NCBI RefSeq assembly: GCF_000214375.1
Contig: NC_015578.1
Location: 310,001-374,000 of the forward strand
Source of the DNA: Treponema primitia ZAS-2
Lineage (GTDB): Bacteria > Spirochaetota > Spirochaetia > Treponematales > Breznakiellaceae
Length of the DNA: 64,000 nt
Reading direction: 5' to 3'
Shown here piece after piece: positions 1 through 64,000 of the stretch. The position numbers and the translations under genes are program-made. A model generated the notes under the pieces. The model was given only the letters and a program-made list of their open reading frames with translations, made no database searches and was not told where the DNA came from. The first letter of the stretch is position 1. Each line of letters begins with the position of its first letter.

Positions 1-20
1 GTGGTCAATGGAGGAATCAA

Positions 21-896
21 ATGTCTAAATACACCCAGGAAATAGATTACCTAATCGTGGGGGCAGACATTTCCGAAGAAGAAATCGCGGAAATAATTAC
101 AGAAGCCGACAGGATAACCCTGGAAAACAAGGAAACTACGGAAAAAATCGCGGAAGCATACCTTAAGAAAAGCCAATGCTTGCAGAAGCTGGAAAAGTAC
201 AAGGAAAGCGAGTTGGTTATTGAGAAAGCGCTGGAACTGTCGCCCGAAATGGCCGAAGCTATTACCCAGTTGGGAAATATTTTTCGGAATGAAAAAAACT
301 ATGATGAGGCAATAGCCTACTATACGGAGGCAATACGGCTTAAACCGGATTATGCGGCGGCATTTAACAACCGGGGGGCCAGCTATGACCTCAAGGTTGA
401 TTTCCTTCAGACAATAGCGGACTATACCGAAGCGATACGCCTAAGACCGGATTATGCAATTGCCTATTATAACCGGGGAAACAAATACAAAGAGCTGGGA
501 CAGTTTGAGCAAGCCCGAGCGGATTGGGGAGAAGCTATTCGGCTAAAACCATTTTTAAAACATTTGGTAAACAGAGAAATCATCATCTTTTTAAGTGCCT
601 CTGAGGACACTTCGGATAATGAGGAAATTGAACAGCTTACCCGTGCAATATACCTTAATCCCGATGATGCGACTCTTTTTCATAACCGAGGTTGGTTTTA
701 TGCCATGTGCGGTGAATATGACAAGACAATTGCCGGTGGGGTCGAAGCTATACGACTTGATCCGGACTCAGCCACTGGTTTTGAAAAACGGGGGAAGGTT
801 TATGAGAAATTATTGAGAAAGCTTGACAAAGTGGCGAAGCGGCAAGGCTTGAAGAGGATCATTGTAATGGAAGCGATATTACAATTAAATTCATAG
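21..896 (+). CDS. TPR-repeat protein, 3' end decayed
   Basis: A 291-residue protein of tandem 34-residue TPR units, seen as repeated NRG.xY..kG..d.AiaDY.eAIrL.PdY blocks (roughly residues 80-260). TPRs are protein-protein interaction scaffolds; no enzymatic domain is visible and there is no signal peptide. A ribosome-binding site (GGAGG) precedes the ATG. It is a close paralogue of the genes at 1107 and 3490. Compared with the 3490 copy, its last ~25 residues are out of frame: the GAAGAGGA stretch near 830-850 matches the paralogue only in another frame, so the reading frame has probably shifted and the protein is truncated. It may still be translated, but I regard it as an eroding copy. Partner unknown. 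Confidence 0.8.
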   Translation: MSKYTQEIDYLIVGADISEEEIAEIITEADRITLENKETTEKIAEAYLKKSQCLQKLEKYKESELVIEKALELSPEMAEAITQLGNIFRNEKNYDEAIAYYTEAIRLKPDYAAAFNNRGASYDLKVDFLQTIADYTEAIRLRPDYAIAYYNRGNKYKELGQFEQARADWGEAIRLKPFLKHLVNREIIIFLSASEDTSDNEEIEQLTRAIYLNPDDATLFHNRGWFYAMCGEYDKTIAGGVEAIRLDPDSATGFEKRGKVYEKLLRKLDKVAKRQGLKRIIVMEAILQLNS

Positions 897-926
897 TCAG
901 TTTTGTTTACAAGGATATACTGTAAT

Positions 927-1056
927 TACTTGATGCAGAAGGACTAATTGCAGAAAACAAGAAATTCCTGAGAAAATAGCAGAGGCGTATCCTAATGTCT
1001 ATAGAATTGTTGCGAATGTTACTTGGTTTGTCTTTTGGGGTATAAATAATGTTTGA
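927..1056 (+). pseudogene. Remnants of a TPR gene and of a YccF-like gene
   Basis: No intact gene. Bases 927-992 resemble an internal piece of the 1107 TPR gene (around 1728-1795: GATGCAGAA...CCTGAGAAAATAGC). Bases 1012-1056 encode ANVTWFVFWGINNV then stop, which matches the peptide ANVIWFIFGGIKYV encoded at 2778-2819. The latter has the look of the N-terminus of the YccF (DUF307) inner-membrane family. The block is therefore a degraded copy of the arrangement preserved at 2697-2819. Confidence 0.55.
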
Positions 1057-1114
1057 TTCTAAGAAAATTCCACCTGAAGTTCTTCATTTAGCATCGGAGG
1101 AAGCAAATGTCTAA
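1049..1114 (+). pseudogene. Truncated copy (21 codons) of the 2812 gene
   Basis: ATGTTTGATTCTAAG at 1049 begins a 21-codon reading frame, MFDSKKIPPEVLHLASEEANV, that matches the first residues of the 181-residue protein at 2812 (MFDSKDIPPEALHLAKEAAN). Its stop overlaps the ATG of the TPR gene at 1107, and its last codons supply that gene's GGAGGAAG ribosome-binding site. This looks like a recombination junction that fused the head of one gene to the start of a TPR paralogue. Family unknown. Confidence 0.6.
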
Positions 1115-2696
1115 ATACAACCTGGAAATAAATTACCTGTTCATGGGTGCAGACATTTCCGAAGAGGAAATCGCGGAAATAATCACAGAAGCCGACAGGA
1201 TAACCCTGGAAAACAATGAAACCCCGGAAAAGATCGCAGAAGCGTATCTCAAAAAAAGCCAATGCTTGCAGAAGCTGGGGAAGCGCCAGGAAAGCAGGGA
1301 ACCTCTGGAGAAGGCGCTGGAACTGGCGCCCGCAATGGCTGAAGCCATTACCCAGTTGGGGAACATTCTTCACGGAGAAGAAAACTACGATGAGGCAATA
1401 GCCCGTTATACCGAAGCGATACAGTTAAAACCGGATTATGCGGCGGCATTTAACAACCGGGGGGTCAGTTTTGCTGGAAAAGGTGAATATAATAAGGCGA
1501 TAGCGGACTATACGGAAGCAATACAGCTTAAACCGGATTATGCAATTGCCTATTATAACCGTGGAAATAAATACAGGAACATTGGAAAGTTTGAGCAAGC
1601 TCTGGTGGATCGGGAAGAAGCCATTCGGCTAAAACCAGGTTTAAAAGATTTGGGAATGGATCTGCCTCTTGATATTGTTCTTAGACACATAGTTGGTTCT
1701 GATGCCGATGAAATTTTTGAAATGTACAATGATGCAGAAAAAGTAATTAAGGAGGAAAAAGAAAAACCTGAGAAAATAGCGGAAACGTATCTTAAGCAAA
1801 GCTTATATTTATTTTTGAACGAAAAAGAAGAAAATGGCAAAGAAGCCATCAAAAAAGCTGCTGATTTATATTCCGGCATGGATGAGGCGGATGTCATCGT
1901 ACTTAAATCAGATCTTGTCAGAGCTTTAAATGTCCATGGAACAACCGTGGGAGAAGGATTTGATGAAGGAATTGCCGAATGGACCGATGTCATAGGTAAA
2001 AATTCGTGGGAAAGAGCTATTTTTTTTAATAACCGGGGCAATACATTTATTGAAAAAGGCAGGTATATCAAGGCTTTTAGCGCATGGCAAGAGGCGATGC
2101 AACTGGAAAAAACAAGCGATGAAAGTAAAATAATATTTGACCAGGCTATTGCCGATTATACCAAGGCCATGGTATTAAATAAATCGACTCCGCGTAATTT
2201 TGCGAGAATGCTTAAAAACCGGAGTATTGCCTATATCGAAATCGGTGCATACGACAAAGCTATAGCGGATTGTGATGAAGCCCTGGCGCTCAGTAAAGAT
2301 GAAGGCGTTTTTATCTTGTACCACCGCGGAATTGCTTATGACGCCAGTGGTGATCGCGAGCAGGCTATTGCCGATTACAGCAGGGCTATAGAATTAGCCC
2401 CCTGCAATTACGAGATGCTGTTCTATGAGCTATTCTATAGCCGGGGCCTTGCCCATGATGAAAAGGGTGAGTACGAACTTGCCATTGCAGACTATACCCA
2501 GGCGATATGTATTGCCGCTGCAATGTTTTCCCCTGGCGATGCCTTTGATGCATACTGCAACCGGGGCCTTGTCTACAAAGCGCTGGGACAGCGGGATAAG
2601 GCGGAAGCGGATTTTGCCAAATTGGACGGGAAAACTGCCTATAAACGGGGAAGAAAAAAGGGTATTTTGTCTACTTTAATTAATTTAATCGGATAA
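1107..2696 (+). CDS. TPR-repeat protein, longest paralogue
   Basis: A 529-residue cytoplasmic TPR protein. The N-terminal ~70 residues (MSKYNLEINYLF...) form a module shared with the two neighbours. TPR units follow at about 75-180, then a charged helical stretch (about 190-270) and a second TPR block (about 290-515) with typical YNRGxxY and AIADYxxAI signatures. It is the only full-length member of the local family and shows what the truncated copies at 21 and 3490 have lost. A GGAGGAAGCAA site precedes the ATG. It ends in an 11-bp hairpin. Likely a scaffold, partner unknown; no enzymatic domain is visible. Confidence 0.85.
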   Translation: MSKYNLEINYLFMGADISEEEIAEIITEADRITLENNETPEKIAEAYLKKSQCLQKLGKRQESREPLEKALELAPAMAEAITQLGNILHGEENYDEAIARYTEAIQLKPDYAAAFNNRGVSFAGKGEYNKAIADYTEAIQLKPDYAIAYYNRGNKYRNIGKFEQALVDREEAIRLKPGLKDLGMDLPLDIVLRHIVGSDADEIFEMYNDAEKVIKEEKEKPEKIAETYLKQSLYLFLNEKEENGKEAIKKAADLYSGMDEADVIVLKSDLVRALNVHGTTVGEGFDEGIAEWTDVIGKNSWERAIFFNNRGNTFIEKGRYIKAFSAWQEAMQLEKTSDESKIIFDQAIADYTKAMVLNKSTPRNFARMLKNRSIAYIEIGAYDKAIADCDEALALSKDEGVFILYHRGIAYDASGDREQAIADYSRAIELAPCNYEMLFYELFYSRGLAHDEKGEYELAIADYTQAICIAAAMFSPGDAFDAYCNRGLVYKALGQRDKAEADFAKLDGKTAYKRGRKKGILSTLINLIG

Positions 2697-2700
2697 ATAG

Positions 2701-2729
2701 TTCAGTCTATCGTTATATGATAGACTGAA
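2701..2729. terminator. 11-bp hairpin after the TPR gene
   Basis: TTCAGTCTATC (2701-2711) pairs perfectly with GATAGACTGAA (2719-2729) over a 7-base loop, a few bases after the stop codon of the TPR gene. No T-tract follows, so it may stabilise the mRNA 3' end or be a weak terminator rather than a standard intrinsic terminator. Confidence 0.5.
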
Positions 2730-2762
2730 ATGATATTATGACTGCGTAAGGAGGAAAATACT

Positions 2763-2819
2763 ATGTCGGCATTAGCTAATGTTATTTGGTTTATATTTGG
2801 GGGTATAAAGTATGTTTGA
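2763..2819 (+). pseudogene. Short YccF-like N-terminal peptide, remnant
   Basis: An 18-codon frame (MSALANVIWFIFGGIKYV) starts with a very good ribosome-binding site (AAGGAGGAAAATACT) and ends inside the ATG of the next gene (ATGTTTGA overlap). The sequence resembles the conserved start of YccF-type membrane proteins (N..W.I.GG), whose full length is over 100 residues, so I read it as the head of a deleted yccF. It may still be translated and couple translation of the downstream gene. A degraded second copy lies at 1012-1056. Confidence 0.45.
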
Positions 2820-3357
2820 TTCTAAGGATATTCCACCTGAAGCTCTTCATTTAGCTAAAGAAGCAGCCAATGCAAAAATAGGCATACTACCTATTGAATT
2901 TCCTAGAAATAATAGGATTATATCAGATACTTTATACAACGAATGTAAAAACATACTCGTTACTCAATTAATAAAAATGGGATTTGTTTCTTGGATTGAA
3001 GGTGATAAAATTTTATTATATTCTCTATATGATTTTGAGATTAAAAAAGTTGATTCTTTGATAGAAATTGAAGGCTATAAAGTTTTTTATTATTGTCCTG
3101 ATTCTGACCCAAATGAAAAATCAGAGCTTATAGATTTAATATATATATGTGAACGTGCGAGCGATTTGGAAATGTCTCACGAAGACATGATACGTGATAC
3201 GGAAAACATGATACGTATCATGATTGAAGGTTATTTTGAGGGCATGAAGTTCATTAGGAGAGTTAATGCAAAATTAGAAAAACTTGAAGAAGAGAAGAAG
3301 AAAGGCAGGATTGATGATGATAAGACAAAGAAAACAAGTTATTATTGGAAAAAATAA
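2812..3357 (+). CDS. Unrecognised AT-rich protein
   Basis: A 181-residue protein that I do not recognise. The N-terminal third is neutral; the C-terminal ~60 residues are strongly charged (EKLEEEKKKGRIDDDKTKK), probably a coiled coil or flexible helix. No signal peptide or membrane segment. The gene is far richer in A+T, with ATA, TTA and AAA codons, than the TPR genes on both sides, which suggests a different origin. Translation is probably coupled to the 18-codon peptide whose stop overlaps its start. A 21-codon fragment of a homologue at 1049 shows it was once duplicated along with its neighbours. Confidence 0.65.
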   Translation: MFDSKDIPPEALHLAKEAANAKIGILPIEFPRNNRIISDTLYNECKNILVTQLIKMGFVSWIEGDKILLYSLYDFEIKKVDSLIEIEGYKVFYYCPDSDPNEKSELIDLIYICERASDLEMSHEDMIRDTENMIRIMIEGYFEGMKFIRRVNAKLEKLEEEKKKGRIDDDKTKKTSYYWKK

Positions 3358-3360
3358 ACG

Positions 3361-3408
3361 ATAAAAGTAAAACACTGTTTGACCAGGCTATAAAAGATTA
3401 TACAGAGG
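3361..3408 (+). pseudogene. Fragment of a TPR gene
   Basis: This stretch (GTTTGACCAGGCTATAAAAG and flanks) resembles positions ~2115-2165 inside the large TPR gene (ATTTGACCAGGCTATTGCCG). It lies directly after the AT-rich gene and before the next TPR gene, with no open frame of its own, so it is a relic of another array copy. The rest of 3409-3489 shows no gene. Confidence 0.5.
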
Positions 3409-3489
3409 GTAGTAACTAAAAAACAAGCCTATGCGTCGGTGGTAGCCAATGAAATGGAGAAGCGAAGTGGACGGTGAAGGTAAAAAAAT

Positions 3490-4581
3490 ATGATTTCTCA
3501 TAAAATAGCGAAATATGACCTGGATCTGAATTATTTGTTTCGAGGCACAGATATTTCAGATGCGGAACTTGTCGAAATAATCGCAGAAGCCGACAGGATA
3601 ATCCTGGAAAACAAGGTAACTCCGGAAACATTGGCCGAGGCATATCTTAAAAAAAGCCAGTGTTTGCAGAAGCTGGGGAAATATCAGGAGAGCGAGGCGA
3701 TTATTGAGAAAGCGCTGGAACTGGCGCCCGAAATGGCCGAAGCCATTACCCAGTTGGGAAATATTTTTCGGAATGAAAAAAACTATGATGAGGCAATAGC
3801 CCACTACACGGAAGCGATACGGCTTAAACCGGACTATGCGGCGGCCTTTAACAACCGGGGGGTCAGCTATGCCCGCAAGGGTGACTCTGTTCAGGCAATA
3901 GCGGACTATACCAAAGCGATACGCCTAAGACCGGATTATGAGACCGCCTATTATAACCGGGGAAACGAATACAAAGAGCTGGGGCAGGTAGAGCAAGCCT
4001 TGGCGGATCGGGAAGAAGCTATTCGGCTAAAACCGTTTTTAAAATATTTTGGAAACAAAACTATTCATTATTTTTCAAATGTCTCTGAGGACCCTTTTGA
4101 TAATGAGGAAATTGAACAGCTTACCGGTGCAATATACCTTAACCCCAATAATGCAACTCTTTTTAATAACCGGGCTTGGCTTTATGCCAGGCGCGGCGAA
4201 TATGACAAGGCAATTGCCGGCTGGACAGAAGCTATACGACTTGATCCGGAAAACACTTTTTATTTGGAAGGCCGGGGAGATGTGTATGCCGATAAACTGG
4301 GCGAATATGATAAGGCTATCGCGGACTATTCTGAAATTATACGCCTTGAGCCGTACTCAGCCGGTTGCTTTGAAAAGCAGGGGAAAATTTATGAGACATT
4401 GGGACAGCTTGACAAAGCGGCGGCGGATCGCGGCGAAGCGGCAAAGCTGGAAGAGGAGAATTCTGATATTGGTATAGATATTAAACATATGCTTGGGTCT
4501 ATGGATTTTAACAAATTTCTTGAAATGCACGATGATGCAGAAGAAATAATCGAAGAAAACAAAGAAAGCCCTGAAAAATAG
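3490..4581 (+). CDS. TPR-repeat protein, truncated by a frameshift
   Basis: A 363-residue TPR paralogue of the genes at 21 and 1107, with the same N-terminal module and about seven TPR units (residues ~80-330). The frame ends at CCTGAAAAATAG (4570-4581). In the 1107 gene the same place reads CCTGAGAAAATAGCGG and stays open, so loss of one base created the stop. Only ~40 bases of degenerate homologous sequence follow before the trxB stop codon, so the second half of the ancestral gene is gone. A weak GAAGG site precedes the ATG. The TPR part may still fold and work as a scaffold. Confidence 0.8.
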   Translation: MISHKIAKYDLDLNYLFRGTDISDAELVEIIAEADRIILENKVTPETLAEAYLKKSQCLQKLGKYQESEAIIEKALELAPEMAEAITQLGNIFRNEKNYDEAIAHYTEAIRLKPDYAAAFNNRGVSYARKGDSVQAIADYTKAIRLRPDYETAYYNRGNEYKELGQVEQALADREEAIRLKPFLKYFGNKTIHYFSNVSEDPFDNEEIEQLTGAIYLNPNNATLFNNRAWLYARRGEYDKAIAGWTEAIRLDPENTFYLEGRGDVYADKLGEYDKAIADYSEIIRLEPYSAGCFEKQGKIYETLGQLDKAAADRGEAAKLEEENSDIGIDIKHMLGSMDFNKFLEMHDDAEEIIEENKESPEK

Positions 4582-4624
4582 CGGAGATGTATTAACGTTT
4601 TGTGGTGAACGATATCCAAATTGT

Positions 4625-5551
4625 TTAACAAAAATTCTCAATATACTCCGCAGCACAGTGTGCTGCAATGGCCCCTTCGGCGGCGGCGACCACAACCTGG
4701 CGGAAGGGGCTGGCGCGGACGTCTCCGGCGACAAAAATGCCTGGGATTGAGCTGGCCATGCGCTGATCCGTGACGATATAACCTGCCTCGTCTTTTTCTG
4801 CGTCCGGAACCAGGCTGGTCTGGGGGGTGGTTCCGACGAATATGAATACTGCGTTTACCGGCTCTTCGTATTGAGTGTGATCCGCCGTGTTTTCCAGAAT
4901 TACGGCGTTTACCTGTTTGTCCCCCAGAATTTTCACCGGGCTGGTGTTGAGCCGGACCTCAATGCGGGGGTCATGAAGTACCCGCTCGGCAAGGCTTTTC
5001 TGGGCGCGGAATTTGTCCCGGCGGTGGACCAGGAGCACCCGGTCAGACAGGAAGGCAAGAAACCGGGCTTCGTCGCAGGCCGCATCGCCACCGCCTACCA
5101 CCAGGATACGCTTGCCCTTAAAAAAGGGGCCGTCGCAGGAGGCGCAGTAGGAGACACCCCGGCCGTTAAATTCCGCTTCCCCGGGTATGCCCAGTGTGCG
5201 GTGTGTGGCACCGGTGGCGAGGATTACTGCGCGGGCCTTGATTTCTCCACCACTTCCTAAAACAGCAGTAAAACTGTTTTTTTCATTTTTTAATGACAGG
5301 ACGGCATCGCTTAGAATTTTTGCGCCGAAGTTTTCAGCCTGGCGGTGCATATCCTCTGCAAAGTCAAAGCCCGAGCGGGGGGTAGGGTCACCGGGGTAGT
5401 TTTCCAGTTTGTCAATGGACAGGGCCTGGCCGCCGGGGGAAAGCTGTTCAATGGCCAGAACCTTGAGGTTGGCCCGGCTGCCGTACTGGGCGGCGCTGAG
5501 ACCGGCAGGACCGGCGCCTAAGATGAGTAAATCGGCTTCTAGCTGTGCCAT
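4625..5551 (-). CDS. trxB: Thioredoxin reductase
   Basis: Flavoenzyme that moves electrons from NADPH through FAD and a redox-active disulfide to thioredoxin, keeping cytoplasmic thiols reduced. Visible landmarks are the N-terminal FAD-binding GAGPAGLSAA (residue ~13), the active-site pair in CASCDGPFF (~135), an NADP-binding GGGDAACDEA (~152) and the C-terminal FAD motif VAGDVR (~270). The length of 308 residues is normal for the low-molecular-weight bacterial type. The AAAGGAG ribosome-binding site lies 5 bases before the ATG. It converges with the TPR gene and diverges from the transglutaminase-like gene, sharing a ~90-bp promoter region. Confidence 0.95.
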   Translation of the reverse strand: MAQLEADLLILGAGPAGLSAAQYGSRANLKVLAIEQLSPGGQALSIDKLENYPGDPTPRSGFDFAEDMHRQAENFGAKILSDAVLSLKNEKNSFTAVLGSGGEIKARAVILATGATHRTLGIPGEAEFNGRGVSYCASCDGPFFKGKRILVVGGGDAACDEARFLAFLSDRVLLVHRRDKFRAQKSLAERVLHDPRIEVRLNTSPVKILGDKQVNAVILENTADHTQYEEPVNAVFIFVGTTPQTSLVPDAEKDEAGYIVTDQRMASSIPGIFVAGDVRASPFRQVVVAAAEGAIAAHCAAEYIENFC

Positions 5552-5641
5552 AGCTGCTCCTTTGCAATACCTGTTATACTTTTTATATAATAAGAAAAGA
5601 CCTATAGTACCGTCAACGGGGTTATGCTACACTATTTTTCT

Positions 5642-7126
5642 ATGAAGAGTAAGTTTTTTGCCGGGGCGCTGGCCCTGGTTTTGGCTGAATTGGCCTTTGT
5701 ACATCCCCTATGGGCCCAGACGCTTCAGTTTCCGGGGCTTGATCCTGATCCCAGTGCATCTGCATTTGCCCGGGTACGGGATTACAACTGGCAGGATATC
5801 GGGGAAATAGGGCTTTGGGCCTCCTCGGTAGGGGTTTCGGGGGCAAATACAGCAGCCTATGCGGAACTTATCCGGAACAGTGCAGCAGATCTGCTGGCCT
5901 TGCCGGATTTGCCCATTGATCTTCGGGAGCGGGGGGAATTTGTCCTTACCTTTATCCATCAGCGCTTCCTTAAGGGAGGCTATGTAGAACACCAGACCCG
6001 GCTGGACGAACTTTTCAGGACCGGCAGGTATAACTGCGTTTCTTCGGCGGTGCTCTACACCGTCTTTGCCTCCGCAGCGGGGCTGGATGTCCGGGGGGTG
6101 ATGACCAAGGATCATGCTTTTATTACCGTGCATATTGGGGATGAGCTTATCGATGTGGAAACCACAAACCCCATGGGCTTTGATCCGGGGAACCGCCGGG
6201 AATTCCACGATGGATTCGGCAGGCTGACCGGCTTTGCCTATGTACCCGCCCGGAATTACCGGGACCGTACCGCCATCAGCCAGATTGAACTGGTCTCCCT
6301 CATCCTGACCAACCGCATCTCCGAACTGGAAACCCGGGGCCGTTATAACGAGGCGGTGCCTCTGGCTTTAAACCGGGCGGCCCTTTTGAAAGATCGCCGG
6401 GACCCGGTGGTTTCAGACTTTTTTTCGGATCCCCAGAAGGATCTTGTGGACCGGCTCCTCAATTACGGATCATCCCTGATGAAGTCCAACCAGGAGGCTG
6501 CGGCTCTCCAATGGGCTGCCTTGGCAAGCAGGCAGTACCCTGACCCGGTGCGCTGGCAGGAATTTATCTACGCCGACATGAATAACCTTCTGGTCCGGCT
6601 CCTGCGGGGCCAGCGTATCGCCGAGGCCCGGGATGCCCTGGAAGCTAACAAGGAGCTACTGAGTCCGGAAAACCTGGTTAAGCTGGACACCCTGGTGGTG
6701 GATGCGGAATTAGTACAGCTCTCCGCACGGGTCAAAACCGCCGAGGAAGCCCGGGATATACTGCAAATCATAGAATATGCCCTGGTCCGGGGTTCTCTTA
6801 CCGAAAGCCGGGCCCGGGAGATACGGGATTTTGTCATTCTCAAGGAAGGGGAGCGGCTTTCTTCCGCCGGGGCTTCCCGGGACGCCATTGAGTATACCGA
6901 AGCGGCGCTTGCCAAATACGGCAGGGATCCCCAGCTGGAGGGATCTATCAGGGTGTACCGCTCAAACCGAGTGGCGGAGCTGCACAATGCCTTCGCGGCG
7001 CTTTTCAATGCCGGGGACTACGAACAGGCGAACCGCTTTATCCGCGCCGCATTGGAGGAATTTCCCCGGGACCGGAATTTGACCCAGGACCTCAGCTTGG
7101 TGGAGCGGGCTTTAAAGAGCCGGTAG
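5642..7126 (+). CDS. Exported transglutaminase-like protein
   Basis: A 494-residue protein with a signal peptide (MKSKFFAGALALVLAELAF, cleavage after WAQ). Residues ~100-190 resemble the transglutaminase-like cysteine-protease fold: YNCVSSAVLY (candidate nucleophile Cys), DHAFITVHI (His) and DVETTNP (Asp). The remainder is alpha-helical and may be TPR-like (NRAALLKDRRDP, ALAKYGRDPQLE). It probably acts in the periplasm or outer envelope; substrate unknown. I chose the ATG at 5642 rather than 5624 because the signal peptide starts there, though no strong ribosome-binding site is visible. Confidence 0.75.
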   Translation: MKSKFFAGALALVLAELAFVHPLWAQTLQFPGLDPDPSASAFARVRDYNWQDIGEIGLWASSVGVSGANTAAYAELIRNSAADLLALPDLPIDLRERGEFVLTFIHQRFLKGGYVEHQTRLDELFRTGRYNCVSSAVLYTVFASAAGLDVRGVMTKDHAFITVHIGDELIDVETTNPMGFDPGNRREFHDGFGRLTGFAYVPARNYRDRTAISQIELVSLILTNRISELETRGRYNEAVPLALNRAALLKDRRDPVVSDFFSDPQKDLVDRLLNYGSSLMKSNQEAAALQWAALASRQYPDPVRWQEFIYADMNNLLVRLLRGQRIAEARDALEANKELLSPENLVKLDTLVVDAELVQLSARVKTAEEARDILQIIEYALVRGSLTESRAREIRDFVILKEGERLSSAGASRDAIEYTEAALAKYGRDPQLEGSIRVYRSNRVAELHNAFAALFNAGDYEQANRFIRAALEEFPRDRNLTQDLSLVERALKSR

Positions 7127-7199
7127 GAAGCTGCAGCGTCTATTAAAAAGTTGATAGGCTGTTTCTGTTTAAATTTTTTTATCGATTTATTCGTGAGTC

Positions 7200-7374
7200 T
7201 GGTTTAATACCCCGCGGCTTGCCGCGGTTGTTACCAAGCGAAGCCTACGAAATTTGGTATTAAACCAAAGAACTCGCTTTCGCGAGGGAGGGTATAATAA
7301 ACTTCCTATCGAACGAGCCTCCGTTCAAATTATGCAACGCTAAGGATACCGTGGGGCTTGCCCCGCAGAGGCTC
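7200..7374. repeat. Palindrome-rich intergenic element
   Basis: Between two convergent genes lies a cluster of nested inverted repeats: TGGTTTAATACC (7200-7211) with GGTATTAAACCA (7256-7267), enclosing CCGCGG-CTTG-CCGCGG (7212-7227); CTCGC-TTTC-GCGAG (near 7273-7286); GGGGC-TT-GCCCC (7353-7364); and GAGCCTC (7315-7321) with GAGGCTC (7368-7374). No open frame. This resembles a REP/BIME-like or structured-RNA element and may also act as a bidirectional transcription stop. Confidence 0.6.
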
Positions 7375-7375
7375 A

Positions 7376-8422
7376 TTATTTTTCTGCATTGGCGTTGAAT
7401 TCCGTAGAGAATGATTTTTGTACCTGCTCTGCAAGGGCAGTATAGGCACGCCGTTTTGCCACATCCGGGGTTACCGCACTGGCGCTGCCTGCGGAAGCAT
7501 TATAGGTGAACAATGCGCCGGAGCTTCCGGTAAAAACCGCTTGCAGCGAAGGGTAGTAAAAAATACCCAATTCGCGTTTCTGCATTCCTTCGTCTACAGT
7601 GATGGTGCAGACTGCAGCAGCTCCGGCGCGGGTTTTGGCAACCGGGAAGCCTTCGGAGATGAGGGCGCGGGAAAAGGCATTGACGATAAGGGATTCAAAG
7701 TCTACCGGGCAGTCGATATAAACGTCAGCGTTCCGGCGGGCATTGTCGATTTTTTGCGGCAGAGACGCAGTATTGCTGCGCACTACAGAAAAAACGACGT
7801 TCATTTTTGCCGAATTTAAGATTTGCCCAAAACTATAGGCGGCCTCGAAATCCGCGCTTTGGGCGTATCTGTTCGTTACACCCCAAAGCAAGGCTTTTTT
7901 GAATAAATCACCCTCGGTTTCCGCAGCCTGATACAAGCCTCTCAATGCTTCTGCCTGTTTTTGAAAACGTGGTTCGTAAATTGCCCATGCTTCGGCGCGG
8001 TCTATATAGGCCGTAGTCTCCCATTGTTTCTCCGCCTTGTTAAACCAAGCTTCGGCATACCGAACTGCAAAAAGTTCAGTCTGCGAATTGACAAGGATTT
8101 CGGATGTGGCTGCGAGCTGCGTTTCTGTTGTTACACCGTTCGTCTGCCGCTCGAATTCTAAAATGCCTGTGGCGCTTCTTACCTCACTGATAAAATAGCG
8201 GGAAATTGCGGCGGCAGCGGAGGCTTCGGCGGCCTCGCGGGTTTGGCCCTGGCCGTGTTGGGCGATGTAGGTGTCAGCAGGGTACACGCGGGTGATGGCA
8301 GAAGGGGATTTAGCCCAGTCGGGGAGCGGAGCGGTGGCACATGAGAGGAGGAAAACTGTGAAGGCGCATAAAGCCGCTGGGCGGAAGATTTTATAATGTG
8401 ATTCCGGCAATTTTGTCCTCAT
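7376..8422 (-). CDS. LPP20-like lipoprotein
   Basis: A 348-residue predicted lipoprotein: hydrophobic signal AALCAFTVFLLSC with the lipobox cysteine at about residue 29. Residues ~35-160 resemble the LPP20/FlgO-type domain (PADTYIAQHGQGQTREAAE, then an alternating alpha/beta segment). The C-terminal half has no clear family signature, but VDFESLIVNAFSRALISEG recalls lipoprotein domains that assemble at the outer membrane. It is probably anchored in the envelope. The gene ends next to the palindromic element and follows the P-loop gene by ten bases, so the two are probably co-transcribed. Confidence 0.7.
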   Translation of the reverse strand: MRTKLPESHYKIFRPAALCAFTVFLLSCATAPLPDWAKSPSAITRVYPADTYIAQHGQGQTREAAEASAAAAISRYFISEVRSATGILEFERQTNGVTTETQLAATSEILVNSQTELFAVRYAEAWFNKAEKQWETTAYIDRAEAWAIYEPRFQKQAEALRGLYQAAETEGDLFKKALLWGVTNRYAQSADFEAAYSFGQILNSAKMNVVFSVVRSNTASLPQKIDNARRNADVYIDCPVDFESLIVNAFSRALISEGFPVAKTRAGAAAVCTITVDEGMQKRELGIFYYPSLQAVFTGSSGALFTYNASAGSASAVTPDVAKRRAYTALAEQVQKSFSTEFNANAEK

Positions 8423-8431
8423 CAGGGGGTT

Positions 8432-8941
8432 TTATATTTTGCACAGGAGGTGGTTCCCGAACTCCATTGCCCCGTTTTGTATTATATCACGCCAGCTTTT
8501 TTCATCCCCGGTTATTGGATTTTCAATCCAGTATTTTTCGTCCCAGTCAAGAAGCGCTATTACTTCGTTGGCAGGTTTATTGGCATTTACGGAATTCTCA
8601 AAAAATACGCCGCAAACATTATAGAACCGCTTCTTCAACTCCCCGATCATTTGTTCAATATCGGGTTGAACTAAATGGGAGGATAAAATACAGGCATCCG
8701 CTTCTTTAAAATGGGAACTGAAAAAGTCAGGTACGGATTGATACTCTTTTTCCTGGAAACTCCGGTTCATCAGCGAGATTGTCTTGATATTATTATTGCC
8801 AATGCGTATACGGATATCAAATGTCAGATTACAATCAAGATGTTGATATCTGTTAAAGGCAACAAACCGTATTAGCTCCTTTTGGAATGTAGTTTTTCCT
8901 GTATAGTCATCGCCAATTAATATGTATGCCCATTTTATCAT
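8432..8941 (-). CDS. Small P-loop protein of unknown function
   Basis: A 169-residue protein starting MIKWAYILIGDD. GDDYTGKTT near the N-terminus is a Walker A (P-loop) motif, so nucleotide binding is likely; the size and single domain recall small GTPases, but I cannot point to convincing G2-G5 motifs (LSSHL and FFENS are in plausible places). I chose the ATG at 8941 because GGAGGAAAACC lies directly upstream; longer frames would run into the LRR gene. It sits between the LRR lipoprotein gene and the LPP20-like gene, all on the same strand. Confidence 0.65.
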   Translation of the reverse strand: MIKWAYILIGDDYTGKTTFQKELIRFVAFNRYQHLDCNLTFDIRIRIGNNNIKTISLMNRSFQEKEYQSVPDFFSSHFKEADACILSSHLVQPDIEQMIGELKKRFYNVCGVFFENSVNANKPANEVIALLDWDEKYWIENPITGDEKSWRDIIQNGAMEFGNHLLCKI

Positions 8942-9023
8942 GGTTTTCCTCCTGATATTTCTGAGTTTTTCAGCGCAGTAAATATACGTTGATTTCGTAT
9001 AACAGTTGCCCCCCCCTGTATTT

Positions 9024-11189
9024 TTATCGCCGAGTCCAATTCTTGCCATCATACGTGTAAGTCCCTGCACGTTTACCCTGCCTCTCATAAAAACCATCAA
9101 ATCCGGAAATTGAGTTGTTATATGCAAGATTAGTATCGAGTTTAACACCGCCTCCTATAGTCACGGTTGTCAATAGATTTCCGGCAAATGCTACGGCACC
9201 AATAGATGTAACGCTATTGGAGATGGTAATGCTGGTTAATTGATTTCTAGAAAATGCACCGCCTTCAATAGAAGTAATGCCATTAGGAATAATGACATCG
9301 GTTAATTTATTATTGGCAAATGCATTATTTTCAATAGAGGTAATACTATTAGGAATAATAACACTGGTCAATTTTCCGCCGTTTAATGCGCCGCTTCCAT
9401 ATAGGTTATACCCAATAGCGGTAATGCTATTGGGTATGGCGATACTGGTCACCTCTCTCAAGTTTAACTCATTCCAACTAATAGAAGTAACGGGTATACC
9501 ATCAATGCTTGACGGTATAGCAATGTCTTCTAAAGGACTGGAGTATCTTGTTATTTTTCCTCTTTCAAATCCAAATAACTTATTCCGTGCTGTCCTCGCT
9601 TCCGTCAAGAAATTACCCCGGGGTAACTGGAGATATTCTTCTTTGGTGGTAATCATGATATGACCATCTCTGCCTGCTGTTTCAGCGGCAATGCCGTCCA
9701 CACTGACCATTTTCATGGTTAATTTGTCGGTAATTAAATCAGCCTTGACTGCCGGGAAGAGTACTAAATTTGTAACAATCGGCTCTGGTATTATTGTCAA
9801 GGGGTTTATTAACCGTTTCTTCTCCCATCTTTTTCCTTCCTCAAGCTTTACATCAAAGAACCATCCATACGGCAAAATGATACTCTCTCTGCCTAGGCTA
9901 ATCCCCTTTTCATTCACCAGTTCTGCAACAATGGTAAAGGCGCTATGCCGTTTTGTAAAAAAATCTGCGCCCTGGGTTACTGTTTTAACCGGCCAGTCCG
10001 ACAAGCCCCAATCTCCGGTTTTGCCGGTAGCCTCTAAACCTACTTTTATAGTGTTTACCAATTTTTCCATGGTATCAAGCCATACAGTAGAAGCGGGAAG
10101 CAGCTCTATTTCAAAACTAATGGGGACAGTTTCATTGGCATAATTGACGGCGCCAGTCTGCAAATCCGTGGAGTATACCAAGTCATAGGGAACGGCGGGA
10201 GTTTTTACATAATTTCTTAAATAATTTTCCGTTTCCGTTAAACGCGTAAGCCATGCCCTGCGCCATGCAATATCGTTCCGGGTATTCTCTCCGATATTGC
10301 CGCTGGAGATATCCGCAGACATCACCGATGCCCGGCTTACCGCTTCGGACAAAGAAGGATCAATGGAGGCTGCCTGAAAGTAATAAGCCAGGGTCTCCAC
10401 CACCGTCCCGCTCTTTTGGGCGGTAATACCTTTGGCAAGGGCGGTTTCACCATTAATGGCCTGTTGGGCGCCGGCTCCGGTAAGTTCTTCCCTGCCTTTC
10501 GCGGTAAGCGCAACCCCCATTTGGGTAAGCAGGTCCAGGGAGGCTTTTTTTATGCCCGTGAAATTGTCCAGTTCTCCGGCTGTACAGGCGCCGGAATAGG
10601 ACGCCTTTGTTACGGCGCTTGCGGTATCGGTTATCTGTACCTGCAATGCAAAACCTGAGGCCGTTTTTGTCAGCGCCCCGGTCAGGACATAGCCCACATT
10701 GGCGATTTCCCCAATGTGGGAATAATCTTCTGCGCTCTTATAGATACCGCTTTCGGTTTCCGTAAGCACCTTTTCCAGGCTTTGCCGGTCCAGTACGGAT
10801 ATGGCGGAAAATTTGCTTAAATCCCCTACAAAAACGCCCTGTACCAGGGTGGGCAGGTATGCCTCGGCGACGGAGAGGTTCTTCCCTTCGGGAATCAATA
10901 TGGCAAGGCTGGTCCCCTTGCTGCCATCCCCGTCATAGTAGGGGTTTTGGGGTACAGGGGGCGGCGGTGGAACGGGGCTTGCATCCGGAAGCGGGGTGGC
11001 CTGCTGGGTTCCGTTTGCTGGCTGTGCAGGGGTGGGGGCCGAGGCTGCTTGCTGTGTTCTGTTTCCGGGCTGTACGGCGGCGGGAGTTGAGTCTGGGGCG
11101 GCCTGCTGTGCTGGTTTCTCTTTACCGCCCCCAGCGTAGAGGGTAAAAGCGGCGGATAAAAGCAGTGCAAGGATAATCAACTTTTTCAT
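9024..11189 (-). CDS. Lipoprotein with C-terminal BspA-type leucine-rich repeats
   Basis: A 721-residue exported protein. It starts with a signal peptide (MKKLIILALLLSAAFTLYAG) and a Pro/Ala/Gln-rich linker (~25-85). A ~120-residue domain follows with the look of CsgG/LpoB-type envelope proteins (LAILIPEGKNLS, FSAISVLDRQSLEKVL, ADVGYVLTG-like segment), then a long middle region. The last ~170 residues hold LRR_5 units (IPNSITSIENNAFANNKLT, VIIPNGITSIEGGAFSRN). Such LRRs occur in surface adhesins of oral and gut treponemes. The ATG at 11189 is preceded by GGAGGCATACT. Role at the cell surface is inferred. Confidence 0.75.
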   Translation of the reverse strand: MKKLIILALLLSAAFTLYAGGGKEKPAQQAAPDSTPAAVQPGNRTQQAASAPTPAQPANGTQQATPLPDASPVPPPPPVPQNPYYDGDGSKGTSLAILIPEGKNLSVAEAYLPTLVQGVFVGDLSKFSAISVLDRQSLEKVLTETESGIYKSAEDYSHIGEIANVGYVLTGALTKTASGFALQVQITDTASAVTKASYSGACTAGELDNFTGIKKASLDLLTQMGVALTAKGREELTGAGAQQAINGETALAKGITAQKSGTVVETLAYYFQAASIDPSLSEAVSRASVMSADISSGNIGENTRNDIAWRRAWLTRLTETENYLRNYVKTPAVPYDLVYSTDLQTGAVNYANETVPISFEIELLPASTVWLDTMEKLVNTIKVGLEATGKTGDWGLSDWPVKTVTQGADFFTKRHSAFTIVAELVNEKGISLGRESIILPYGWFFDVKLEEGKRWEKKRLINPLTIIPEPIVTNLVLFPAVKADLITDKLTMKMVSVDGIAAETAGRDGHIMITTKEEYLQLPRGNFLTEARTARNKLFGFERGKITRYSSPLEDIAIPSSIDGIPVTSISWNELNLREVTSIAIPNSITAIGYNLYGSGALNGGKLTSVIIPNSITSIENNAFANNKLTDVIIPNGITSIEGGAFSRNQLTSITISNSVTSIGAVAFAGNLLTTVTIGGGVKLDTNLAYNNSISGFDGFYERQGKRAGTYTYDGKNWTRR

Positions 11190-11262
11190 AGTATGCCTCC
11201 ATATATAAATTTTTGCCAAATAGTCATAAATTTATATACAAAACACATGACATAATGCCAAG

Positions 11263-11285
11263 TAGTCAATAATGATTTTTGACTA
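11263..11285. promoter_or_regulatory. Inverted repeat, candidate XRE operator
   Basis: TAGTCAA (11263-11269) and TTGACTA (11279-11285) form a perfect 7-bp inverted repeat, 14 bases before the XRE regulator start and 74 bases before the divergent LRR gene start. A related half-site TAGTCAT occurs at 11221. Position and symmetry suit binding by the neighbouring HTH protein. Confidence 0.4.
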
Positions 11286-11298
11286 ATAGATAGTAGGT

Positions 11299-11640
11299 AT
11301 GGCTTTGAAAGGGCTTTTTGTGGTAAACCTGAAAAAATTCAGAAAAGAGGAGGGCCTGTCCCAGGAGGCACTTGCCAAACGATGCGATGCTTCCGCCAAT
11401 CATATAGGGCAGATCGAGATGGGCCGGAGATTTCCTTCGATAGAATTAATAGAAAGGATCGCCGCAGTTCTGAAAGTGAAACCCTACCGCCTGTTTAAGG
11501 ATGAAACCGGGGAAGAGCCGGACGAAAACCGGGAAACCAGGGACTTTCTGGCAAATTTGCCGGATCGGGTTAGGCGGGTCCTTAAAACGCAGCTTCTGAC
11601 GGCAATTAGCGACGATATTGACGAGACATTGAAACCGTAA
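11299..11640 (+). CDS. XRE-family transcriptional regulator
   Basis: A 113-residue DNA-binding protein. Residues ~9-65 are a Cro/CI-type helix-turn-helix: LKKFRKEEGLSQEALAKRC, ASANHIGQIEMGRRFP, LIERIAAVLKVKPYRLF. The remaining ~45 residues are charged and may dimerise. It is transcribed away from the LRR lipoprotein gene across a 110-bp gap with an inverted repeat, so it could regulate itself and that gene. No strong ribosome-binding site is visible before the ATG. Confidence 0.85.
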   Translation: MALKGLFVVNLKKFRKEEGLSQEALAKRCDASANHIGQIEMGRRFPSIELIERIAAVLKVKPYRLFKDETGEEPDENRETRDFLANLPDRVRRVLKTQLLTAISDDIDETLKP

Positions 11641-11648
11641 ATCAAATT

Positions 11649-11822
11649 TTATGAAAAGACTTTTATAATTGCCTTAGCCAAGGGCTCTTTAATCTCGTTA
11701 TGCCGGGGAACTGCCTGCACGGCGCCTGTTTTATGGTTGACATACCAATCGTGATTCGCCCCATGCCGTTCAAGAACCGCTCCAAGTTTACTGATCTTTT
11801 TGATGAGATCGGCCCTTTTCAT
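11649..11822 (-). CDS. hicA: HicA-type mRNA interferase toxin
   Basis: A 57-residue frame (start 11822) with the features of HicA: N-terminal basic helix MKRADLIKKISKLGAVLERH, then GANHDWYVN in place of the usual G-S-H catalytic strand, and VPRHNEIKEPLAKAIIK at the end. HicA toxins have a double-stranded-RNA-binding fold and cleave mRNA. The start overlaps the stop of the antitoxin gene (ATGA), the usual hicBA coupling in the antitoxin-first order. The family is small, so length is normal. Confidence 0.8.
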   Translation of the reverse strand: MKRADLIKKISKLGAVLERHGANHDWYVNHKTGAVQAVPRHNEIKEPLAKAIIKVFS

Positions 11823-12025
11823 GCGGTTACTTTAATTTTTCCTGGATGTCGTATGTACGGAATAGTATTGGATTTTATATCATCATACAGTGATTTCAGC
11901 ATTTCTTCCAATTCTTCAAGGGTTTGCCCTTGAGTCTGATAATCCGGATAATCATTAAGATGGCCTATAAACCAAGCTTCGTACTGATAATAGGTATAAC
12001 CCAGTTCCACCTTTGTATCCTCCAT
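11819..12025 (-). CDS. hicB: HicB-type antitoxin
   Basis: A 68-residue protein matching the degenerate RNase-H-like core of HicB antitoxins: GYTYYQYEAWFIGHLNDYPDYQTQGQTLEELEEMLKSLYDDI. It is short compared with HicB proteins that carry a C-terminal HTH or RHH domain, so it likely lacks a DNA-binding part. Its stop codon overlaps the hicA start by the ATGA junction. It should bind and neutralise HicA. Start at the ATG of ATGGAGGATAC; the ribosome-binding site is weak. Confidence 0.8.
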   Translation of the reverse strand: MEDTKVELGYTYYQYEAWFIGHLNDYPDYQTQGQTLEELEEMLKSLYDDIKSNTIPYIRHPGKIKVTA

Positions 12026-12140
12026 GGTTATTTTAATATGTCATGGGCTTGATTACAAGATCATCGATTAGCACCGGGACCCTTTCTTTCCCGCCCCATT
12101 CCAATTATACTATGGATGATACTCAATTTTCGGAGGAAGT

Positions 12141-12983
12141 ATGGCTCATTGTGTAGTACCGGAAGCGGAAGCTATTCTGGACAAGGAATTTCCCGTTTTG
12201 GACAAGGGATTTATCCGCCTGGTGGATTATATGGGGGGGGACGAGCGGGTGGTGCAGTCCGCCCGGGTTTCCTACGGGGAGGGGACGAAAAGTTACCGGG
12301 AGGATGCGGGGCTCATCGACTACCTGCTGCGGAACCGGCATACCAGTCCCTTTGAACAGATTTCCCTTACCTTCCATGTAAAGATGCCCATTTTTATCGC
12401 CCGGCAATGGATACGCCACCGTATGGCCCGGCTCAACGAGATTTCCGGCCGTTATTCGGTGATGAAGGACGATTTTTACGTGCCTGGGCCGGAGGATGTG
12501 GCGCTCCAGAGTACGGACAACAAACAGGGCCGGGCGGAAACGGTTATTGAGCCGGCGAAGGTGGAACGGGTGCGGTCTTTCCTGGGTGAAGGGCAAAAAC
12601 ATGCCTACACCGAGTATACTTCCCTGATCGATCAGGGAATTGCCCGGGAAATTGCCCGGATCAACCTGCCCCTGTCCCTGTATACCGAAATTTACTGGAA
12701 TATTGACCTCCATAACCTGTTTCACTTCCTGGAACTGCGCCTGGGGGCTCATGCCCAGAAGGAAATCCGCCTTTATGCCCAAACCCTGCTGGAAATAACC
12801 AAAAAAGTGGTTCCCCGGTGTTGCGAGTCCTTTGAAAAACACCTCTTGGGAGGGATGAATTTCTCAAAAGAGGAATTTGCGGAGCTGAAGAAGCGGCTTG
12901 GACAGGGCGGGGAAAGCGGCCTGACCGGGAAAGCTTTAGAGCGCTTTGAGGAAAAACTCCGTTCCGGAGAAAATCATTCATAA
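12141..12983 (+). CDS. thyX: FAD-dependent thymidylate synthase
   Basis: A flavin-dependent thymidylate synthase that makes dTMP from dUMP using methylene-tetrahydrofolate and NADPH; it replaces ThyA, so the organism may not depend on DHFR for this step. The signature RHRMARLNEISGRYS (residues ~93-107) fits the ThyX RHRxxxxNxxSxRY motif, and RQARVSYGE-like and HTSPFEQ segments precede it. Length 280 residues. CGGAGGAAG sits before the ATG. It is followed at 21 bases by the nucleotidyltransferase, so read-through is possible. Confidence 0.93.
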   Translation: MAHCVVPEAEAILDKEFPVLDKGFIRLVDYMGGDERVVQSARVSYGEGTKSYREDAGLIDYLLRNRHTSPFEQISLTFHVKMPIFIARQWIRHRMARLNEISGRYSVMKDDFYVPGPEDVALQSTDNKQGRAETVIEPAKVERVRSFLGEGQKHAYTEYTSLIDQGIAREIARINLPLSLYTEIYWNIDLHNLFHFLELRLGAHAQKEIRLYAQTLLEITKKVVPRCCESFEKHLLGGMNFSKEEFAELKKRLGQGGESGLTGKALERFEEKLRSGENHS

Positions 12984-13004
12984 AAAATAAATAAGGAGCG
13001 TAAG

Positions 13005-13916
13005 ATGAAAGGACCAATTTTAGTGGTATTAGCTGCGGGCATGGGCAGCCGTTACGGCGGGCTCAAGCAAATGGACAAGATTGGCAAAAGCGGGGAAGTG
13101 CTCCTGGACTATTCGGTATTTGACGCCAAACGGGCGGGCTTTACCAAGGTGGTGTTTATTATTCGCCACGATATCGAAAAGGACTTCCGGGAAATTGTCC
13201 TCAGCCGGATCAAGGGCATTGAATGTGAGCTGGCTTTCCAGGAACTGGACAGCATCATCCCCTCGGATGTGCTGGAGGCAAGCCGGAAGGCCGGCCGGAC
13301 CAAGCCCTGGGGTACCGCCCACGCCCTGCTCTGTGCCCGGGATAAGATCGACGCCCCCTTCACGGTGCTTAACGCCGACGATTTTTATGGTAAAGAAGCC
13401 TTTGACGTCATCGGAAAATACCTGGCGGACCCCAATATCACTGACGGGGCCATCGTGCCCTACCGGTTGGAAATGACCCTCAGCCCTCAGGGCACCGTAA
13501 CCCGGGGGGTCTGCGAGGTGGTCAACGGCTATCTTGGGTCGGTGGATGAACTGAAGTCTATCGAAAAAAAGGACGGCGCAATTTTCAACACCGGCGCTGA
13601 CGGGAAGAAACAGCCTCTGGCGGCGGATACTCCGGTGTCCATGAATTTCTGGGGTTTTCCGGTGAGCATCTTCCCCAAACTGCAAAACTACTTTGACGAT
13701 TTCCTGAAAAGCTCCGGGGCCGAGCCTAAGAGTGAATGTTACCTGCCCCTGGCAGCGGATTGGTTTATCAAGAACAAGCATCTGAAAATCCGGGTCCTCA
13801 AGGCGAACTCTGAATGGTTCGGGGTAACCTATAAAGAGGACCGTGAATCCGCGGTGAACCGCATCGCCCAACTGGTTACACAAGGGGTCTACCCGGAATC
13901 GCTCTGGGGAGTGTAA
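13005..13916 (+). CDS. Sugar-phosphate nucleotidyltransferase
   Basis: A 303-residue enzyme of the GT-A/nucleotidyltransferase fold. The N-terminal signature VVLAAGMGSRYGGLKQMDKI (LAAGxGxR...Kxx, the nucleotide-binding loop) is clear, and NADDFYG at ~125 is the usual acidic metal site. It probably joins a sugar-1-phosphate to an NTP. Its stop overlaps the start of the adjacent NahK-like kinase (TAATG), so the two are translated together. A kinase making a sugar-1-phosphate next to a nucleotidyltransferase fits a salvage path for a hexose or N-acetylhexosamine; the exact sugar and nucleotide cannot be told from sequence alone. Confidence 0.85.
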   Translation: MKGPILVVLAAGMGSRYGGLKQMDKIGKSGEVLLDYSVFDAKRAGFTKVVFIIRHDIEKDFREIVLSRIKGIECELAFQELDSIIPSDVLEASRKAGRTKPWGTAHALLCARDKIDAPFTVLNADDFYGKEAFDVIGKYLADPNITDGAIVPYRLEMTLSPQGTVTRGVCEVVNGYLGSVDELKSIEKKDGAIFNTGADGKKQPLAADTPVSMNFWGFPVSIFPKLQNYFDDFLKSSGAEPKSECYLPLAADWFIKNKHLKIRVLKANSEWFGVTYKEDRESAVNRIAQLVTQGVYPESLWGV

Positions 13917-15046
13917 TGGCTGGGGATCGGCTTTCGCTCCTTACTGGGCTCCTGGATAAATTCGCCATCTACGGCGAATTTGAGTCTGCCGAGCCCTTTG
14001 GTTCGGGGCACATTAACGCTACTTTCAGGTCCCGGTGGAATCAGGCGGGGGTACCGGTGCGGTATCTGCACCAGCGGATAAACGAAAAGGTGTTTCTCCG
14101 CCCCCATGAGGTAATGGAAAACATACAGCGGGTCACCGCCCACATCACAGAAAAACTGCGGGGCGCCCCGGGCTGGAGCCGGCGGACCCTGACCCTGGTT
14201 CCCGGCCGGGACGGAAAGCCCTGGGTACGGGATGCTGAAGGGGGCTGGTGGCGGACCTACCTTTTTATCGAAGGTACCCACAGCCAGGAAGTGGTTTCCT
14301 CCCCCGGGGAAGCGGCTTTTCTGGGAAAAAGCATTGGGCATTTCCAGAAGCAGTTGGCGGACCTTGGAGGGGAGCGGCTTCACGAAGCTATCCCTGATTT
14401 TCATAACATGGAATATCGGTACCGCCGCTTTTACGAAGCTCTTGCCAGGGATACTGCGAACCGGGCCGGAGAGATCCCGGAAGAAATCGCCTTTATGCGT
14501 GAAAATGAGGACCGGGGATGTATCCTGATCCGGGCGCTTAGGGACGGCAGTATTCCTGAGCGGATCTGTCACAACGATACTAAACTGAACAATATTCTTA
14601 TCGACGATGTTGATTCCGAGGCCCTCTGTGTAGGGGACCTGGATACGGTGATGCCCGGAACCATCCTTTTTGATACCGGGGACCTGATCCGCACCGTAAC
14701 TACCCGGGCGGAGGAGGATGAGCGGGATCTTTCCCGGGTGGTCTTTGATCCGGAACTGTTTAAGTTTCTTATGGAAGGGTACCTTTCCGAGGCTGCAGAA
14801 TTTCTCACTGGCGAAGAACGGGGGCTCCTTGCAGAATCGGGCCGGACTATCACCCAGATCATGGGTCTGCGTTTTCTTACGGATTACCTTGAGGGGGATC
14901 AGTATTACCATATCGACCGGCCCGGGCATAACCTGGATCGCTGCCGTAATCAGATTGCCCTGATCCGGTCCATGGATTCTCGGTGGGGTGAGGCAGAGAG
15001 GATTATTAACAAGCTAGACTTTTCAGGAAGCGCCGGAGCTTCCTGA
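13916..15046 (+). CDS. NahK-like sugar 1-kinase (APH fold)
   Basis: A 376-residue phosphotransferase of the aminoglycoside-phosphotransferase/choline-kinase fold, most like N-acetylhexosamine 1-kinases. Visible are FGSGHINATF (nucleotide loop, ~residue 25), QRINEKVF, the catalytic loop RICHNDTKLNNILID (~215) and the metal-binding GDLDTVMPG (~238). It overlaps the nucleotidyltransferase by one base. Its last codons lie inside a strong hairpin terminator, so this pair is a unit separate from the transporter that follows. In bifidobacteria such kinases feed lacto-N-biose/galacto-N-biose breakdown; here the phosphorylase partner is not in the window. Confidence 0.8.
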   Translation: MAGDRLSLLTGLLDKFAIYGEFESAEPFGSGHINATFRSRWNQAGVPVRYLHQRINEKVFLRPHEVMENIQRVTAHITEKLRGAPGWSRRTLTLVPGRDGKPWVRDAEGGWWRTYLFIEGTHSQEVVSSPGEAAFLGKSIGHFQKQLADLGGERLHEAIPDFHNMEYRYRRFYEALARDTANRAGEIPEEIAFMRENEDRGCILIRALRDGSIPERICHNDTKLNNILIDDVDSEALCVGDLDTVMPGTILFDTGDLIRTVTTRAEEDERDLSRVVFDPELFKFLMEGYLSEAAEFLTGEERGLLAESGRTITQIMGLRFLTDYLEGDQYYHIDRPGHNLDRCRNQIALIRSMDSRWGEAERIINKLDFSGSAGAS

Positions 15047-15054
15047 AAATTTTT
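15020..15054 (+). terminator. Intrinsic terminator after the kinase gene
   Basis: TTTTCAGGAAGC (15020-15031) pairs perfectly with GCTTCCTGAAAA (15038-15049) over a 6-base loop, followed by five T residues. The stop codon of the kinase gene lies inside the second arm. Confidence 0.85.
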
Positions 15055-15075
15055 GCAGATATATTTTTCGGAATA

Positions 15076-15088
15076 TGGAAATTTTCCA
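15076..15088. promoter_or_regulatory. Candidate operator before the sugar ABC operon
   Basis: TGGAAA-T-TTTCCA is a perfect palindrome located ~40 bases upstream of the binding-protein gene, next to the segment TTAGTATAAAGGAA that could hold a -10 region. It is placed like a repressor site; the regulator is not in the window. Confidence 0.35.
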
Positions 15089-15128
15089 ATTTTCCGTTAG
15101 TATAAAGGAATAGCAGGAGGAATACGCT

Positions 15129-16397
15129 ATGAAACGAATTTTTGCAGGGGCAGCCCTGGCGGTCATTGGGGCCGCTCTTTTACTGACCGGATGTTCCAAG
15201 AAAGCCGACAGCGCCGATACGGTAAAGCTGGTGTACTGGTCCATGTGGAATCAAACCGAACCCCAGGCTCAGGCCATTGAAGAGGGGATTCGGGACTTCG
15301 AAAAGAAGAACCCCACCATTAAGGTGGAGATCAACTGGAACGGCCGGGAGATACGGAAGACCCTTCAACCCGCTCTGGACAATAACCAGACCATTGATAT
15401 CTGGGACGAAGACCTGGAACGGGTCATCAAAACCTGGGGCAGCTACTCTTTGAAACTGGACAGCTACCTGGACAAAACCTATCCCACCACGGAAGGCAAG
15501 GCTTATAAGGATGCGGTGATGGGTTCCCTGATCGATCTGTCCCGGTTCTACGCTTCCGACGGTGCGGTCTACGCCATTCCCTATCAGCCCTTTGTGTTTG
15601 CCTTTATGTACAATAAAGAACATTTCCAAAAGGCGGGAATTGCCTCGACTCCGAAAACCTGGGATGAACTGATAGTGGCCATGGGCAAACTCAAGGCCGC
15701 AGGTTTTGTGCCCATGACCATGGATGACGCTTACATGGATACCCTGCCGGGCTACTACCTGGCCCGTGCTAAGGGCTACCAGTGGGTGGAACAACTGGTG
15801 AACGATAACACCAATGCTCTCTGGAATGATCCTGCGGTACTGCAAATGGCCAAGGCCTTTGAAGCTATCGCCAAGGCCGGGTATGTCTCCAACACCGTTG
15901 CTGCCAACAAGTGGCCTGCGGGTCAGCAGGATGTGGCCGCAGGAACCGTGACCATGTACCTCAACGGGACTTGGCTGGTGAACGAGATCATGGGAACCAC
16001 TGGGCCGGAATTCCCCTGGGGCACCTTTGCCTTCCCCTCGGTACCTAATGGTGTGGATGACGGGACCGCCGCCAACTACGGCGCTCAGGCCTTCCAGGTT
16101 AACAAAAACAGCGCCAACCCTGAAGCGGCCTTTGCCCTGATCGCCCACCTGACCACCGGCGCCTGGGACAAGGAACTGGCCCAGCGTTCCTACGGGGTTC
16201 CCGTGGGGGGTACTACCGACTGGCCGGTCCAGCTGGCGGAAGCCAAGGCTATTTTCAATAACCTGAAGATCTGTTACCCCTGGGCTGGGGGTATTCAGGC
16301 CAATACAGACAAACTCCCGGTTATTGTGGAAAGCTTTACCCGGCTGCTCGGCGGTACCATTACTGCGGATCAGTTTGTGGCGACTATGAAGAGATAG
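15129..16397 (+). CDS. Sugar ABC transporter substrate-binding lipoprotein
   Basis: A 422-residue lipoprotein of the extracellular solute-binding family 1 (MalE-like). The lipobox is LLLTGCSKK at residue ~22. Family features: VYWSMWNQTEPQ early strand, IDIWDEDLERVIKTW, FMYNKEHFQKAGI, PKTWDELIVAMGKLKAAG, and LNGTWLVNE. It captures a sugar and hands it to the two permeases. AGGAGG precedes the ATG. A GC-rich hairpin separates it from the permease genes, which probably raises its level over them. No ATPase gene follows, so the system probably borrows a shared MsmK-type ATPase. Confidence 0.92.
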   Translation: MKRIFAGAALAVIGAALLLTGCSKKADSADTVKLVYWSMWNQTEPQAQAIEEGIRDFEKKNPTIKVEINWNGREIRKTLQPALDNNQTIDIWDEDLERVIKTWGSYSLKLDSYLDKTYPTTEGKAYKDAVMGSLIDLSRFYASDGAVYAIPYQPFVFAFMYNKEHFQKAGIASTPKTWDELIVAMGKLKAAGFVPMTMDDAYMDTLPGYYLARAKGYQWVEQLVNDNTNALWNDPAVLQMAKAFEAIAKAGYVSNTVAANKWPAGQQDVAAGTVTMYLNGTWLVNEIMGTTGPEFPWGTFAFPSVPNGVDDGTAANYGAQAFQVNKNSANPEAAFALIAHLTTGAWDKELAQRSYGVPVGGTTDWPVQLAEAKAIFNNLKICYPWAGGIQANTDKLPVIVESFTRLLGGTITADQFVATMKR

Positions 16398-16419
16398 GAC
16401 GTTTAATAATTGCAAACGG

Positions 16420-16447
16420 ATCGGGGGACGGTTCGCCGTTCCCCGAT
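16420..16447 (+). terminator. Hairpin between binding protein and permease genes
   Basis: ATCGGGGGACGG (16420-16431), TTCG loop, CCGTTCCCCGAT (16436-16447), one G-T wobble, followed by TTT. This is typical of intercistronic hairpins that partly stop transcription or protect the upstream mRNA, allowing more binding protein than permease. Confidence 0.65.
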
Positions 16448-16469
16448 TTTGATCCCCTGAAGAGGAACT

Positions 16470-17381
16470 ATGCGAAAAAACAGTACCCTTCCGATGAAGA
16501 TTATCTTTCTGGGCCCTGCAGTTTTTTGTTATTTGGTGGTTTTCCTGTACCCCACCCTGCGAACCGCCTTTATGAGCTTTTTTAAGGTTGATGCCATCAC
16601 GGACGCTCTGGCAAAGTGGAGCTTTACAGGCCTGGGGAACTATGCTTCCCTTTTTAAAAGCACACTTTTTATGCGCTCCATGCAAAACATCGCCGGGATT
16701 TGGTTTTACGGCGGCCTTTTAGTGTTTGCCCTGGGGCTGCTCTTTGCGGTGATCCTCACTTCCGGGGTGCGGTACAAGGCTTTTTTCCGGGCATTTATTT
16801 ACCTACCCAACGTTATTTCCGCGGTTGCCATGGGTACCATGTGGATGCAGTATGTCTACAGCCCCCGTTATGGCCTTTTGAAAAATGTTTTTGGCTTTCT
16901 TAAACTTGAAAAACTTGCGGCGATCCAATTGACATCGCCGGATTATATATTTGCCGCCCTCCTGGTAGCCTACTGCTTCGGTATGGTGGGCTACTTTATG
17001 CTCATCTTTATGGCGGGGATAGAAAAAATACCTGTGGACTATTATGAAGTTGCGGTGATTGAAGGGGCCTCCCGGTGGAAGCAGTTTGTAAAGATCACCA
17101 TCCCCCTTATGAAAAACGTGCTCAGGACAAATATTGTGCTCTGGACCATCAGCACCGTGGGCTTTTTTGTCTGGTCCATGATCTTCTCCCCCCTGAACCC
17201 GGAGCCGGGTACTGTTACCCCTATGGTGTATATGTACCAGATGATCTTTGGGGCAAATATGGTGGTCACTGAAAGGAACGTTGGTATAGGCGCCGCCGTG
17301 GGGGTGTTGCTCTCCCTGTTGGTAGTAGTGGTTTTTGCGGCAGCGACCAAACTCATCAGGGATGATGATGTGGAATTCTAG
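16470..17381 (+). CDS. Sugar ABC transporter permease (MalF type)
   Basis: A 303-residue inner-membrane permease with about six hydrophobic segments (e.g. IIFLGPAVFCYLVVFLYP, LLVFALGLLFAVILTSG). The EAA loop that contacts the ATPase is visible as YYEVAVIEGASRWKQFVKITIPLMK (read at residues ~191-215). A typical FxGLGNY element (FTGLGNYASLF) occurs near residue 50. It pairs with the permease that starts nine bases after its stop. AAGAGGAACT precedes the ATG. Confidence 0.92.
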   Translation: MRKNSTLPMKIIFLGPAVFCYLVVFLYPTLRTAFMSFFKVDAITDALAKWSFTGLGNYASLFKSTLFMRSMQNIAGIWFYGGLLVFALGLLFAVILTSGVRYKAFFRAFIYLPNVISAVAMGTMWMQYVYSPRYGLLKNVFGFLKLEKLAAIQLTSPDYIFAALLVAYCFGMVGYFMLIFMAGIEKIPVDYYEVAVIEGASRWKQFVKITIPLMKNVLRTNIVLWTISTVGFFVWSMIFSPLNPEPGTVTPMVYMYQMIFGANMVVTERNVGIGAAVGVLLSLLVVVVFAAATKLIRDDDVEF

Positions 17382-17390
17382 GAGGCCTGT

Positions 17391-18242
17391 ATGTCAAACA
17401 AACCTTTAGCCGGCAGAAAAGCCGACTCTACCCTGATTCCCGGTTATGCAGTAGTAGTGCTATGGTGCCTTTTTACGGTGGTAATCATAGGCTGGATAGT
17501 GGCTGCTTCTTTTTCCACCACCAAGGCGATCTTTGCGGGGAAGATATTCAGTGACGGCTTCCACCCGGAAAATTACATTAAAGCCCTTATCACCCACAAA
17601 GTTGGTGTCTATTTTGTGAATTCCATCATTTATACCCTTACCACCTGTTTTGGGGTTATCCTGGTTTCCGCTCCTGCGGCGTATATTCTGGCCCGCTATG
17701 CGTTTAAGGGCAATAAACTTATTCAGAACACCTTTGTTGCTGCACTGGGGATTCCGGCTATCATGATCATCATGCCCCTGTTTGCCCTGATTACCCGGCT
17801 TAACCTGACCAATTCCCGGGGATTACTGGTATTCTTGTATATCAGTATCAATATGCCCTTCACGGTCTTTTTTATGATCGCCTTTTTTCAGAATATTTCC
17901 TTTTCCTTTGAAGAGGCTGCGTCCATTGACGGCTGTGGGCCTATCAGGACCTTCTGGGTTATCATTCTGCCTCTAGCTCAGCCGGGCATAATAACCGTGA
18001 CGATCTTTAACTTTATCACCGTATGGAACGAATATTTTATGGCCCTGATCTTTGCCAATAAGACAAATCTGCGCCCGGTGGCAGTGGGGCTTTATTCCAT
18101 GATCCAGTCCATGCGCTACACCGGGGATTGGGCGGGGATGTTTGCCGCAGTAGTAATAGTGTTTCTGCCCACATTCCTGCTCTACATCTTCCTTTCTGAG
18201 AAAATTATTGCCGGGGTTACCAGCGGGGCTATCAAGGGTTGA
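17391..18242 (+). CDS. Sugar ABC transporter permease (MalG type)
   Basis: A 283-residue inner-membrane permease. Hydrophobic segments begin at VVVLWCLFTVVIIGWIV; the EAA loop reads FEEAASIDGCGPIRTFWVI (~residues 181-199). It forms the heterodimeric channel with the preceding protein. The GGAGGCCTGT site precedes the ATG. The stop overlaps or nearly touches the next gene, so the DUF5107 protein belongs to the same operon. Confidence 0.92.
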   Translation: MSNKPLAGRKADSTLIPGYAVVVLWCLFTVVIIGWIVAASFSTTKAIFAGKIFSDGFHPENYIKALITHKVGVYFVNSIIYTLTTCFGVILVSAPAAYILARYAFKGNKLIQNTFVAALGIPAIMIIMPLFALITRLNLTNSRGLLVFLYISINMPFTVFFMIAFFQNISFSFEEAASIDGCGPIRTFWVIILPLAQPGIITVTIFNFITVWNEYFMALIFANKTNLRPVAVGLYSMIQSMRYTGDWAGMFAAVVIVFLPTFLLYIFLSEKIIAGVTSGAIKG

Positions 18243-18244
18243 TT

Positions 18245-20521
18245 ATGCCGGGTAAAACTTCTGTCCGCACCGACTGGCTTTTCCTCAAAGGGAGCCCCCG
18301 GGGCTTGCTTCCCGGGATGCTTCCCCCGGACCCGGGTCTAGGCGCTCTGGCGAATCCTCAGCCCCTTTTCCGGGACCCTGCCCCAGATTTGCCCGTGGCG
18401 GCGGCTTTTGGGTTCCCTGAGGACAAACACGCTACCTTTGGCAGCGAAACTGCGTTCCGCATACTCCCCTATACCCGACAGGATCGCTACAACCGGGAAC
18501 TGGAGGACCTTGAGCTGCCATCGGTGGTGTTGGAAAACGATTTTCTCAAAGCCGAATTTATCCCCGCCCTGGGCGGCCGGCTCTGGTCCCTGTACGATAA
18601 AACCGCTAAGCGGGACATACTCTACCGCAACCCGGTGTTCCGGCCCGCAAACCTTGCTATCCGGGATGCCTGGTTTTCCGGGGGCATCGAATGGAATATA
18701 GGCCGCCTGGGACACTCGGTACACACCTGCGCCCCGGTTTTTGCGGGGGTGCTTGAGACCGCCGCTACGGGTGGAGCTCCCTCCTCCGGGCCTGTGTTGC
18801 GTATATGGGAATTTGAGCGTCAGACCCGGCTCTTCTGGCGCATTGAATTCACCCTGGCCGATGAGGTCCCGGTGCTTTACGCTGCGGTCTGTGTTGAAAA
18901 CCCCGACCCGGTGACGAAACCCCTGTACTGGTGGACCAATGCTGCGGTTCCACAAAAACCGGGAGTACGGGTTCTCTCTGCCACCGATGAGGTGATTTAC
19001 TTTGTTCCCGGCACAGGAAAAATGAAGACCATGGGGGGCGCAAAATTACCTGAACTGCCCACCATGCCCGGAGCCGATACCAGTTATCCTGCAAGGTTTA
19101 CCTATTCTAACGAATATTTTTTTCAGAACGATCGGACAATTCAAGATAATAGTAATAATGCGGATCAGGCTTATCCCTGGGAAATCGCGGTTTACGAAGA
19201 TGGCTATGCCTATGCCGAGGCTTCCACGGCGCCCCTGCTGTACCGGAAGATGTTCTGCTGGGGCAGCGGCCCGGGCGGGCGGCGCTGGCAGGATTTTCTT
19301 TCCCTGAAGGGTGAGGAGTACTTGGAAGTTCAGGCCGGCCTTGCCCCGACCCAGCTCCATACGGCAGAGATTGCCGGGGACAGTGTTGTTGACTGGGTGC
19401 AGGGTTTTACAGCCCTGAACCTGGACCCGGCGGAGGCCCACCAGAAAGACTACGCTGCCGCCGGGGCATACTCCGGGGCACAGCTTGCGGACCGCATCAG
19501 CCGGGCGGATTTGGGACAGGCCCTGGAAGCGGCGAGGCGGCGTTGGGAAACGCCGGTATCCTCATGCCTTGCTTTGGGCAGCGGTTGGGGCGCCCTGGAA
19601 ACGGAACTTCGGCATGCGAGTGGGACGGTGGCGGATTCAGCGCCGTGTATGTCCCAGGGTTTGGTTTTTTCCGGGGCGGTGGAATCTGCGCCGGGCATGT
19701 CACAAGGCCTGGGTTTTTCCGGGGCGGTGGATTCAGTACCGGGCATACCACGGGGTTTGAGTTTTCCCGGGGCGTCCATAGGCGAAGATGAGCGGCCCTG
19801 GCTGGAACTTATTACCAAAGGCGCCTTGCCTATGCGGCCTGTTGAAGAAGGCCCCGGGGGTTTTGTTGTTGATGAAACTTGGGAAAGGCTTTTAATGAAA
19901 AGCCCCGGGCGGGAAGGGGACTGGCTGACCCCCTATCACCTGGGGGTTATCGCCCTTGAACGGGGGGATGCGGCACGGGCACGGGCCTGCTGGGAGGAAT
20001 CGCTGAAAGGCGCTGAAAACCCCTGGGCTTACCGGAACCTGGGGGTAGTTTTTCTGCGGGAGAATAAGCCTGCGGAAGCCTTGGATCAGTACCGGAAAAT
20101 ATTCAGCCGTTTTGGCGGCGGGGACGCGGTCAGTCTGGATCGTTCCTTTGCGGAGGAATACGTGACCCTGCTCATGGAACAGGGTCTGGATGTGGAAGCC
20201 GCCGCTGTGCTGGACGCCTGGGTTTCCGGCGGGGAACCCCGATTTATGGCAGAAGATTCCGGCCCCCTGACCGACGCCTTGGCCAAGCTTGCCTTTGCCC
20301 GCAGGGATGATGCGCTGCTGGATACACTGTTTTCCCGGGAACCTGCTCATATACGGGAAGCTAATACAACCCTGATAGACTTATGGATAAGCCGGGAGGC
20401 CCGGCGGCTTGGTGAAAGGGAAAATCTTTCCACGGCGGAAGCAGAAGAGCAGATAAAGCGCAGGGTTGCATTGGGGGAATTATCCCCACCCATGGAAATA
20501 GATTTCAGGATGTTTACCTGA
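18245..20521 (+). CDS. DUF5107/TPR protein of the sugar operon
   Basis: A ~758-residue protein. Residues ~90-400 match the DUF5107 pattern, a mutarotase-like, carbohydrate-related domain of unknown activity: PALGGRLWSLYDK, DILYRNPVFRPANLAIRDAW, GGIEWNIGRLGHS. The C-terminal ~220 residues contain TPR-like helices (AYRNLGVVFLRENKPAEALDQY). Between them lie three tandem 16-residue repeats (19634-19777). No signal peptide, so cytoplasmic. Co-transcription with the permeases suggests it handles or senses the imported sugar; this is inference. I prefer the ATG at 18245 (AAGGG upstream) over a TTG at 18239 that would overlap the permease stop. Confidence 0.8.
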   Translation: MPGKTSVRTDWLFLKGSPRGLLPGMLPPDPGLGALANPQPLFRDPAPDLPVAAAFGFPEDKHATFGSETAFRILPYTRQDRYNRELEDLELPSVVLENDFLKAEFIPALGGRLWSLYDKTAKRDILYRNPVFRPANLAIRDAWFSGGIEWNIGRLGHSVHTCAPVFAGVLETAATGGAPSSGPVLRIWEFERQTRLFWRIEFTLADEVPVLYAAVCVENPDPVTKPLYWWTNAAVPQKPGVRVLSATDEVIYFVPGTGKMKTMGGAKLPELPTMPGADTSYPARFTYSNEYFFQNDRTIQDNSNNADQAYPWEIAVYEDGYAYAEASTAPLLYRKMFCWGSGPGGRRWQDFLSLKGEEYLEVQAGLAPTQLHTAEIAGDSVVDWVQGFTALNLDPAEAHQKDYAAAGAYSGAQLADRISRADLGQALEAARRRWETPVSSCLALGSGWGALETELRHASGTVADSAPCMSQGLVFSGAVESAPGMSQGLGFSGAVDSVPGIPRGLSFPGASIGEDERPWLELITKGALPMRPVEEGPGGFVVDETWERLLMKSPGREGDWLTPYHLGVIALERGDAARARACWEESLKGAENPWAYRNLGVVFLRENKPAEALDQYRKIFSRFGGGDAVSLDRSFAEEYVTLLMEQGLDVEAAAVLDAWVSGGEPRFMAEDSGPLTDALAKLAFARRDDALLDTLFSREPAHIREANTTLIDLWISREARRLGERENLSTAEAEEQIKRRVALGELSPPMEIDFRMFT
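19634..19777 (+). repeat. Three tandem 48-bp repeats inside the DUF5107 gene
   Basis: Units begin at 19634, 19682 and 19730. Each encodes a 16-residue unit of the form [DE]S.PG..[QR]GL.F.GA[VS]. The repeats keep frame and sit between the DUF5107 domain and the TPR region, so copy number could vary without breaking the protein. Confidence 0.85.
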
Positions 20522-20594
20522 CCCTAATGGTCGTCTCCTGATGGAGTATCGGTCTGCTGACAGAATCATTGTCACCTGGGAAGACGTTGTTTTC

Positions 20595-21656
20595 TTATCG
20601 AAGCCGTTTCCTCATTTTACGTCGGTTTTTCCGGGCTTCTTCCCGCTCTTCAGGGGGAATAATCTTGGGACTGTCTGTTTTGGGAACATTCGGATAGATA
20701 CGGATCACTTCGTGGCCGGGAAGCTTGCGGGCAATAAAAAACCAGGCAACGGCGATGGCCACCATGCAGAACGAGAAAATCTGGCCGGTAGAAAAACTCA
20801 AGGCGGGGTGGGCCTGGGCGGTGGGGAGCGTTGTGGGGATAAACTGAATGCGGTAACCTAGATCTGAATCAGGCTCCCGGAAGTATTCGATGAAAAATCG
20901 GAAGATGCCGTAGCCCCCCAGGTAGAGGCTGACTAAAAAGCCCTTAAAGGGTTTACGGTTCCGCCAAATCCAGATGATCGCCCAGAGGATCAGCCCCTCA
21001 AAGAAGGCTTCAAAGAGCTGGGAGGGGTAACGGGGCAGGTTCAGCAGCGCAGTCTGGCTGGGTATGGCAATGCCGGTCTTTTCCGCCGCCTCCCTGACCC
21101 AGCTTTCCTTGGCGGAAAGGAGCTGGGCGTGGGGGAAGATCATCCCAAAGGGGCCGGTGGTCACCCTGCCATAGAGTTCGCCGTTGATAAAATTACCCAA
21201 GCGGCCAAAGGTATAGCCTAGGGGAATACTTGCGGCGTGCATATCAATGATTTCCCGAAAGTCCCAACGTTTTATTGCAGCGTAGATGATTGTCGCCAGG
21301 GCGCCCCCTATGACCCCGCCATGGTAACTCATGCCTTGGAGCCCGGTAAAGCGGCCGTTCTGAAAGGGCCAGAACACCAACCAGGGCTGGCGCCGGTAAA
21401 TGTCCCGGGTTTCATACACCATGGTAGAAAAAATTCGTGCCCCCAGGAGCAGGGCCAGGATACCCCAGAAGTAGATACCCGAAAGCTCATCTTCGCTCAT
21501 GGGAAAATTCCGCTCCCGCACCTGTTTGCGGTACAGCAGAAAGGCAATGCCAAAGGCTACGATATACATCAGGCCGTACCAACGGAAGGGGAAACCGGGG
21601 ATTATTTCCGGGGTGAGCCAGGGGGGAAATTGTACCGCCAAAGGGTTTAGGTTCAT
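20595..21656 (-). CDS. lgt: Prolipoprotein diacylglyceryl transferase
   Basis: Inner-membrane enzyme that transfers diacylglycerol from phosphatidylglycerol to the lipobox cysteine, the first step in lipoprotein maturation; it serves the many lipoproteins in this window. Seven hydrophobic segments and the signature GRLGNFINGELYGR (residues ~151-164) with the upstream MSYHGGVIGG are clear. The C-terminus carries an Arg/Lys-rich extension (EEREEARKNRRKMRKRLR). I use the ATG at 21656 (MNLNPLAV) with a GGAAAA site upstream rather than a TTG six bases earlier. Length 353 residues. Confidence 0.95.
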   Translation of the reverse strand: MNLNPLAVQFPPWLTPEIIPGFPFRWYGLMYIVAFGIAFLLYRKQVRERNFPMSEDELSGIYFWGILALLLGARIFSTMVYETRDIYRRQPWLVFWPFQNGRFTGLQGMSYHGGVIGGALATIIYAAIKRWDFREIIDMHAASIPLGYTFGRLGNFINGELYGRVTTGPFGMIFPHAQLLSAKESWVREAAEKTGIAIPSQTALLNLPRYPSQLFEAFFEGLILWAIIWIWRNRKPFKGFLVSLYLGGYGIFRFFIEYFREPDSDLGYRIQFIPTTLPTAQAHPALSFSTGQIFSFCMVAIAVAWFFIARKLPGHEVIRIYPNVPKTDSPKIIPPEEREEARKNRRKMRKRLR

Positions 21657-21866
21657 TAACAAGGGTTTTCCTTTATACCGGATTTTCTTACTATACCTTA
21701 GAGTGTCATAGGAAAATAGTCAATTATGTCCGAAGTCTCTTCCGCCTGATGCGGGGGTAAAAGGGCCTGGTTGTGACAGAGCGGCTTTTTTGAAAAATTG
21801 TATTGATACTTGACTAGGAGCATAAAACATTATTAAACTTAGATTAATAGTTCGATTGATGAATTC

Positions 21867-22045
21867 GGGAGAGAATGGAAGCGCATGGTGCGTTTTCGTC
21901 GCCGAAGGGGCAAACGCACAAAACTCTCAGGCAAATGTACCGAATTTTGACGACACTCCGAAAAAGCCGTGATGATTGAAACACGGCGCCGAAGGGGCAA
22001 CTCTCTGTTTAGCGGGGAAGAATCTCTCAGGTTGTAGACGGAGAG
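21867..22045 (+). ncRNA. Tandem glycine riboswitch
   Basis: Two gcvT-type glycine aptamers in series. Aptamer 1 (about 21867-21960) holds GCCGAAGGGGCAAA and ACTCTCAGGCAAA; aptamer 2 (about 21970-22045) holds CGCCGAAGGGGCAA and TCTCTCAGG. These are the conserved cores of the class. Glycine binding normally switches on glycine cleavage genes, and gcvT starts 87 bases after the second aptamer. Confidence 0.95.
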
Positions 22046-22047
22046 CA

Positions 22048-22098
22048 TTCCTGAACAGCGGCTGTCTTACCATTAGACAGCTTGTTTATGTTCAGGAA
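22048..22098 (+). promoter_or_regulatory. Extended hairpin between riboswitch and gcvT
   Basis: Outer arms TTCCTGAACA (22048-22057) and TGTTCAGGAA (22089-22098); inner arms GCTGTCT (22061-22067) and AGACAGC (22075-22081). No T-tract follows, so it is not an ordinary intrinsic terminator; it is the best candidate for the expression platform of the riboswitch. Confidence 0.6.
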
Positions 22099-22131
22099 AC
22101 ACTCGTTTATATACCTGTAGGAGGCCCCGAT

Positions 22132-23217
22132 TTGGAAAAGAAAACACCCCTTTATCAATGGCACGAATCTCATGGCGGAAGAATAGTCCCCTTTGCGGGG
22201 TACCTGCTCCCTGTGCAGTATGAATCCGGCGTTATCGCCGAACACAACGCGGTCCGCGAAAAGGCCGGCCTTTTTGACGTTTCCCACATGGGGGAATTTG
22301 TCATCCAGGGAAAGGCTGCCCTTGCCAATCTTCAGCGCATTTTAACTAACGACTTTACCAACATGACCATAGGCCGGGTCCGGTACACCCTGATGTGCAA
22401 TGACGGGGGAACCATCATCGACGATCTGGTGGTGTGTAAAATGGAAGAGGGCCGCTATTTTCTGGTGGTCAATGCGTCGAACCGCGAGAAGGATGCGGAC
22501 TGGATCAAGGCACACCTGAGCGGGGACGTCACCTTTGATGATGTTTCCGATACCTATGCCCAGATTGCTCTGCAGGGGCCCGCTTCTCCGGGCATACTGG
22601 CGTCCCTTTCCAACACTATTCCTGCGAAGTACTACACCCTGATCGAGCAGGGGACGGTAGCCGGTATAGACTGTATTGTTTCCCGGACCGGGTACACCGG
22701 TGAGACAGGTTTTGAGTTTTACTGTAAGAGTGCCGATGCAGAGCGGCTCTGGGAAAAACTCCTCGAAGCAGGGAAGGGCGCAGGGCTGATTCCCTGCGGG
22801 CTTGGGGCCAGGGATACCCTGCGGCTTGAGGCGGCCATGCCCCTCTACGGCCACGAGATGAGTGATACGGTGAATCCCTTTGAGGCAAATCTTTCCTCTG
22901 CGGTTAAAATGGACAAACCTGATTTTATCGGGAAGGCAAGTCTGACTGGAAAGGAAAAACCTTCCCGAATTCGGGTGGGGCTGCGTATCACCGGGCGGGG
23001 CATAGCCAGGGAACATTTCCCGGTATTTGCCGGGGGCAAGCCTGTGGGGCAAACCAGTTCGGGTACCTTCTGTCCCTGGCTGAAGCAGGCCTTTGCCATG
23101 GCCCTGGTGGACTCCGCAATCGCCCAAGTGGGAACCCCCTGCGAGGTTGATGTGCGGGGTAAAAAAGTTGAAGCTGAAATTTGCGCTCTTCCGTTTTATA
23201 CGAAGGGACAAAAATAA
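22132..23217 (+). CDS. gcvT: Aminomethyltransferase, glycine cleavage T protein
   Basis: T protein moves the methylene group from the aminomethyl-lipoyl arm of GcvH to tetrahydrofolate, releasing ammonia. Landmarks: TPLYQWHESHGGRIVPFAGY at the start, FDVSHMGEF, GAGLIPCGLGARDTLRLEA and the C-terminal barrel. I take the TTG at 22132 as start, 7 bases after GGAGG; the frame is open further upstream but that would run through the riboswitch. Length 361 residues, normal. It is first in a six-gene operon controlled by the tandem glycine riboswitch. Confidence 0.93.
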   Translation: MEKKTPLYQWHESHGGRIVPFAGYLLPVQYESGVIAEHNAVREKAGLFDVSHMGEFVIQGKAALANLQRILTNDFTNMTIGRVRYTLMCNDGGTIIDDLVVCKMEEGRYFLVVNASNREKDADWIKAHLSGDVTFDDVSDTYAQIALQGPASPGILASLSNTIPAKYYTLIEQGTVAGIDCIVSRTGYTGETGFEFYCKSADAERLWEKLLEAGKGAGLIPCGLGARDTLRLEAAMPLYGHEMSDTVNPFEANLSSAVKMDKPDFIGKASLTGKEKPSRIRVGLRITGRGIAREHFPVFAGGKPVGQTSSGTFCPWLKQAFAMALVDSAIAQVGTPCEVDVRGKKVEAEICALPFYTKGQK

Positions 23218-23241
23218 AATTAGTTATATGGAGGAATTGAA

Positions 23242-23613
23242 ATGAATTTTCCGGCTACTCTCAAGTACACAAAATCCCACGAGTGGGTAAAGGTTCTGGA
23301 AGGTGGACTTGTCGAAATCGGCCTGACCGATTATGCGCAGAAAGAGTTGGGGGACATTGTGTTCATCAACCTGCCCCAGCCCGGTGACAGCATTAGTGCG
23401 GGAGTCTCCTTTGCAGACATCGAATCAGTAAAGGCGGTCTCGGATATTTTTAGTCCCCTCACGGGAACCGTAAAAGAAATCAACAGCGCCATTCAGGACA
23501 GCCCCGAATCTATCAACAAGGCGCCCTACGAAGCATGGCTCATCCGCGCAGAAGGTGAAATTCCCCAGGGGGAACTGATCAGCGCCGAGGAATATCAGGC
23601 GCTTTTGTCTTAA
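23242..23613 (+). CDS. gcvH: Glycine cleavage system H protein
   Basis: The lipoyl carrier protein that shuttles aminomethyl and reducing equivalents between P, T and L proteins. The lipoylated lysine is in DIESVKAVSDIFSP (residue ~64). Length 123 residues is standard. GGAGGAATTGAA precedes the ATG; it lies 24 bases after gcvT and 10 bases before gcvPA. LplA later in the operon probably attaches its lipoate. Confidence 0.96.
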   Translation: MNFPATLKYTKSHEWVKVLEGGLVEIGLTDYAQKELGDIVFINLPQPGDSISAGVSFADIESVKAVSDIFSPLTGTVKEINSAIQDSPESINKAPYEAWLIRAEGEIPQGELISAEEYQALLS

Positions 23614-23623
23614 AGGAGTTCTT

Positions 23624-24973
23624 ATGGGTTCATATATACCGCATACCGAAGATGACCGCCAGGGAATGTTGACGGCCATGGGCCGGAAATCAATAGATGA
23701 GCTGTTTGCGGCGGTTCCGAAAAACGTCATGGTCAAAGAACTGAATCTGCCGCCGGGCATGGCTGAGCTTGAGGTGTCCCGCAAGCTGGGTGCCCTGGCG
23801 CAGGAAAACAAAGTGTTTCCGACAATTTTCCGTGGCGCCGGGGCTTATCGGCACTATATCCCTGCGGCGGTCAAGCGGATTACCGCCAACGAAACCTTTA
23901 TTACCGCCTACACTCCCTATCAGGCGGAGATAAGCCAGGGTATACTGCAATCGATCTTTGAGTACCAGACCATGATCTGCGAGTTGACCGGCATGGATGT
24001 TTCCAACGCCTCGGTCTATGATGGCGCAAGCGCCGCCGCCGAGGCGGTGAACATGTGCCGGGACCGGGAAAAGCAGCATATCTACGTTTCAGAATCCGCC
24101 CATCCCCAGGTTATCGAAACCATACGCAGTTATTGTGAAGGCTATGGTGTTCCCGTAACCCTGGTGCCCGCAGGCAAGGACGGCAGGACCGATACGGCAG
24201 CTCTGGAAAAACTGATCAACACAAAAACTACGGATAAAAACAGCAAGCCGCTTCAAAGCGCCGCGTGTCTTTACCTTCAGACCCCGAATTTTTCCGGTCT
24301 GATAGAAGACACCGCCAAAATAGCGGAAACGGTTCATGCCGCAGGCGCCCTGCTTGTGACTGGGGTGAACCCCATTTCCCTGGGACTGCTGGAAAGCCCC
24401 GGCGCCCTGGGCGCAGACATTGCGGTGGGCGAAGGCCAGCCCCTGGGCTTGCCCCTGGCTTTCGGCGGCCCCTACCTGGGCTTCATGGCCTGCAAAAGCG
24501 CCCTGATGCGGAAGCTTCCCGGCAGAATCGTTGGCGAGACCACGGATGCCAAAGGAGAGCGGGCTTTTGTGCTCACCCTGCAGGCCCGGGAGCAGCATAT
24601 ACGGCGGGAAAAGGCGTCGAGCAACGTCTGTTCCAACGAGGCCCACTGCGCTCTGACTGCGGCGGTCTACCTGTCCGTGCTGGGTGAGGAGGGCTTCACC
24701 GAAGTCGCCCGCCAATGTCACTCAAAAGCGGTCTACGCTGCAAAGCTCCTTTCCGCGCTTCCGGGCTTTTCTCTGGTGTATACCGGCGAATTCTTCAACG
24801 AATTTGTTACCAAGTGCCCGGATGCGAAAAAAGTTTTGGCGGTTCTTGAAAAGCATGGCATACTTGGCGGCTATCCTCTTTCGAATGAAATCACCCTTTG
24901 GTGTTTCACCGAACTCAACACAAAAGAAGAAATCGATGAACTGGTCCGTATCCTCAAGGAGGAAGTATTGTGA
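23624..24973 (+). CDS. gcvPA: Glycine dehydrogenase (decarboxylating) subunit 1
   Basis: N-terminal half of the P protein, which in this organism is split in two, as in many Gram-positive bacteria and spirochaetes. It works with GcvPB as a PLP-dependent decarboxylase. Typical start GSYIPHTEDDRQGML, then FRGAGAYRHYIPAAVKRI, YQAEISQGILQSIFEYQT and NVCSNEAHCALTAAVY. Length 449 residues is usual for the subunit. The stop overlaps the GTG start of gcvPB (GTGA). Confidence 0.95.
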   Translation: MGSYIPHTEDDRQGMLTAMGRKSIDELFAAVPKNVMVKELNLPPGMAELEVSRKLGALAQENKVFPTIFRGAGAYRHYIPAAVKRITANETFITAYTPYQAEISQGILQSIFEYQTMICELTGMDVSNASVYDGASAAAEAVNMCRDREKQHIYVSESAHPQVIETIRSYCEGYGVPVTLVPAGKDGRTDTAALEKLINTKTTDKNSKPLQSAACLYLQTPNFSGLIEDTAKIAETVHAAGALLVTGVNPISLGLLESPGALGADIAVGEGQPLGLPLAFGGPYLGFMACKSALMRKLPGRIVGETTDAKGERAFVLTLQAREQHIRREKASSNVCSNEAHCALTAAVYLSVLGEEGFTEVARQCHSKAVYAAKLLSALPGFSLVYTGEFFNEFVTKCPDAKKVLAVLEKHGILGGYPLSNEITLWCFTELNTKEEIDELVRILKEEVL

Positions 24974-26403
24974 AACTGATATTTGAAAAGGGCAAAAAAG
25001 GCCGGGGCTGTTCCATACTCCCCCCATCTGACGTACCGGAAGCCAAGCTTGTTTCTTCCCCGGTCAGAAAAATTCCCGCTAAGCTCCCCAGTTTGGACGA
25101 AAACGAAATTTCCCGGCACTATAGTGCCCTGGCAAAACGGGCCTTTGGGGTGAACGACGGCTTCTATCCCCTGGGCTCTTGTACCATGAAGTACAACCCT
25201 AAGCTCAACGAGGAGATCGCCGGCCTTTCGGGGTTCCGGGATATCCATCCCCTGCAGCCCGCCCATACTGTGCAGGGCTGCCTCAAGCTGCTGGATACCT
25301 GCGCAGCTTATCTGCGGGAAATTACCGGCATGGACGCCATGAACTTCCAGCCCGCAGCCGGAGCCCACGGGGAACTGACCGGGCTGCTTCTCTTCAAGGC
25401 CTACCACCGGAGCCGTTCCGATGTGGCGCGCACTAAAATTATTGTGCCCGATAGCGCTCACGGCACTAACCCTGCCAGCGCCGCCATGGCTGGTTTCCAA
25501 GTGGTGAACATCCCCTCCGGGAAGGACGGCTGCGTTGATCTGGCCGCTCTTAAAGCTGCGGTGGGGCCGGACACAGCGGGGCTCATGCTCACCAATCCTA
25601 ACACTGTGGGCATCTTCGATCCTAACATTCTCGAGATTACTGAGATCGTCCACAAAGCCGGAGGGCTTAATTACTATGACGGCGCCAACCTCAACGCCAT
25701 CATGGGGATAGTCCGGCCCGGGGACATGGGCTTTGACGCGGTGCACCTCAACCTGCACAAATCCTTTTCCACCCCCCACGGTGGCGGTGGACCGGGGTGC
25801 GGCGCGGTGGGCTGTAAAAAGCTACTGGCCCCCTTCCTGCCCCTGTCAGGAACCGGCCTTGACGGCGGTGCAGCAAATCAGCCGCAAAGCATAGGCAGGG
25901 TGCGGGCCTTCTACGGCAACTTCCTGATTGTGGTACGGGCCACCGCCTACCTCCTTACCCTGGGTAAGGAAACTGTGCCCGAAATAGCCCGGAACGCGGT
26001 GCTCAACGCCAACTACCTGATGGAGCTGATCAATAAAAAGTACCCCGCAGCCTATGCCGGGCCCTGTATGCACGAATTTGTAATTTCCCTGGATGAGCTG
26101 AAAAACACTAAGGGTGTTTCCGCCCTGGACTTTGCCAAGGCGCTGCAGGATAGGGGTATGCATCCGCCTACCATATATTTCCCACTGATTGTGCACGAGG
26201 CGTTGATGGTGGAGCCCACAGAAACAGAATCACGGGAAACCCTGGATGCAGCGGCGGAAGCTTTTTTTGCCCTCTTTGCACAAGCGCAAAGTGCGCCGGA
26301 AAGTTTCCACGCAGCTCCACTGTCTACGGTTATCGGCCGCCCGGACGACGTAAAAGCCGCCCGCCAGCCGGTTCTTCGCTTTAACTACACCCAGGCAAGC
26401 TGA
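24970..26403 (+). CDS. gcvPB: Glycine dehydrogenase (decarboxylating) subunit 2
   Basis: C-terminal half of P protein, carrying the PLP lysine in NLHKSFSTPHGGGGPG (residue ~262). Other features: LGSCTMKYNPKLNEE, NFQPAAGAHGELTGLL and DSAHGTNPASAAMAG. GTG start overlapping the gcvPA stop implies translational coupling and equal amounts of both. Length 477 residues is normal. Confidence 0.95.
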   Translation: MKLIFEKGKKGRGCSILPPSDVPEAKLVSSPVRKIPAKLPSLDENEISRHYSALAKRAFGVNDGFYPLGSCTMKYNPKLNEEIAGLSGFRDIHPLQPAHTVQGCLKLLDTCAAYLREITGMDAMNFQPAAGAHGELTGLLLFKAYHRSRSDVARTKIIVPDSAHGTNPASAAMAGFQVVNIPSGKDGCVDLAALKAAVGPDTAGLMLTNPNTVGIFDPNILEITEIVHKAGGLNYYDGANLNAIMGIVRPGDMGFDAVHLNLHKSFSTPHGGGGPGCGAVGCKKLLAPFLPLSGTGLDGGAANQPQSIGRVRAFYGNFLIVVRATAYLLTLGKETVPEIARNAVLNANYLMELINKKYPAAYAGPCMHEFVISLDELKNTKGVSALDFAKALQDRGMHPPTIYFPLIVHEALMVEPTETESRETLDAAAEAFFALFAQAQSAPESFHAAPLSTVIGRPDDVKAARQPVLRFNYTQAS

Positions 26404-26413
26404 AGGGGGGCAT

Positions 26414-27442
26414 ATGGTACGGCAGACCTTTGTTTTTCTCACAGGCAGGACAAATCCTTACCGTAACATAGCCCTTGAAGCTTTGCTGCTGGAAAAGGTT
26501 CCCCAGGAAAGCTGCATCCTGTACCTTTGGCAGAACCGGCGCACGGTGGTCATAGGGCGGAACCAGAACGCCTGGAAAGAATGCCGGGTCCAGGAATTGG
26601 AAGCCTCAGGGGGCTACCTGGCCCGGCGCCTTTCCGGGGGTGGGGCGGTTTTCCACGACTTGGGAAATCTCAACTTTACGTTTCTTGTTCCCCAGGCGGA
26701 ATACAGCCTGGATACCCAGACCGATGTGATCCTCCGGGCCGTTCAAAGGCTCGGAATAAACGCAGTAAAAACCGGCCGCAACGATATTGAGACCGATGGC
26801 CGCAAATTTTCCGGGAACGCCTACTACCGTTCCGGGAAAAACGCCTATCACCACGGCACCCTGCTGGTCAACGCCGACAAGGAAGCTGCGGCCCGTTACC
26901 TTTCGGTGTCCCAGGACAAGATCCGCTCCAAAGGGGTGGAATCGGTTAAGAGCCGTATTGTCAACCTGGCGGAATGTAATCCGGCTATTAGTATTACTGC
27001 GCTCATCGAAAGCCTCCGGGCGGCCTTTGATGAAGTATATGGAATTAAAGCCCGGGAATTGAGGTTGGAGAATATTTTTACGGAATTTTTCGGGGCTGGT
27101 AAAGATCGCTTGGCAGAACTGGAAGCGCAGTTTGCCGATCCCACCTGGAAGTACGGCAAGAACCCGCCCTTTACCTTTGAAACAGCATCGCGTTTTATTT
27201 GGGGAGGGGTAGAGATAGGGCTTGATGTCCATTATAATACCATTCGGGAGGCCCGTATTTTCTCTGACGCCATGGACGGCGATTTTATTCCGGAACTTGC
27301 GGACTTGATGAAAGGAACTCCCTTTAACCGGGAGGCATTAAGCGGCAAAATTGCCGCTGCTTACAAGGATGACCCGCTTCGCCGGGAATATGCTACAGAT
27401 ATTATTAAGCTGATTTTTGATGAATCTGAAAAAATCGGGTAA
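26414..27442 (+). CDS. lplA: Lipoate-protein ligase
   Basis: Activates lipoate with ATP and attaches it to the GcvH lysine. The family motif RRLSGGGAVFHDLGNLNF is at residues ~71-88, followed by GRNDIETDGRKFSGNAYY and a C-terminal accessory domain, so it is the full LplA type (342 residues). It starts ten bases after gcvPB. Its presence in the operon means the organism can use scavenged lipoate for glycine cleavage. Confidence 0.9.
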   Translation: MVRQTFVFLTGRTNPYRNIALEALLLEKVPQESCILYLWQNRRTVVIGRNQNAWKECRVQELEASGGYLARRLSGGGAVFHDLGNLNFTFLVPQAEYSLDTQTDVILRAVQRLGINAVKTGRNDIETDGRKFSGNAYYRSGKNAYHHGTLLVNADKEAAARYLSVSQDKIRSKGVESVKSRIVNLAECNPAISITALIESLRAAFDEVYGIKARELRLENIFTEFFGAGKDRLAELEAQFADPTWKYGKNPPFTFETASRFIWGGVEIGLDVHYNTIREARIFSDAMDGDFIPELADLMKGTPFNREALSGKIAAAYKDDPLRREYATDIIKLIFDESEKIG

Positions 27443-27464
27443 TTAGAAGAACAGGAACGTGTAA

Positions 27465-28970
27465 ATGGAAAAATTTGATCTGATTATAATCGGCACCGGC
27501 CCTGCGGGGGCCGGTGCGGCTTTTAAGGCCCGTTCACTGGGCCTCAGCGTGTGCCTGGTTGAAAAGGGCGATACCGGCGGGACCTGCCTTAATCGGGGCT
27601 GTATCCCCACAAAAACCCTGCTTCATGCGGCAGATCTGATCCGGGAAGAGCGGGAAGGTGAACGCTACGGTGTTTTTGCCGGGGACATACGGTTTGATTT
27701 TGGGAAACTTATCGAATGGAAAAACACTGTGGTAGATTCACTGCGAAAGAATCAGAGCGTGGCCTTGGTAAAAGCCGGGGTGATTATGGAAACCGGGACG
27801 GCCCGGGTCGAAGGGCCGGGAAAGGTTTCTGTTACCGGCGAAGACGGCGTAAAGAGCCTTGAAGCGGCGGCTATTTTGGTTGCGGCGGGGACTGCTCCGG
27901 CGATGGTTCCCATTCCGGGGCACGAACTGCCCGGGGTGTGCACCAGCGATGCCTTCCTCACCGGAGAGGGGCTTTTCCCCAAGCGGCTGGCTATCATAGG
28001 CGGCGGTGTTATCGGCGTGGAATTCGCAGCGGCTTACAACGCCTTTGGGAGCGAGGTTACCATTATTGAAGCCCTGCCCTCTCTGCTGGCCAACATGGAC
28101 CGGGAGATAGGGCAGACCCTGGCCCTTCAGTTTAAAAAGAGGGGCGTCGGGATTCATACCGGGGTCCGGGTTGAAAAAATCGAGCAGGGGAAAGGACAGC
28201 CGGGAGAGTTGGCAGTGATAGTGTCCAGGGAAGGCGGGGAAAATACCGTTGTGAGCGCAGATATTGTGCTTTTGGCAGCGGGCCGGAAACCGGACGTCGC
28301 TTCCCTTTTTGCAGCTGACAGTATTCCTGCGCTTAGTCCGAGAGGCTTTATACAGGCCGATGCAACCATGAAAAGTTCCATTTCCGGTGTTTATGTTGCA
28401 GGAGACCTTTCGGGCGGTATCCAGCTCGCCCACGCGGCGGCGGCGGAAGGGGAGTATGCGGCGGCTTGTATCGCCGAGGCGCTGGAGGGCGGCGACAGGG
28501 CGAATGGCGGGAAAGATAGCGGCGGCAGTGTAGGCAGCGGGAAAGATGGCGGCGGGAAAGCCAGCAGCGGGAAGGATACTGGTAATAAAGAGGCCGGCCG
28601 GGCAAGGGTAATCCCCGCCTGCGTGTATACGGTTCCCGAAATTGCCTGTGCGGGACTTAGCGCCGCTGAGGCAAAGGACCGGGGTATTCCGGCGGTCACC
28701 GGGAAGGGTGTGTTCGGCGCCAATGGCAGGGCGTTTCTGGAAAACCAGGAGCGGGGCTTCATCAAGCTGGTATTCCATGCCGAAACCCAGGCCCTCATTG
28801 GGGCGCAGTTTTTGTGTAACCATGCTACCGAAATAATTCCCTGGGCAGTCCAGTGTATAGAGGACGGCCTGGGGCTAGAGCAAATACGACGGATCGTATT
28901 TCCCCATCCTTCCTACGGCGAAACCATAGCCCAGGCGGTGAACGATGCGGTGACCCGGGGAGGTCTGTAA
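27465..28970 (+). CDS. lpdA: Dihydrolipoyl dehydrogenase (L protein) with insertion
   Basis: Flavoenzyme that reoxidises the dihydrolipoyl arm of GcvH and passes electrons to NAD+. FAD motif GTGPAGAGAAFKA, redox disulfide GGTCLNRGCIPTK (residues ~38-50), NAD motif GGGVIGVEFAAAYNAFG and the C-terminal FLCNHATEIIPW and HPSYGET with the catalytic His are all present. A Gly/Lys/Ser-rich stretch of ~38 residues (28488-28602) interrupts the protein just after VYVAGDLSGGIQLAHAA and before ACVYTVPEIA; ordinary homologues have only a few residues there. Total length 501 versus about 460. Last of the gcv genes, 22 bases after lplA. Confidence 0.93.
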   Translation: MEKFDLIIIGTGPAGAGAAFKARSLGLSVCLVEKGDTGGTCLNRGCIPTKTLLHAADLIREEREGERYGVFAGDIRFDFGKLIEWKNTVVDSLRKNQSVALVKAGVIMETGTARVEGPGKVSVTGEDGVKSLEAAAILVAAGTAPAMVPIPGHELPGVCTSDAFLTGEGLFPKRLAIIGGGVIGVEFAAAYNAFGSEVTIIEALPSLLANMDREIGQTLALQFKKRGVGIHTGVRVEKIEQGKGQPGELAVIVSREGGENTVVSADIVLLAAGRKPDVASLFAADSIPALSPRGFIQADATMKSSISGVYVAGDLSGGIQLAHAAAAEGEYAAACIAEALEGGDRANGGKDSGGSVGSGKDGGGKASSGKDTGNKEAGRARVIPACVYTVPEIACAGLSAAEAKDRGIPAVTGKGVFGANGRAFLENQERGFIKLVFHAETQALIGAQFLCNHATEIIPWAVQCIEDGLGLEQIRRIVFPHPSYGETIAQAVNDAVTRGGL

Positions 28971-29033
28971 CAGAGATAATGAATCCCGGATTATGCTGAA
29001 CCGGGGTCATAATATTTTTCAAGGAGGCTTATT

Positions 29034-29756
29034 ATGGACAGGTATTTAGATGTGGCGAATTCACCGGTTATGTTTCTGATTGTACTCATACCGGTTGTTT
29101 TTGTACTGGCCCAGGCTCTTGTTTATATCCATTTGGGTGCAAAACGGATACAGGAACTTGGTATGGAGAAAGGCACTGTGCGCAAGGTTATTGTCAATAG
29201 TGCTATCTTTTCTGTTGTTCCGTCCCTGCCTATTGTCATAACCCTTGCCGCATTGATACTGGTGCTGGGGAAATATGTGCCCTGGCTCAGGCTTTCGGTT
29301 ATCGGTTCGGCAATGTATGAAAGTATGTGTGCGGATATGACTATCAAAGCCTACGGTTATACCGGCCTTGGTGACACCAGCATCAGTACCACGGTGTTTG
29401 CCAGTGTTGTGTGGGTCATGTGCGGCGCTGCCGTTGTATGGCCTCTGACCAATGTTATCGGTCTGCGCTTTTATGACAAACGTATAAAGGCCCTTCAAAA
29501 GACCAGCGAATTTATTCGTCCCGCCACCACGGCGATGTTTATCGGCCTTATGGCGATTATGGGGGTGCCCCGTTTCTTAAATTACAAAAGCCCCGCCGGT
29601 CGGCTCGGCATTGTTGTGTGTAGTGTTTCAGCTATAGCTGTGCTGCTTATTGAATACATCGCAAAAAAACTGAAGGTCAAAACATTGTCTGATTTTGCCT
29701 TTCCCCTCGCAATGGTACTGGGCATGGTCGCGGCTGTAATAGCCGGTAACGCATAA
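29034..29756 (+). CDS. DUF5058-like membrane protein
   Basis: A 240-residue polytopic membrane protein with about six hydrophobic segments (FLIVLIPVVFVLAQALVYI near the N-terminus; VFASVVWVMCGAAVVWPLT in the middle; FAFPLAMVLGMVAAVIAG at the end). I recall this pattern as DUF5058, a family of unknown function. GGAGGCTTATT precedes the ATG. It begins a tight three-gene set with another membrane protein and an M20 amidohydrolase, which together look like an uptake-and-hydrolysis system. Substrate unknown. Confidence 0.7.
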   Translation: MDRYLDVANSPVMFLIVLIPVVFVLAQALVYIHLGAKRIQELGMEKGTVRKVIVNSAIFSVVPSLPIVITLAALILVLGKYVPWLRLSVIGSAMYESMCADMTIKAYGYTGLGDTSISTTVFASVVWVMCGAAVVWPLTNVIGLRFYDKRIKALQKTSEFIRPATTAMFIGLMAIMGVPRFLNYKSPAGRLGIVVCSVSAIAVLLIEYIAKKLKVKTLSDFAFPLAMVLGMVAAVIAGNA

Positions 29757-29770
29757 ACAAGGAGTGTGAC

Positions 29771-30451
29771 ATGAAAAGTTCAGAAATCTTTACCACCTAT
29801 GATAAGAACGTACATCGGTTCGGCATAATTTCCACGATTATTATTATTCTAACCTTTGTGGCGGTTCCCCTTGGCATACAGATAGCCTTTGGGGTGAGCA
29901 TCGACGTCCAGAAGATGCTTATTACCCTGCTTGCGGCGCTTGCGGTGTTCGGCCCCATTGCGGTTTGCGAATTTGTCTCCTATGCGCCCATCATCGGCGC
30001 CGGCGGTCAGTACCTTGATTTTATCACAGGCAACATGATGAACATGAAGGTGCCTGCCGCAAAAAACGCGCAGAAAATCTGTAATATTGATGCGGGAACC
30101 CCCGAAGCCGATGCGGTCGCAACCATTGCGATTGGGGTTTCATCAATCGTAACAACCGTGATATTGTTTATAGGAATGTTGCTTATCGGACAGATCGCCC
30201 CATTCCTGCAGAAGCCGGCATTCAAGCCCGCTTTTGATAATATCATGCCCGCCATTTTTGCTCCTTTGGCCATACCGGCCATTGTGAAAAGTTTTAAGAT
30301 CGCTTCAGCGCCGGTTATCCTGACCATTGCTGGCACTCTCATTTTCGGGTATGCGGCTGTTGCCGCAAAACAGAGTTATCTACTCCCGGTGGCCCTTGTT
30401 CTGTCGGTCCTCTGGGCTTACTTCCTGTATAAGCGCGGGGCAATCAAATGA
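29771..30451 (+). CDS. Polytopic membrane protein, partner of the DUF5058-like protein
   Basis: A 226-residue protein with about six hydrophobic segments (GIISTIIIILTFVAVPLGI; MLITLLAALAVFGPIAV; IVTTVILFIGMLLIGQIAPF; LPVALVLSVLWAYFLY) and a conserved-looking loop YAPIIGAGGQYLDFITGN that could line a substrate site. I do not recognise the family. It starts 14 bases after the DUF5058-like gene and its stop overlaps the amidohydrolase start, so it should function with them, most simply as the second half of a transporter. Confidence 0.65.
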   Translation: MKSSEIFTTYDKNVHRFGIISTIIIILTFVAVPLGIQIAFGVSIDVQKMLITLLAALAVFGPIAVCEFVSYAPIIGAGGQYLDFITGNMMNMKVPAAKNAQKICNIDAGTPEADAVATIAIGVSSIVTTVILFIGMLLIGQIAPFLQKPAFKPAFDNIMPAIFAPLAIPAIVKSFKIASAPVILTIAGTLIFGYAAVAAKQSYLLPVALVLSVLWAYFLYKRGAIK

Positions 30452-31800
30452 ACGAAACCATTAAAAAGTGGTTTGATTCCCATGCGGCGGATGTGATAAA
30501 GCTTTCGGACAGTTTATGGGATCATCCTGAAACAGCCATGAATGAACAGCATAGCTGTGCGGAAACTACGGAGTTTATGCGCAGCCAGGGCTTCACAGTA
30601 AAGGCTTTTAACCTGCTTAGCGGGAAGCCGGAGGAAGCAAACTGTTTAATCGCAACCTATGGGAGCGGGAAACCGGTAATCGGCATCCTGGGCGAATTTG
30701 ACGCCCTTCCCAACCTTGGCCAGGACAGGGTAACAACCCGCACTCCCAAGGAAAGCCCCGGTCACGGCTGCGGGCATAACCTTATGGCCTCAGGGTGCGC
30801 GGGTGCAGCATCGGCGTTGAAACTTGCTATGGAAACAGAAAAACTGTCCGGTACCCTGATTTACTACGGCTGTCCGGCGGAAGAAACCCTGGAGGGCAAG
30901 GTACATATGTCCAAACAGGGTCTGTTTGACAAACTGGATATCTGTCTTGCCTGGCACCCCGGCCCCGTTGCTCTGAGTGTTCTTGAAAACAGTATGCAGT
31001 CAAGCACGGCTCTGAAATTCAACTTCCGTGGGAAAACCGCCCATGCCGCCGTAAACCCGGATCAGGGCAGAAGCGCCCTGGACGCAGCGGAACTGATGAA
31101 CGTTGGTATACAGTATCTACGGGAGCATGTCAGCTCCGATGTGCGTATACACTATATCTACACCCATGGCGGGGTTGCTCCGAACGTAGTGCCTGATTAT
31201 GCCCAGCTTTACTACTATGTACGCGCCCAAAGCCGTTCTATGAACGACGAGGTGCTAAAGCGGGTAATTGATGTTTCCGAAGGGGCCGCCAAGATGACCG
31301 GCACCAGCACGGATTATGAACTTCTGGCGGGCTGCTATGATGTTTTTATCAACCACCGGCTGAACAAGCTCTGTCAGGAAGCGCTTCTGAAAATTCCACC
31401 CATAGAATATTCAGACGAGAATAAAAAGTTTGCCGCCGAAGTCTACCGAAACGCCACGGGTAAGGAACCTGTAACGGAACTGCTTGATACCGCAGTTCCC
31501 CCGCTGACAGGGATTGTAAGGCCCATGACTGGTTCTAGTGATGTGGGGGATGTGACGCACATTCTGCCGACCACCCAGTTTATGGGCGCCGGTATGATTG
31601 GGGGCCTGCCCTTCCACCATTGGGCGGTTACCGCCTGTACCGGCACTGAAATCGGCCATAAGGCTGAATTGCAGGCGGGAAAGGCATTGGCCCAGGCCGG
31701 GTATGACGCATTTAAGAACCCTGCGGCCATTGAAGAGGCATGGGAAGAATTCCGCAATGCCAGAAAAGCTATGGACGCGTATAAACCGGTCCTGCCCTGA
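30448..31800 (+). CDS. M20 amidohydrolase, AbgB-like
   Basis: A 450-residue metallo-amidohydrolase of peptidase family M20D, closest in pattern to p-aminobenzoyl-glutamate hydrolase subunit B. The metal-binding segments are GILGEFDALPN, GHGCGHNLMASG, CPAEETLEGKV and near the C-terminus MTGSSDVGDVTHILP and HHWAVTACTGTEIGHKA. It should cleave an amide bond in a small N-acyl or p-aminobenzoyl amino acid. The start overlaps the stop of the membrane gene (ATGA). The neighbours suggest the substrate is imported first. A strong terminator follows. Confidence 0.88.
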   Translation: MNETIKKWFDSHAADVIKLSDSLWDHPETAMNEQHSCAETTEFMRSQGFTVKAFNLLSGKPEEANCLIATYGSGKPVIGILGEFDALPNLGQDRVTTRTPKESPGHGCGHNLMASGCAGAASALKLAMETEKLSGTLIYYGCPAEETLEGKVHMSKQGLFDKLDICLAWHPGPVALSVLENSMQSSTALKFNFRGKTAHAAVNPDQGRSALDAAELMNVGIQYLREHVSSDVRIHYIYTHGGVAPNVVPDYAQLYYYVRAQSRSMNDEVLKRVIDVSEGAAKMTGTSTDYELLAGCYDVFINHRLNKLCQEALLKIPPIEYSDENKKFAAEVYRNATGKEPVTELLDTAVPPLTGIVRPMTGSSDVGDVTHILPTTQFMGAGMIGGLPFHHWAVTACTGTEIGHKAELQAGKALAQAGYDAFKNPAAIEEAWEEFRNARKAMDAYKPVLP

Positions 31801-31808
31801 TTTTTGTT

Positions 31809-31846
31809 AAGGGAAGTAATTCGAAAGATTACTTCCCTTGTTTTTT
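31809..31846 (+). terminator. Intrinsic terminator after the amidohydrolase operon
   Basis: AAGGGAAGTAAT (31809-31820) and ATTACTTCCCTT (31828-31839) pair perfectly over a 7-base loop, followed by G and six T residues. Confidence 0.93.
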
Positions 31847-31901
31847 AAATATAAAATCGTCAAAATTTGTGTGAATCCATACTTTATCTGAAAAAGGAAT
31901 T

Positions 31902-32807
31902 ATGAGGCAAATTTTAATAAACTTAATTCCATTATTTATCGGAATTTCTCTAGCCATTTCTATGGGTTTAACCAGATGGGCCGGTTTTTTCTTTGTGTTT
32001 ATACCCATTGGATTAAGTATATCAATAGGATTATTCATAGATTCAAATAATAAAATAAAAAATAAAGGACTCGGAAGAAAAATTGGTCTTTCATTAGTTG
32101 CATTGGATTTATTGATATTTCTTGGAATAATGCAACATGAAAATTTACAGATAGAAGAGACAGTGTTTTATTTTGCATATTTTATAAACACCGGATTATT
32201 TACAAGGGTTTTAGTACATTATGCTATTGCAAAAGTATTTGGCCCATTGATTTGGGGTAGGGGTTATTGTGGCTGGGGTTGTTATACAGCCGCGTTGCTC
32301 GAATGGTTACCAATAAAAGAGAATAAAACTATACCTAAAAAATATACATACATAAGGATAGTTGTTTTAATATTGTCATTATTAATCCCATTTATTTTCA
32401 TAAAAAATGGTTATGATTATGTTAATAGGCATATTTTTTCTCCACTTTCTTCATCAGAATCATTACCATTTCAACCGTATAAAGTAGATCAATTTATATG
32501 GTTTCTTGCAGGAAATATAGTGTATTATATTATTGGAATAATGCTTGCAATAATATTTAAGAAAAAACGTGCATTTTGTAAAATTTGGTGTCCTGTTGCT
32601 TTGGTAATGAAACTTCAATCACGTATTTCGTTAATTAAAATAGCTCCAAGTGGAAATAAGTGTATAGAATGTGGAAACTGTAATGAAAAATGCCCAATGG
32701 ACATTGATGTAAGAAATTATATTAAAAACGGGAAAAAAATTTTATCTTCAGAATGTATTTTGTGTGGTACTTGTGTAAATATCTGTCCTGCAAAAGCTAT
32801 TAAATAA
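31902..32807 (+). CDS. Membrane 4Fe-4S protein, NapH/YccM-like
   Basis: A 301-residue protein with several transmembrane segments (LIPLFIGISLAISMGL, FFFVFIPIGLSISIGLF, IVVLILSLLIPFIFI, IVYYIIGIMLAIIF), a CGWGCYTA and CKIWCPVAL pair of cysteine motifs facing the membrane, and two C-terminal 4Fe-4S motifs (CIECGNCNEKCP and CILCGTCVNICP). Such proteins pass electrons between quinol or cytoplasm and a redox partner. The gene is strikingly A+T-rich against both neighbours, so recent transfer is likely. No partner genes lie beside it. A short AAGGA precedes the ATG. Confidence 0.85.
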   Translation: MRQILINLIPLFIGISLAISMGLTRWAGFFFVFIPIGLSISIGLFIDSNNKIKNKGLGRKIGLSLVALDLLIFLGIMQHENLQIEETVFYFAYFINTGLFTRVLVHYAIAKVFGPLIWGRGYCGWGCYTAALLEWLPIKENKTIPKKYTYIRIVVLILSLLIPFIFIKNGYDYVNRHIFSPLSSSESLPFQPYKVDQFIWFLAGNIVYYIIGIMLAIIFKKKRAFCKIWCPVALVMKLQSRISLIKIAPSGNKCIECGNCNEKCPMDIDVRNYIKNGKKILSSECILCGTCVNICPAKAIK

Positions 32808-32942
32808 TAAACACGTTTACTGTATGTGCCCTGCTATCCGCATCGGAATACAATTTTGGATTGGTTAAAAATAGTACTTGAAAAGTATTGAAAAAAATAT
32901 AAGGACATCGGCATTACGCCGTGGTCTCCATTTCTATTTCTA

Positions 32943-34082
32943 TCAGGGCTTAAACCCTTCCCGTATCGCCCTGGAGAGGGTGTATTTCAAAAAATTGCTT
33001 TCCTTTTTCAGTTTGGAAATTTCAATCTGCTGGGTCTTTACGGTTTCTATCAGGTCCCCTTGGCTCAGGGCGCCTGAGTGCATCAGCTCTTCCACGTACT
33101 CCATCTTGTTTTCAAAGTCCGTCTCCGCTTCCACGGCAGCTTCCTGGAAGGTATCGTTGATCTCCTCGTCGGTCAGGGTAAAGTTGTCCTCGTCTGACTG
33201 GAGTATCTTGTCGGCGATGCGGAAGATGGCCTGGGATAGCACCGACTGGGGTTTGTAGATGGTGATGGGCAGCCGGGCGGCCAGGCTGGTGTCCTGAAGG
33301 GCATCCCGGTATATGATCCCCAGGTGCTCGATTTTCAGGTCCAGGTATACTTCGCAGGAGCGCCGTATCTTGGCCGCCACATCCGCGTCCTTGGGGTCCT
33401 GGACCATGTTCATGATAAGCCGGGGGTGGATGCGATCCACGTTGGTTTTGAATTTGTTATAGGACTTTGTATCGATCTTCTTAATATCCTGGAGCATCTT
33501 GGGCAGGTAGAGCCGCTGGAGCCCTGAGCCTTCCTTGCGCAGTTTTTCCAGGTAGTTGTAGGCCTTGGTGTCCTTGAGAAAGGCGGTGTACATGAGCCGG
33601 AATATGGTGTTCTTGAGGAACACGTAGGCGTTTAGGGTTGCGGTAACCGTTGGGGCAGAGACGATGATGCCCTGGCCTGAAAGGAGGAAAAATTCCAGGA
33701 TGGACTGGTGGGTGCCGGCTCCCAGGTCGAGGATCAGGATATCTGCGTCCAGGGCCAGGAGCCGCTTGACCAGGGCCTTGCGCTGGGAGGGCTTGAGGTT
33801 GGCGGTGCCGGGAATCTCCGTGTCCCCGGGGATGAACCTGAGGTTGGGGATATCCGTGTCCGCCACTACCTTGGAAAAATCAGAACGGGTATCGCTGAGG
33901 AAAGTCCCGATGCCCAGCTGGGGGGCCTGGTGGCCGATGACCAGGTGCAGGTTCGACGCCCCCAGGTCCAGGTCCGCCAGGATCACCCGCTTGCCCGCCT
34001 GGGCAAAGGCTACTGCCAGGTTCGCCGCCACCATGGATTTGCCCACCCCGCCTTTGCCGCTTGCTATGGGGATTATTCGCAT
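32943..34082 (-). CDS. MinD/ParA-like ATPase
   Basis: A 379-residue P-loop ATPase with the deviant Walker A motif GKGGVGKS (residue ~9), an A' motif LADLDLGASN and the Walker B-type DADILILDLGAG. The MinD/FlhG group positions protein complexes at membrane or pole. The C-terminal ~110 residues (after residue ~270) are helical and acidic, not typical of MinD, so it may be a spirochaete-specific member. It follows, with ten bases overlap, the small membrane protein gene at 34073-34624. Confidence 0.85.
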   Translation of the reverse strand: MRIIPIASGKGGVGKSMVAANLAVAFAQAGKRVILADLDLGASNLHLVIGHQAPQLGIGTFLSDTRSDFSKVVADTDIPNLRFIPGDTEIPGTANLKPSQRKALVKRLLALDADILILDLGAGTHQSILEFFLLSGQGIIVSAPTVTATLNAYVFLKNTIFRLMYTAFLKDTKAYNYLEKLRKEGSGLQRLYLPKMLQDIKKIDTKSYNKFKTNVDRIHPRLIMNMVQDPKDADVAAKIRRSCEVYLDLKIEHLGIIYRDALQDTSLAARLPITIYKPQSVLSQAIFRIADKILQSDEDNFTLTDEEINDTFQEAAVEAETDFENKMEYVEELMHSGALSQGDLIETVKTQQIEISKLKKESNFLKYTLSRAIREGFKP

Positions 34083-34624
34083 TGTACACCTTCCTCGGAG
34101 CTTATTTTCCGGTCCCCGCTAACCAAAACAGCGGCTTCCTGCCCCGCCAGAGGCGCCGACAGCGGCGCCGCCAGAAGCACGCCGGTTTGTTCCGCCGGGA
34201 ACACCTGCTCTCCGGTGAGGATCTTTTTTTTCAGCACCACCCCGCCCAGGATCGTCAGGGCATCCCCCAGGGTCAGAAGCAGGGCAGTCCCAACCACGGT
34301 AAAGGAAGGCCGGGTATTCACCGACAGGGCATGGGTGATATTGGGGAGCGAAAAAATCAGCCATGCAAAAACCGCCACCACCGCGAGGACCTTCCCGGCC
34401 ATATACAGGGCGATATAGGGTTTGTAAGCATCCAGGCGGGTCCACAAAAAGAGGCTCATCAGGGGAAAGAGGCCGTTGGGCACAACGTAAAAGAGCAAAG
34501 GGAACACCCGGTCATCCCCGGAACCTTCCAGGGGAACAAAGGCCGAAAGCAGACTTACCATGACAATAAGGCGGGCAAGATCGTAGATAAAAAAAATGAA
34601 CCGTAGAGGCCGATATGATTCCAT
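34073..34624 (-). CDS. Small polytopic membrane protein, unrecognised
   Basis: A 183-residue protein with about four hydrophobic segments (LARLIVMVSLLSAFVPL, VFPLLFYVVPNGLFPLMSLFLW, VLAVVAVFAWLIFSLP, SFTVVGTALLLTLGDALTI). No family recognised. Its 3' end overlaps the MinD-like ATPase gene, suggesting co-translation; a membrane anchor for that ATPase is a reasonable guess but unproven. The start lacks a clear ribosome-binding site. Confidence 0.6.
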   Translation of the reverse strand: MESYRPLRFIFFIYDLARLIVMVSLLSAFVPLEGSGDDRVFPLLFYVVPNGLFPLMSLFLWTRLDAYKPYIALYMAGKVLAVVAVFAWLIFSLPNITHALSVNTRPSFTVVGTALLLTLGDALTILGGVVLKKKILTGEQVFPAEQTGVLLAAPLSAPLAGQEAAVLVSGDRKISSEEGVQCE

Positions 34625-34708
34625 TATAGAAAATTCTACGGTTCCAGGGGCTTAGGGTCAAGAGGGGGATGGGGTAAATACCTGTTTATTCAAAGGGTAC
34701 GCTTATTC

Positions 34709-34831
34709 TCCGGGAGGGATGGGGATTACCCCCGGCCCCTAACCTGTAGAATCTGCTTGCGGAGCCCAGTAGGTCTCCTCCAGCAGGGAATTCCAGAGAC
34801 GGGGCCGGGAATAATCCCCATCCCTCCCGGA
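34709..34831 (-). repeat. Long stem-loop element, copy 1
   Basis: Two 30-bp arms (34709-34738 and 34802-34831; 28 of 30 paired) flank a 63-base loop; the innermost extra pair is 34739/34801. The loop read on the minus strand (GTCTCTGGAATTCCCTGC...) is clearly related to the loop of the element at 45861-45985 on the plus strand. Homologous orientation is therefore minus here. In that strand the two mismatched positions become G-U pairs. Confidence 0.75.
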
Positions 34832-34839
34832 AACCTGAG

Positions 34840-35200
34840 CCAACATTTGGAAAACAGGGGTTGCTTTGGTGTTTACCTTAGTCGGGGGTAGGCGCATGGG
34901 GAGGGCGCCAGGCCAGTTGTTTAACTTGTTGCACAAGTTTTCTGTATTGACTACACTATTCCCATGTTTCAGGCAACGGCAATCCTAAACCCTGTAAAAC
35001 AGACCTCGCCTTTGCCCGCTCACGGCTCTTTAGCTAAATCACCGCATGTCAAGTATCTAACGCCCCAGTTTTCCTCCGTATATCAAATTTCCTCAAACCC
35101 AGGTAAAACCGCGCCCAATCGGGCGTAGGATTGCTCTATTCCTGGAGCCCGCTGGTTCAGGCCCTTATTCCCTGAAAAACATGTTAGCAAGGAGTAAGCA
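34840..35200. other. Intergenic region without a recognised gene
   Basis: No convincing open frame on either strand. There is a small hairpin CGCCC-AATC-GGGCG at 35112-35125. Together with the stem-loop element it makes a 575-base gap between the membrane protein gene and the lipoprotein fragment. TTGCAC (near 34932) and TACACT 17 bases later are a weak promoter-like pair. Confidence 0.5.
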
Positions 35201-35380
35201 ATGAAAAAGATATTGACCATCGCTATGATAATTACCGCAACCGTCCTGGCGCTGACAAGCTGCGATAATCCCGCCGGCGACAATAAGAACAAATGGATAC
35301 CGTTACCAAACAATACCCCCGACTTACCGGTCAGGCGTAAATCTGTATCGGCGCTGATACCTAGTTATGCGGTTGGGTAG
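35201..35380 (+). pseudogene. Truncated small lipoprotein
   Basis: A 59-codon frame with a perfect ribosome-binding site (AAGGAGTAAGCA) and a lipoprotein signal, MKKILTIAMIITATVLALTS followed by the lipobox cysteine. The signal and start region resemble that of the large lipoprotein at 53707. After about residue 40 the frame runs antisense through a higA remnant (35324-35485), so the last ~19 codons are not original. I read it as the head of a lipoprotein gene cut by insertion of a toxin-antitoxin locus. It could still be translated as a short lipopeptide. Confidence 0.6.
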
Positions 35381-35485
35381 AACATCAATAGCCCGTGCCA
35401 ATGCGTTCTATAAGAGTTTCCAGGGCTCCAAAAACTCCTCTTGCAGATACTTACCAACATGGTCAATTTGAATATGCTCATCCAT
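35324..35485 (-). pseudogene. Dead HigA-type antitoxin gene
   Basis: A frame starting at 35485 reads MDEHIQIDHVGKYLQEEFLE followed by PWKLL, stop, NALARAIDVLPNRI. This matches the HigA pattern EEFLEPLGxSQNALARAIGVPxNRI with an in-frame TAG (35408-35410) where Gln is expected (CAG or CAA to TAG). The helix-turn-helix beyond it is degenerate and ends at 35324. No toxin partner is left nearby. The ribosome-binding site (GGGAGC) is still present. Confidence 0.65.
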
Positions 35486-35615
35486 AAAAGCTCCCTATGC
35501 AATCCGTATTAGATACTACGGAATAGTCTCGATTTTGTCAAAGTGTCCCTATGAGAGCAGCGCAAGTGGTGAGCGTCCCTATATTTATACCAATGACAAT
35601 TTATTGCAGTCAGCT

Positions 35616-36023
35616 TTACAGGAAGATGTTTTTAATAATAAGGCCGTCAATTATCTGGCCATCCTGCAAGTCTTCGGTGTATAAATATGAGCACTGGCAT
35701 TCTATCGCGGCGGCGGTAACCTGGCTGTCAAAATATGAAAACCCATACCGTTCTTGTATGGTAAGCGCATGTTGTATTGTTTCATCATCCAGGATAAACA
35801 GCTCGCAGGCCTTAAGAATTTCGGTTATTTTTTCCCGAATTTCTGAAACCGGATAATGTAATTTTTTTATGCATACATTACAAAATTCACTTAATGTCTG
35901 GGTACTAATCACATTGGTATAAGTACTCAGGGCGTTAACTGCCTGTTGTTGTTTTTTTAACTCGGTTTTTGAATAGGCATAAATGAGTACGTTGCTGTCA
36001 ATGAAGACGTTTTCAACGTCCAT
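35616..36023 (-). CDS. vapC: PIN-domain toxin, VapC type
   Basis: A 135-residue PIN-domain ribonuclease. Acidic active-site residues are visible in FIDSNVLIYAYS (first Asp), the middle SEFCNV Glu and the C-terminal YFDSQVTAAA. I start at ATG 36023 (MDVENVF), which lies inside the last codons of the antitoxin gene (11-base overlap). VapC toxins cleave tRNA or rRNA when not bound by VapB. Length is normal. Confidence 0.87.
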   Translation of the reverse strand: MDVENVFIDSNVLIYAYSKTELKKQQQAVNALSTYTNVISTQTLSEFCNVCIKKLHYPVSEIREKITEILKACELFILDDETIQHALTIQERYGFSYFDSQVTAAAIECQCSYLYTEDLQDGQIIDGLIIKNIFL

Positions 36024-36261
36024 TGGCTTCGTCCCGATCAAATTTCCAAGCTTCGGTATTAATAAAGGGGGTAAAGCTGTCTTTGGTAATGGGACCTTTT
36101 TCCTTGCGGGGGAGTATGTGCGGGGGTGTTAGCCTGTCTGAGTATTTATCCGTGATGGTAACGATTACCGATCGGGTCTCCATGGATGATGTCCCGCAGT
36201 ATTCTTCGGGTATTTTAAGGATATTCCCCTGAATTTTCGATTCAAATGTAATTGACGACAT
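36013..36261 (-). CDS. Antitoxin partner of VapC
   Basis: An 82-residue protein upstream of and overlapping vapC. N-terminal MSSITFESKIQGNILKIPEE is like the AbrB-type strand that binds DNA in many VapB-like antitoxins (KIQGN.LKIPEEY), and the C-terminal acidic tail (FDRDEANGR) would wrap the toxin. TGAGGATTGT precedes the ATG. Order antitoxin-toxin with overlap is standard. Confidence 0.75.
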   Translation of the reverse strand: MSSITFESKIQGNILKIPEEYCGTSSMETRSVIVTITDKYSDRLTPPHILPRKEKGPITKDSFTPFINTEAWKFDRDEANGR

Positions 36262-36370
36262 ACAATCCTCACATGGGCACTTGGCACCTTCAATTTATTT
36301 TATGGCAAAAAGGTGTAATTTGTCAACTTTTTTGGCCAGTAACCCGGCCCAGCTATCATAAACTGAGGAT

Positions 36371-36757
36371 TCACCCCTTTCTCACATGCAATGGTATAGA
36401 GTTTAATTCCTTATCATCCATATAAATAACAAAGTTGATCACCCCGTTGCCGTTGAAATGCAGGTTGGAAATGGTAAATACCAGGTTGGAGACGGCGGTG
36501 GCTTTTCCTTCGCCGGAGACCTCCACCTGGCCGCTTATGGGCTCAATGCTCTGTTCCCCGTTCAGATCCCGGGTTTCGATGCGGAATTTGTGGGTCGTGA
36601 ACTCCCAGAGGTCAAAGCGGATCCGGATAACCACCGCCAGTTGGGGGTGTACGCAGGGGAAATTCCGGGCAATGATGGTATCGAAGGTCCCTACTATGGT
36701 GAGTTTACCACTATTCTCCTGGGCAAAGTCGCAAAAGGTAAAAATTTCGGTTCTCAT
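36371..36757 (-). CDS. DUF6941-like protein
   Basis: A 128-residue protein with the pattern MRTEIFTFCDFAQENSGKLTIVGTFD, strand-rich throughout, which I associate with DUF6941, a small beta family of unknown role. No signal peptide or membrane segment. It is divergent from dnaE with a 67-base gap. Its function cannot be inferred from context. Confidence 0.6.
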   Translation of the reverse strand: MRTEIFTFCDFAQENSGKLTIVGTFDTIIARNFPCVHPQLAVVIRIRFDLWEFTTHKFRIETRDLNGEQSIEPISGQVEVSGEGKATAVSNLVFTISNLHFNGNGVINFVIYMDDKELNSIPLHVRKG

Positions 36758-36824
36758 ATTCTGTTACTAAAGAATGGGTTATATCCTTGATAAAATCAAT
36801 ATGCACCGGTACTATTGAAGTATT

Positions 36825-39800
36825 ATGATCGATTCGCAGCGAGGGTATATACCCGAGTCTGATACCTCTAAAGAACAACCATACCCCGACCGCTCTGGGG
36901 CGGGGTTGGTTGAATTTGTTCACCTCCATGTCCATTCGGATTTTTCCTTACTAGACGGCGCCGCCTCGGTGGAAGCCCTGGCAGCCAAGGCAGCGTCCCT
37001 GGGGATGAAACATTTGGCTATCACGGACCACGGCAACATGTTCGGGGCCCTGAAGTTTCGTAACGCCTGTTTAGGCGATAAAGACCACCCCCTTAAGGAC
37101 CGCGCTCCGGTGCATCCCATTATCGGCAGCGAATTTTACATGGCTCCGGGGTCCCGAACCGATCGGAAGGGCGGCGAGAACGGGAACAAGTACTACCATC
37201 TGATCCTCCTGGCTACCAACGAAGAAGGATACCGGAACCTCATGAAGCTTTCATCCTATTCTTATACCGAAGGGTTCTATTATAAACCCCGAATCGACCG
37301 GGAATTGCTGGAAAAATACCATGCCGGGCTTATTTGCCTTTCCGCCTGCCTGGCGGGGGAAATTCCCAGTCTGATCCTCCGGGGGCAGATCCAGGAGGCG
37401 GAAAAAACCGCCCTGTGGTTCAACAGCCTCTTTGGGCAGGACAATTTTTACCTGGAAGTTCAGGATCACCGCATTCCGGAGCAGCGGCAGGTAAACCCCA
37501 TAATCGTCGAAATTGCGGGTCGTACCGGCATCCCCCTGGTGGCTACCAACGACATCCACTATATAGAAAAGGAAGATTCCATTGCCCAGGATCTGCTCCT
37601 CTGCATAGGCACCCAGGCGAAGCGGGGGGATGAAAAGCGGATGCGCTTTGACACCGACGAGTTTTACTTCAAAACCGGGGATGAAATGGCGGCCCTGTTC
37701 CCGGAAGCCCAATACCCCGGGGCCATCGCCAATACGGTGCGGATTGCCGAACGCTGCAAAACCGAGATTCCCAGCCCCGGGCCGCTGTTGCCGGACTTTG
37801 CAATTCCTGAGGGCTACGCCAATGCAGATGAATATCTGCGGCGGCAGACCATGGAGGGGATGGAAAAGCGATACCCCGCCATGGACGCTGAGGTTGTCCA
37901 ACGGGCGGAATATGAGCTTGGGGTGATCATCTCCATGGGCTTTACAGGCTACTTCCTCATCGTGGCGGATTTTATCAACTGGGCCAAAGAGCATGACATC
38001 CCCGTGGGCCCCGGGCGCGGTTCCGGGGCGGGCTCCATTGTTGCATACGCCCTGCGGATTACCAACAACGACCCTATTAAGTACAAGCTGCTCTTCGAGC
38101 GTTTCCTCAACCCTGAACGGATATCCATGCCCGACTTTGACGTGGACTTTGCAAACGAGGGCCGTCAGGACGTGATTGACTATGTGACTGAAAAATACGG
38201 CAAGGAAAAGGTGGGGCAGATTATCACCTTTGGCACCATGAAGGCCAAGGCTGCGGTTAAAGATGTGGCCCGGGCGCTGGACATAAGCATTGACGAGTCC
38301 AATATGCTGACCAAGCTTATCCCGGAAGACCCCAAGATGACCCTGAAAAAAGCCTTTGAGCAGGAGCCCCGGCTGCGGGAACTGGAACAGGAGCCTAAGT
38401 ATCAGGAACTTTTTGCCATGGCCCGCAAACTGGAGGGGAAAAACCGCAATTCCAGCATCCATGCCTCGGGGATCGTGATCGGCAAAACGGATTTGACCGA
38501 CTATGTGCCCCTTTACCAGGATAAGAGCGGCGCCGTGGCGAGCCAGTACACCATGGACCTGATCGAACCCCAGGGTCTGGTAAAGATGGATTTTCTGGGG
38601 CTTAAAACCCTGGACCTTATTGACCATTCGGTAAAACTTATCCGCCGCCGGGGTGGGGAATATGCGGCTTTTGACATCGAAACCATAAGCGAGACCGGAA
38701 CGGCGGAATCCGATGCGGTCTTTAAAATGTTGGGAGAGGGGAAGAGCTACGGGGTGTTCCAGTTTGAATCCGAGGGGATGCAGAAGGTCCTGAAAGATGC
38801 CCAGCCCACCAGTATCGAAGACCTTATCGCCTTAAACGCCTTATACAGGCCGGGGCCTATGGATAATATCCCCCAGTTTATCGCTTCCAAACACGGCCGC
38901 CAGGCCATTGTCTATCCCGATCCCAGCCTGGAAGGTATTTTGAAAGAGACCTATGGGGTTATCGTCTACCAGGAACAGGTCATGCAGGTGGCGCAGATCA
39001 TTGCAGGGTACAGCCTGGGGCAAGCAGATATACTGCGCAGGGCCATGGGAAAGAAGAAACGGGAAATACTGGACAAGGAAAAGGTGCCCTTTATTGCCGG
39101 GGCGCTGAAGCGGGGCTTTAAAGAAGCGGACGCAGACCGGATCTTTGAAATCCTGGCGCCCTTTGCCGGCTACGGCTTTAACAAGAGCCACGCTGCGGCC
39201 TATGCGGTGCTGGCCTACCAAACTGCGTACCTCAAGGCGAATTTCCCGGTGGAATTTATGGCTGCAAATATGTCCAACGAAATTTCTAGCGTGGACAAGC
39301 TCCCCCTCTATATCGACGAGGCCCGGCGCATGGGTATTTCCATCGATCCCCCGGATATCAACCGCTCGGACCGGCTTTTTACTGTAGTGGACGGCCGCAT
39401 TGTCTACGGCTTTGTGGGCATTAAGGGCCTGGGGGATGGTTCCGCAGAGGAGATCATCAACTGCCGCAAGGATGGCCCCTACAAGAGCTTTATGGATTAC
39501 CTCGATCGGGTGAACATTAAAACTGTGGGCAAGAAGGTGACGGAGATCCTGGCCAGAACCGGGGCCTTCGACAGTTTCGGACAGACCCGGCAGACCCTGA
39601 TACAGAACCTGGAAACTGCGGTGGATCACGCCCAGAACAAAAAAGCGGACAAGGAACTGGGGCAGGCCAGCCTCTTTGATGACACCGACGAACAGGCATT
39701 TCCGGATTACAAATTTACGATCCATCCCGAAATGGACCGGGAGGAAAAGCTCAACATCGAAAAGGAACTTATCGGCTTTTATTTTTCCGGCCACCCCCTG

Positions 39801-40898
39801 GACGATTATAAAGAAGAATGGGAAAAATTTGTAAAACTGGATCTTTCGGATCCCGATAACGCCCCGGAGCGGGATTATACCCTTATAGGGATTCTGAAAA
39901 CCCTGAAGCCCTACACTAATAAGAGCGGCAGGGCCATGGCCTTCGCTTCTTTGTCGGATTATCGGGGTGAAATAGACATAGTGTTTTTTGAAAAGCCCTG
40001 GGAAAGCTGTCGGGATAAAATTGCCGAGGGTGACAAGATCGTTCTCAAGGGCAGGCTGGACAAATCCCGGGGTAAGGCAAGTCTGCGGGTAGAATCGATA
40101 CTCTCCCCGGAACGGCTTAAAATAAAAGAAGATCTGCTGGAGTATTGTTCATCCGGCCATCCCCTGGATGATTTTGCGGAAGCCTGGGAACAGTTTGTAA
40201 AGCTGGACCTTTCAAAGACCGAAAGCGCCCCTGAGGAGGAGTATACCCTGATAGGAATGCTCACCAGCCTCAGGCCCATCACCACCAAGGCTGGCAAGGA
40301 TATGGCCTTTGGTTCCCTGGCGGATTACCGGGGTGAAATAGATTTAGTGTTTTTTACCCGGGCATGGACAAACAGCAAAGAAAAGCTGATAGAAAACCAG
40401 TGTGTTGCCCTTAAGGGGAAACTGGATAAAAGTCGTGAGAAGCCCAGCTTTCAGGTAAGTTCGGTCCTGGAAACGGACAAGCTCAGGAAAAAGGCGGCAA
40501 AAAATGCGGCGCCTACGGAGCATCCCGGGGAGGAAGCAGGGCCGGATACAGAGACCCTGGCGGCCCAGGCTGCCGGAAACCCGGGGCAGGGCGGCGGGAG
40601 TCCCGATGTTGTGCGGGCTCCGGTTTGGCGGGAACTGCACATACGGCTAAAAACTGCGGTCTGTGAACGGGAAGAGAATCTCTACCCCCTGCGGGATTAT
40701 CTGTATGACAATTCCGGCCCCTGCTCGGTGTTCATCCATGTTCCTGAAGCGGCGGAGACTGCCACGGTCGATTCAGGGGGTAAAGTAGCCGCGGAGACGG
40801 TGATACGAGCCGCTGCCGGGATAGGCGTATCTGCGGATGCTCCCTGCATTGAGGCCCTGAGCCTCTATGCTGCGGTTGCCGAAGTGTGGGGAGCATGA
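36825..40898 (+). CDS. dnaE: DNA polymerase III alpha subunit with duplicated C-terminal module
   Basis: The replicative polymerase, 1357 residues. N-terminal PHP domain: VHLHVHSDFSLLDGA (~residue 31) and ITDHGNMFG. Polymerase active site: GPGRGSGAGSIVAYAL (~395) and MPDFDVDF (catalytic aspartates, ~436). Helix-hairpin-helix follows near 850-890. From ~981 an OB-type module appears twice in tandem: SGHPLDDYKEEWEKFVKLDL...YTLIGIL (~981-1100) and SGHPLDDFAEAWEQFVKLDL...YTLIGML (~1103-1220). Most DnaE proteins carry it once. A Gly/Ala-rich linker and a short C-terminal domain end the protein. No good ribosome-binding site precedes ATG 36825; a start nearer VEFVHLHVH is possible. Confidence 0.95.
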   Translation: MIDSQRGYIPESDTSKEQPYPDRSGAGLVEFVHLHVHSDFSLLDGAASVEALAAKAASLGMKHLAITDHGNMFGALKFRNACLGDKDHPLKDRAPVHPIIGSEFYMAPGSRTDRKGGENGNKYYHLILLATNEEGYRNLMKLSSYSYTEGFYYKPRIDRELLEKYHAGLICLSACLAGEIPSLILRGQIQEAEKTALWFNSLFGQDNFYLEVQDHRIPEQRQVNPIIVEIAGRTGIPLVATNDIHYIEKEDSIAQDLLLCIGTQAKRGDEKRMRFDTDEFYFKTGDEMAALFPEAQYPGAIANTVRIAERCKTEIPSPGPLLPDFAIPEGYANADEYLRRQTMEGMEKRYPAMDAEVVQRAEYELGVIISMGFTGYFLIVADFINWAKEHDIPVGPGRGSGAGSIVAYALRITNNDPIKYKLLFERFLNPERISMPDFDVDFANEGRQDVIDYVTEKYGKEKVGQIITFGTMKAKAAVKDVARALDISIDESNMLTKLIPEDPKMTLKKAFEQEPRLRELEQEPKYQELFAMARKLEGKNRNSSIHASGIVIGKTDLTDYVPLYQDKSGAVASQYTMDLIEPQGLVKMDFLGLKTLDLIDHSVKLIRRRGGEYAAFDIETISETGTAESDAVFKMLGEGKSYGVFQFESEGMQKVLKDAQPTSIEDLIALNALYRPGPMDNIPQFIASKHGRQAIVYPDPSLEGILKETYGVIVYQEQVMQVAQIIAGYSLGQADILRRAMGKKKREILDKEKVPFIAGALKRGFKEADADRIFEILAPFAGYGFNKSHAAAYAVLAYQTAYLKANFPVEFMAANMSNEISSVDKLPLYIDEARRMGISIDPPDINRSDRLFTVVDGRIVYGFVGIKGLGDGSAEEIINCRKDGPYKSFMDYLDRVNIKTVGKKVTEILARTGAFDSFGQTRQTLIQNLETAVDHAQNKKADKELGQASLFDDTDEQAFPDYKFTIHPEMDREEKLNIEKELIGFYFSGHPLDDYKEEWEKFVKLDLSDPDNAPERDYTLIGILKTLKPYTNKSGRAMAFASLSDYRGEIDIVFFEKPWESCRDKIAEGDKIVLKGRLDKSRGKASLRVESILSPERLKIKEDLLEYCSSGHPLDDFAEAWEQFVKLDLSKTESAPEEEYTLIGMLTSLRPITTKAGKDMAFGSLADYRGEIDLVFFTRAWTNSKEKLIENQCVALKGKLDKSREKPSFQVSSVLETDKLRKKAAKNAAPTEHPGEEAGPDTETLAAQAAGNPGQGGGSPDVVRAPVWRELHIRLKTAVCEREENLYPLRDYLYDNSGPCSVFIHVPEAAETATVDSGGKVAAETVIRAAAGIGVSADAPCIEALSLYAAVAEVWGA

Positions 40899-40908
40899 GG
40901 AGAGGAAT

Positions 40909-41496
40909 ATGCAAGGGTTAATGAACATACTGGGAGGGGTCACCAGTGTCTATATGATCCTTATTTTTATTAGGATCATGCTCACCTGGTTCAGTGGGGC
41001 CAATTTTGGCAGGGCATACAAGCTCCTTTCGGATGTCACAGACCCCTACCTTGACTGGTTTCACCGCTTTCCCTTCCTCAGGGTAGCTAACCTGGATCTG
41101 TCCCCCATCGCCGCATTAGCATTGCTGTCGGTGGTGAACAATGTATTTCTGACCCTGGGCCGCTATGGGCGTATTACCCTGGGGGTGATCCTGGCCATGC
41201 TGATTTCTGCGGTGTGGTCTGCGGCTTCCTTTATCCTGAGCTTTTTTATCATTGTCCTAGCCCTACGCTTTATTGCCTACCTTGCCAACCGGGATGTGTA
41301 CCACGGTTTCTGGCGCATCGTTGACATGATCTCCCAGCCCGTTCTGTACCGCATCAACCGGATGGTGTTCGGAAAAAGACTGGTGCGCTATGTGCCCGGC
41401 ATTGTCTCTGCCCTGGGGGTTTTAGCGGTCCTCCGGGTGGGCCTGGAACTGCTGGTGCGCTTCGGCCTGAAGCTTCTGGTTCAACTCCCCTTCTGA
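40909..41496 (+). CDS. YggT-family membrane protein
   Basis: A 195-residue protein with two YGGT units, each with paired hydrophobic helices (VYMILIFIRIMLTWF...PIAALALLSVV and ILSFFIIVLALRFIA...). YggT proteins are small integral-membrane proteins linked to cell-shape, K+ uptake or Sec-type context in different bacteria; the exact role is uncertain. I start at ATG 40909 (GAGGAGAGGA upstream) rather than 40867. It follows dnaE by ten bases and precedes recG by 24. Confidence 0.8.
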   Translation: MQGLMNILGGVTSVYMILIFIRIMLTWFSGANFGRAYKLLSDVTDPYLDWFHRFPFLRVANLDLSPIAALALLSVVNNVFLTLGRYGRITLGVILAMLISAVWSAASFILSFFIIVLALRFIAYLANRDVYHGFWRIVDMISQPVLYRINRMVFGKRLVRYVPGIVSALGVLAVLRVGLELLVRFGLKLLVQLPF

Positions 41497-41520
41497 GGGA
41501 TAGTCCCGGCGGAGGGCACA

Positions 41521-43806
41521 ATGTTTTTACGGGAACTTACCATTTCTGCGGATCATGTGGCAGGCATCGGTCCCGAATCCGTCAAATTCCTGGCCAAGGC
41601 CGGGGTCATCAATGTGGCGGATCTGCTCTGTTACTATCCTCGCAGATGGGAGGACCGGAGCCGGCAGGTACCCCTTAGGGATTATAGATCCGCAACGGTG
41701 TGCACAGTAGTAAAAGTAATCGCCCATGACTGGTTTTATGTAGGACCTAAAAGAACCCTGAAAATTTACATTGAAGATGAAAGCGCCCAGGCGGTGGTGC
41801 TGTGTTTCAACCGGGATTTTATGAAAGACACCATGCTGGTTGGAAACTACTACCGGCTTTGGGGCGCCTTTGAGTATAAACAGAAATACGGCGAGGTACA
41901 GGCTTCCGTCGTTGATACGGAGCTTTGCGAAGAGGGCGCCAGCATTGGGCCGGAGCTAAGAAGCCCCAAGGGATTCGGGCATATCGTTCCGGTCTATCCC
42001 CTGCGGGGAAAACTGACCCAGGGGAATCTGCGGAAGTTCATCCGCCAGGCTTGGATACAATACGCCAAACCCCTGGAGGACGAGCTTCCCCAGGCTATCA
42101 TTCAGCGGGACGGCCTTTTCCCCAAAAGTCTTGCAATCAGGGCCTACCACTTTCCCAAATCCATGGAGGAAAAGGATCAGGCCCGGAAGTCTCTGATCTA
42201 CGAAGAGCTTTTCTACCTGGAAGTGATGGTGGGGAAACGCGCCATGGAACGACGCGCAACCCGGGAAACATCGGCGCCTGTCAGCAGCGATACTGCGCGG
42301 GTAACTGCGTTGCAAGCAGCGCCGAGTCCCGGCATTTCCGGCGTCGGCTCCTCCGGGGAATTTTTTCCTCTGCAGGCACATCTTCTGGAACGGCTCCCCT
42401 TCGACCTCACCCCGGGGCAGACAGCGGCTATTAGTGAAATTAACCGGGATATGGATGGCCCCTATCCCATGGCCCGGCTGCTCCAGGGCGATGTGGGGTC
42501 AGGAAAAACCCTGGTAGCTTTTCTGGCGGCCCTGCGGGCGGTGGAGGGGGGCAGCGGGAAGGCCGGGCGGGCGAGACAGGCGGCTGCACCTGGTCAGGCA
42601 ACGGCGCTACCCGGGCAGGCGGTGATCATGGCGCCCACGGAACTGCTGGCCCGGCAGCACGCGGAAAACGCCGCCCGGCTTCTGGAGCCCCTGGGTATCA
42701 GGCCGGCTTTTTTGACCGGGAACATCAAGGCTGCCGGGCGGTCCCGGCTGTTAAAGGCCCTGGCTGCAGGGGATATAGATCTGGCGGTGGGGACCCACGC
42801 CCTCTTTTCTCGGGATGTGGCCTACCGGAACTTGCGCCTGGTGGTGATAGACGAGCAGCACCGCTTCGGGGTAACCCAGCGCCAGGCCATCATGGCCAAG
42901 GGCTATGCAGGGGAAAATCCGGCCCTTCCGGACTTATTGATGATGAGCGCCACCCCCATTCCTCGTACTTTGGCTTTGACGGTTTTCGGCGACATGGACG
43001 TGTCGGTGATCCCCGACCTGCCCCCGGGCCGCAAGCCCATAAAGACCCACCTGGCCCGTGAAGCTAGCGAAGGGCGGGTCTACAACTTTATTCGCAACGA
43101 GCTGGCCGCAGGGCGGCAGGCCTATTTTGTCTATCCCCTGATCGAGGCAGACCTGAATAAAAACCTGAAGGATGCGGAATCCATGGCGGAGCGGCTTGCA
43201 AAAAAAGTTTTCCCCGAATACCCCGTTGCCCTGGTCCATTCAAAGCTGGATGACGAGGAAAAACGGCAAACCATGGAAAAGTTCCGCCTGGGGGAAATCC
43301 GCGTGTTGGTGGCCACCAGCGTGGTGGAGGTGGGGGTGGATGTACCCAACGCGAGCTGCATGGTGGTAGAACACGCCGAGCGCTTCGGCCTTTCAGCCCT
43401 GCACCAGCTCCGGGGCAGGGTTGGCCGTGGAGAGGCGCAGTCTTACTGTTTCCTGGTGTACTCCGATGCATCCGATGAGTCGCCGGGGATGCTGCCCGAA
43501 GCCGGTGCGGCCCTGACCGATGACGGCAAGACCCGGCTGAAGGTGATGCTGGAAAACACCGACGGCTTTGTTATCGCCGAGGAGGACCTGAAACTCCGGG
43601 GCCCGGGGCAAATCGCCGGCATAGAGCAGTCAGGCTACCTTTCCCTAGGTATAGCCGAACCCATCCGGGATGCAGAGGAACTCGCCCGGGCCCGGATCGA
43701 CGCCTTTGCCATACTGGAGGAGGACCCAGGCCTGCTCCTGCCGGAACACCGCCGCATAGCCCAGGTGCTGGAACGGGCCCCGCCTTTTTCAAATATAACT
43801 TTGTAG
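41521..43806 (+). CDS. recG: ATP-dependent DNA helicase RecG with insertions
   Basis: A 761-residue superfamily 2 helicase that reverses stalled forks and processes Holliday junctions. N-terminal wedge (OB) domain begins with the VAGIGPESVKFLAKAGV segment; motif I GDVGSGKT (~326), motif Ia MAPTELLARQH, DEQHRFG (II), MSATPIPRT (III), and motifs V-VI (VATSVVEVGVDVPNA, HQLRGRVGRG) are all there. Two low-complexity stretches interrupt it: residues ~246-282 before the helicase core, and ~20 residues (about 42545-42615) between motifs I and Ia. Both are Gly/Ala/Pro/Ser-rich. Helicase function probably survives. Confidence 0.95.
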   Translation: MFLRELTISADHVAGIGPESVKFLAKAGVINVADLLCYYPRRWEDRSRQVPLRDYRSATVCTVVKVIAHDWFYVGPKRTLKIYIEDESAQAVVLCFNRDFMKDTMLVGNYYRLWGAFEYKQKYGEVQASVVDTELCEEGASIGPELRSPKGFGHIVPVYPLRGKLTQGNLRKFIRQAWIQYAKPLEDELPQAIIQRDGLFPKSLAIRAYHFPKSMEEKDQARKSLIYEELFYLEVMVGKRAMERRATRETSAPVSSDTARVTALQAAPSPGISGVGSSGEFFPLQAHLLERLPFDLTPGQTAAISEINRDMDGPYPMARLLQGDVGSGKTLVAFLAALRAVEGGSGKAGRARQAAAPGQATALPGQAVIMAPTELLARQHAENAARLLEPLGIRPAFLTGNIKAAGRSRLLKALAAGDIDLAVGTHALFSRDVAYRNLRLVVIDEQHRFGVTQRQAIMAKGYAGENPALPDLLMMSATPIPRTLALTVFGDMDVSVIPDLPPGRKPIKTHLAREASEGRVYNFIRNELAAGRQAYFVYPLIEADLNKNLKDAESMAERLAKKVFPEYPVALVHSKLDDEEKRQTMEKFRLGEIRVLVATSVVEVGVDVPNASCMVVEHAERFGLSALHQLRGRVGRGEAQSYCFLVYSDASDESPGMLPEAGAALTDDGKTRLKVMLENTDGFVIAEEDLKLRGPGQIAGIEQSGYLSLGIAEPIRDAEELARARIDAFAILEEDPGLLLPEHRRIAQVLERAPPFSNITL

Positions 43807-43837
43807 TGGGGTTTAAAGCAGTTTTGTGGTAATGTAT

Positions 43838-43884
43838 CAAAATGACCCATAAAATCACCTGATTTAGCGAAGTGAGTCATTTTG
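43838..43884. repeat. Inverted repeat after recG
   Basis: CAAAATGAC (43838-43846) pairs with GTCATTTTG (43876-43884), 9 bp, with a 29-base loop, shortly downstream of the recG stop. No T-tract follows. Possibly an mRNA 3' structure or regulator site. Confidence 0.35.
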
Positions 43885-44008
43885 GAACCCTATAAGCCCG
43901 GTCTTTTCTTATTGCGTTAAAACGACACAATTTCTGTTTCCAACGAAATTATTTTTCTTTCGTTAGATGAATTGTCAATTGTAAGCTGCCAACCATAAAT
44001 CGACATAA

Positions 44009-44025
44009 CTTTATATATTATAAAG
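44009..44025. promoter_or_regulatory. Palindrome upstream of the sigma gene
   Basis: CTTTATA-TAT-TATAAAG, a perfect 7-bp inverted repeat ~80 bases before the predicted sigma-54 start site, a position suitable for an activator. A related inverted repeat AACGAAA...TTTCGTT lies near 43939-43961. Confidence 0.3.
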
Positions 44026-44061
44026 AATTACGAAACAAAAACACTTTTGAAGTTTAAATCT

Positions 44062-44076
44062 TGCAAATCATTTGCA
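44062..44076. promoter_or_regulatory. Palindrome abutting the -24 box
   Basis: TGCAAAT-C-ATTTGCA is a perfect inverted repeat that ends three bases before the TGGCATG box of the sigma-54 promoter. Its position overlaps -28 to -43, more suited to a repressor than to an enhancer. Confidence 0.4.
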
Positions 44077-44079
44077 GTT

Positions 44080-44095
44080 TGGCATGGTTCTTGCT
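44080..44095 (+). promoter_or_regulatory. Sigma-54 (-24/-12) promoter
   Basis: TGGCATG-GTTC-TTGCT agrees closely with the sigma-54 consensus TGGCACG-N4-TTGCW; the GG and GC dinucleotides are correctly placed. It lies 35 bases upstream of the start of the group 2 sigma gene, giving a predicted start site near 44105-44107. Only one base (T for C) departs from the consensus core. Confidence 0.75.
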
Positions 44096-44129
44096 TATTA
44101 TATATAACGAATAATAATAGGAGGCCCTA

Positions 44130-45032
44130 ATGGCAACAATGACAGCGAAAGTAAAAAAAGAGACCCGGAACATTCAGCGAAATTCTTCCCGGAGCACTAA
44201 TTCCGATGAAAATATTCTCTCCATGTATTTAAAAGAAATTAATAAGATCCCCCTTTTGGCCAGAGAAGAGGAAGAGGAAGCTGCCCGCCAGGCAGCCAAG
44301 GGAAACCGCGCTTCCCAGCACAAACTGATTAACGCCAATCTCCGATTTGTGGTCAACGTGGCTAAAAAATACCAGGGCCAGGGGCTTCCCCTTTCGGACC
44401 TGATCAGTGAAGGGAATATCGGCCTTATGAACGCTATTGAGCGCTACGATGTGGACAAGGGCTACCACTTCATTTCCTATGCGGTCTGGTGGATACGCCA
44501 AGCCATACTCAAGGCGATTTGCGAAAAATCCCGGATGATTCGGCTGCCTCTGAACCGGGCCAATGAGTTGGTGCAGATTGAGAAAGCCAAGAAGTGCGTC
44601 CAGGAAGTCGGCAGCGGAGAGGCGGAGATCAACGAGATCGCCAGGCTCCTGGAAATGGAACCGGACCATGTGGCGGATCTGATCAATATTAGCCGGGACC
44701 TGGTTTCCCTGGAAAACCCTGTGTATGATGAGAAGAATTCTTCTACCCTGGGTGATTTTATCGAAGACGAACATTACGCTTCCCCGGAGAAGTACGCCAC
44801 CGATTCGGCCCTCCAGGACGATATTGAGTCGGTGTTAGGCACCCTCAATCCCAAGGAAGCGGACATCATCCGCTACCGTTTCGGCCTGGGCGCAAAGGCC
44901 CCCATGTCCTTAAAGGAAATTGGGGATCGCTTCAACCTGACCAAAGAACGGATCCGCCAGATTGAGAAAAAGGCCCTTAGGCGCTTACAGCACCCTTCAC
45001 GGATGTGTGTCCTTGAAAGTTATGTAGCCTAA
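44130..45032 (+). CDS. Group 2 sigma-70 family factor (RpoS-like)
   Basis: A 300-residue sigma factor lacking region 1.1. Region 1.2 is SMYLKEINKIPLLAREEEEE; region 2 contains NLRFVVNVAKKY, LISEGNIGLMNAIERYD and FISYAVWWIRQAI (the -10-binding part); region 3 is LNRANELVQIEKAKK; region 4 ends with SLKEIGDRFNLTKERIRQIE, a -35-binding HTH. Size and architecture fit RpoS-type (group 2) sigmas rather than the long primary sigma. GGAGGCCC precedes the ATG. The sigma-54 promoter upstream makes it the likely downstream step of an RpoN-RpoS cascade, as in Borrelia. Confidence 0.9.
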   Translation: MATMTAKVKKETRNIQRNSSRSTNSDENILSMYLKEINKIPLLAREEEEEAARQAAKGNRASQHKLINANLRFVVNVAKKYQGQGLPLSDLISEGNIGLMNAIERYDVDKGYHFISYAVWWIRQAILKAICEKSRMIRLPLNRANELVQIEKAKKCVQEVGSGEAEINEIARLLEMEPDHVADLINISRDLVSLENPVYDEKNSSTLGDFIEDEHYASPEKYATDSALQDDIESVLGTLNPKEADIIRYRFGLGAKAPMSLKEIGDRFNLTKERIRQIEKKALRRLQHPSRMCVLESYVA

Positions 45033-45049
45033 GCATTATTCTAATCTCT

Positions 45050-45742
45050 ATGGAACCTACTTTTGGCAAAGCGCCCCCTCTGGGGGCGCCATTTCTTCCC
45101 AATGCGGTTATCTTCGACATGGACGGCCTGATGATTGACTCGGAAAGGCCGGGGATTCGTGCCTGGATAGACGCCGCCCGGGAGTTAGGCTGGGATATGG
45201 CCGAAGAGCTGATACTTCAGGCTGTAGGGAGAAATGAAGAATCCACCAAAAATCTCCTGATCGACGCCTTCGGCCCGGGTTTCCCCTATGAAAAGGTCCG
45301 GGATTTAACCCGGGAACGTATTATTGAACGAGCAGAAAAAGAAGGTATTCCCCACCGCCCCGGGCTCATCGCCCTGCTGGATCACCTTGCCGCCCTGAAA
45401 GTCCCCCTGGGTGTAGCCACTTCAACAGACCGGGAAGCCGCCCTATGGAAGCTCCGCAAGGCAGGAATACTGGAACGTTTTTCCGCAATGACCTTTGGTG
45501 ATGAAATCCGCCGGGGCAAACCCGATCCGGACATCTTCCTTCTGGCAGCAGCCCGCCTGGGCGAAGCGCCCCGGGACTGCATAGGCTTCGAAGACTCCCC
45601 TGCGGGTCTCATGGCCCTCCACGCCGCAGGAATCCGATCGGTATTTGTTAAAGATATTCTGGAACCCTCGCCAGAGGTCCTGGCTACAGTCTGGCATCGC
45701 TGCGCCGACCTAGCAGAAGCCCGCGCCCTCTTCGGCCACTAA
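45050..45742 (+). CDS. HAD-superfamily phosphatase, beta-phosphoglucomutase-like
   Basis: A 230-residue HAD hydrolase. Motif I FDMDGLMIDSE (nucleophile Asp and general acid Asp, residues ~24-34), motif II ATSTDR (Thr/Ser), motif III lysine in RGKPDPDIFLLAA and motif IV FEDSPAGL. The helical cap after motif I puts it in subgroup I, which covers beta-phosphoglucomutases and sugar phosphatases. Substrate unknown. It follows the sigma gene by 17 bases, without a clear ribosome-binding site; the true start could be a few codons later. Confidence 0.85.
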   Translation: MEPTFGKAPPLGAPFLPNAVIFDMDGLMIDSERPGIRAWIDAARELGWDMAEELILQAVGRNEESTKNLLIDAFGPGFPYEKVRDLTRERIIERAEKEGIPHRPGLIALLDHLAALKVPLGVATSTDREAALWKLRKAGILERFSAMTFGDEIRRGKPDPDIFLLAAARLGEAPRDCIGFEDSPAGLMALHAAGIRSVFVKDILEPSPEVLATVWHRCADLAEARALFGH

Positions 45743-45750
45743 CCCCTTTC

Positions 45751-45840
45751 CAAAGCGCCGCCGAAGGCGCGCCCAAGCCATTCCATGTAGCGTTTCCAAA
45801 CTCCCCAAGCCCCGCCGGAGGCGCAACCAAGGCCATCCCC
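45751..45840. repeat. GC-rich imperfect direct repeat
   Basis: AAGCGCCGCCGAAGGCGC (from 45753) and AAGCCCCGCCGGAGGCGC (from 45807), each followed by a related (A)CCAAG.CCAT.CC tail. Two ~33-base units. The flanking stem-loop element follows at 45861. No open frame in 45743-46002. Confidence 0.5.
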
Positions 45841-45860
45841 CCCAGGCTTTTAACCAAGGC

Positions 45861-45985
45861 GCCGGCAGGGTGGGGGAGCCTTCGGGGGGCGTCTATGGAA
45901 TTCCCCGCCGTAGCAGACCGCGTAGCGGGCTGACGGAGGCGGACTCAACATGTTAGCCCCCCGAAGGCTTCCCCGCCCTGCCGGC
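45861..45985 (+). repeat. Long stem-loop element, copy 2
   Basis: 30-base arms 45861-45890 and 45956-45985 pair along their whole length: 28 Watson-Crick pairs and two G-U wobbles on the plus strand. The 65-base loop (GTCTATGGAATTCCCCGC...) aligns with the loop of the element at 34709-34831 in inverse orientation. The element lies between two convergent genes. Confidence 0.8.
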
Positions 45986-46002
45986 ATTTGTTTAAAGAGC
46001 CG

Positions 46003-47118
46003 CTAGTATTCTTCCCGCAGCCAAACTTCCCGGAAACCCGCATTGTAGAGCCGTTCCCCCACGCCCTGCATCTCAAAGCCCCGAATCCAGGGAATGAGTA
46101 CCCGGGTCATGGTGCCCTGTTGTTCAAAGACCGGGCTGAACCCGGCGTTTAACAGGCGGTCAAAAACCTCCTGGGCGTTTATCCGGGCTTTGAAGGAGCC
46201 TACCTGGACCCGGTACACCGTGTTATCACGGGCGCCTGGCATATGGGGTATCACCTTGACTGCGGGACCTTGACGGGGTGGCGGGGGGGCCAGAGTCGGA
46301 GCAGGCGCATAGGCCGGCGGGGCCGGAACTTGGGCCGGGCCGTTTACCCTGGGCCGTTCAATCCCTGAAATCCAGGGTGCGGCCAGTTCCGGCAGCAGGG
46401 GATCAGTGGGTATAGGCCGGGGAATAAAGGGTTCCTGCTCCCAAGGGGGAACAATGGGTTCAATTTCTGAGGTTGGGGTTATTCCGGACGGTGCCGGGGA
46501 GGCTGCGGCAGGGATCGGCACGGAAGCCACCGGGGGCGGGGGAAGGGTATCAGAAGCAGCCGGCTCAGATGTTGCAGCTACTGGCTCCGGGGCATCTGTA
46601 GGCCCCGGGGTGACAGCAGCCACAGGCGCCGCTGGGGTAGTTACCCCAGGCGCGGGTATTGTAGCCGATGTTGGCGCAACAGCTACAGGCGCCGCCGGGA
46701 CAGTTGCCCCAGGCGCGGGTGTGGCAGCCGGTGTTACCGCCGCAGTAGCTGTTGCTGCTACAGGCGCCGCAGTTGTTCCTGCGTCCTGATTCAATATCGC
46801 TTCAATGGTTACCTGGGTAGTATCGTCAAACATGGCAATGGCCGCGGCTGCGGCAGGGGAAAGGTTTATGATCCGGGAATTTGACTGGCCTATACGCTCA
46901 GTAATTGTTACCGTGGCCTCGGCGCCCGTCTCCAGATTGGTTACCTTAACTTCCTGGCCTATAGGCAGGATGGCGTGACCTGCAACGAGTTCATCCGATT
47001 CCAGATCCTGGGTTGCCGCACCGGTTTGAACATAATTCAATGGTTTGGCCTGGGCTGCGCAAATCGCAGTAAGCATTACACTGAACAACAGTACGGTAAG
47101 CACACGTTTAATCATCAT
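46003..47118 (-). CDS. Exported RlpA-like protein with SPOR domain
   Basis: A 371-residue exported protein. Signal peptide MMIKRVLTVLLFSVMLTAIC. Residues ~25-110 resemble the double-psi beta-barrel of RlpA (LVAGHAILPIGQEVKVTNLE, then ITERIGQSNSRIINLSPAA), which binds or cleaves peptidoglycan glycan strands. A long Pro/Ala/Thr-rich linker follows (~110-295). The last ~75 residues are a SPOR domain (YRVQVGSFKARINAQEVFDR), which binds denuded glycan at division sites. I start at ATG 47118, though ATG 47115 has better spacing to AAAGGGG. Role in the envelope is inferred. Confidence 0.8.
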   Translation of the reverse strand: MMIKRVLTVLLFSVMLTAICAAQAKPLNYVQTGAATQDLESDELVAGHAILPIGQEVKVTNLETGAEATVTITERIGQSNSRIINLSPAAAAAIAMFDDTTQVTIEAILNQDAGTTAAPVAATATAAVTPAATPAPGATVPAAPVAVAPTSATIPAPGVTTPAAPVAAVTPGPTDAPEPVAATSEPAASDTLPPPPVASVPIPAAASPAPSGITPTSEIEPIVPPWEQEPFIPRPIPTDPLLPELAAPWISGIERPRVNGPAQVPAPPAYAPAPTLAPPPPRQGPAVKVIPHMPGARDNTVYRVQVGSFKARINAQEVFDRLLNAGFSPVFEQQGTMTRVLIPWIRGFEMQGVGERLYNAGFREVWLREEY

Positions 47119-47307
47119 TATTCCCCTTTCATCGGGTTTTCCCACAGCGGCGCCACAGGCCGGCCCCGGTAATTTGGTCTAGTATTACCTAGTATTACCT
47201 ATACTAAGGGAAAAACCAAGGTCGTAATCTGAATTTCGGCATTTTTAGTCTTGGATATTACCTAAAAAAATACCAGCCAAGGAGAAATTGCTTTGCTGTA
47301 TGGGGTG

Positions 47308-47964
47308 CTACAGGATTTGACGGCGGCGGGAATTTACATAGCGAGAAAAATCATTGATGTTTTTGACCACAATACGGTCACTGAGGAGTTCCATCCGGCG
47401 CTGGGTGACAAAATGGTTGATGATTTCCCGGGCTTCGTTGACGCTCATGGCTGCCCAGTGGGCTATATCATCTACGGTGGTGCGGAATTCACGGCGGTCG
47501 ATGGTCTTGTCATTGTCGGCCTGCTGTTCGTCCAGCATCAGAAAGACGTCCGCAATACGGGCCTGGGGTTCCTCCAGGGTGAGAATCATGAATTTGCGCT
47601 TTGAATCGTACAGGCGTCTTGCAAAGGTTCGCAGGAGTTTCAGGGCTATCTGGGGATTTCCGGATATGAGAATTTCAAAATTTTTCCGGTTGAATTCCAG
47701 AACCTGCACCTTGTCCAAGGCTATGGCAGTGGCGGACCGGGGGGAATTTTCCAGGATCGCCATTTCGCCGAAGGTTTCCGGGGGCTGGAGTATGTCTAGG
47801 GTTTTTTCCACATCCCCGAGAACCTTGACCAGTTCTACCCGGCCTTCCTGGATGAGGTAAAAGGTATCCCCGGGTTCGAATTCGGAGAAGATCATCTCCC
47901 CGGGCTTGAAGGTCCGGGTAAAACGGGCAAAGACGGAAAGATCCGCCTCGGGAAGCAGGGCCAT
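47308..47964 (-). CDS. Crp/Fnr-family regulator
   Basis: A 218-residue regulator. N-terminal cyclic-nucleotide-binding beta-roll: FKPGEMIFSEFEPGDTFYLI, GEMAILENSPRSATA. C-terminal winged helix-turn-helix: TTVDDIAHWAAMSVNEAREI. It could bind cAMP, c-di-GMP or another ligand; the usual Arg and Ser of the cAMP pocket are present in part (ENSPRSAT). The ATG at 47964 has GGGAGGTG six bases upstream, inside the end of the previous gene, so it is co-translated with it. Targets unknown. Confidence 0.85.
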   Translation of the reverse strand: MALLPEADLSVFARFTRTFKPGEMIFSEFEPGDTFYLIQEGRVELVKVLGDVEKTLDILQPPETFGEMAILENSPRSATAIALDKVQVLEFNRKNFEILISGNPQIALKLLRTFARRLYDSKRKFMILTLEEPQARIADVFLMLDEQQADNDKTIDRREFRTTVDDIAHWAAMSVNEAREIINHFVTQRRMELLSDRIVVKNINDFSRYVNSRRRQIL

Positions 47965-47965
47965 G

Positions 47966-48967
47966 CTAGGCACCTCCCAGACTGGACAGGGCTTTCTTTG
48001 CTTTCTGATGGACCGGCTCTTCCTGGTCGGGGATCATCGAAAGGATCTTTTTATAAAATACTATCGCCATATCCTTCATGCCCCGGTTTTCATGGGACTG
48101 GCCTATGAAGTACAGGGCATCCCCCAGGTTTGGGTGCTTGGGATAGCTGGTGATCATGATCGTAAAGTGCTGGATGCACTCATCAAATTTATTCATCATA
48201 AACAGACAGCGGCCGATTTCGTAAGTACTTTTTGCCATGTACTCCAGGTCCTCTTTGGCGTCCACGATCTGATTCAGGGCAACGAAAGCCTGCTGGAATT
48301 TTCCCTGGGAGATAAAACTGACTGCGTCATAATAGGCTTTGGCAGTGGCGGAACTGTTTTCCCCCGCAACGGCCTGGCCTATGGATGATTTTCGCCTGAT
48401 CGGTGGCGGGGGCGGCATAGCCTCTTGCCCGGAATTTTCGGTGACCTGCATATTTTGCGCCGCCTTAGCGGCATTCTTCCCCGAGGGGTAGTAGGTCAGA
48501 TAGCGGCCGAAAATATACTTTGCCTGGGAAAAACGTTTGTTTTTCAGGTAGTATTCCCCCACATTGTAGAGACTCTGCTCGGGATTTTCAGGATTATACC
48601 CTTCTTTTTCCATAATATTGGCGATTTGCTGGTGGACGCGCCGCTGCTGATTGGAAAAAACCTTGAGCATCTTCATGATTATCCGGGTATTGGAACTGGC
48701 CAATTGTTCAAATTCGGAAACCACAAAGGCCATAACGGTAGTTTCCTGGTAGGCAATGGCATTCTCTTCCCGGGGATACTTGCCCAGGGCGGATTTAACC
48801 CCAAAAAATTCCCCTTTCTGTACGGAGTCTAATATGTTCTCCCCATTTTCAATATCCTGATAGGAGAGATTTACCTTGCCACTCTGGAGCAGGTATATCT
48901 TTTCCGAGTTGGTTTCCCCGGCAAAATAGATAACCGCGCCGTCTCTGTATTGCAGTGTTTTAGGCAT
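47966..48967 (-). CDS. Cyclic-nucleotide-binding-like/TPR protein
   Basis: A 333-residue protein. Residues ~1-110 form a Crp-type beta-roll (FAGETNSEKIYLLQSGKVNL, KGEFFGVKSALGKYPREENA), but there is no helix-turn-helix. Residues ~125-330 are TPR-like helices (EQSLYNVGEYYLKNKRFSQA, AYYDAVSFISQGKFQQAFVA, DALYFIGQSHENRGMKDMA). It thus looks like a ligand-responsive scaffold rather than a regulator. The next gene, a true Crp/Fnr regulator, starts inside its end, so the pair probably acts together. Conserved pairs of this kind occur in spirochaetes as far as I remember. Confidence 0.75.
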   Translation of the reverse strand: MPKTLQYRDGAVIYFAGETNSEKIYLLQSGKVNLSYQDIENGENILDSVQKGEFFGVKSALGKYPREENAIAYQETTVMAFVVSEFEQLASSNTRIIMKMLKVFSNQQRRVHQQIANIMEKEGYNPENPEQSLYNVGEYYLKNKRFSQAKYIFGRYLTYYPSGKNAAKAAQNMQVTENSGQEAMPPPPPIRRKSSIGQAVAGENSSATAKAYYDAVSFISQGKFQQAFVALNQIVDAKEDLEYMAKSTYEIGRCLFMMNKFDECIQHFTIMITSYPKHPNLGDALYFIGQSHENRGMKDMAIVFYKKILSMIPDQEEPVHQKAKKALSSLGGA

Positions 48968-49113
48968 ACATCTCCAGAACCATCCTTACATATTCGTATT
49001 TTTATTTTATGTCGGTGGCCCCATACAGTCAACTGCTGGAATTCTGTTTAGCTAGGGATGCGCCTGGTACCTTTTACCCAATTATAGTATAGTTTACCCA
49101 TAATTGGAGAACC

Positions 49114-50001
49114 ATGATCGATCTGCATACCCATTCCAGGGCCTCCGACGGCTCTTTGACCCCTTCTCAGCTGATACAAGCCGCTAAAGAGCGGGGCATT
49201 TCCGCCCTTGCCTTGACGGATCACGATACCGTCGACGGCCTTGAAGAGGCCCGGGTGGAGGCGGTAAAGGCTGGGATACGGTTCATTCCGGGGATAGAGC
49301 TGGAGATACGGTATGAAAACGAAGCGGGGGCCAGCGCGGTTAGCGGGGAATTCCATCTTTTGGGCCTGGGGCTCCGGGAGATCGGGCCGGGTTTCCGGGA
49401 AACCCTGACAGATTTGGGCCGTAGGCGGGAAAACCGGAACTTACAGATCCTGGACCGCATGGTGGAGCAGGGGATCCAGGCGGAGTATAGCGAAGTCCAG
49501 GCGCTTTCCGGGGGCGGCTCTGTGGGGCGGCCCCATTTTGCGGACCTTTTGGTTAAACGGGGCATTGTGAAAAACCGGGAACAGGCTTTTGACCGGTTCC
49601 TGGGCAAGGGGCGGCCCCTGTATATCCCCAAGGAGGGGCTGGAATTTACCAGGGCCCTGAGCCTTGTCCGGGATGCCGGAGGTATCCCGGTGTTGGCCCA
49701 CCCCATGTCCCTCTATATTGCCTGGGGTCGGCTCCCGGACTTTATCGCGGATCTGGCTGCCCAGGGGCTTGCGGGTATTGAGGCTTGGCACCCCACCACT
49801 AAAGTCCAGGCCTGCAAACGTCTGGAAGAACTGGGAAGATCCCTGGGGCTCTACATCACCGCGGGCAGCGATTTTCATGGGGAGTCCCGGCCGGACCGGA
49901 AACTGGGGATCACCGCCGGGGGCCTGAAAATCGACGATTTTTTTCTGGATTCTATTCCCCCCTTGCAGAATCTACCTGAAAACGCTATAATTCAAGAATA
50001 A
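49114..50001 (+). CDS. PHP-domain phosphoesterase, YciV/RNase AM-like
   Basis: A 295-residue metal-dependent phosphoesterase. Metal ligands are seen in DLHTHSRASDGS (residue ~3), LTDHDTVDGLEEA, PGIELE, PVLAHPMSL and TAGSDFHG, the order typical of the 3',5'-nucleotide phosphatase/RNase AM family, which acts on short RNAs and on 3'-phosphoadenosine 5'-phosphate. The ATG is preceded by GGAG. The exact substrate is inferred. Two genes downstream lies an NrnA-like DHH enzyme, also for nanoRNA or pAp. Confidence 0.85.
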   Translation: MIDLHTHSRASDGSLTPSQLIQAAKERGISALALTDHDTVDGLEEARVEAVKAGIRFIPGIELEIRYENEAGASAVSGEFHLLGLGLREIGPGFRETLTDLGRRRENRNLQILDRMVEQGIQAEYSEVQALSGGGSVGRPHFADLLVKRGIVKNREQAFDRFLGKGRPLYIPKEGLEFTRALSLVRDAGGIPVLAHPMSLYIAWGRLPDFIADLAAQGLAGIEAWHPTTKVQACKRLEELGRSLGLYITAGSDFHGESRPDRKLGITAGGLKIDDFFLDSIPPLQNLPENAIIQE

Positions 50002-50038
50002 TTGTGATTGTTCCGAAACCCAATAGAGGGAGAACGCT

Positions 50039-50458
50039 GTGAAAAAATTTTTGTTTATCGCAACCCTGTTCCTTATCGTGGCAGGTATTATACCCCTGGC
50101 CGCTCAGAGTATGACCGGTGCAAACGAGGGCTTGTATTCGGTTACCATAAGCCTGGAAAAGATTTACCCCTACCGGAAGGGTTATGTGGTTAAATATCGG
50201 AAGGGTATGACCCAGACCGTGGACGCCTATCTGCCCATTGATTGGTTCCACGGAACCGGAGCCAAAGCGGATTTGATTCTCCTTGGTTCCGGGACCGATT
50301 GGCCCCATCTGACGGTTTTTTACAAGGATGGTGAATTCAGCCATGTTCGCCTCTATGTGCGTAAGGAACGGACCCATGAGACCTGGGGGGATGTACCCCT
50401 GAATGTCGATATTGACGATCGTTTTGAGAATGTTGAAGATATCAGGCTCGAATTCTAA
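50039..50458 (+). CDS. Small exported protein, unrecognised
   Basis: A 139-residue protein with a signal peptide (MKKFLFIATLFLIVAGIIPL, cleavage after AAQ). No lipobox. The mature part (~115 residues) is mostly beta with YRKGYVVKYRKGMTQTVDAY and a C-terminal ERTHETWGDVPLNVDIDDRF. I do not recognise the family. GTG start; GAGGGAGAACGCT precedes it. Its stop codon is followed directly by a 24-codon remnant of another gene. Confidence 0.65.
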   Translation: MKKFLFIATLFLIVAGIIPLAAQSMTGANEGLYSVTISLEKIYPYRKGYVVKYRKGMTQTVDAYLPIDWFHGTGAKADLILLGSGTDWPHLTVFYKDGEFSHVRLYVRKERTHETWGDVPLNVDIDDRFENVEDIRLEF

Positions 50459-50533
50459 ATGCCCTTTGCTGAATTAGATCGAATACAGGAAGCCATCCGG
50501 GCAGAAAAGCTTGACCGGTGGCTTTTTTGGTGA
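50459..50533 (+). pseudogene. 24-codon remnant of an M24 peptidase gene
   Basis: The frame MPFAELDRIQEAIRAEKLDR followed by WLFW then stop resembles the conserved start of Xaa-Pro aminopeptidase-like M24 proteins (L.RIQ.AIR.A.LDGWLFYDF). It stops where the family continues with YDF, so the rest of the gene is missing. Its end overlaps the start of the DHH gene (GTGA near 50530). Resemblance is from memory and short, so confidence is moderate. Confidence 0.5.
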
Positions 50534-51507
50534 AAACCCCGATACCCCAAGCCCTGCTTGAATTTATTCAGGAAAATTCTAAATTTCTCATAGCCGGCCA
50601 CCGGGAGCCCGATGGTGACTGTGTGGGAAGCCAACTAGCCCTTGGTTCCGTCCTGGAACGGCTGGGCAAAGAAGTCATCCCCTGTTCCGCCGGACCTTTT
50701 AAGCGGGGGGAAATAAAAGGCTACGAACCACGGTTTAGCTCCGGCCCCACCGATGCGGAGCGTTCCGGCGCGGCGGTGATCATCCTGGATTGTAGTTCCC
50801 CGGAACGTACCGGGGACCTGGCCCCCTTTCTAAAGGGGCTCCCCACGGCGACCATCGATCATCACCGCACTGGGGAAACCCATGAATTCCTGAGCTACCT
50901 GGACCCCTCGGCGCCTTCTACCACCTTTCTGGTCCTGGAACTTATCGAAGCCCTGGGGCTGAGTCCCACTAAAGAGGAGGCGGAACTGCTTTTCTTTGGG
51001 CTTTGTACAGACACGGGCTTTTTTCGCCACGTGGACGACCAGGGTGCCGAAACCTTCCGCTGCGCCTCCCGGCTTATCGACGCCGGGGCCAATCCCAAGC
51101 GAGTATTCCAGGCCATGAACGGCGGCAAAACTCTGGATTCCCGGATACTCATGGGCACGATCCTTGCCCACGCGGAATCCTATTTTGGGGGCAAGCTTCT
51201 CTTTTGCACAGAAACCCTGGAGGATACCCAGCGTTACGGTCTGGAAGGCAGGGATTCTGACAGCCTCTACCAGCTTCTCCAGGCTGTGGAGGGGGTAGAA
51301 GCCATCGTCATCATACGCCAGGAAAGCCCCGACAATTGTACTGTGGGCTTCCGTTCCCGGGACGCCGTGGATGTGGCGGCCATAGCCGCAGGCTTTGGCG
51401 GCGGGGGACACAAAAATGCTGCAGGACTCAGCGTAGGCGGGGTCATAGAAGAACTGCGGCCGCAAATTCTCCAGGCCTTCCAAAAAGTTTTTAACCAGAA
51501 CCCGTGA
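50518..51507 (+). CDS. DHH-family phosphoesterase, NrnA-like
   Basis: A 329-residue phosphoesterase acting on nanoRNA, cyclic-dinucleotide products and pAp in related bacteria. DHH domain motifs: AGHREPDGDCVGSQLALG (first metal site, ~25-42), DCSSPERTG, and IDHHRTG (~120). DHHA1 domain ends in GFGGGGHKNAAGLSVGG, the substrate-binding glycine-rich loop. The start is uncertain: GTG 50518 or GTG 50530, neither with a good ribosome-binding site; translation may be coupled to the remnant peptide that ends at 50533. Confidence 0.88.
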   Translation: MAFLVKTPIPQALLEFIQENSKFLIAGHREPDGDCVGSQLALGSVLERLGKEVIPCSAGPFKRGEIKGYEPRFSSGPTDAERSGAAVIILDCSSPERTGDLAPFLKGLPTATIDHHRTGETHEFLSYLDPSAPSTTFLVLELIEALGLSPTKEEAELLFFGLCTDTGFFRHVDDQGAETFRCASRLIDAGANPKRVFQAMNGGKTLDSRILMGTILAHAESYFGGKLLFCTETLEDTQRYGLEGRDSDSLYQLLQAVEGVEAIVIIRQESPDNCTVGFRSRDAVDVAAIAAGFGGGGHKNAAGLSVGGVIEELRPQILQAFQKVFNQNP

Positions 51508-51584
51508 TTCAAATCATTTTAGACATTTAAAAAAAGCTCTCCGCTCCGTTTACTCCCGATATACCGGAAGAGGAGTAAACAATC

Positions 51585-52448
51585 ATGGACAGCACTGTTT
51601 TAACAAAACTACTGTACCGCTATTTTCGGGGGCAGATCAGCCGGAAGGATCTGGAAGGCCGCATTTTTCAGCACATCAAAGATAATTACCATCAGTTTCG
51701 TCCGTATAATTTCAACCAGGATGATTATATGGATTACCTCTGCTGGCTTTACCCGCGAATATCCCGGGCAATAGACCATTATCATGATCAGGGCGCCACT
51801 TTTGATGCCTACATAGGCGCCCTGGTTCATTGGAGTATCCGCGAATACCGCACCATAGAGACCGAACACCATATCGCGGAATACGCTTGCTGGAAAGCCA
51901 AGGCCCTGGATGAAGCGGCGGTCAACGAGGAGGAACCTGAGTACCTTGAAAGTGAACCGGCCTTTGATTCGGTTCCCAATCCCCGGCAGATGTTAGTATT
52001 ACTGCTTAAATCCTACCAGTATATGTCACCGGATTTTCTGGAACGGGCTGCACCGGCACTGGGTGTTACTAAAGAAAAACTTTCTGAGTTGGTTGATCAG
52101 TTACGGATACTGCGCTTAAACCGGGAAGAGGAGATCCGTTCGCTTCAGGAACGGATTTACAGCCAGTTTTACCGGTGCATCATTTTTGAGAAAAAGCTCC
52201 TCTCCGCCGCCCCCCGTTCCAGCCGCTATGAACGGATGAAGCGCCGCCTCGGCCGGGCCCGTAAACGGCTGGACTCCATGCGCAGACGGCTTGCGGGCAT
52301 GAAAACCGGGGCCAGCAACCGCCAGGTTGCAGAAATACTGAATTCCGCCAAGGGGACTGTGGACGCCCAACTCCACGCGGTAAAAGAGAAGTATGAGGAT
52401 AAGGGCAAGGATGAAGGGAAGGACGAGGGGAAGGAAGGCCATGAATAA
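51585..52448 (+). CDS. Sigma-factor-like protein, divergent
   Basis: A 287-residue protein I cannot place in a named family. Residues ~38-90 have the pattern of sigma region 2: DDYMDYLCWLYPRISRAIDHY, GATFDAYIGALVHWSIREY (compare FxxYAxxWIRxAI). Near the end, SNRQVAEILNSAKGTVDAQL looks like a sigma region 4 helix-turn-helix. Between lies an acidic segment and a helical, Arg-rich stretch (RRLGRARKRLDSMRRRLAGM). The tail is a run of Lys/Glu/Asp/Gly. It may be a divergent sigma or a regulator derived from one. GAGGAGTAAACAATC precedes the ATG. Confidence 0.55.
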   Translation: MDSTVLTKLLYRYFRGQISRKDLEGRIFQHIKDNYHQFRPYNFNQDDYMDYLCWLYPRISRAIDHYHDQGATFDAYIGALVHWSIREYRTIETEHHIAEYACWKAKALDEAAVNEEEPEYLESEPAFDSVPNPRQMLVLLLKSYQYMSPDFLERAAPALGVTKEKLSELVDQLRILRLNREEEIRSLQERIYSQFYRCIIFEKKLLSAAPRSSRYERMKRRLGRARKRLDSMRRRLAGMKTGASNRQVAEILNSAKGTVDAQLHAVKEKYEDKGKDEGKDEGKEGHE

Positions 52449-52539
52449 GTAAAAATCAGATCGGCCCCCCGAACTTACGTCGATTCGTCTTCGCCCAACA
52501 GGGCTTATACACTGGGCTGTTAAAGGTTACGATATCTAC

Positions 52540-53424
52540 ATGTTAAGTTACAGGCACGGGTTTCATGCGGGCAATGGTGCGGATGTCCTGAAGCACGGGG
52601 TTTTGATTTTTTGCCTGGAGTATCTCTGCCGGAAAGAGACGCCTTTCTTCGCCATTGATACCCATGCCGGGGCGGGGCTGTATGCACTGACCGAAGGGTT
52701 CGGGGCGCTGAACCGGGAATGGGAGCGGGGGGCGCAGCGGCTACTGGAAAGCCCCGGCTTGCCGCCTCTTCTAGCCCGGTATGCCGCCCTGGTAGCGGAA
52801 TCCCTGGACGCCTGGGGGAACTATCCGGGTTCTCCGGCTATTATGCAAAGGCTGCTCAGGGATCAGGACAGGGCGGCTTGTTTTGAACTTCACCCGACAG
52901 ATTTTGCCGGCCTGGAGCAAGCCCTGGGCACGGACAGCCGCTTCCGTCTGAGCCGGAGTGACGGCTTTGCCAGCCTGAAAGCCCTGCTCCCGCCCCCGTC
53001 CAGGCGGGCTTGTATCTTCATGGACCCTTCCTACGAACTTAAAACCGATTATACCCTGGTTCCCGCCTCCCTCGCCGAAGCCCTAGGGCGTTTCCCCACG
53101 GGGCTGTATATTATCTGGTACCCTTTATTGCGCAGTTCCCGGGAGCCCTCAGCCGGTGCGAGCCTGGCGGAAACCCTCATGGCTCTGTACCCCGGAAACC
53201 GCTGTGCCGTGGAAATCCGTACCGCTCCCCCTGAATTTCCGGCCCAGAATACCCCGTCGGGCAGCCCGGTACTGCGCCTGTACGGTCACGGTCTGGTTAT
53301 CTTCAACCCCCCCTGGACCCTGCGCCCAGCCCTGGAAGAAAGCCTTCCGGTACTGGCCTCGCTCTTGGGAGGAGAAGCGGGAAGCTGGCGCCTGCAGTGG
53401 GAAACCGAGCCCCCGACCCCGTAG
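52540..53424 (+). CDS. rlmJ: 23S rRNA (adenine-2030-N6)-methyltransferase
   Basis: A 294-residue SAM-dependent methyltransferase that methylates A2030 of 23S rRNA. The start MLSYRHGFHAGNGADVLKHG is characteristic of RlmJ; DTHAGAGLYAL is the SAM-binding motif I and FMDPSYE at ~160 is the catalytic (D/N)PPY-type motif. The ORF is not preceded by an obvious ribosome-binding site (TATCTACATG). It stands alone, 91 bases after the sigma-like gene. Confidence 0.9.
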   Translation: MLSYRHGFHAGNGADVLKHGVLIFCLEYLCRKETPFFAIDTHAGAGLYALTEGFGALNREWERGAQRLLESPGLPPLLARYAALVAESLDAWGNYPGSPAIMQRLLRDQDRAACFELHPTDFAGLEQALGTDSRFRLSRSDGFASLKALLPPPSRRACIFMDPSYELKTDYTLVPASLAEALGRFPTGLYIIWYPLLRSSREPSAGASLAETLMALYPGNRCAVEIRTAPPEFPAQNTPSGSPVLRLYGHGLVIFNPPWTLRPALEESLPVLASLLGGEAGSWRLQWETEPPTP

Positions 53425-53706
53425 CTAAGATTTCCTCTGAATTACTTATTTGACAATACCCTTCTATTTATATATATTTACTAGGGTATTCAAAAAAAAT
53501 GAAAACCAGAGGGAATATATTGACTCTTTTACCGTTTTATAATAGACTGTTTCTATCTCTTGTATTTTCTAAAGGGGGTGTATAAAAAATGTACAAGCTT
53601 TTCGTATATTTCCCCGGCAATCCCAGCCGGCCCGCACCGTTCTTACCCCTAATCCATGGCAATCACGGGTGTATTCCCGTCTAGATAATATTTATAGGAG
53701 TAAGTA
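53425..53706. other. Leader region of the large lipoprotein gene
   Basis: A 282-base region before the 921-residue lipoprotein. It is A+T-rich up to ~53580. TTGACT (53520-53525) and TATAAT (53538-53543) are promoter-like but only 12 bases apart. A 31-codon frame at 53589-53684 (MYKLFVYFPGNPSRPAPF...) with AAAGGGGG upstream could be a leader peptide; I give it low weight. A hairpin ACGGG-TGTATT-CCCGT occurs near 53665-53680. Confidence 0.35.
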
Positions 53707-56472
53707 ATGAAGAAAAGAATCTGGATTTTCAGCGCTCTTTTTGTGGCGCTCCTTTTGGTTTTCGCATCCTGTGATTCCGAAGAAACTGTAGTCGAGGAAT
53801 ATACCAGCCTAGGCACCCAAGACAGGGTCAAAAATGATGCATATCTCGACCTGGTCCCCGGGGTGTATATTCCGATAATCACCGGTTTTACGGCTGAAGA
53901 TGGCGCTCCGATCATTGTCCAAACCATTACGGAAGCCATAGCGGAGATACCCGGTGTCCCCGGTACTCCCGGTACTCCCGGCAAAACTACCACTACTACT
54001 ACCGGCGCTGGTAATGCGATAAAGGGCCTTGAAGACGCCTTCAACCAGTACGATAAGATCTGGTACACCGGTGGCGGCAGTGTTATCGTGCCCCCTGGGA
54101 AGACCTTGTATGTTTCCGGCAGAACCGTAAATTCTTTCTCCATAGCCTCGGGTCCCTTAAGCACCGGTAGGGTCGGCATCGGCATCGGCCCCGGCACCCT
54201 GGTTGTTTTGGATGGCGGTAGTGTGGCTCTGAGTGAGGATGGCGCTCTTGGCGGCGCTCTTGAAGTGAATTATGGTGGCGCCATAACTGGCAGCGCCAAT
54301 ATATACGGCTCCGGCTATCTCAATGTGCGGGGTTCTATTGAGTTGGACGGAAATATTGATATTGACGGCGATATATACGTTGGCCCGAAGAGTGGCTCCG
54401 ACTATAATTTCCGTCACAATGGGCATATTCAAGTCGCTAATGTTGTCAGTGGGGGCAAAATAGAGGTGGATGGCGAAATCGGTATTACGATCCTCGGTGG
54501 TGTTGTTGCAACCCAGATTGAGGGAGTTAATGCGGAGTGGCAGATACTGGTCGGACCCAAGGGCCGCATATATACCGCCAGCCCTTTCAGCTCACTTAAA
54601 GTTATTGCGAACGGGAGCATAAAAGTTTCCGAAAAAGGCGAAGTTAACGGTGATGTCATTTCTAAGAACGGTAATGTTTTTGTAGATAAAGATGCTTCTG
54701 TTTATAATATCGAAGCCGAAGGTGAAATAGCTAACGTTTGGGTGTATGGCGAGGCAAATAATATTTTCGGCCATTATAATGTTACAATAGGCGAAGGCGG
54801 CAGAGCTAGTGTTATTAATACCTATTATGATTGGCCTATCTCTTCTCCCTACACTCATAGTTCAAACGCAGGTATAATCGAGGTAAAAGGATCTGTGATT
54901 TCTACTGGAACTGCTGTCGTGGCAGGTGGTGACTTTAACCTTGCAAAATTTGATTACGATTTTACCTCTCCCTCTTCCAATTGGCCTAACGGTTTTATTG
55001 CCGGAGAGGTAGTACTCAGCGGCCAATCCAGCAAAAACGATATATATGGTTTTATTGGTGGTTATGAAGAAGATGCGGATCTGCGCAAAGATGGAAGTGG
55101 GAATACGCTTCCAATAACTGGTGGGCTTACGTTAAATGGTGTTACCGCGACCATCTATTCGGACGCACTGGTTTCCGGCGCGATAGCGGTTAATACTGAT
55201 TCTGATGATGATGGTATCATTCCATCAACCCTCAATATTGATGGAACGGTAAGCCTTTTCAAAGGACTACTTGGACCTGGTGTGACTGGTTATACTCCTG
55301 ATCCTCAGAGTTTAACTGTTGCCCGTGGATCCCAGATTGTACTCGCCAGCTCCGCAGAAATTGATGCCTACGCTATTGTTGCCGGCTCTATTGGTGGTTC
55401 TATCTGGATTAACGGCGCTTCACTCTCCGTGGATGATATAGTTGAAGCTGTTCTTCACAACAGTGATGATGTGGTTTTGGCATCAAGTTCTGTGCATCCT
55501 ACCGCTCCTATTGTTTACAACAAGGGTGTAAAAATATACACCACAATCCCTCTGGAGCCTAAAAACACGGGTGCTTTAACAATCTTAGCAGGAACCCCCT
55601 TTATACATACCAAAATTGCCGACACCGGTTTTACTTCTACCGCCATCACCGGTACGTTTACCGTAGCGGCTGACAATTTTGTTACGCTATTGCAGACTAC
55701 CAATTTTGGCGGAGCCTTGGCTGTATATGGGACGCTTGATGCACGCACCAGCGGTTTCGTGTTAGACCGCACTACCGCTCAGAACATTACTGTCGGGCCT
55801 GATGGAAAGATAGCATTAGCTACATACACCATTGAAAACAGCACCAGCGACGATGCTGTTGTCGCGAAAGCCGGAGGGACCGTAAACTTCAATCATAATA
55901 AGATTATTTTAACCGGGGCTACTGCTGTCGAGAGTGTTACTGTTGGATCAGGCGGGTTGAAACTTGGCAGCAAGGGTGGCGCCGCAGAATATGAATTTTA
56001 TATTACTGCTGGTGGTGGTGGCAGTAGCATAGTTCCTGTTATAGATGCCGGTGACAAGACCATTAACCTGGTGGAAGGGGGCTTCGTAAGCGCCGACGGC
56101 AGCGCGCACATTTCCTTTGGCAGCGGTTCCTTTACTTTGGGGGCCGGTGGTTTGAGTTTAGCTACCGGCGCTCAAATTGACCTGTCAACTACTACTAAGA
56201 CTCTTAACCACAATGCCCTTTATCTCATTTTTGGTCAGCCCGCACTCGGTTGGGTTGCCACTGACAATATAGTGGGGCTGGGTAATTTCACCGAAGGTAC
56301 CTTCGACGGAGGAGCCAAAGTGGGTCCTTTCACGACCGCCGGCTTTACTCCTAATACAGCGCTGACAAGCTTGCTCTCTATTGTCGGCAGCACCCGTTAT
56401 CCTAAGTGGAAACTCTCCGGATCAACACAGAGAATTGCACTTAGTAGTAATGTTTACACCGACAACAACTAA
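53707..56472 (+). CDS. Large repetitive beta-rich surface lipoprotein
   Basis: A 921-residue predicted lipoprotein with signal MKKRIWIFSALFVALLLVFA and lipobox ASC at residue ~22. A short collagen-like Gly-X-Y run (GVPGTPGTPGK) and a Thr run follow at ~80-95. The rest is a long stretch of short beta-strand repeats rich in G, V, I, N and D (e.g. GSIELDGNIDIDGDIYVGP), like the right-handed beta-helix of adhesins and polymorphic outer-membrane proteins. It probably projects from the cell surface. AGGAGTAAGTA precedes the ATG. A strong terminator follows. Function (adhesion, enzyme or coat) unknown. Confidence 0.75.
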   Translation: MKKRIWIFSALFVALLLVFASCDSEETVVEEYTSLGTQDRVKNDAYLDLVPGVYIPIITGFTAEDGAPIIVQTITEAIAEIPGVPGTPGTPGKTTTTTTGAGNAIKGLEDAFNQYDKIWYTGGGSVIVPPGKTLYVSGRTVNSFSIASGPLSTGRVGIGIGPGTLVVLDGGSVALSEDGALGGALEVNYGGAITGSANIYGSGYLNVRGSIELDGNIDIDGDIYVGPKSGSDYNFRHNGHIQVANVVSGGKIEVDGEIGITILGGVVATQIEGVNAEWQILVGPKGRIYTASPFSSLKVIANGSIKVSEKGEVNGDVISKNGNVFVDKDASVYNIEAEGEIANVWVYGEANNIFGHYNVTIGEGGRASVINTYYDWPISSPYTHSSNAGIIEVKGSVISTGTAVVAGGDFNLAKFDYDFTSPSSNWPNGFIAGEVVLSGQSSKNDIYGFIGGYEEDADLRKDGSGNTLPITGGLTLNGVTATIYSDALVSGAIAVNTDSDDDGIIPSTLNIDGTVSLFKGLLGPGVTGYTPDPQSLTVARGSQIVLASSAEIDAYAIVAGSIGGSIWINGASLSVDDIVEAVLHNSDDVVLASSSVHPTAPIVYNKGVKIYTTIPLEPKNTGALTILAGTPFIHTKIADTGFTSTAITGTFTVAADNFVTLLQTTNFGGALAVYGTLDARTSGFVLDRTTAQNITVGPDGKIALATYTIENSTSDDAVVAKAGGTVNFNHNKIILTGATAVESVTVGSGGLKLGSKGGAAEYEFYITAGGGGSSIVPVIDAGDKTINLVEGGFVSADGSAHISFGSGSFTLGAGGLSLATGAQIDLSTTTKTLNHNALYLIFGQPALGWVATDNIVGLGNFTEGTFDGGAKVGPFTTAGFTPNTALTSLLSIVGSTRYPKWKLSGSTQRIALSSNVYTDNN

Positions 56473-56530
56473 AAATCCTGACGATTTTTAAGTTCAAGCT
56501 GCCTGGTCAAAAGATCGGGCAGCTTTTTTT
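56471..56530 (+). terminator. Intrinsic terminator after the lipoprotein gene
   Basis: AAGCTGCC (56496-56503) and GGCAGCTT (56518-56525) form the stem, followed by a T-run to 56530. A smaller hairpin AAAAATC-CTGAC-GATTTTT (56471-56489) lies directly before it. Confidence 0.88.
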
Positions 56531-56573
56531 CGGCCCTTTAGCAACCTTTCCAAGCGGCCTGTGTCTTACTATT

Positions 56574-57230
56574 ATGAAACAAAATAGTAAGCTGCCCTTT
56601 CAAACTATCGGTGAAGAAATCGCCAATTCCATACTCCATGGATTCGGGGCCTTCCTGGCCATTGTGGGACTCGTTCTTTTGGTACTCCGGGGCAATGGCT
56701 ACCTGGGTGTTGCCGCCGCCGGGGCTAAAACCATCACATCCTATGTGGTTTTTACCGGGGCCATGTTCTGCATGTTTCTGGCTTCCACCTTGTACCACGG
56801 TATTCAGCATGTGGAGGCCAAGCGTATCCTCCGCATTCTTGATCATTCCGCCATCTACCTTTTTATCGCCGGCTCCTACACCCCCTTCTGCCTCATCGGC
56901 CTCAAAGGCGCTTGGGGCTGGGCTATCTTTATCGCCGAATGGGTCCTGGCTGCTGCGGGGATCACCCTCCATGCGGTCAACTTTCGGGCTTTGAAAAAGG
57001 TTGAGCTTATTGTTTATCTGCTCATGGGCTGGGCCATCGTGATTGCCACGATTCCCCTGGTCAGGTCCATCTCCCACATTAGCCTCATTTTGCTGGCCGC
57101 CGGGGGCGTGGCTTATACCCTGGGAGCCCTCTTTTACCGCAAGCGTGAGATCCGGGGCACCCATGTCACCTGGCACGCCTTTGTCCTGGTTGGGGCTATC
57201 TGCCACTGGCTATCGATTTGGTGGCTGTAG
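56574..57230 (+). CDS. Hemolysin III family membrane protein
   Basis: A 218-residue polytopic membrane protein of the hemolysin III/PAQR group. Typical segments: ANSILHGFGAFLAIVGL, LASTLYHGIQHVEAKRILRI (conserved Ser-xxx-His near STLYHG), DHSAIYLFIAGSYTPFCL and VLVGAICHWLSI, which provide the metal-binding Ser, Asp and His residues. About seven transmembrane helices. Despite the family name, a hydrolase-like activity in the membrane is likelier than pore formation. It lies between the lipoprotein and the ABC-F gene with no clear operon partner. Confidence 0.85.
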   Translation: MKQNSKLPFQTIGEEIANSILHGFGAFLAIVGLVLLVLRGNGYLGVAAAGAKTITSYVVFTGAMFCMFLASTLYHGIQHVEAKRILRILDHSAIYLFIAGSYTPFCLIGLKGAWGWAIFIAEWVLAAAGITLHAVNFRALKKVELIVYLLMGWAIVIATIPLVRSISHISLILLAAGGVAYTLGALFYRKREIRGTHVTWHAFVLVGAICHWLSIWWL

Positions 57231-57283
57231 GGAGCGCCCCATCTTGCCTTCCCTGAAGCTTACAAATTTGTTATAGTATCCCC

Positions 57284-58981
57284 ATGGCAACAACCGTTGA
57301 CGATAAAAAAATTATTTATTCCATGCACCGGGTCTCTAAAAAACACGGGACCAAGCAGGTGCTCAAGGATATCAGCCTCTCCTACTTTTACGGGGCAAAG
57401 ATCGGCGTAATCGGCTTGAACGGGTCGGGGAAGTCCAGCCTTCTGAAGATACTGGCCGGGGTGGACACGGAATTTTCCGGGGAAAGCTCCGCAAGTCCGG
57501 GGTTTAACATCGGGTTTCTGGAACAGGAGCCGGTCCTGGAGGCCGGGAAGACCGTGAAAGAGGTCGTTTCCGAGGGGGTCCAGGAGTTGGTGGACCTTTT
57601 GGCGGAATTTGACAAGGTGAGCGAGGCTTTTGGGGATCCCGATGCGGATTATGACAAACTCGGAGCCAGGCAGGCTGTCTTGCAGGAGCAGATCGAGGCC
57701 GCTGATGGCTGGAACCTGGACAGCCGGCTTGAACTGGCCATGGACGCCCTGCGCTGCCCCCCGGGGGAACAGGTGGTGGATGTCCTTTCCGGGGGCGAGC
57801 GGCGGCGGGTTGCCCTGTGCCGGCTCCTGCTGAAAAAGCCGGATATCCTGCTCCTGGATGAGCCTACCAACCACTTGGATGCGGAGACCGTGGCCTGGCT
57901 GGAACGGCATTTGCGGGAATACGATGGCACGGTTATCGCCGTTACCCATGATCGCTACTTTTTGGACAATGTGGCCGGATGGATCCTGGAACTGGACCGG
58001 GGCGAGGGGATTCCCTGGAAGGGGAACTATACGGGCTGGCTGGAACAGAAACAGGCCCGGATGGCCCAGGAAGAGAAGGGCGAAAGCGAGCGGCGGAAGA
58101 CCCTGGAACGGGAGCTTGAGTGGATACGCATGAGCCCCAAGGGCCGGCACGCCAAGAGCAAAGCCCGGATCACCCAGTACGAAAAACTTTTCCAGGATGA
58201 CGGCCGGGAAAAAATCCGGGAGAACCGGATCACCATCCCCGCCGGGCCCCGGTTGGGCCAACTAGTGGTCGAGGCCAAGGGGCTGTTAAAGTCCTTCGGG
58301 GATCGACTGCTCTTTGAAAACATGGAATTTGCCGTGCCGCCCGGGGCCTGCGTGGGGATCATCGGCCCCAACGGCGCAGGAAAGACCACCCTGTTTAAAA
58401 TTATCACCGGCCAGGAAACGCCTGATGCCGGTACTCTCCGCCTAGGGGACAGCGTTAAGCTGGCTTATGCGGACCAGATGCGGACCAGTCTGGACGGGGA
58501 AAAGACCGTGTGGGAGCAGCTTTCAGGGGGTCTGGACATTATCAAGCTGGGATCCGACCAGGGCTCAGGGGTCAAGGAAGTCAATTCCCGGGCCTACTGT
58601 TCCTGGTATAACTTTTCCGGCGGGGACCAGCAGAAAAAGGTGTCGATACTCTCCGGCGGAGAGCGGAACCGGCTCAACCTGGCCATGATGCTCAAGGAGG
58701 GAGCCAATGTGCTGCTCCTGGACGAGCCCACCAACGACCTGGACGTGAACACCCTCAGGGCCCTGGAAGAGGCGGTGGATACCTTTGCAGGGGTAACCCT
58801 GGTGATAAGCCACGACCGCTGGTTTCTGGACCGGATCGTCACCCACATCCTGGCCTTTGAGGACGGGGAAGTCATCTGGTATGACGGAAACTGGTCCGAA
58901 TACGCCGAATGGCGGCGTCAGAAATTAGGCGCCGAGGCGGACAGGCCCCACCGTTACGTGTACCGGAAACTGGAGCGCTAG
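57284..58981 (+). CDS. ettA: ABC-F ATPase, EttA-like
   Basis: A 565-residue soluble tandem ATPase that binds the ribosomal E site and gates the first translation steps according to the ADP/ATP ratio. Both ABC cassettes are complete: Walker A GLNGSGKSSLLKI (~44) and GPNGAGKTTLFKI (~360); signature LSGGERRRVAL and LSGGERNRLNL; Walker B ILLLDEPTNHLD and LLLDEPTNDLD. The linker between cassettes and the arm insert in the first cassette match EttA better than Uup. No membrane domain. Its stop overlaps the end of the PilZ gene on the other strand. Confidence 0.92.
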   Translation: MATTVDDKKIIYSMHRVSKKHGTKQVLKDISLSYFYGAKIGVIGLNGSGKSSLLKILAGVDTEFSGESSASPGFNIGFLEQEPVLEAGKTVKEVVSEGVQELVDLLAEFDKVSEAFGDPDADYDKLGARQAVLQEQIEAADGWNLDSRLELAMDALRCPPGEQVVDVLSGGERRRVALCRLLLKKPDILLLDEPTNHLDAETVAWLERHLREYDGTVIAVTHDRYFLDNVAGWILELDRGEGIPWKGNYTGWLEQKQARMAQEEKGESERRKTLERELEWIRMSPKGRHAKSKARITQYEKLFQDDGREKIRENRITIPAGPRLGQLVVEAKGLLKSFGDRLLFENMEFAVPPGACVGIIGPNGAGKTTLFKIITGQETPDAGTLRLGDSVKLAYADQMRTSLDGEKTVWEQLSGGLDIIKLGSDQGSGVKEVNSRAYCSWYNFSGGDQQKKVSILSGGERNRLNLAMMLKEGANVLLLDEPTNDLDVNTLRALEEAVDTFAGVTLVISHDRWFLDRIVTHILAFEDGEVIWYDGNWSEYAEWRRQKLGAEADRPHRYVYRKLER

Positions 58982-59736
58982 ACCTTGATTGCATCAATAG
59001 AGGCCTGAAGGCACTGCTTGATAAAGCGGTGAATAGCGAGCTTGCTGTTGTCGGCTATGCTTTTAGGGTCAAAGAGGAGTATCCAGATATACTGGCTGTC
59101 AAAACGGGGGCCCATGAAGACCATATCCGCCATGGCAAGGGATCCGTGGAGCTTTAGCTGTACCCCCTTGAGCTGGGAATTTTGCCTGAGCTCATAGAGC
59201 TTACTTACCCGCACCGCAAAACCCGCTGAGCTGATGTCCAGGAGTTTGCCTTCGATAATTTCCCCGCCCTTCTTGCAGTTCATGGTCGCCAGGCCCTCTT
59301 CGACAACGGCCCTAAAACATTGCCGCCGGCCCTTGGCTTCATTCGCCAGCAGGGCGGTAAAAATAATCTGGGTGCTTTCCTTGGCCCCTAGTTTAAGCTG
59401 TATGTAGCCGCAGGGGACCAAAAGCTCCATGAGGTATTTTTGCATAAGTTCCCGGTCATTGTTGTAGGACATAATCCCCAGCCGTACCTCGGTATCCGGG
59501 TCTTCCTGTATCTCCGTAATATATGCTTCCCATTCCTTTTCTTCCAGCCGCTCATCTATATTGATGAACATGATGGACCCGGGAAAGCGTTTTATAAGGG
59601 TCCTGGCCCGTTTGTGGTCTCTGAGTATGTATATTTCGTAGCCACTCATAATGAGCTCATCCACCATGGCATCCTGGATAACGCTGTGGGGATATAAAAA
59701 AAACACTTTTCTGCCTTCGAGCTTCTGCTGTTCCAT
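58978..59736 (-). CDS. PilZ-domain c-di-GMP receptor
   Basis: A 252-residue protein. The C-terminal ~115 residues have the PilZ signature: RRQCFR (RxxxR) at ~143 and DISSAGFAVRV (D/NxSxxG) at ~173, which bind cyclic di-GMP. The N-terminal ~130 residues look like a receiver-fold (VFFLYPHSVIQDAMVDEL, FPGSIMFINIDERL), without the full set of phospho-acceptor residues. It probably responds to c-di-GMP in motility or surface behaviour. I use the ATG at 59736 rather than the GTG at 59772. It diverges from rex, and the Rex operator lies between them. Confidence 0.78.
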   Translation of the reverse strand: MEQQKLEGRKVFFLYPHSVIQDAMVDELIMSGYEIYILRDHKRARTLIKRFPGSIMFINIDERLEEKEWEAYITEIQEDPDTEVRLGIMSYNNDRELMQKYLMELLVPCGYIQLKLGAKESTQIIFTALLANEAKGRRQCFRAVVEEGLATMNCKKGGEIIEGKLLDISSAGFAVRVSKLYELRQNSQLKGVQLKLHGSLAMADMVFMGPRFDSQYIWILLFDPKSIADNSKLAIHRFIKQCLQASIDAIKV

Positions 59737-59796
59737 AGAAGTATATACTAGCACATATTTGTATATTGACACAATTATTCTTTAAGGGTATTTTAT

Positions 59797-59814
59797 CTGT
59801 GAAATATTTCACAA
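59797..59814. promoter_or_regulatory. Rex operator
   Basis: CTGTGAAATATTTCACAA, whose inner 16 bases TGTGAAATATTTCACA are a perfect palindrome, agrees with the Rex operator TTGTGAAnnnnTTCACAA at all but the first base. It lies ten bases before the rex ATG at 59824 and 61 bases before the divergent PilZ start, so autoregulation by NADH/NAD+ is likely. Confidence 0.85.
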
Positions 59815-59823
59815 GGTATGGTA

Positions 59824-60555
59824 ATGGCACAAATTCCTGAACCGGCAAAAGAACGTCTTCTCTACCTGATGCGGCTCCTCGAAAAAAGGGGGGAAGCCCG
59901 CATTACCTCAGGAGAGATAGAGTCCATCACCGGCTGGTCCAGCCATACCATACGAAAGGATATTTCCTACCTGGGAAATGCCGATGAGGGCGCCTGTGTC
60001 CCTGATACAGCCGCCGGAGCTTCAGCCGAGACAGCCCTTCCGGAAAGCGAAGCCAGCCTTGGGAACAGTGCGGGCTACAATCCCCGTAGTCTTATCGCTG
60101 CCATCAGACAAGCTCTGGGTCTTGGGGGGCGCCGCCGGCTCTGTGTGGTCGGCCTGGGCCGGCTCGGATCGGCTTACCTGAACTTTCAGGGTTTTAGCCA
60201 CCACGGGGGGACACCGGACCGGGTTTTAGCCGGCGAGCTTCCTGGGGATTTGGCTGAATTTGAACTGGCCGCAGGGTTTGACAGTAATGTCAACCGGGTG
60301 GAGATTCTTAAGTCCCCGGCGCCCCTGTACCCGGCCTTTAAGATGGGTGAGGTGATTAAGCGCTTTTCCATCGAGATAGCCCTGCTCTGCGTGCCCGGGG
60401 ACGCAGCCCAGGCCGCGGCGGAAAAACTGGCCGTCGCAGGTATTCGGGGTATCGTCAATTTTGCCCCAGTGGCTTTAAAACTGCCCCCGGAGATTGCGGT
60501 CCGTAATGTTTATATAGTAGATGAACTGCGCGCTCTGGCGGTGAAAATTAAATGA
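59824..60555 (+). CDS. rex: Redox-sensing repressor Rex
   Basis: A 243-residue repressor that binds DNA when NADH is low and falls off when NADH/NAD+ rises. N-terminal winged helix: RLLYLMRLLEKRGEARITSGE, WSSHTIRKDISYLG (recognition helix, ~33-46). C-terminal Rossmann domain: VGLGRLGSAY (GxGxxG, ~115), then GVPDRVLAGE-like segment and VPGDAAQAAAEKL. A stretch of ~35 residues after the HTH (GACVPDTAAGASAETALPES, near 59990-60090) is longer and more Ala/Ser-rich than usual. I take ATG 59824, seven bases after AAGG, because ATG 59818 sits against the operator. Confidence 0.92.
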   Translation: MAQIPEPAKERLLYLMRLLEKRGEARITSGEIESITGWSSHTIRKDISYLGNADEGACVPDTAAGASAETALPESEASLGNSAGYNPRSLIAAIRQALGLGGRRRLCVVGLGRLGSAYLNFQGFSHHGGTPDRVLAGELPGDLAEFELAAGFDSNVNRVEILKSPAPLYPAFKMGEVIKRFSIEIALLCVPGDAAQAAAEKLAVAGIRGIVNFAPVALKLPPEIAVRNVYIVDELRALAVKIK

Positions 60556-60590
60556 AAGCACAGGCTTAGTCCTGCACTGAAGGAGTTTTT

Positions 60591-61697
60591 ATGCGGGTAT
60601 ACAACTTTGCCCCCGGACCCTCGACCTTGCCCCTGCCGGTATTGGAGCGGGCTGCGGCGGAAATGACCGATGTCAACGGCACGGGCCAGTCGGTAATGGA
60701 GATGAGTCACCGATCCGGGGCCTTCAAGCCCATTATCGAAAAGGCAGAAGCCCTGCTCCGGGAACTGATGGGCATCCCTGCCAACTACCGGGTGCTCTTT
60801 GTCCAGGGCGGCGGGTCTTTGCAGTTTTCCATGGTCCCCCTCAACCTGGGCGGAATTGAGCCGGGGGCGCCGAAAAAAAAGGCGACCTATGTGGAAACCG
60901 GCATCTGGTCCAAGAAGGCCGCTGAGGAGGCGTCCAAATACCTGGACGCGGTAACCCGGGCAAGCTCGAAGGATAGGGCCTACTCCTATATTCCTGTAGC
61001 CCCTGCCCCGGCGCCGGATGATGCCTATTATCACATCACCCTGAACAACACCATTGTAGGGACCAAATGGCCGAGCCTTCCGGAAACCGGCGCTATCCCC
61101 CTGGTGGCGGATATTTCAAGCTGCATCCTTTCCGAGCCGCTGGACATTAGCCGTTTCGGCCTGGTTTATGCGGGGGCTCAGAAAAACCTCGGCCCTGCGG
61201 GAACCACGGTGGTCATTGTCCGGGAAGACCTGATCGGCCGAGCCCCCTCCTGGACACCGGCCCTGCTCCGTTATGATATCTACGCCGCCGAGGGTTCCAT
61301 GTACAACACCCCCCCCTGCTACGGCATCTACATCATCGGCCTGGTTCTGGAATGGCTCAAAGCCTTGGGTGGCCCTGTTGCCATGGCAAAACTGAACCAC
61401 GAAAAGGCGGATCTGTTTTATGCGTACCTGGACAATTCCTCCTTTTTCCGTTCCCCGGTGGAAAAATCCAGCCGCAGTCTTATGAACATCCCCTTTGTCA
61501 GCACCATTACTGATTCCGGGCACCGGGGAGAACTGGAAACCCGTTTTGTTAAAGAAGCCGAGGCCCAGGGCCTGGTAAATCTGGCCGGTCACCGTCTGGT
61601 GGGAGGTATGCGGGCCAGTTTTTATAACGCCATGCCCATAGAAGGTGTAAAGGCCCTGATCGCCTTTATGGAAAAATTTGAAAAGAGCGAAAAGTAA
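60591..61697 (+). CDS. serC: Phosphoserine aminotransferase
   Basis: PLP enzyme that converts 3-phosphohydroxypyruvate and glutamate to phosphoserine. N-terminal FAPGPSTLPLPVLERAA and MEMSHRSGAFKPII are typical; the PLP lysine is in YAGAQKNLGPAG (~residue 198), and FRASFYNAMPI-like MRASFYNAMPIEGVKAL ends it. Length 368 is usual. AAGGAG precedes the ATG. It forms a pair with serA, and rex lies directly upstream, so its expression may follow the redox state. Confidence 0.94.
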   Translation: MRVYNFAPGPSTLPLPVLERAAAEMTDVNGTGQSVMEMSHRSGAFKPIIEKAEALLRELMGIPANYRVLFVQGGGSLQFSMVPLNLGGIEPGAPKKKATYVETGIWSKKAAEEASKYLDAVTRASSKDRAYSYIPVAPAPAPDDAYYHITLNNTIVGTKWPSLPETGAIPLVADISSCILSEPLDISRFGLVYAGAQKNLGPAGTTVVIVREDLIGRAPSWTPALLRYDIYAAEGSMYNTPPCYGIYIIGLVLEWLKALGGPVAMAKLNHEKADLFYAYLDNSSFFRSPVEKSSRSLMNIPFVSTITDSGHRGELETRFVKEAEAQGLVNLAGHRLVGGMRASFYNAMPIEGVKALIAFMEKFEKSEK

Positions 61698-61717
61698 AAG
61701 TAAAAAGGAGATGCACC

Positions 61718-62893
61718 GTGTTTCGTATACGTACATTGAATAAAATTTCCCCCCTGGGGCTGGACCTGTTTCCCCGGGACCGTTATGAGGTGGCCAGCGA
61801 GATACCGAACCCCGACGCCATCCTGGTGAGGAGCGCGGATCTCCATTCTGTGGAAATTCCTGAAACCGTGATAGCCATAGCCCGGGCAGGGGCGGGGTTC
61901 AACAATATCCCTGTTTCCCAATGCAGCGACAGGGGAGTGGTGGTGTTTAACACCCCCGGGGGTAATGCCAATGCCGTAAAGGAGCTTGCCATAGCAGCAT
62001 TGCTGCTTTCTTCCCGGAAAATTCTGGGGGGGATAAACTGGATGGCTTCCATTGCCGGTAAGGCCGATGAGGTTCCGGATCTGGTGGAAAAGGAAAAATC
62101 CCGCTTTGAGGGGCCTGAAATCCGGGGAAAGACCTTGGGAGTGGTGGGCCTCGGCGCCGTGGGGGTGATGGTGGCCAACGATGCCATTGCCCTGGGCATG
62201 GAAGTTATCGGTTACGATCCTTTCATATCCGTTGATGCAGCCTGGAACCTGTCCCGCTCGGTTCAGCGAGCGGATACCCTGGAGGGGCTTCTGTCCCGCT
62301 CGGATTATGTCAGCCTCCACCTCCCCCTCAGTGAAACTACCAAGGGACTCCTGAATGCAGACAAATTTCGGCTCATGAAAAAAGGCGCACGGGTCATCAA
62401 CTTTGCCCGGGGAGGGCTGGTAAACGAGGCGGACATTATCGCCGCCTTGGATGCAGAAAAACTCTCCGCCTATGTCACGGACTTTCCATCCGCAGAACTT
62501 CTATCTAATAGTAAAGTCATCTGTGTCCCCCATCTGGGGGCCTCTACCCCGGAAGCGGAAGATAACTGTGCTATCATGGCAGCACAGCAGCTCATGGGAT
62601 TTCTGGAATCCGGGAGTATTAAAAATTCAGTGAACTATCCGCGGTGTCAACTGGACCAGCGAGCCCCCTTCAGGCTATTGGTGATCAATCGGAACATCCC
62701 CAATATGGTGGGGCAGATCACTACTACCCTTGCGGGAATGAGCATTAATATTACAGACCTTATCAATCACCACCGGGAGGACTACGCCTACAATATTATT
62801 GATACGGAACAACAGATACCCGAAGAAGCCCTTGCCAAACTCCAGGCGGTGGATGGAATCATCCGGGTGCGGACCATAGCGAAGGGAGAGTAA
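61718..62893 (+). CDS. serA: D-3-phosphoglycerate dehydrogenase
   Basis: NAD-dependent dehydrogenase that starts serine synthesis. NAD motif GVVGLGAVGVMVAND (~145), catalytic region NFARGGLVNEADI (Arg/Glu) and VPHLGASTPEAEDNC (His). The C-terminal ~70 residues are an ACT domain (LLVINRNIPNMVGQITTTLA), the usual site for serine feedback. Length 391 residues is that of the short SerA type. GTG start with AAGGAGATGCACC upstream. 20 bases after serC. Confidence 0.93.
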   Translation: MFRIRTLNKISPLGLDLFPRDRYEVASEIPNPDAILVRSADLHSVEIPETVIAIARAGAGFNNIPVSQCSDRGVVVFNTPGGNANAVKELAIAALLLSSRKILGGINWMASIAGKADEVPDLVEKEKSRFEGPEIRGKTLGVVGLGAVGVMVANDAIALGMEVIGYDPFISVDAAWNLSRSVQRADTLEGLLSRSDYVSLHLPLSETTKGLLNADKFRLMKKGARVINFARGGLVNEADIIAALDAEKLSAYVTDFPSAELLSNSKVICVPHLGASTPEAEDNCAIMAAQQLMGFLESGSIKNSVNYPRCQLDQRAPFRLLVINRNIPNMVGQITTTLAGMSINITDLINHHREDYAYNIIDTEQQIPEEALAKLQAVDGIIRVRTIAKGE

Positions 62894-62900
62894 AAAAACT

Positions 62901-62944
62901 AAAAAAAACCCCAGGCGCATTGTATCGCGGGATGCGCCTGGGGT
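62901..62944 (-). terminator. Intrinsic terminator, minus strand
   Basis: ACCCCAGGCGCAT (62908-62920) and ATGCGCCTGGGGT (62932-62944), 13 bp, 11-base loop. Read on the minus strand it is followed by a T-rich run (TTTTTTTTAGTTTTTTT); read on the plus strand it has no T-run. It therefore most likely ends the flavodoxin transcript, and may also act on serA mRNA as a 3' hairpin. Confidence 0.75.
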
Positions 62945-63000
62945 AAACATGGAGAGTATGCTTTTTTTAAATAACCCATATACCTTTCTGAGTTTTACTG

Positions 63001-63059
63001 TGCACGGAAACTCCGTGCAAGTGGTGTTTTTGCCGAGAGAGGTGAACGACAAAAACACC
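63001..63059. repeat. Two hairpins downstream of flavodoxin
   Basis: TGCACGG-AAACT-CCGTGCA (63001-63019) and GGTGTTTTTG (63023-63032) with CAAAAACACC (63050-63059). Both lie between flavodoxin and the terminator at 62901-62944. Roles unknown. Confidence 0.5.
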
Positions 63060-63077
63060 CTCAGTATTGGCCAATAA

Positions 63078-63506
63078 TTAAGTTGCCAGCCTTTTGCCCA
63101 GTTCGGAGCATTTAGCCAGTTCCGCTTCCCCGGGCACAAGCTGGGCGATAATCCCTTCGCCGTCAAGTTTTGCCCCCAGTCCCTTCATCCTGTCAGTCCA
63201 GCTACGCATCCACTGACCGTCCCCCCAGTCATAGGACCCAAAGAGCCCCAAGGGTTTATCCTTCAGAATATCCGCCCCCAGGGAGGCGATGAAGGGTTCC
63301 ATCTCATCTTCTTCAATAAGTTCATCCCCCATAGCCGGGGATCCAAAAGCCAGGGCATCCGCCGACTTTACCAGTTCCGCTAAGCCCGCTTCCGGGGTCT
63401 TGAGAATCGCCTCGCCACCCCCATCGGTAACCCCCTTGGCCACCGATTTGGCCATGGTCTCAGTATTGCCGCTGCTGCTCCAATATACGATTAAAACCTT
63501 TTTCAT
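63078..63506 (-). CDS. Flavodoxin
   Basis: A 142-residue small FMN electron carrier, used in place of ferredoxin, often under iron limitation. The phosphate loop YWSSSGNTETMAKSV is at residues ~6-20, and the FMN contact loops FGSPAMGDE and GSYDWGDGQWM follow. I use ATG 63506, eight bases after AAGGA. Electron partner unknown; the gene is isolated. Confidence 0.93.
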   Translation of the reverse strand: MKKVLIVYWSSSGNTETMAKSVAKGVTDGGGEAILKTPEAGLAELVKSADALAFGSPAMGDELIEEDEMEPFIASLGADILKDKPLGLFGSYDWGDGQWMRSWTDRMKGLGAKLDGEGIIAQLVPGEAELAKCSELGKRLAT

Positions 63507-63574
63507 ATACAAATTCCTTTAGTTAGTTTTTAATAACAATCTTATATAAAACTAACATATATCATCGGAAAAAC

Positions 63575-63607
63575 TTTGTAAAGGGGTTTTTGCAAAAAAT
63601 TTACAAA
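63575..63607. promoter_or_regulatory. Inverted repeat upstream of flavodoxin
   Basis: TTTGTAAA (63575-63582) and TTTACAAA (63600-63607), 8 bp, 17-base spacer, ~70 bases upstream of the flavodoxin start. On the minus strand, TTTACA followed 17 bases later by TATGTT is a promoter-like pair that overlaps one arm. Confidence 0.35.
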
Positions 63608-63676
63608 AATTTAATAATTATTGATAATTTTAAAAAAAGGCGGAAAATATGAAATATATAAAGGCATTTTAATTAA

Positions 63677-64000
63677 TCATTCCAGGGCGAAAGGTAATGC
63701 TGTGGGCGGGGGCGTTTTGTCCCGGGCCAGGAGCCGCAATTGGTGTGCAGCCCAGTGGGAAATGAGGAGTTTAAGCCGCTCATAGGAGTTGAATTCATCA
63801 TCCAGCACTAATTCCGAGAGGACTATCCGGATCAGCTCATGGATTTGCTCATCCGGGAGTTCCAGTATCCACCGTGACAGGGGGGCGCCCCTGGATTCGT
63901 TCATGTAAGCCCCTACCGCAGGCTGCAGCGCCTTGGCCTGTTTGGTATTGAAAAGGCGTTTATCCTGCTGGGAAGCCCTCTGGCCCTTCTGTTCCGCCAT
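63677..64000 (-). CDS. Unrecognised protein, possibly incomplete
   Basis: 107 residues. The frame opens with an ATG at the very last base of the window (64000), so the gene may start there or extend further upstream beyond the window. The sequence is hydrophilic with a helical middle (LPDEQIHELIRIVLSELVLD, YERLKLLISHWAAHQLRLLA). No family recognised, no signal peptide or membrane segment. Confidence 0.45.
   Translation of the reverse strand: MAEQKGQRASQQDKRLFNTKQAKALQPAVGAYMNESRGAPLSRWILELPDEQIHELIRIVLSELVLDDEFNSYERLKLLISHWAAHQLRLLARDKTPPPTALPFALE

Follow-up and report, generated by a model that had tools for sequence, protein, structure and literature searches.

A long stem-loop at positions 45861-45985 of the 64,000-nucleotide stretch of the Treponema primitia ZAS-2 chromosome analysed here (hereafter the window; bases 310001-374000 of a home genome that consists of a single contig of 4,059,867 bp) raises the question of whether it is a structured RNA, a mobile element or both. 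An initial annotation, which knew two of the about 49 copies of the element, described a stem of 28 Watson-Crick and two G-U pairs, and this description is accurate. The G-rich 5' arm of helix P1 (45861-45890, plus strand, 30 nt) pairs with the C-rich 3' arm (45956-45985, plus strand, 30 nt) over 30 positions, the two exceptions being G-T in the DNA; arm sequence varies among the copies and complementarity is kept. Between the arms lies a conserved core of 65 nt (GTCTATGGAATTCC...CAACATGTTA, 45891-45955, plus strand), which carries the internal helices P2, P3 and P4 as well as conserved internal loops. The 5' side of P2 (TATG, 45894-45897, plus strand) has its partner CATG at 45949-45952 and the 5' side of P3 (CCGCC, 45905-45909, plus strand) has its partner GGCGG at 45938-45942, with coordinates that were converted by hand from alignment columns. 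P4 is the apical hairpin (45914-45932, plus strand), whose length and sequence vary among the copies and whose CAG/CTG part is less well supported, as 5 of 27 aligned copies leave two of its pairs open. The RNA fold of 45861-45985 with short flanks reached -103.3 kcal/mol, compared with a shuffled mean of -62.0 (z = -10.3), and none of 200 shuffles equalled it. Judging from the sequence, the intergenic 5' flank (45743-45860, plus strand) contains degenerate repeats, CCAAG..CGCCGCCGAAGGCGC, that resemble and may be additional 5' halves of the same copy type. The second copy in the window, copy 1 of the initial annotation, has 31-bp arms and its core on the minus strand (34709-34831); the covariance model matched it at 34712-34828 (minus strand, 119 bits). 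As had been pointed out, with both copies oriented by their shared core, the inner arms differ in sequence between the two and are still complementary.

A known Rfam RNA family was rejected because no score at the element exceeded the gathering threshold, and relaxed thresholds yielded chance-level matches only. Within the window, Rfam matches were limited to two glycine riboswitches, which form tandem aptamers at 21856-22045. A separate feature of the window is the region 16-4580 with its three gene-sized repeats, which have diverged from one another, contain internal repeats of 102 nt (34 codons) and perhaps encode TPR-type proteins.

The alignment of 27 copies revealed that the pairing is kept by paired changes. 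Double-sided changes were found in 33 of 42 pairs, 98.1% of the cells were paired and the arms could be aligned without any gaps. The covariation score was 0.719, compared with 0.187 for shuffled and 0.104-0.195 for slid versions, the slide control favouring the proposed structure because this structure was derived from the same sequences. In the core, the loop positions are fixed and the short helices covary. For instance, one pair of P2 occurs as C-G in 17, as A-U in 8 and as U-A in 2 copies, and four of the five pairs of P3 show double changes. Moreover, the U-G pair closing P2 is invariant, and the loop sequences GTCT/GTTA and GGAATTC are nearly so.

Among the home copies, double Watson-Crick changes affect about 30% of the stem pairs, compared with a difference of 3-9% per site in the core, and the changes in the arms include many flips from G-C to C-G. 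Relative to the core, this rate is high for compensation in single steps, and palindrome-templated correction has to be reckoned with as a serious contributor; core divergence is a poor clock because the core itself is constrained. It is therefore possible, though we hold it to be less than probable, that the paired changes reflect quasi-palindrome correction at the DNA level, by template switching in the hairpin, and not selection on the fold. The disparity between arms and core and the many flips fit this explanation, and mutations that extend the identity between the arms of quasi-palindromes are known from yeast (PMC3820800). However, such correction predicts neither an excess of G-T pairs on one strand, as observed at home and in the relative G012, nor short core helices that covary next to conserved unpaired loops. 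It may also act together with the transposition that we favour below.

The initial annotation had further stated that all non-Watson-Crick pairs are G-U on the same strand. This is true for the two copies in the window, but it does not hold as a rule: read on the core strand, 39 intact home copies contain, within their first 26 pairs, 45 G-T, 6 A-C and 8 other combinations. More G-T than A-C pairs are present in 27 of these copies and the reverse is the case in three. Sorted by the chromosome strand of the copy, the ratios of G-T to A-C are 28:2 and 17:4. The bias is thus shared by copies of either chromosome strand, which in pairs lie next to each other, and is not a replication-strand effect. 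Counting distinct sequence contexts, by which double counting of inherited changes is limited, gave 35:6 for the home genome, or 41:9 with a symmetric aligner (p = 5.6e-6). The same bias is seen in G012 (12:0 in distinct contexts) and in a set of nine copies from other genomes (15:3). In contrast, the high-copy relatives G021 (19:18), G025 (10:7) and G024 (8:5) are without bias in distinct contexts, and a raw excess of 27:3 in G025 goes back largely to one inherited pair. The bias was counted in eight ways, and the figures relied on stem from one method applied to all genomes. The G-T bias is real at home but does not extend to the family as a whole; because of the three unbiased relatives, the strand rule is not general. 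C-A pairs, which had been named beforehand as evidence against an RNA, do occur to some extent, namely as the six at home and at near parity with G-T in G021.

The DNA search and the covariance model together located the element at about 49 distinct places in the home genome, partial copies counted. The DNA search gave 31 matches, one of which is the element's own reverse strand, and the covariance model, which was built on the 27 copies, gave 59, some of which are reverse-strand shadows of the palindrome. According to a simple codon-usage gene model, none of the about 49 copies overlaps a gene, all of them being intergenic. They are scattered over 0.11-3.17 Mb of the chromosome, and the covariance model search found no copy in the last ~0.9 Mb (3.17-4.06 Mb). 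Eleven loci contain two copies with cores 190-450 bp apart, and all 11 show the divergent, minus-then-plus arrangement in which the 3' sides point outward. The two copies of the window also follow one another as minus then plus; they were not treated as one unit because 11 kb and the genes for DNA polymerase III alpha, RecG and other housekeeping functions separate them. The home copies are found near the edges of genes, and the gene on the 3' side is usually the closer one, which would suit a cis-regulatory leader or terminator of the neighbouring genes. However, relative to the gene that adjoins their 3' side, the copies have mixed orientations (28 sense and 21 antisense in a hand count), so that the element is no gene leader, and the stem is not followed by a T-run. 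A regulatory role of this kind is very improbable.

The covariance-model search of related genomes, which had been recommended with the initial annotation, detected homologues in 10 of 59 genomes, home included, with up to 33 copies in one relative (G021). Most genomes of the same family lack the element, and these absence counts are soft because many of the relatives are incomplete assemblies. A phylum-wide search of 296 genomes with stricter filters added a match in one more genome, and the element family was seen in this analysis only within one Treponema-related family. The homologues in other genera have a common layout and different stems. Outside the home genome, G012 has three divergent pairs of copies as well, and G024 has one that is wider. 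The gene next to the element (46003-47145) has homologues in the same genus that are at most 67% identical, at which level orthology is not assured. A pattern scan of GTDB genomes returned three loci, all from unrelated phyla and by pattern match alone; two loci on viral contigs that came from the pattern scan were discarded as coding-like stretches that fail the covariance model. For the termite-gut treponemes, the element may account for repeats at the contig ends of genome assemblies.

The signs of mobility are clearest in G025, which belongs to a different genus. There, the same hairpin is located within an element of ~240 bp that has 13-bp terminal inverted repeats and sharp ends (CTAAACTTGACCC / GGGTCAAGTTTAG), beyond which the flanks are unrelated. 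A 9-bp target duplication matching at 8 or more of the 9 positions flanks 5 of the 15 scored copies, whereas not one of the 210 mismatched controls reached as much as 7 of 9. Three more likely duplications of 8 bp were recognised by eye (L155, L152 and L163), and L146, which is outside the scored set, carries GGCCTTGTT on both sides. In the home genome, the copy at 1498104 has inverted ends and a perfect 9-bp duplication (CTTACCAGG), and it is the only locus with a clean duplication. The terminal inverted repeats at home, which are CAG(C/T)AATTCTCAGTTTA-like, are partial, for instance at 1498104, 2829763 and 2324574, and the ends are eroded elsewhere. Some home copies possess both ends and no duplication, which could be due to recombination between inverted stems. 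At the two copies of the window, no ends were recognised. Duplications were sought in five ways, and a loose scan of the home genome for inverted repeats and duplications was the one that failed its control; it has no weight because its yield (1/38) was no better than that of the mismatched control (6/38). Since the hairpins are homologous by the covariance model and one home locus shows the same signature, we infer that the home copies have moved as in G025. The target-site duplications that the initial annotation had advised looking for thus exist, and the MITE-like origin that it had kept as an alternative is supported by the inverted repeats and duplications of this relative.

Strand-specific folding, inverted pairs and the tolerance of G-T pairs would also fit a folded single-stranded DNA substrate, recognised either by a Y1/HUH transposase, in the way that RAYTs recognise REPs, or by the integrase of an integron, in the way of attC sites. 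However, IS200/IS605-type enzymes are not known to make target duplications of 8-9 bp such as those present here. Moreover, Y1 genes do not track the copy number; none was found in G021, in spite of its 33 copies, or in G023, both of which are incomplete genomes. The conserved part is also apical, which is the reverse of attC. We regard such recognition as improbable, and a REP or REPIN moved by a RAYT was rejected for want of the association with a Y1 transposase.

Taken together, it is likely that the locus belongs to a mobile element whose hairpin is under structural constraint. By the features tested, i.e. multiple copies, lack of coding capacity, terminal inverted repeats and target-site duplications, the element is best read as a new MITE-like family, and the limited literature searched yielded no previous description of it. 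An autonomous partner with the same ends was found neither among the PF01609 genes of five genomes nor at matches to the end motif. The hairpin would lie subterminally in a MITE-like DNA transposon that is non-autonomous and has terminal inverted repeats at its boundaries. On insertion, this transposon would give rise to target duplications of 8-9 bp, such as DDE transposases make, and its transposase is presumably supplied in trans. The full home form would comprise two divergent hairpins, each with its 3' side toward an element end, and single copies such as those of the window may be truncated or recombined remains. Each hairpin would consist of a stem of ~28 bp with nearly free sequence around the conserved, structured core of 65 nt, and would act folded on one strand. 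If the hairpin is mobile and structure-constrained, we lean towards an outward-reading RNA and not single-stranded DNA as the acting form, because G-T pairs are tolerated and the internal loops are conserved. Its job is probably in the spread or control of the element itself and not in host gene regulation. Going further, we tentatively propose that each end of a mini-transposon carries the core hairpin as a structured RNA of a new kind, which would be read outward and would control the movement of the transposon or host transcripts, the stem being free to drift if pairing is kept.

A MITE-like element with an unusually well-kept hairpin is also preferred over a stand-alone RNA gene. The latter would be transcribed as a small RNA of a new class and selected locus by locus, with mobility as past spread only. 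The covarying short helices and invariant internal-loop bases of the core, the invariant U-G pair closing P2 and the G-T bias at home, in G012 and in the low-copy genomes would all suit such an RNA. However, the mixed orientation to adjoining genes, the missing bias in G021, G025 and G024, the absence from most genomes of the family and the lack of an Rfam relative argue against it, and we consider it rather unlikely. From the original proposal of selection on a transcribed RNA, the maintenance of pairing by paired changes and the strand bias at home have remained, but a stand-alone new RNA is no longer the leading reading. Near-perfect 28-bp stems that drift, together with a bias that depends on the genome, offer a system in which experiments could separate the effects of RNA, folded DNA and mutation bias.

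The preferred mobile element shares features with several known systems. In IS10, the stem-loop RNA-OUT is read outward near an element end. The likeness is an analogy of position only; the outward RNA of the element described here is putative, as would be its promoter and any transposase mRNA target. Integron attC sites have conserved basal boxes and a variable apex, whereas the element has a variable base and a conserved apex. The NEMIS/Correia element of Neisseria is a mobile repeat, short and without coding capacity, that has terminal inverted repeats and forms stem-loop transcripts (PMC2229807), and the present element resembles it in being short, non-coding and mobile and in having terminal inverted repeats and a stem-loop; it differs in the nearly free 28-bp stem around a conserved, structured 65-nt core, in the divergent hairpin pairs and in duplications of 8-9 bp. 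The Caulobacter intergenic repeats (CIR) likewise consist of two long hairpin arms with a linker between them (PMC2229807), but here the stems are hypervariable and GANTC is not a recognised feature; no sequence relation to them is apparent. The GTAG/CGTC-tagged REPs and REPINs are intergenic palindromes that often occur as inverted pairs (PMC3733652), and the home core happens to start with CGTC. However, REPs measure 20-40 bp, and in the present element CGTC is internal and not terminal, is not maintained in the relatives and is accompanied by terminal inverted repeats and target duplications.

Several copies show peculiarities of their own. At L117:3405-4033, the spacer of the paired hairpins contains about three tandem repeats of ~100 nt, and other spacers contain repeated element halves. 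At L127:3072-3194 and its flank (genome position 2822071), the 3' arm continues into more than 35 C residues, which is probably a slippage or assembly problem. Finally, a hairpin of ~22 nt, AAGAACCCACTTGCGTGGGGGA, lies within several copies at more than one position (L110:3248-3266, L113:3580-3598 and L125:3240-3258). Diverged forms of it are present in L124 and L117, a variant with the paired change CTCGC/GCGAG exists, and the hairpin is apparently a second, tiny mobile palindrome.
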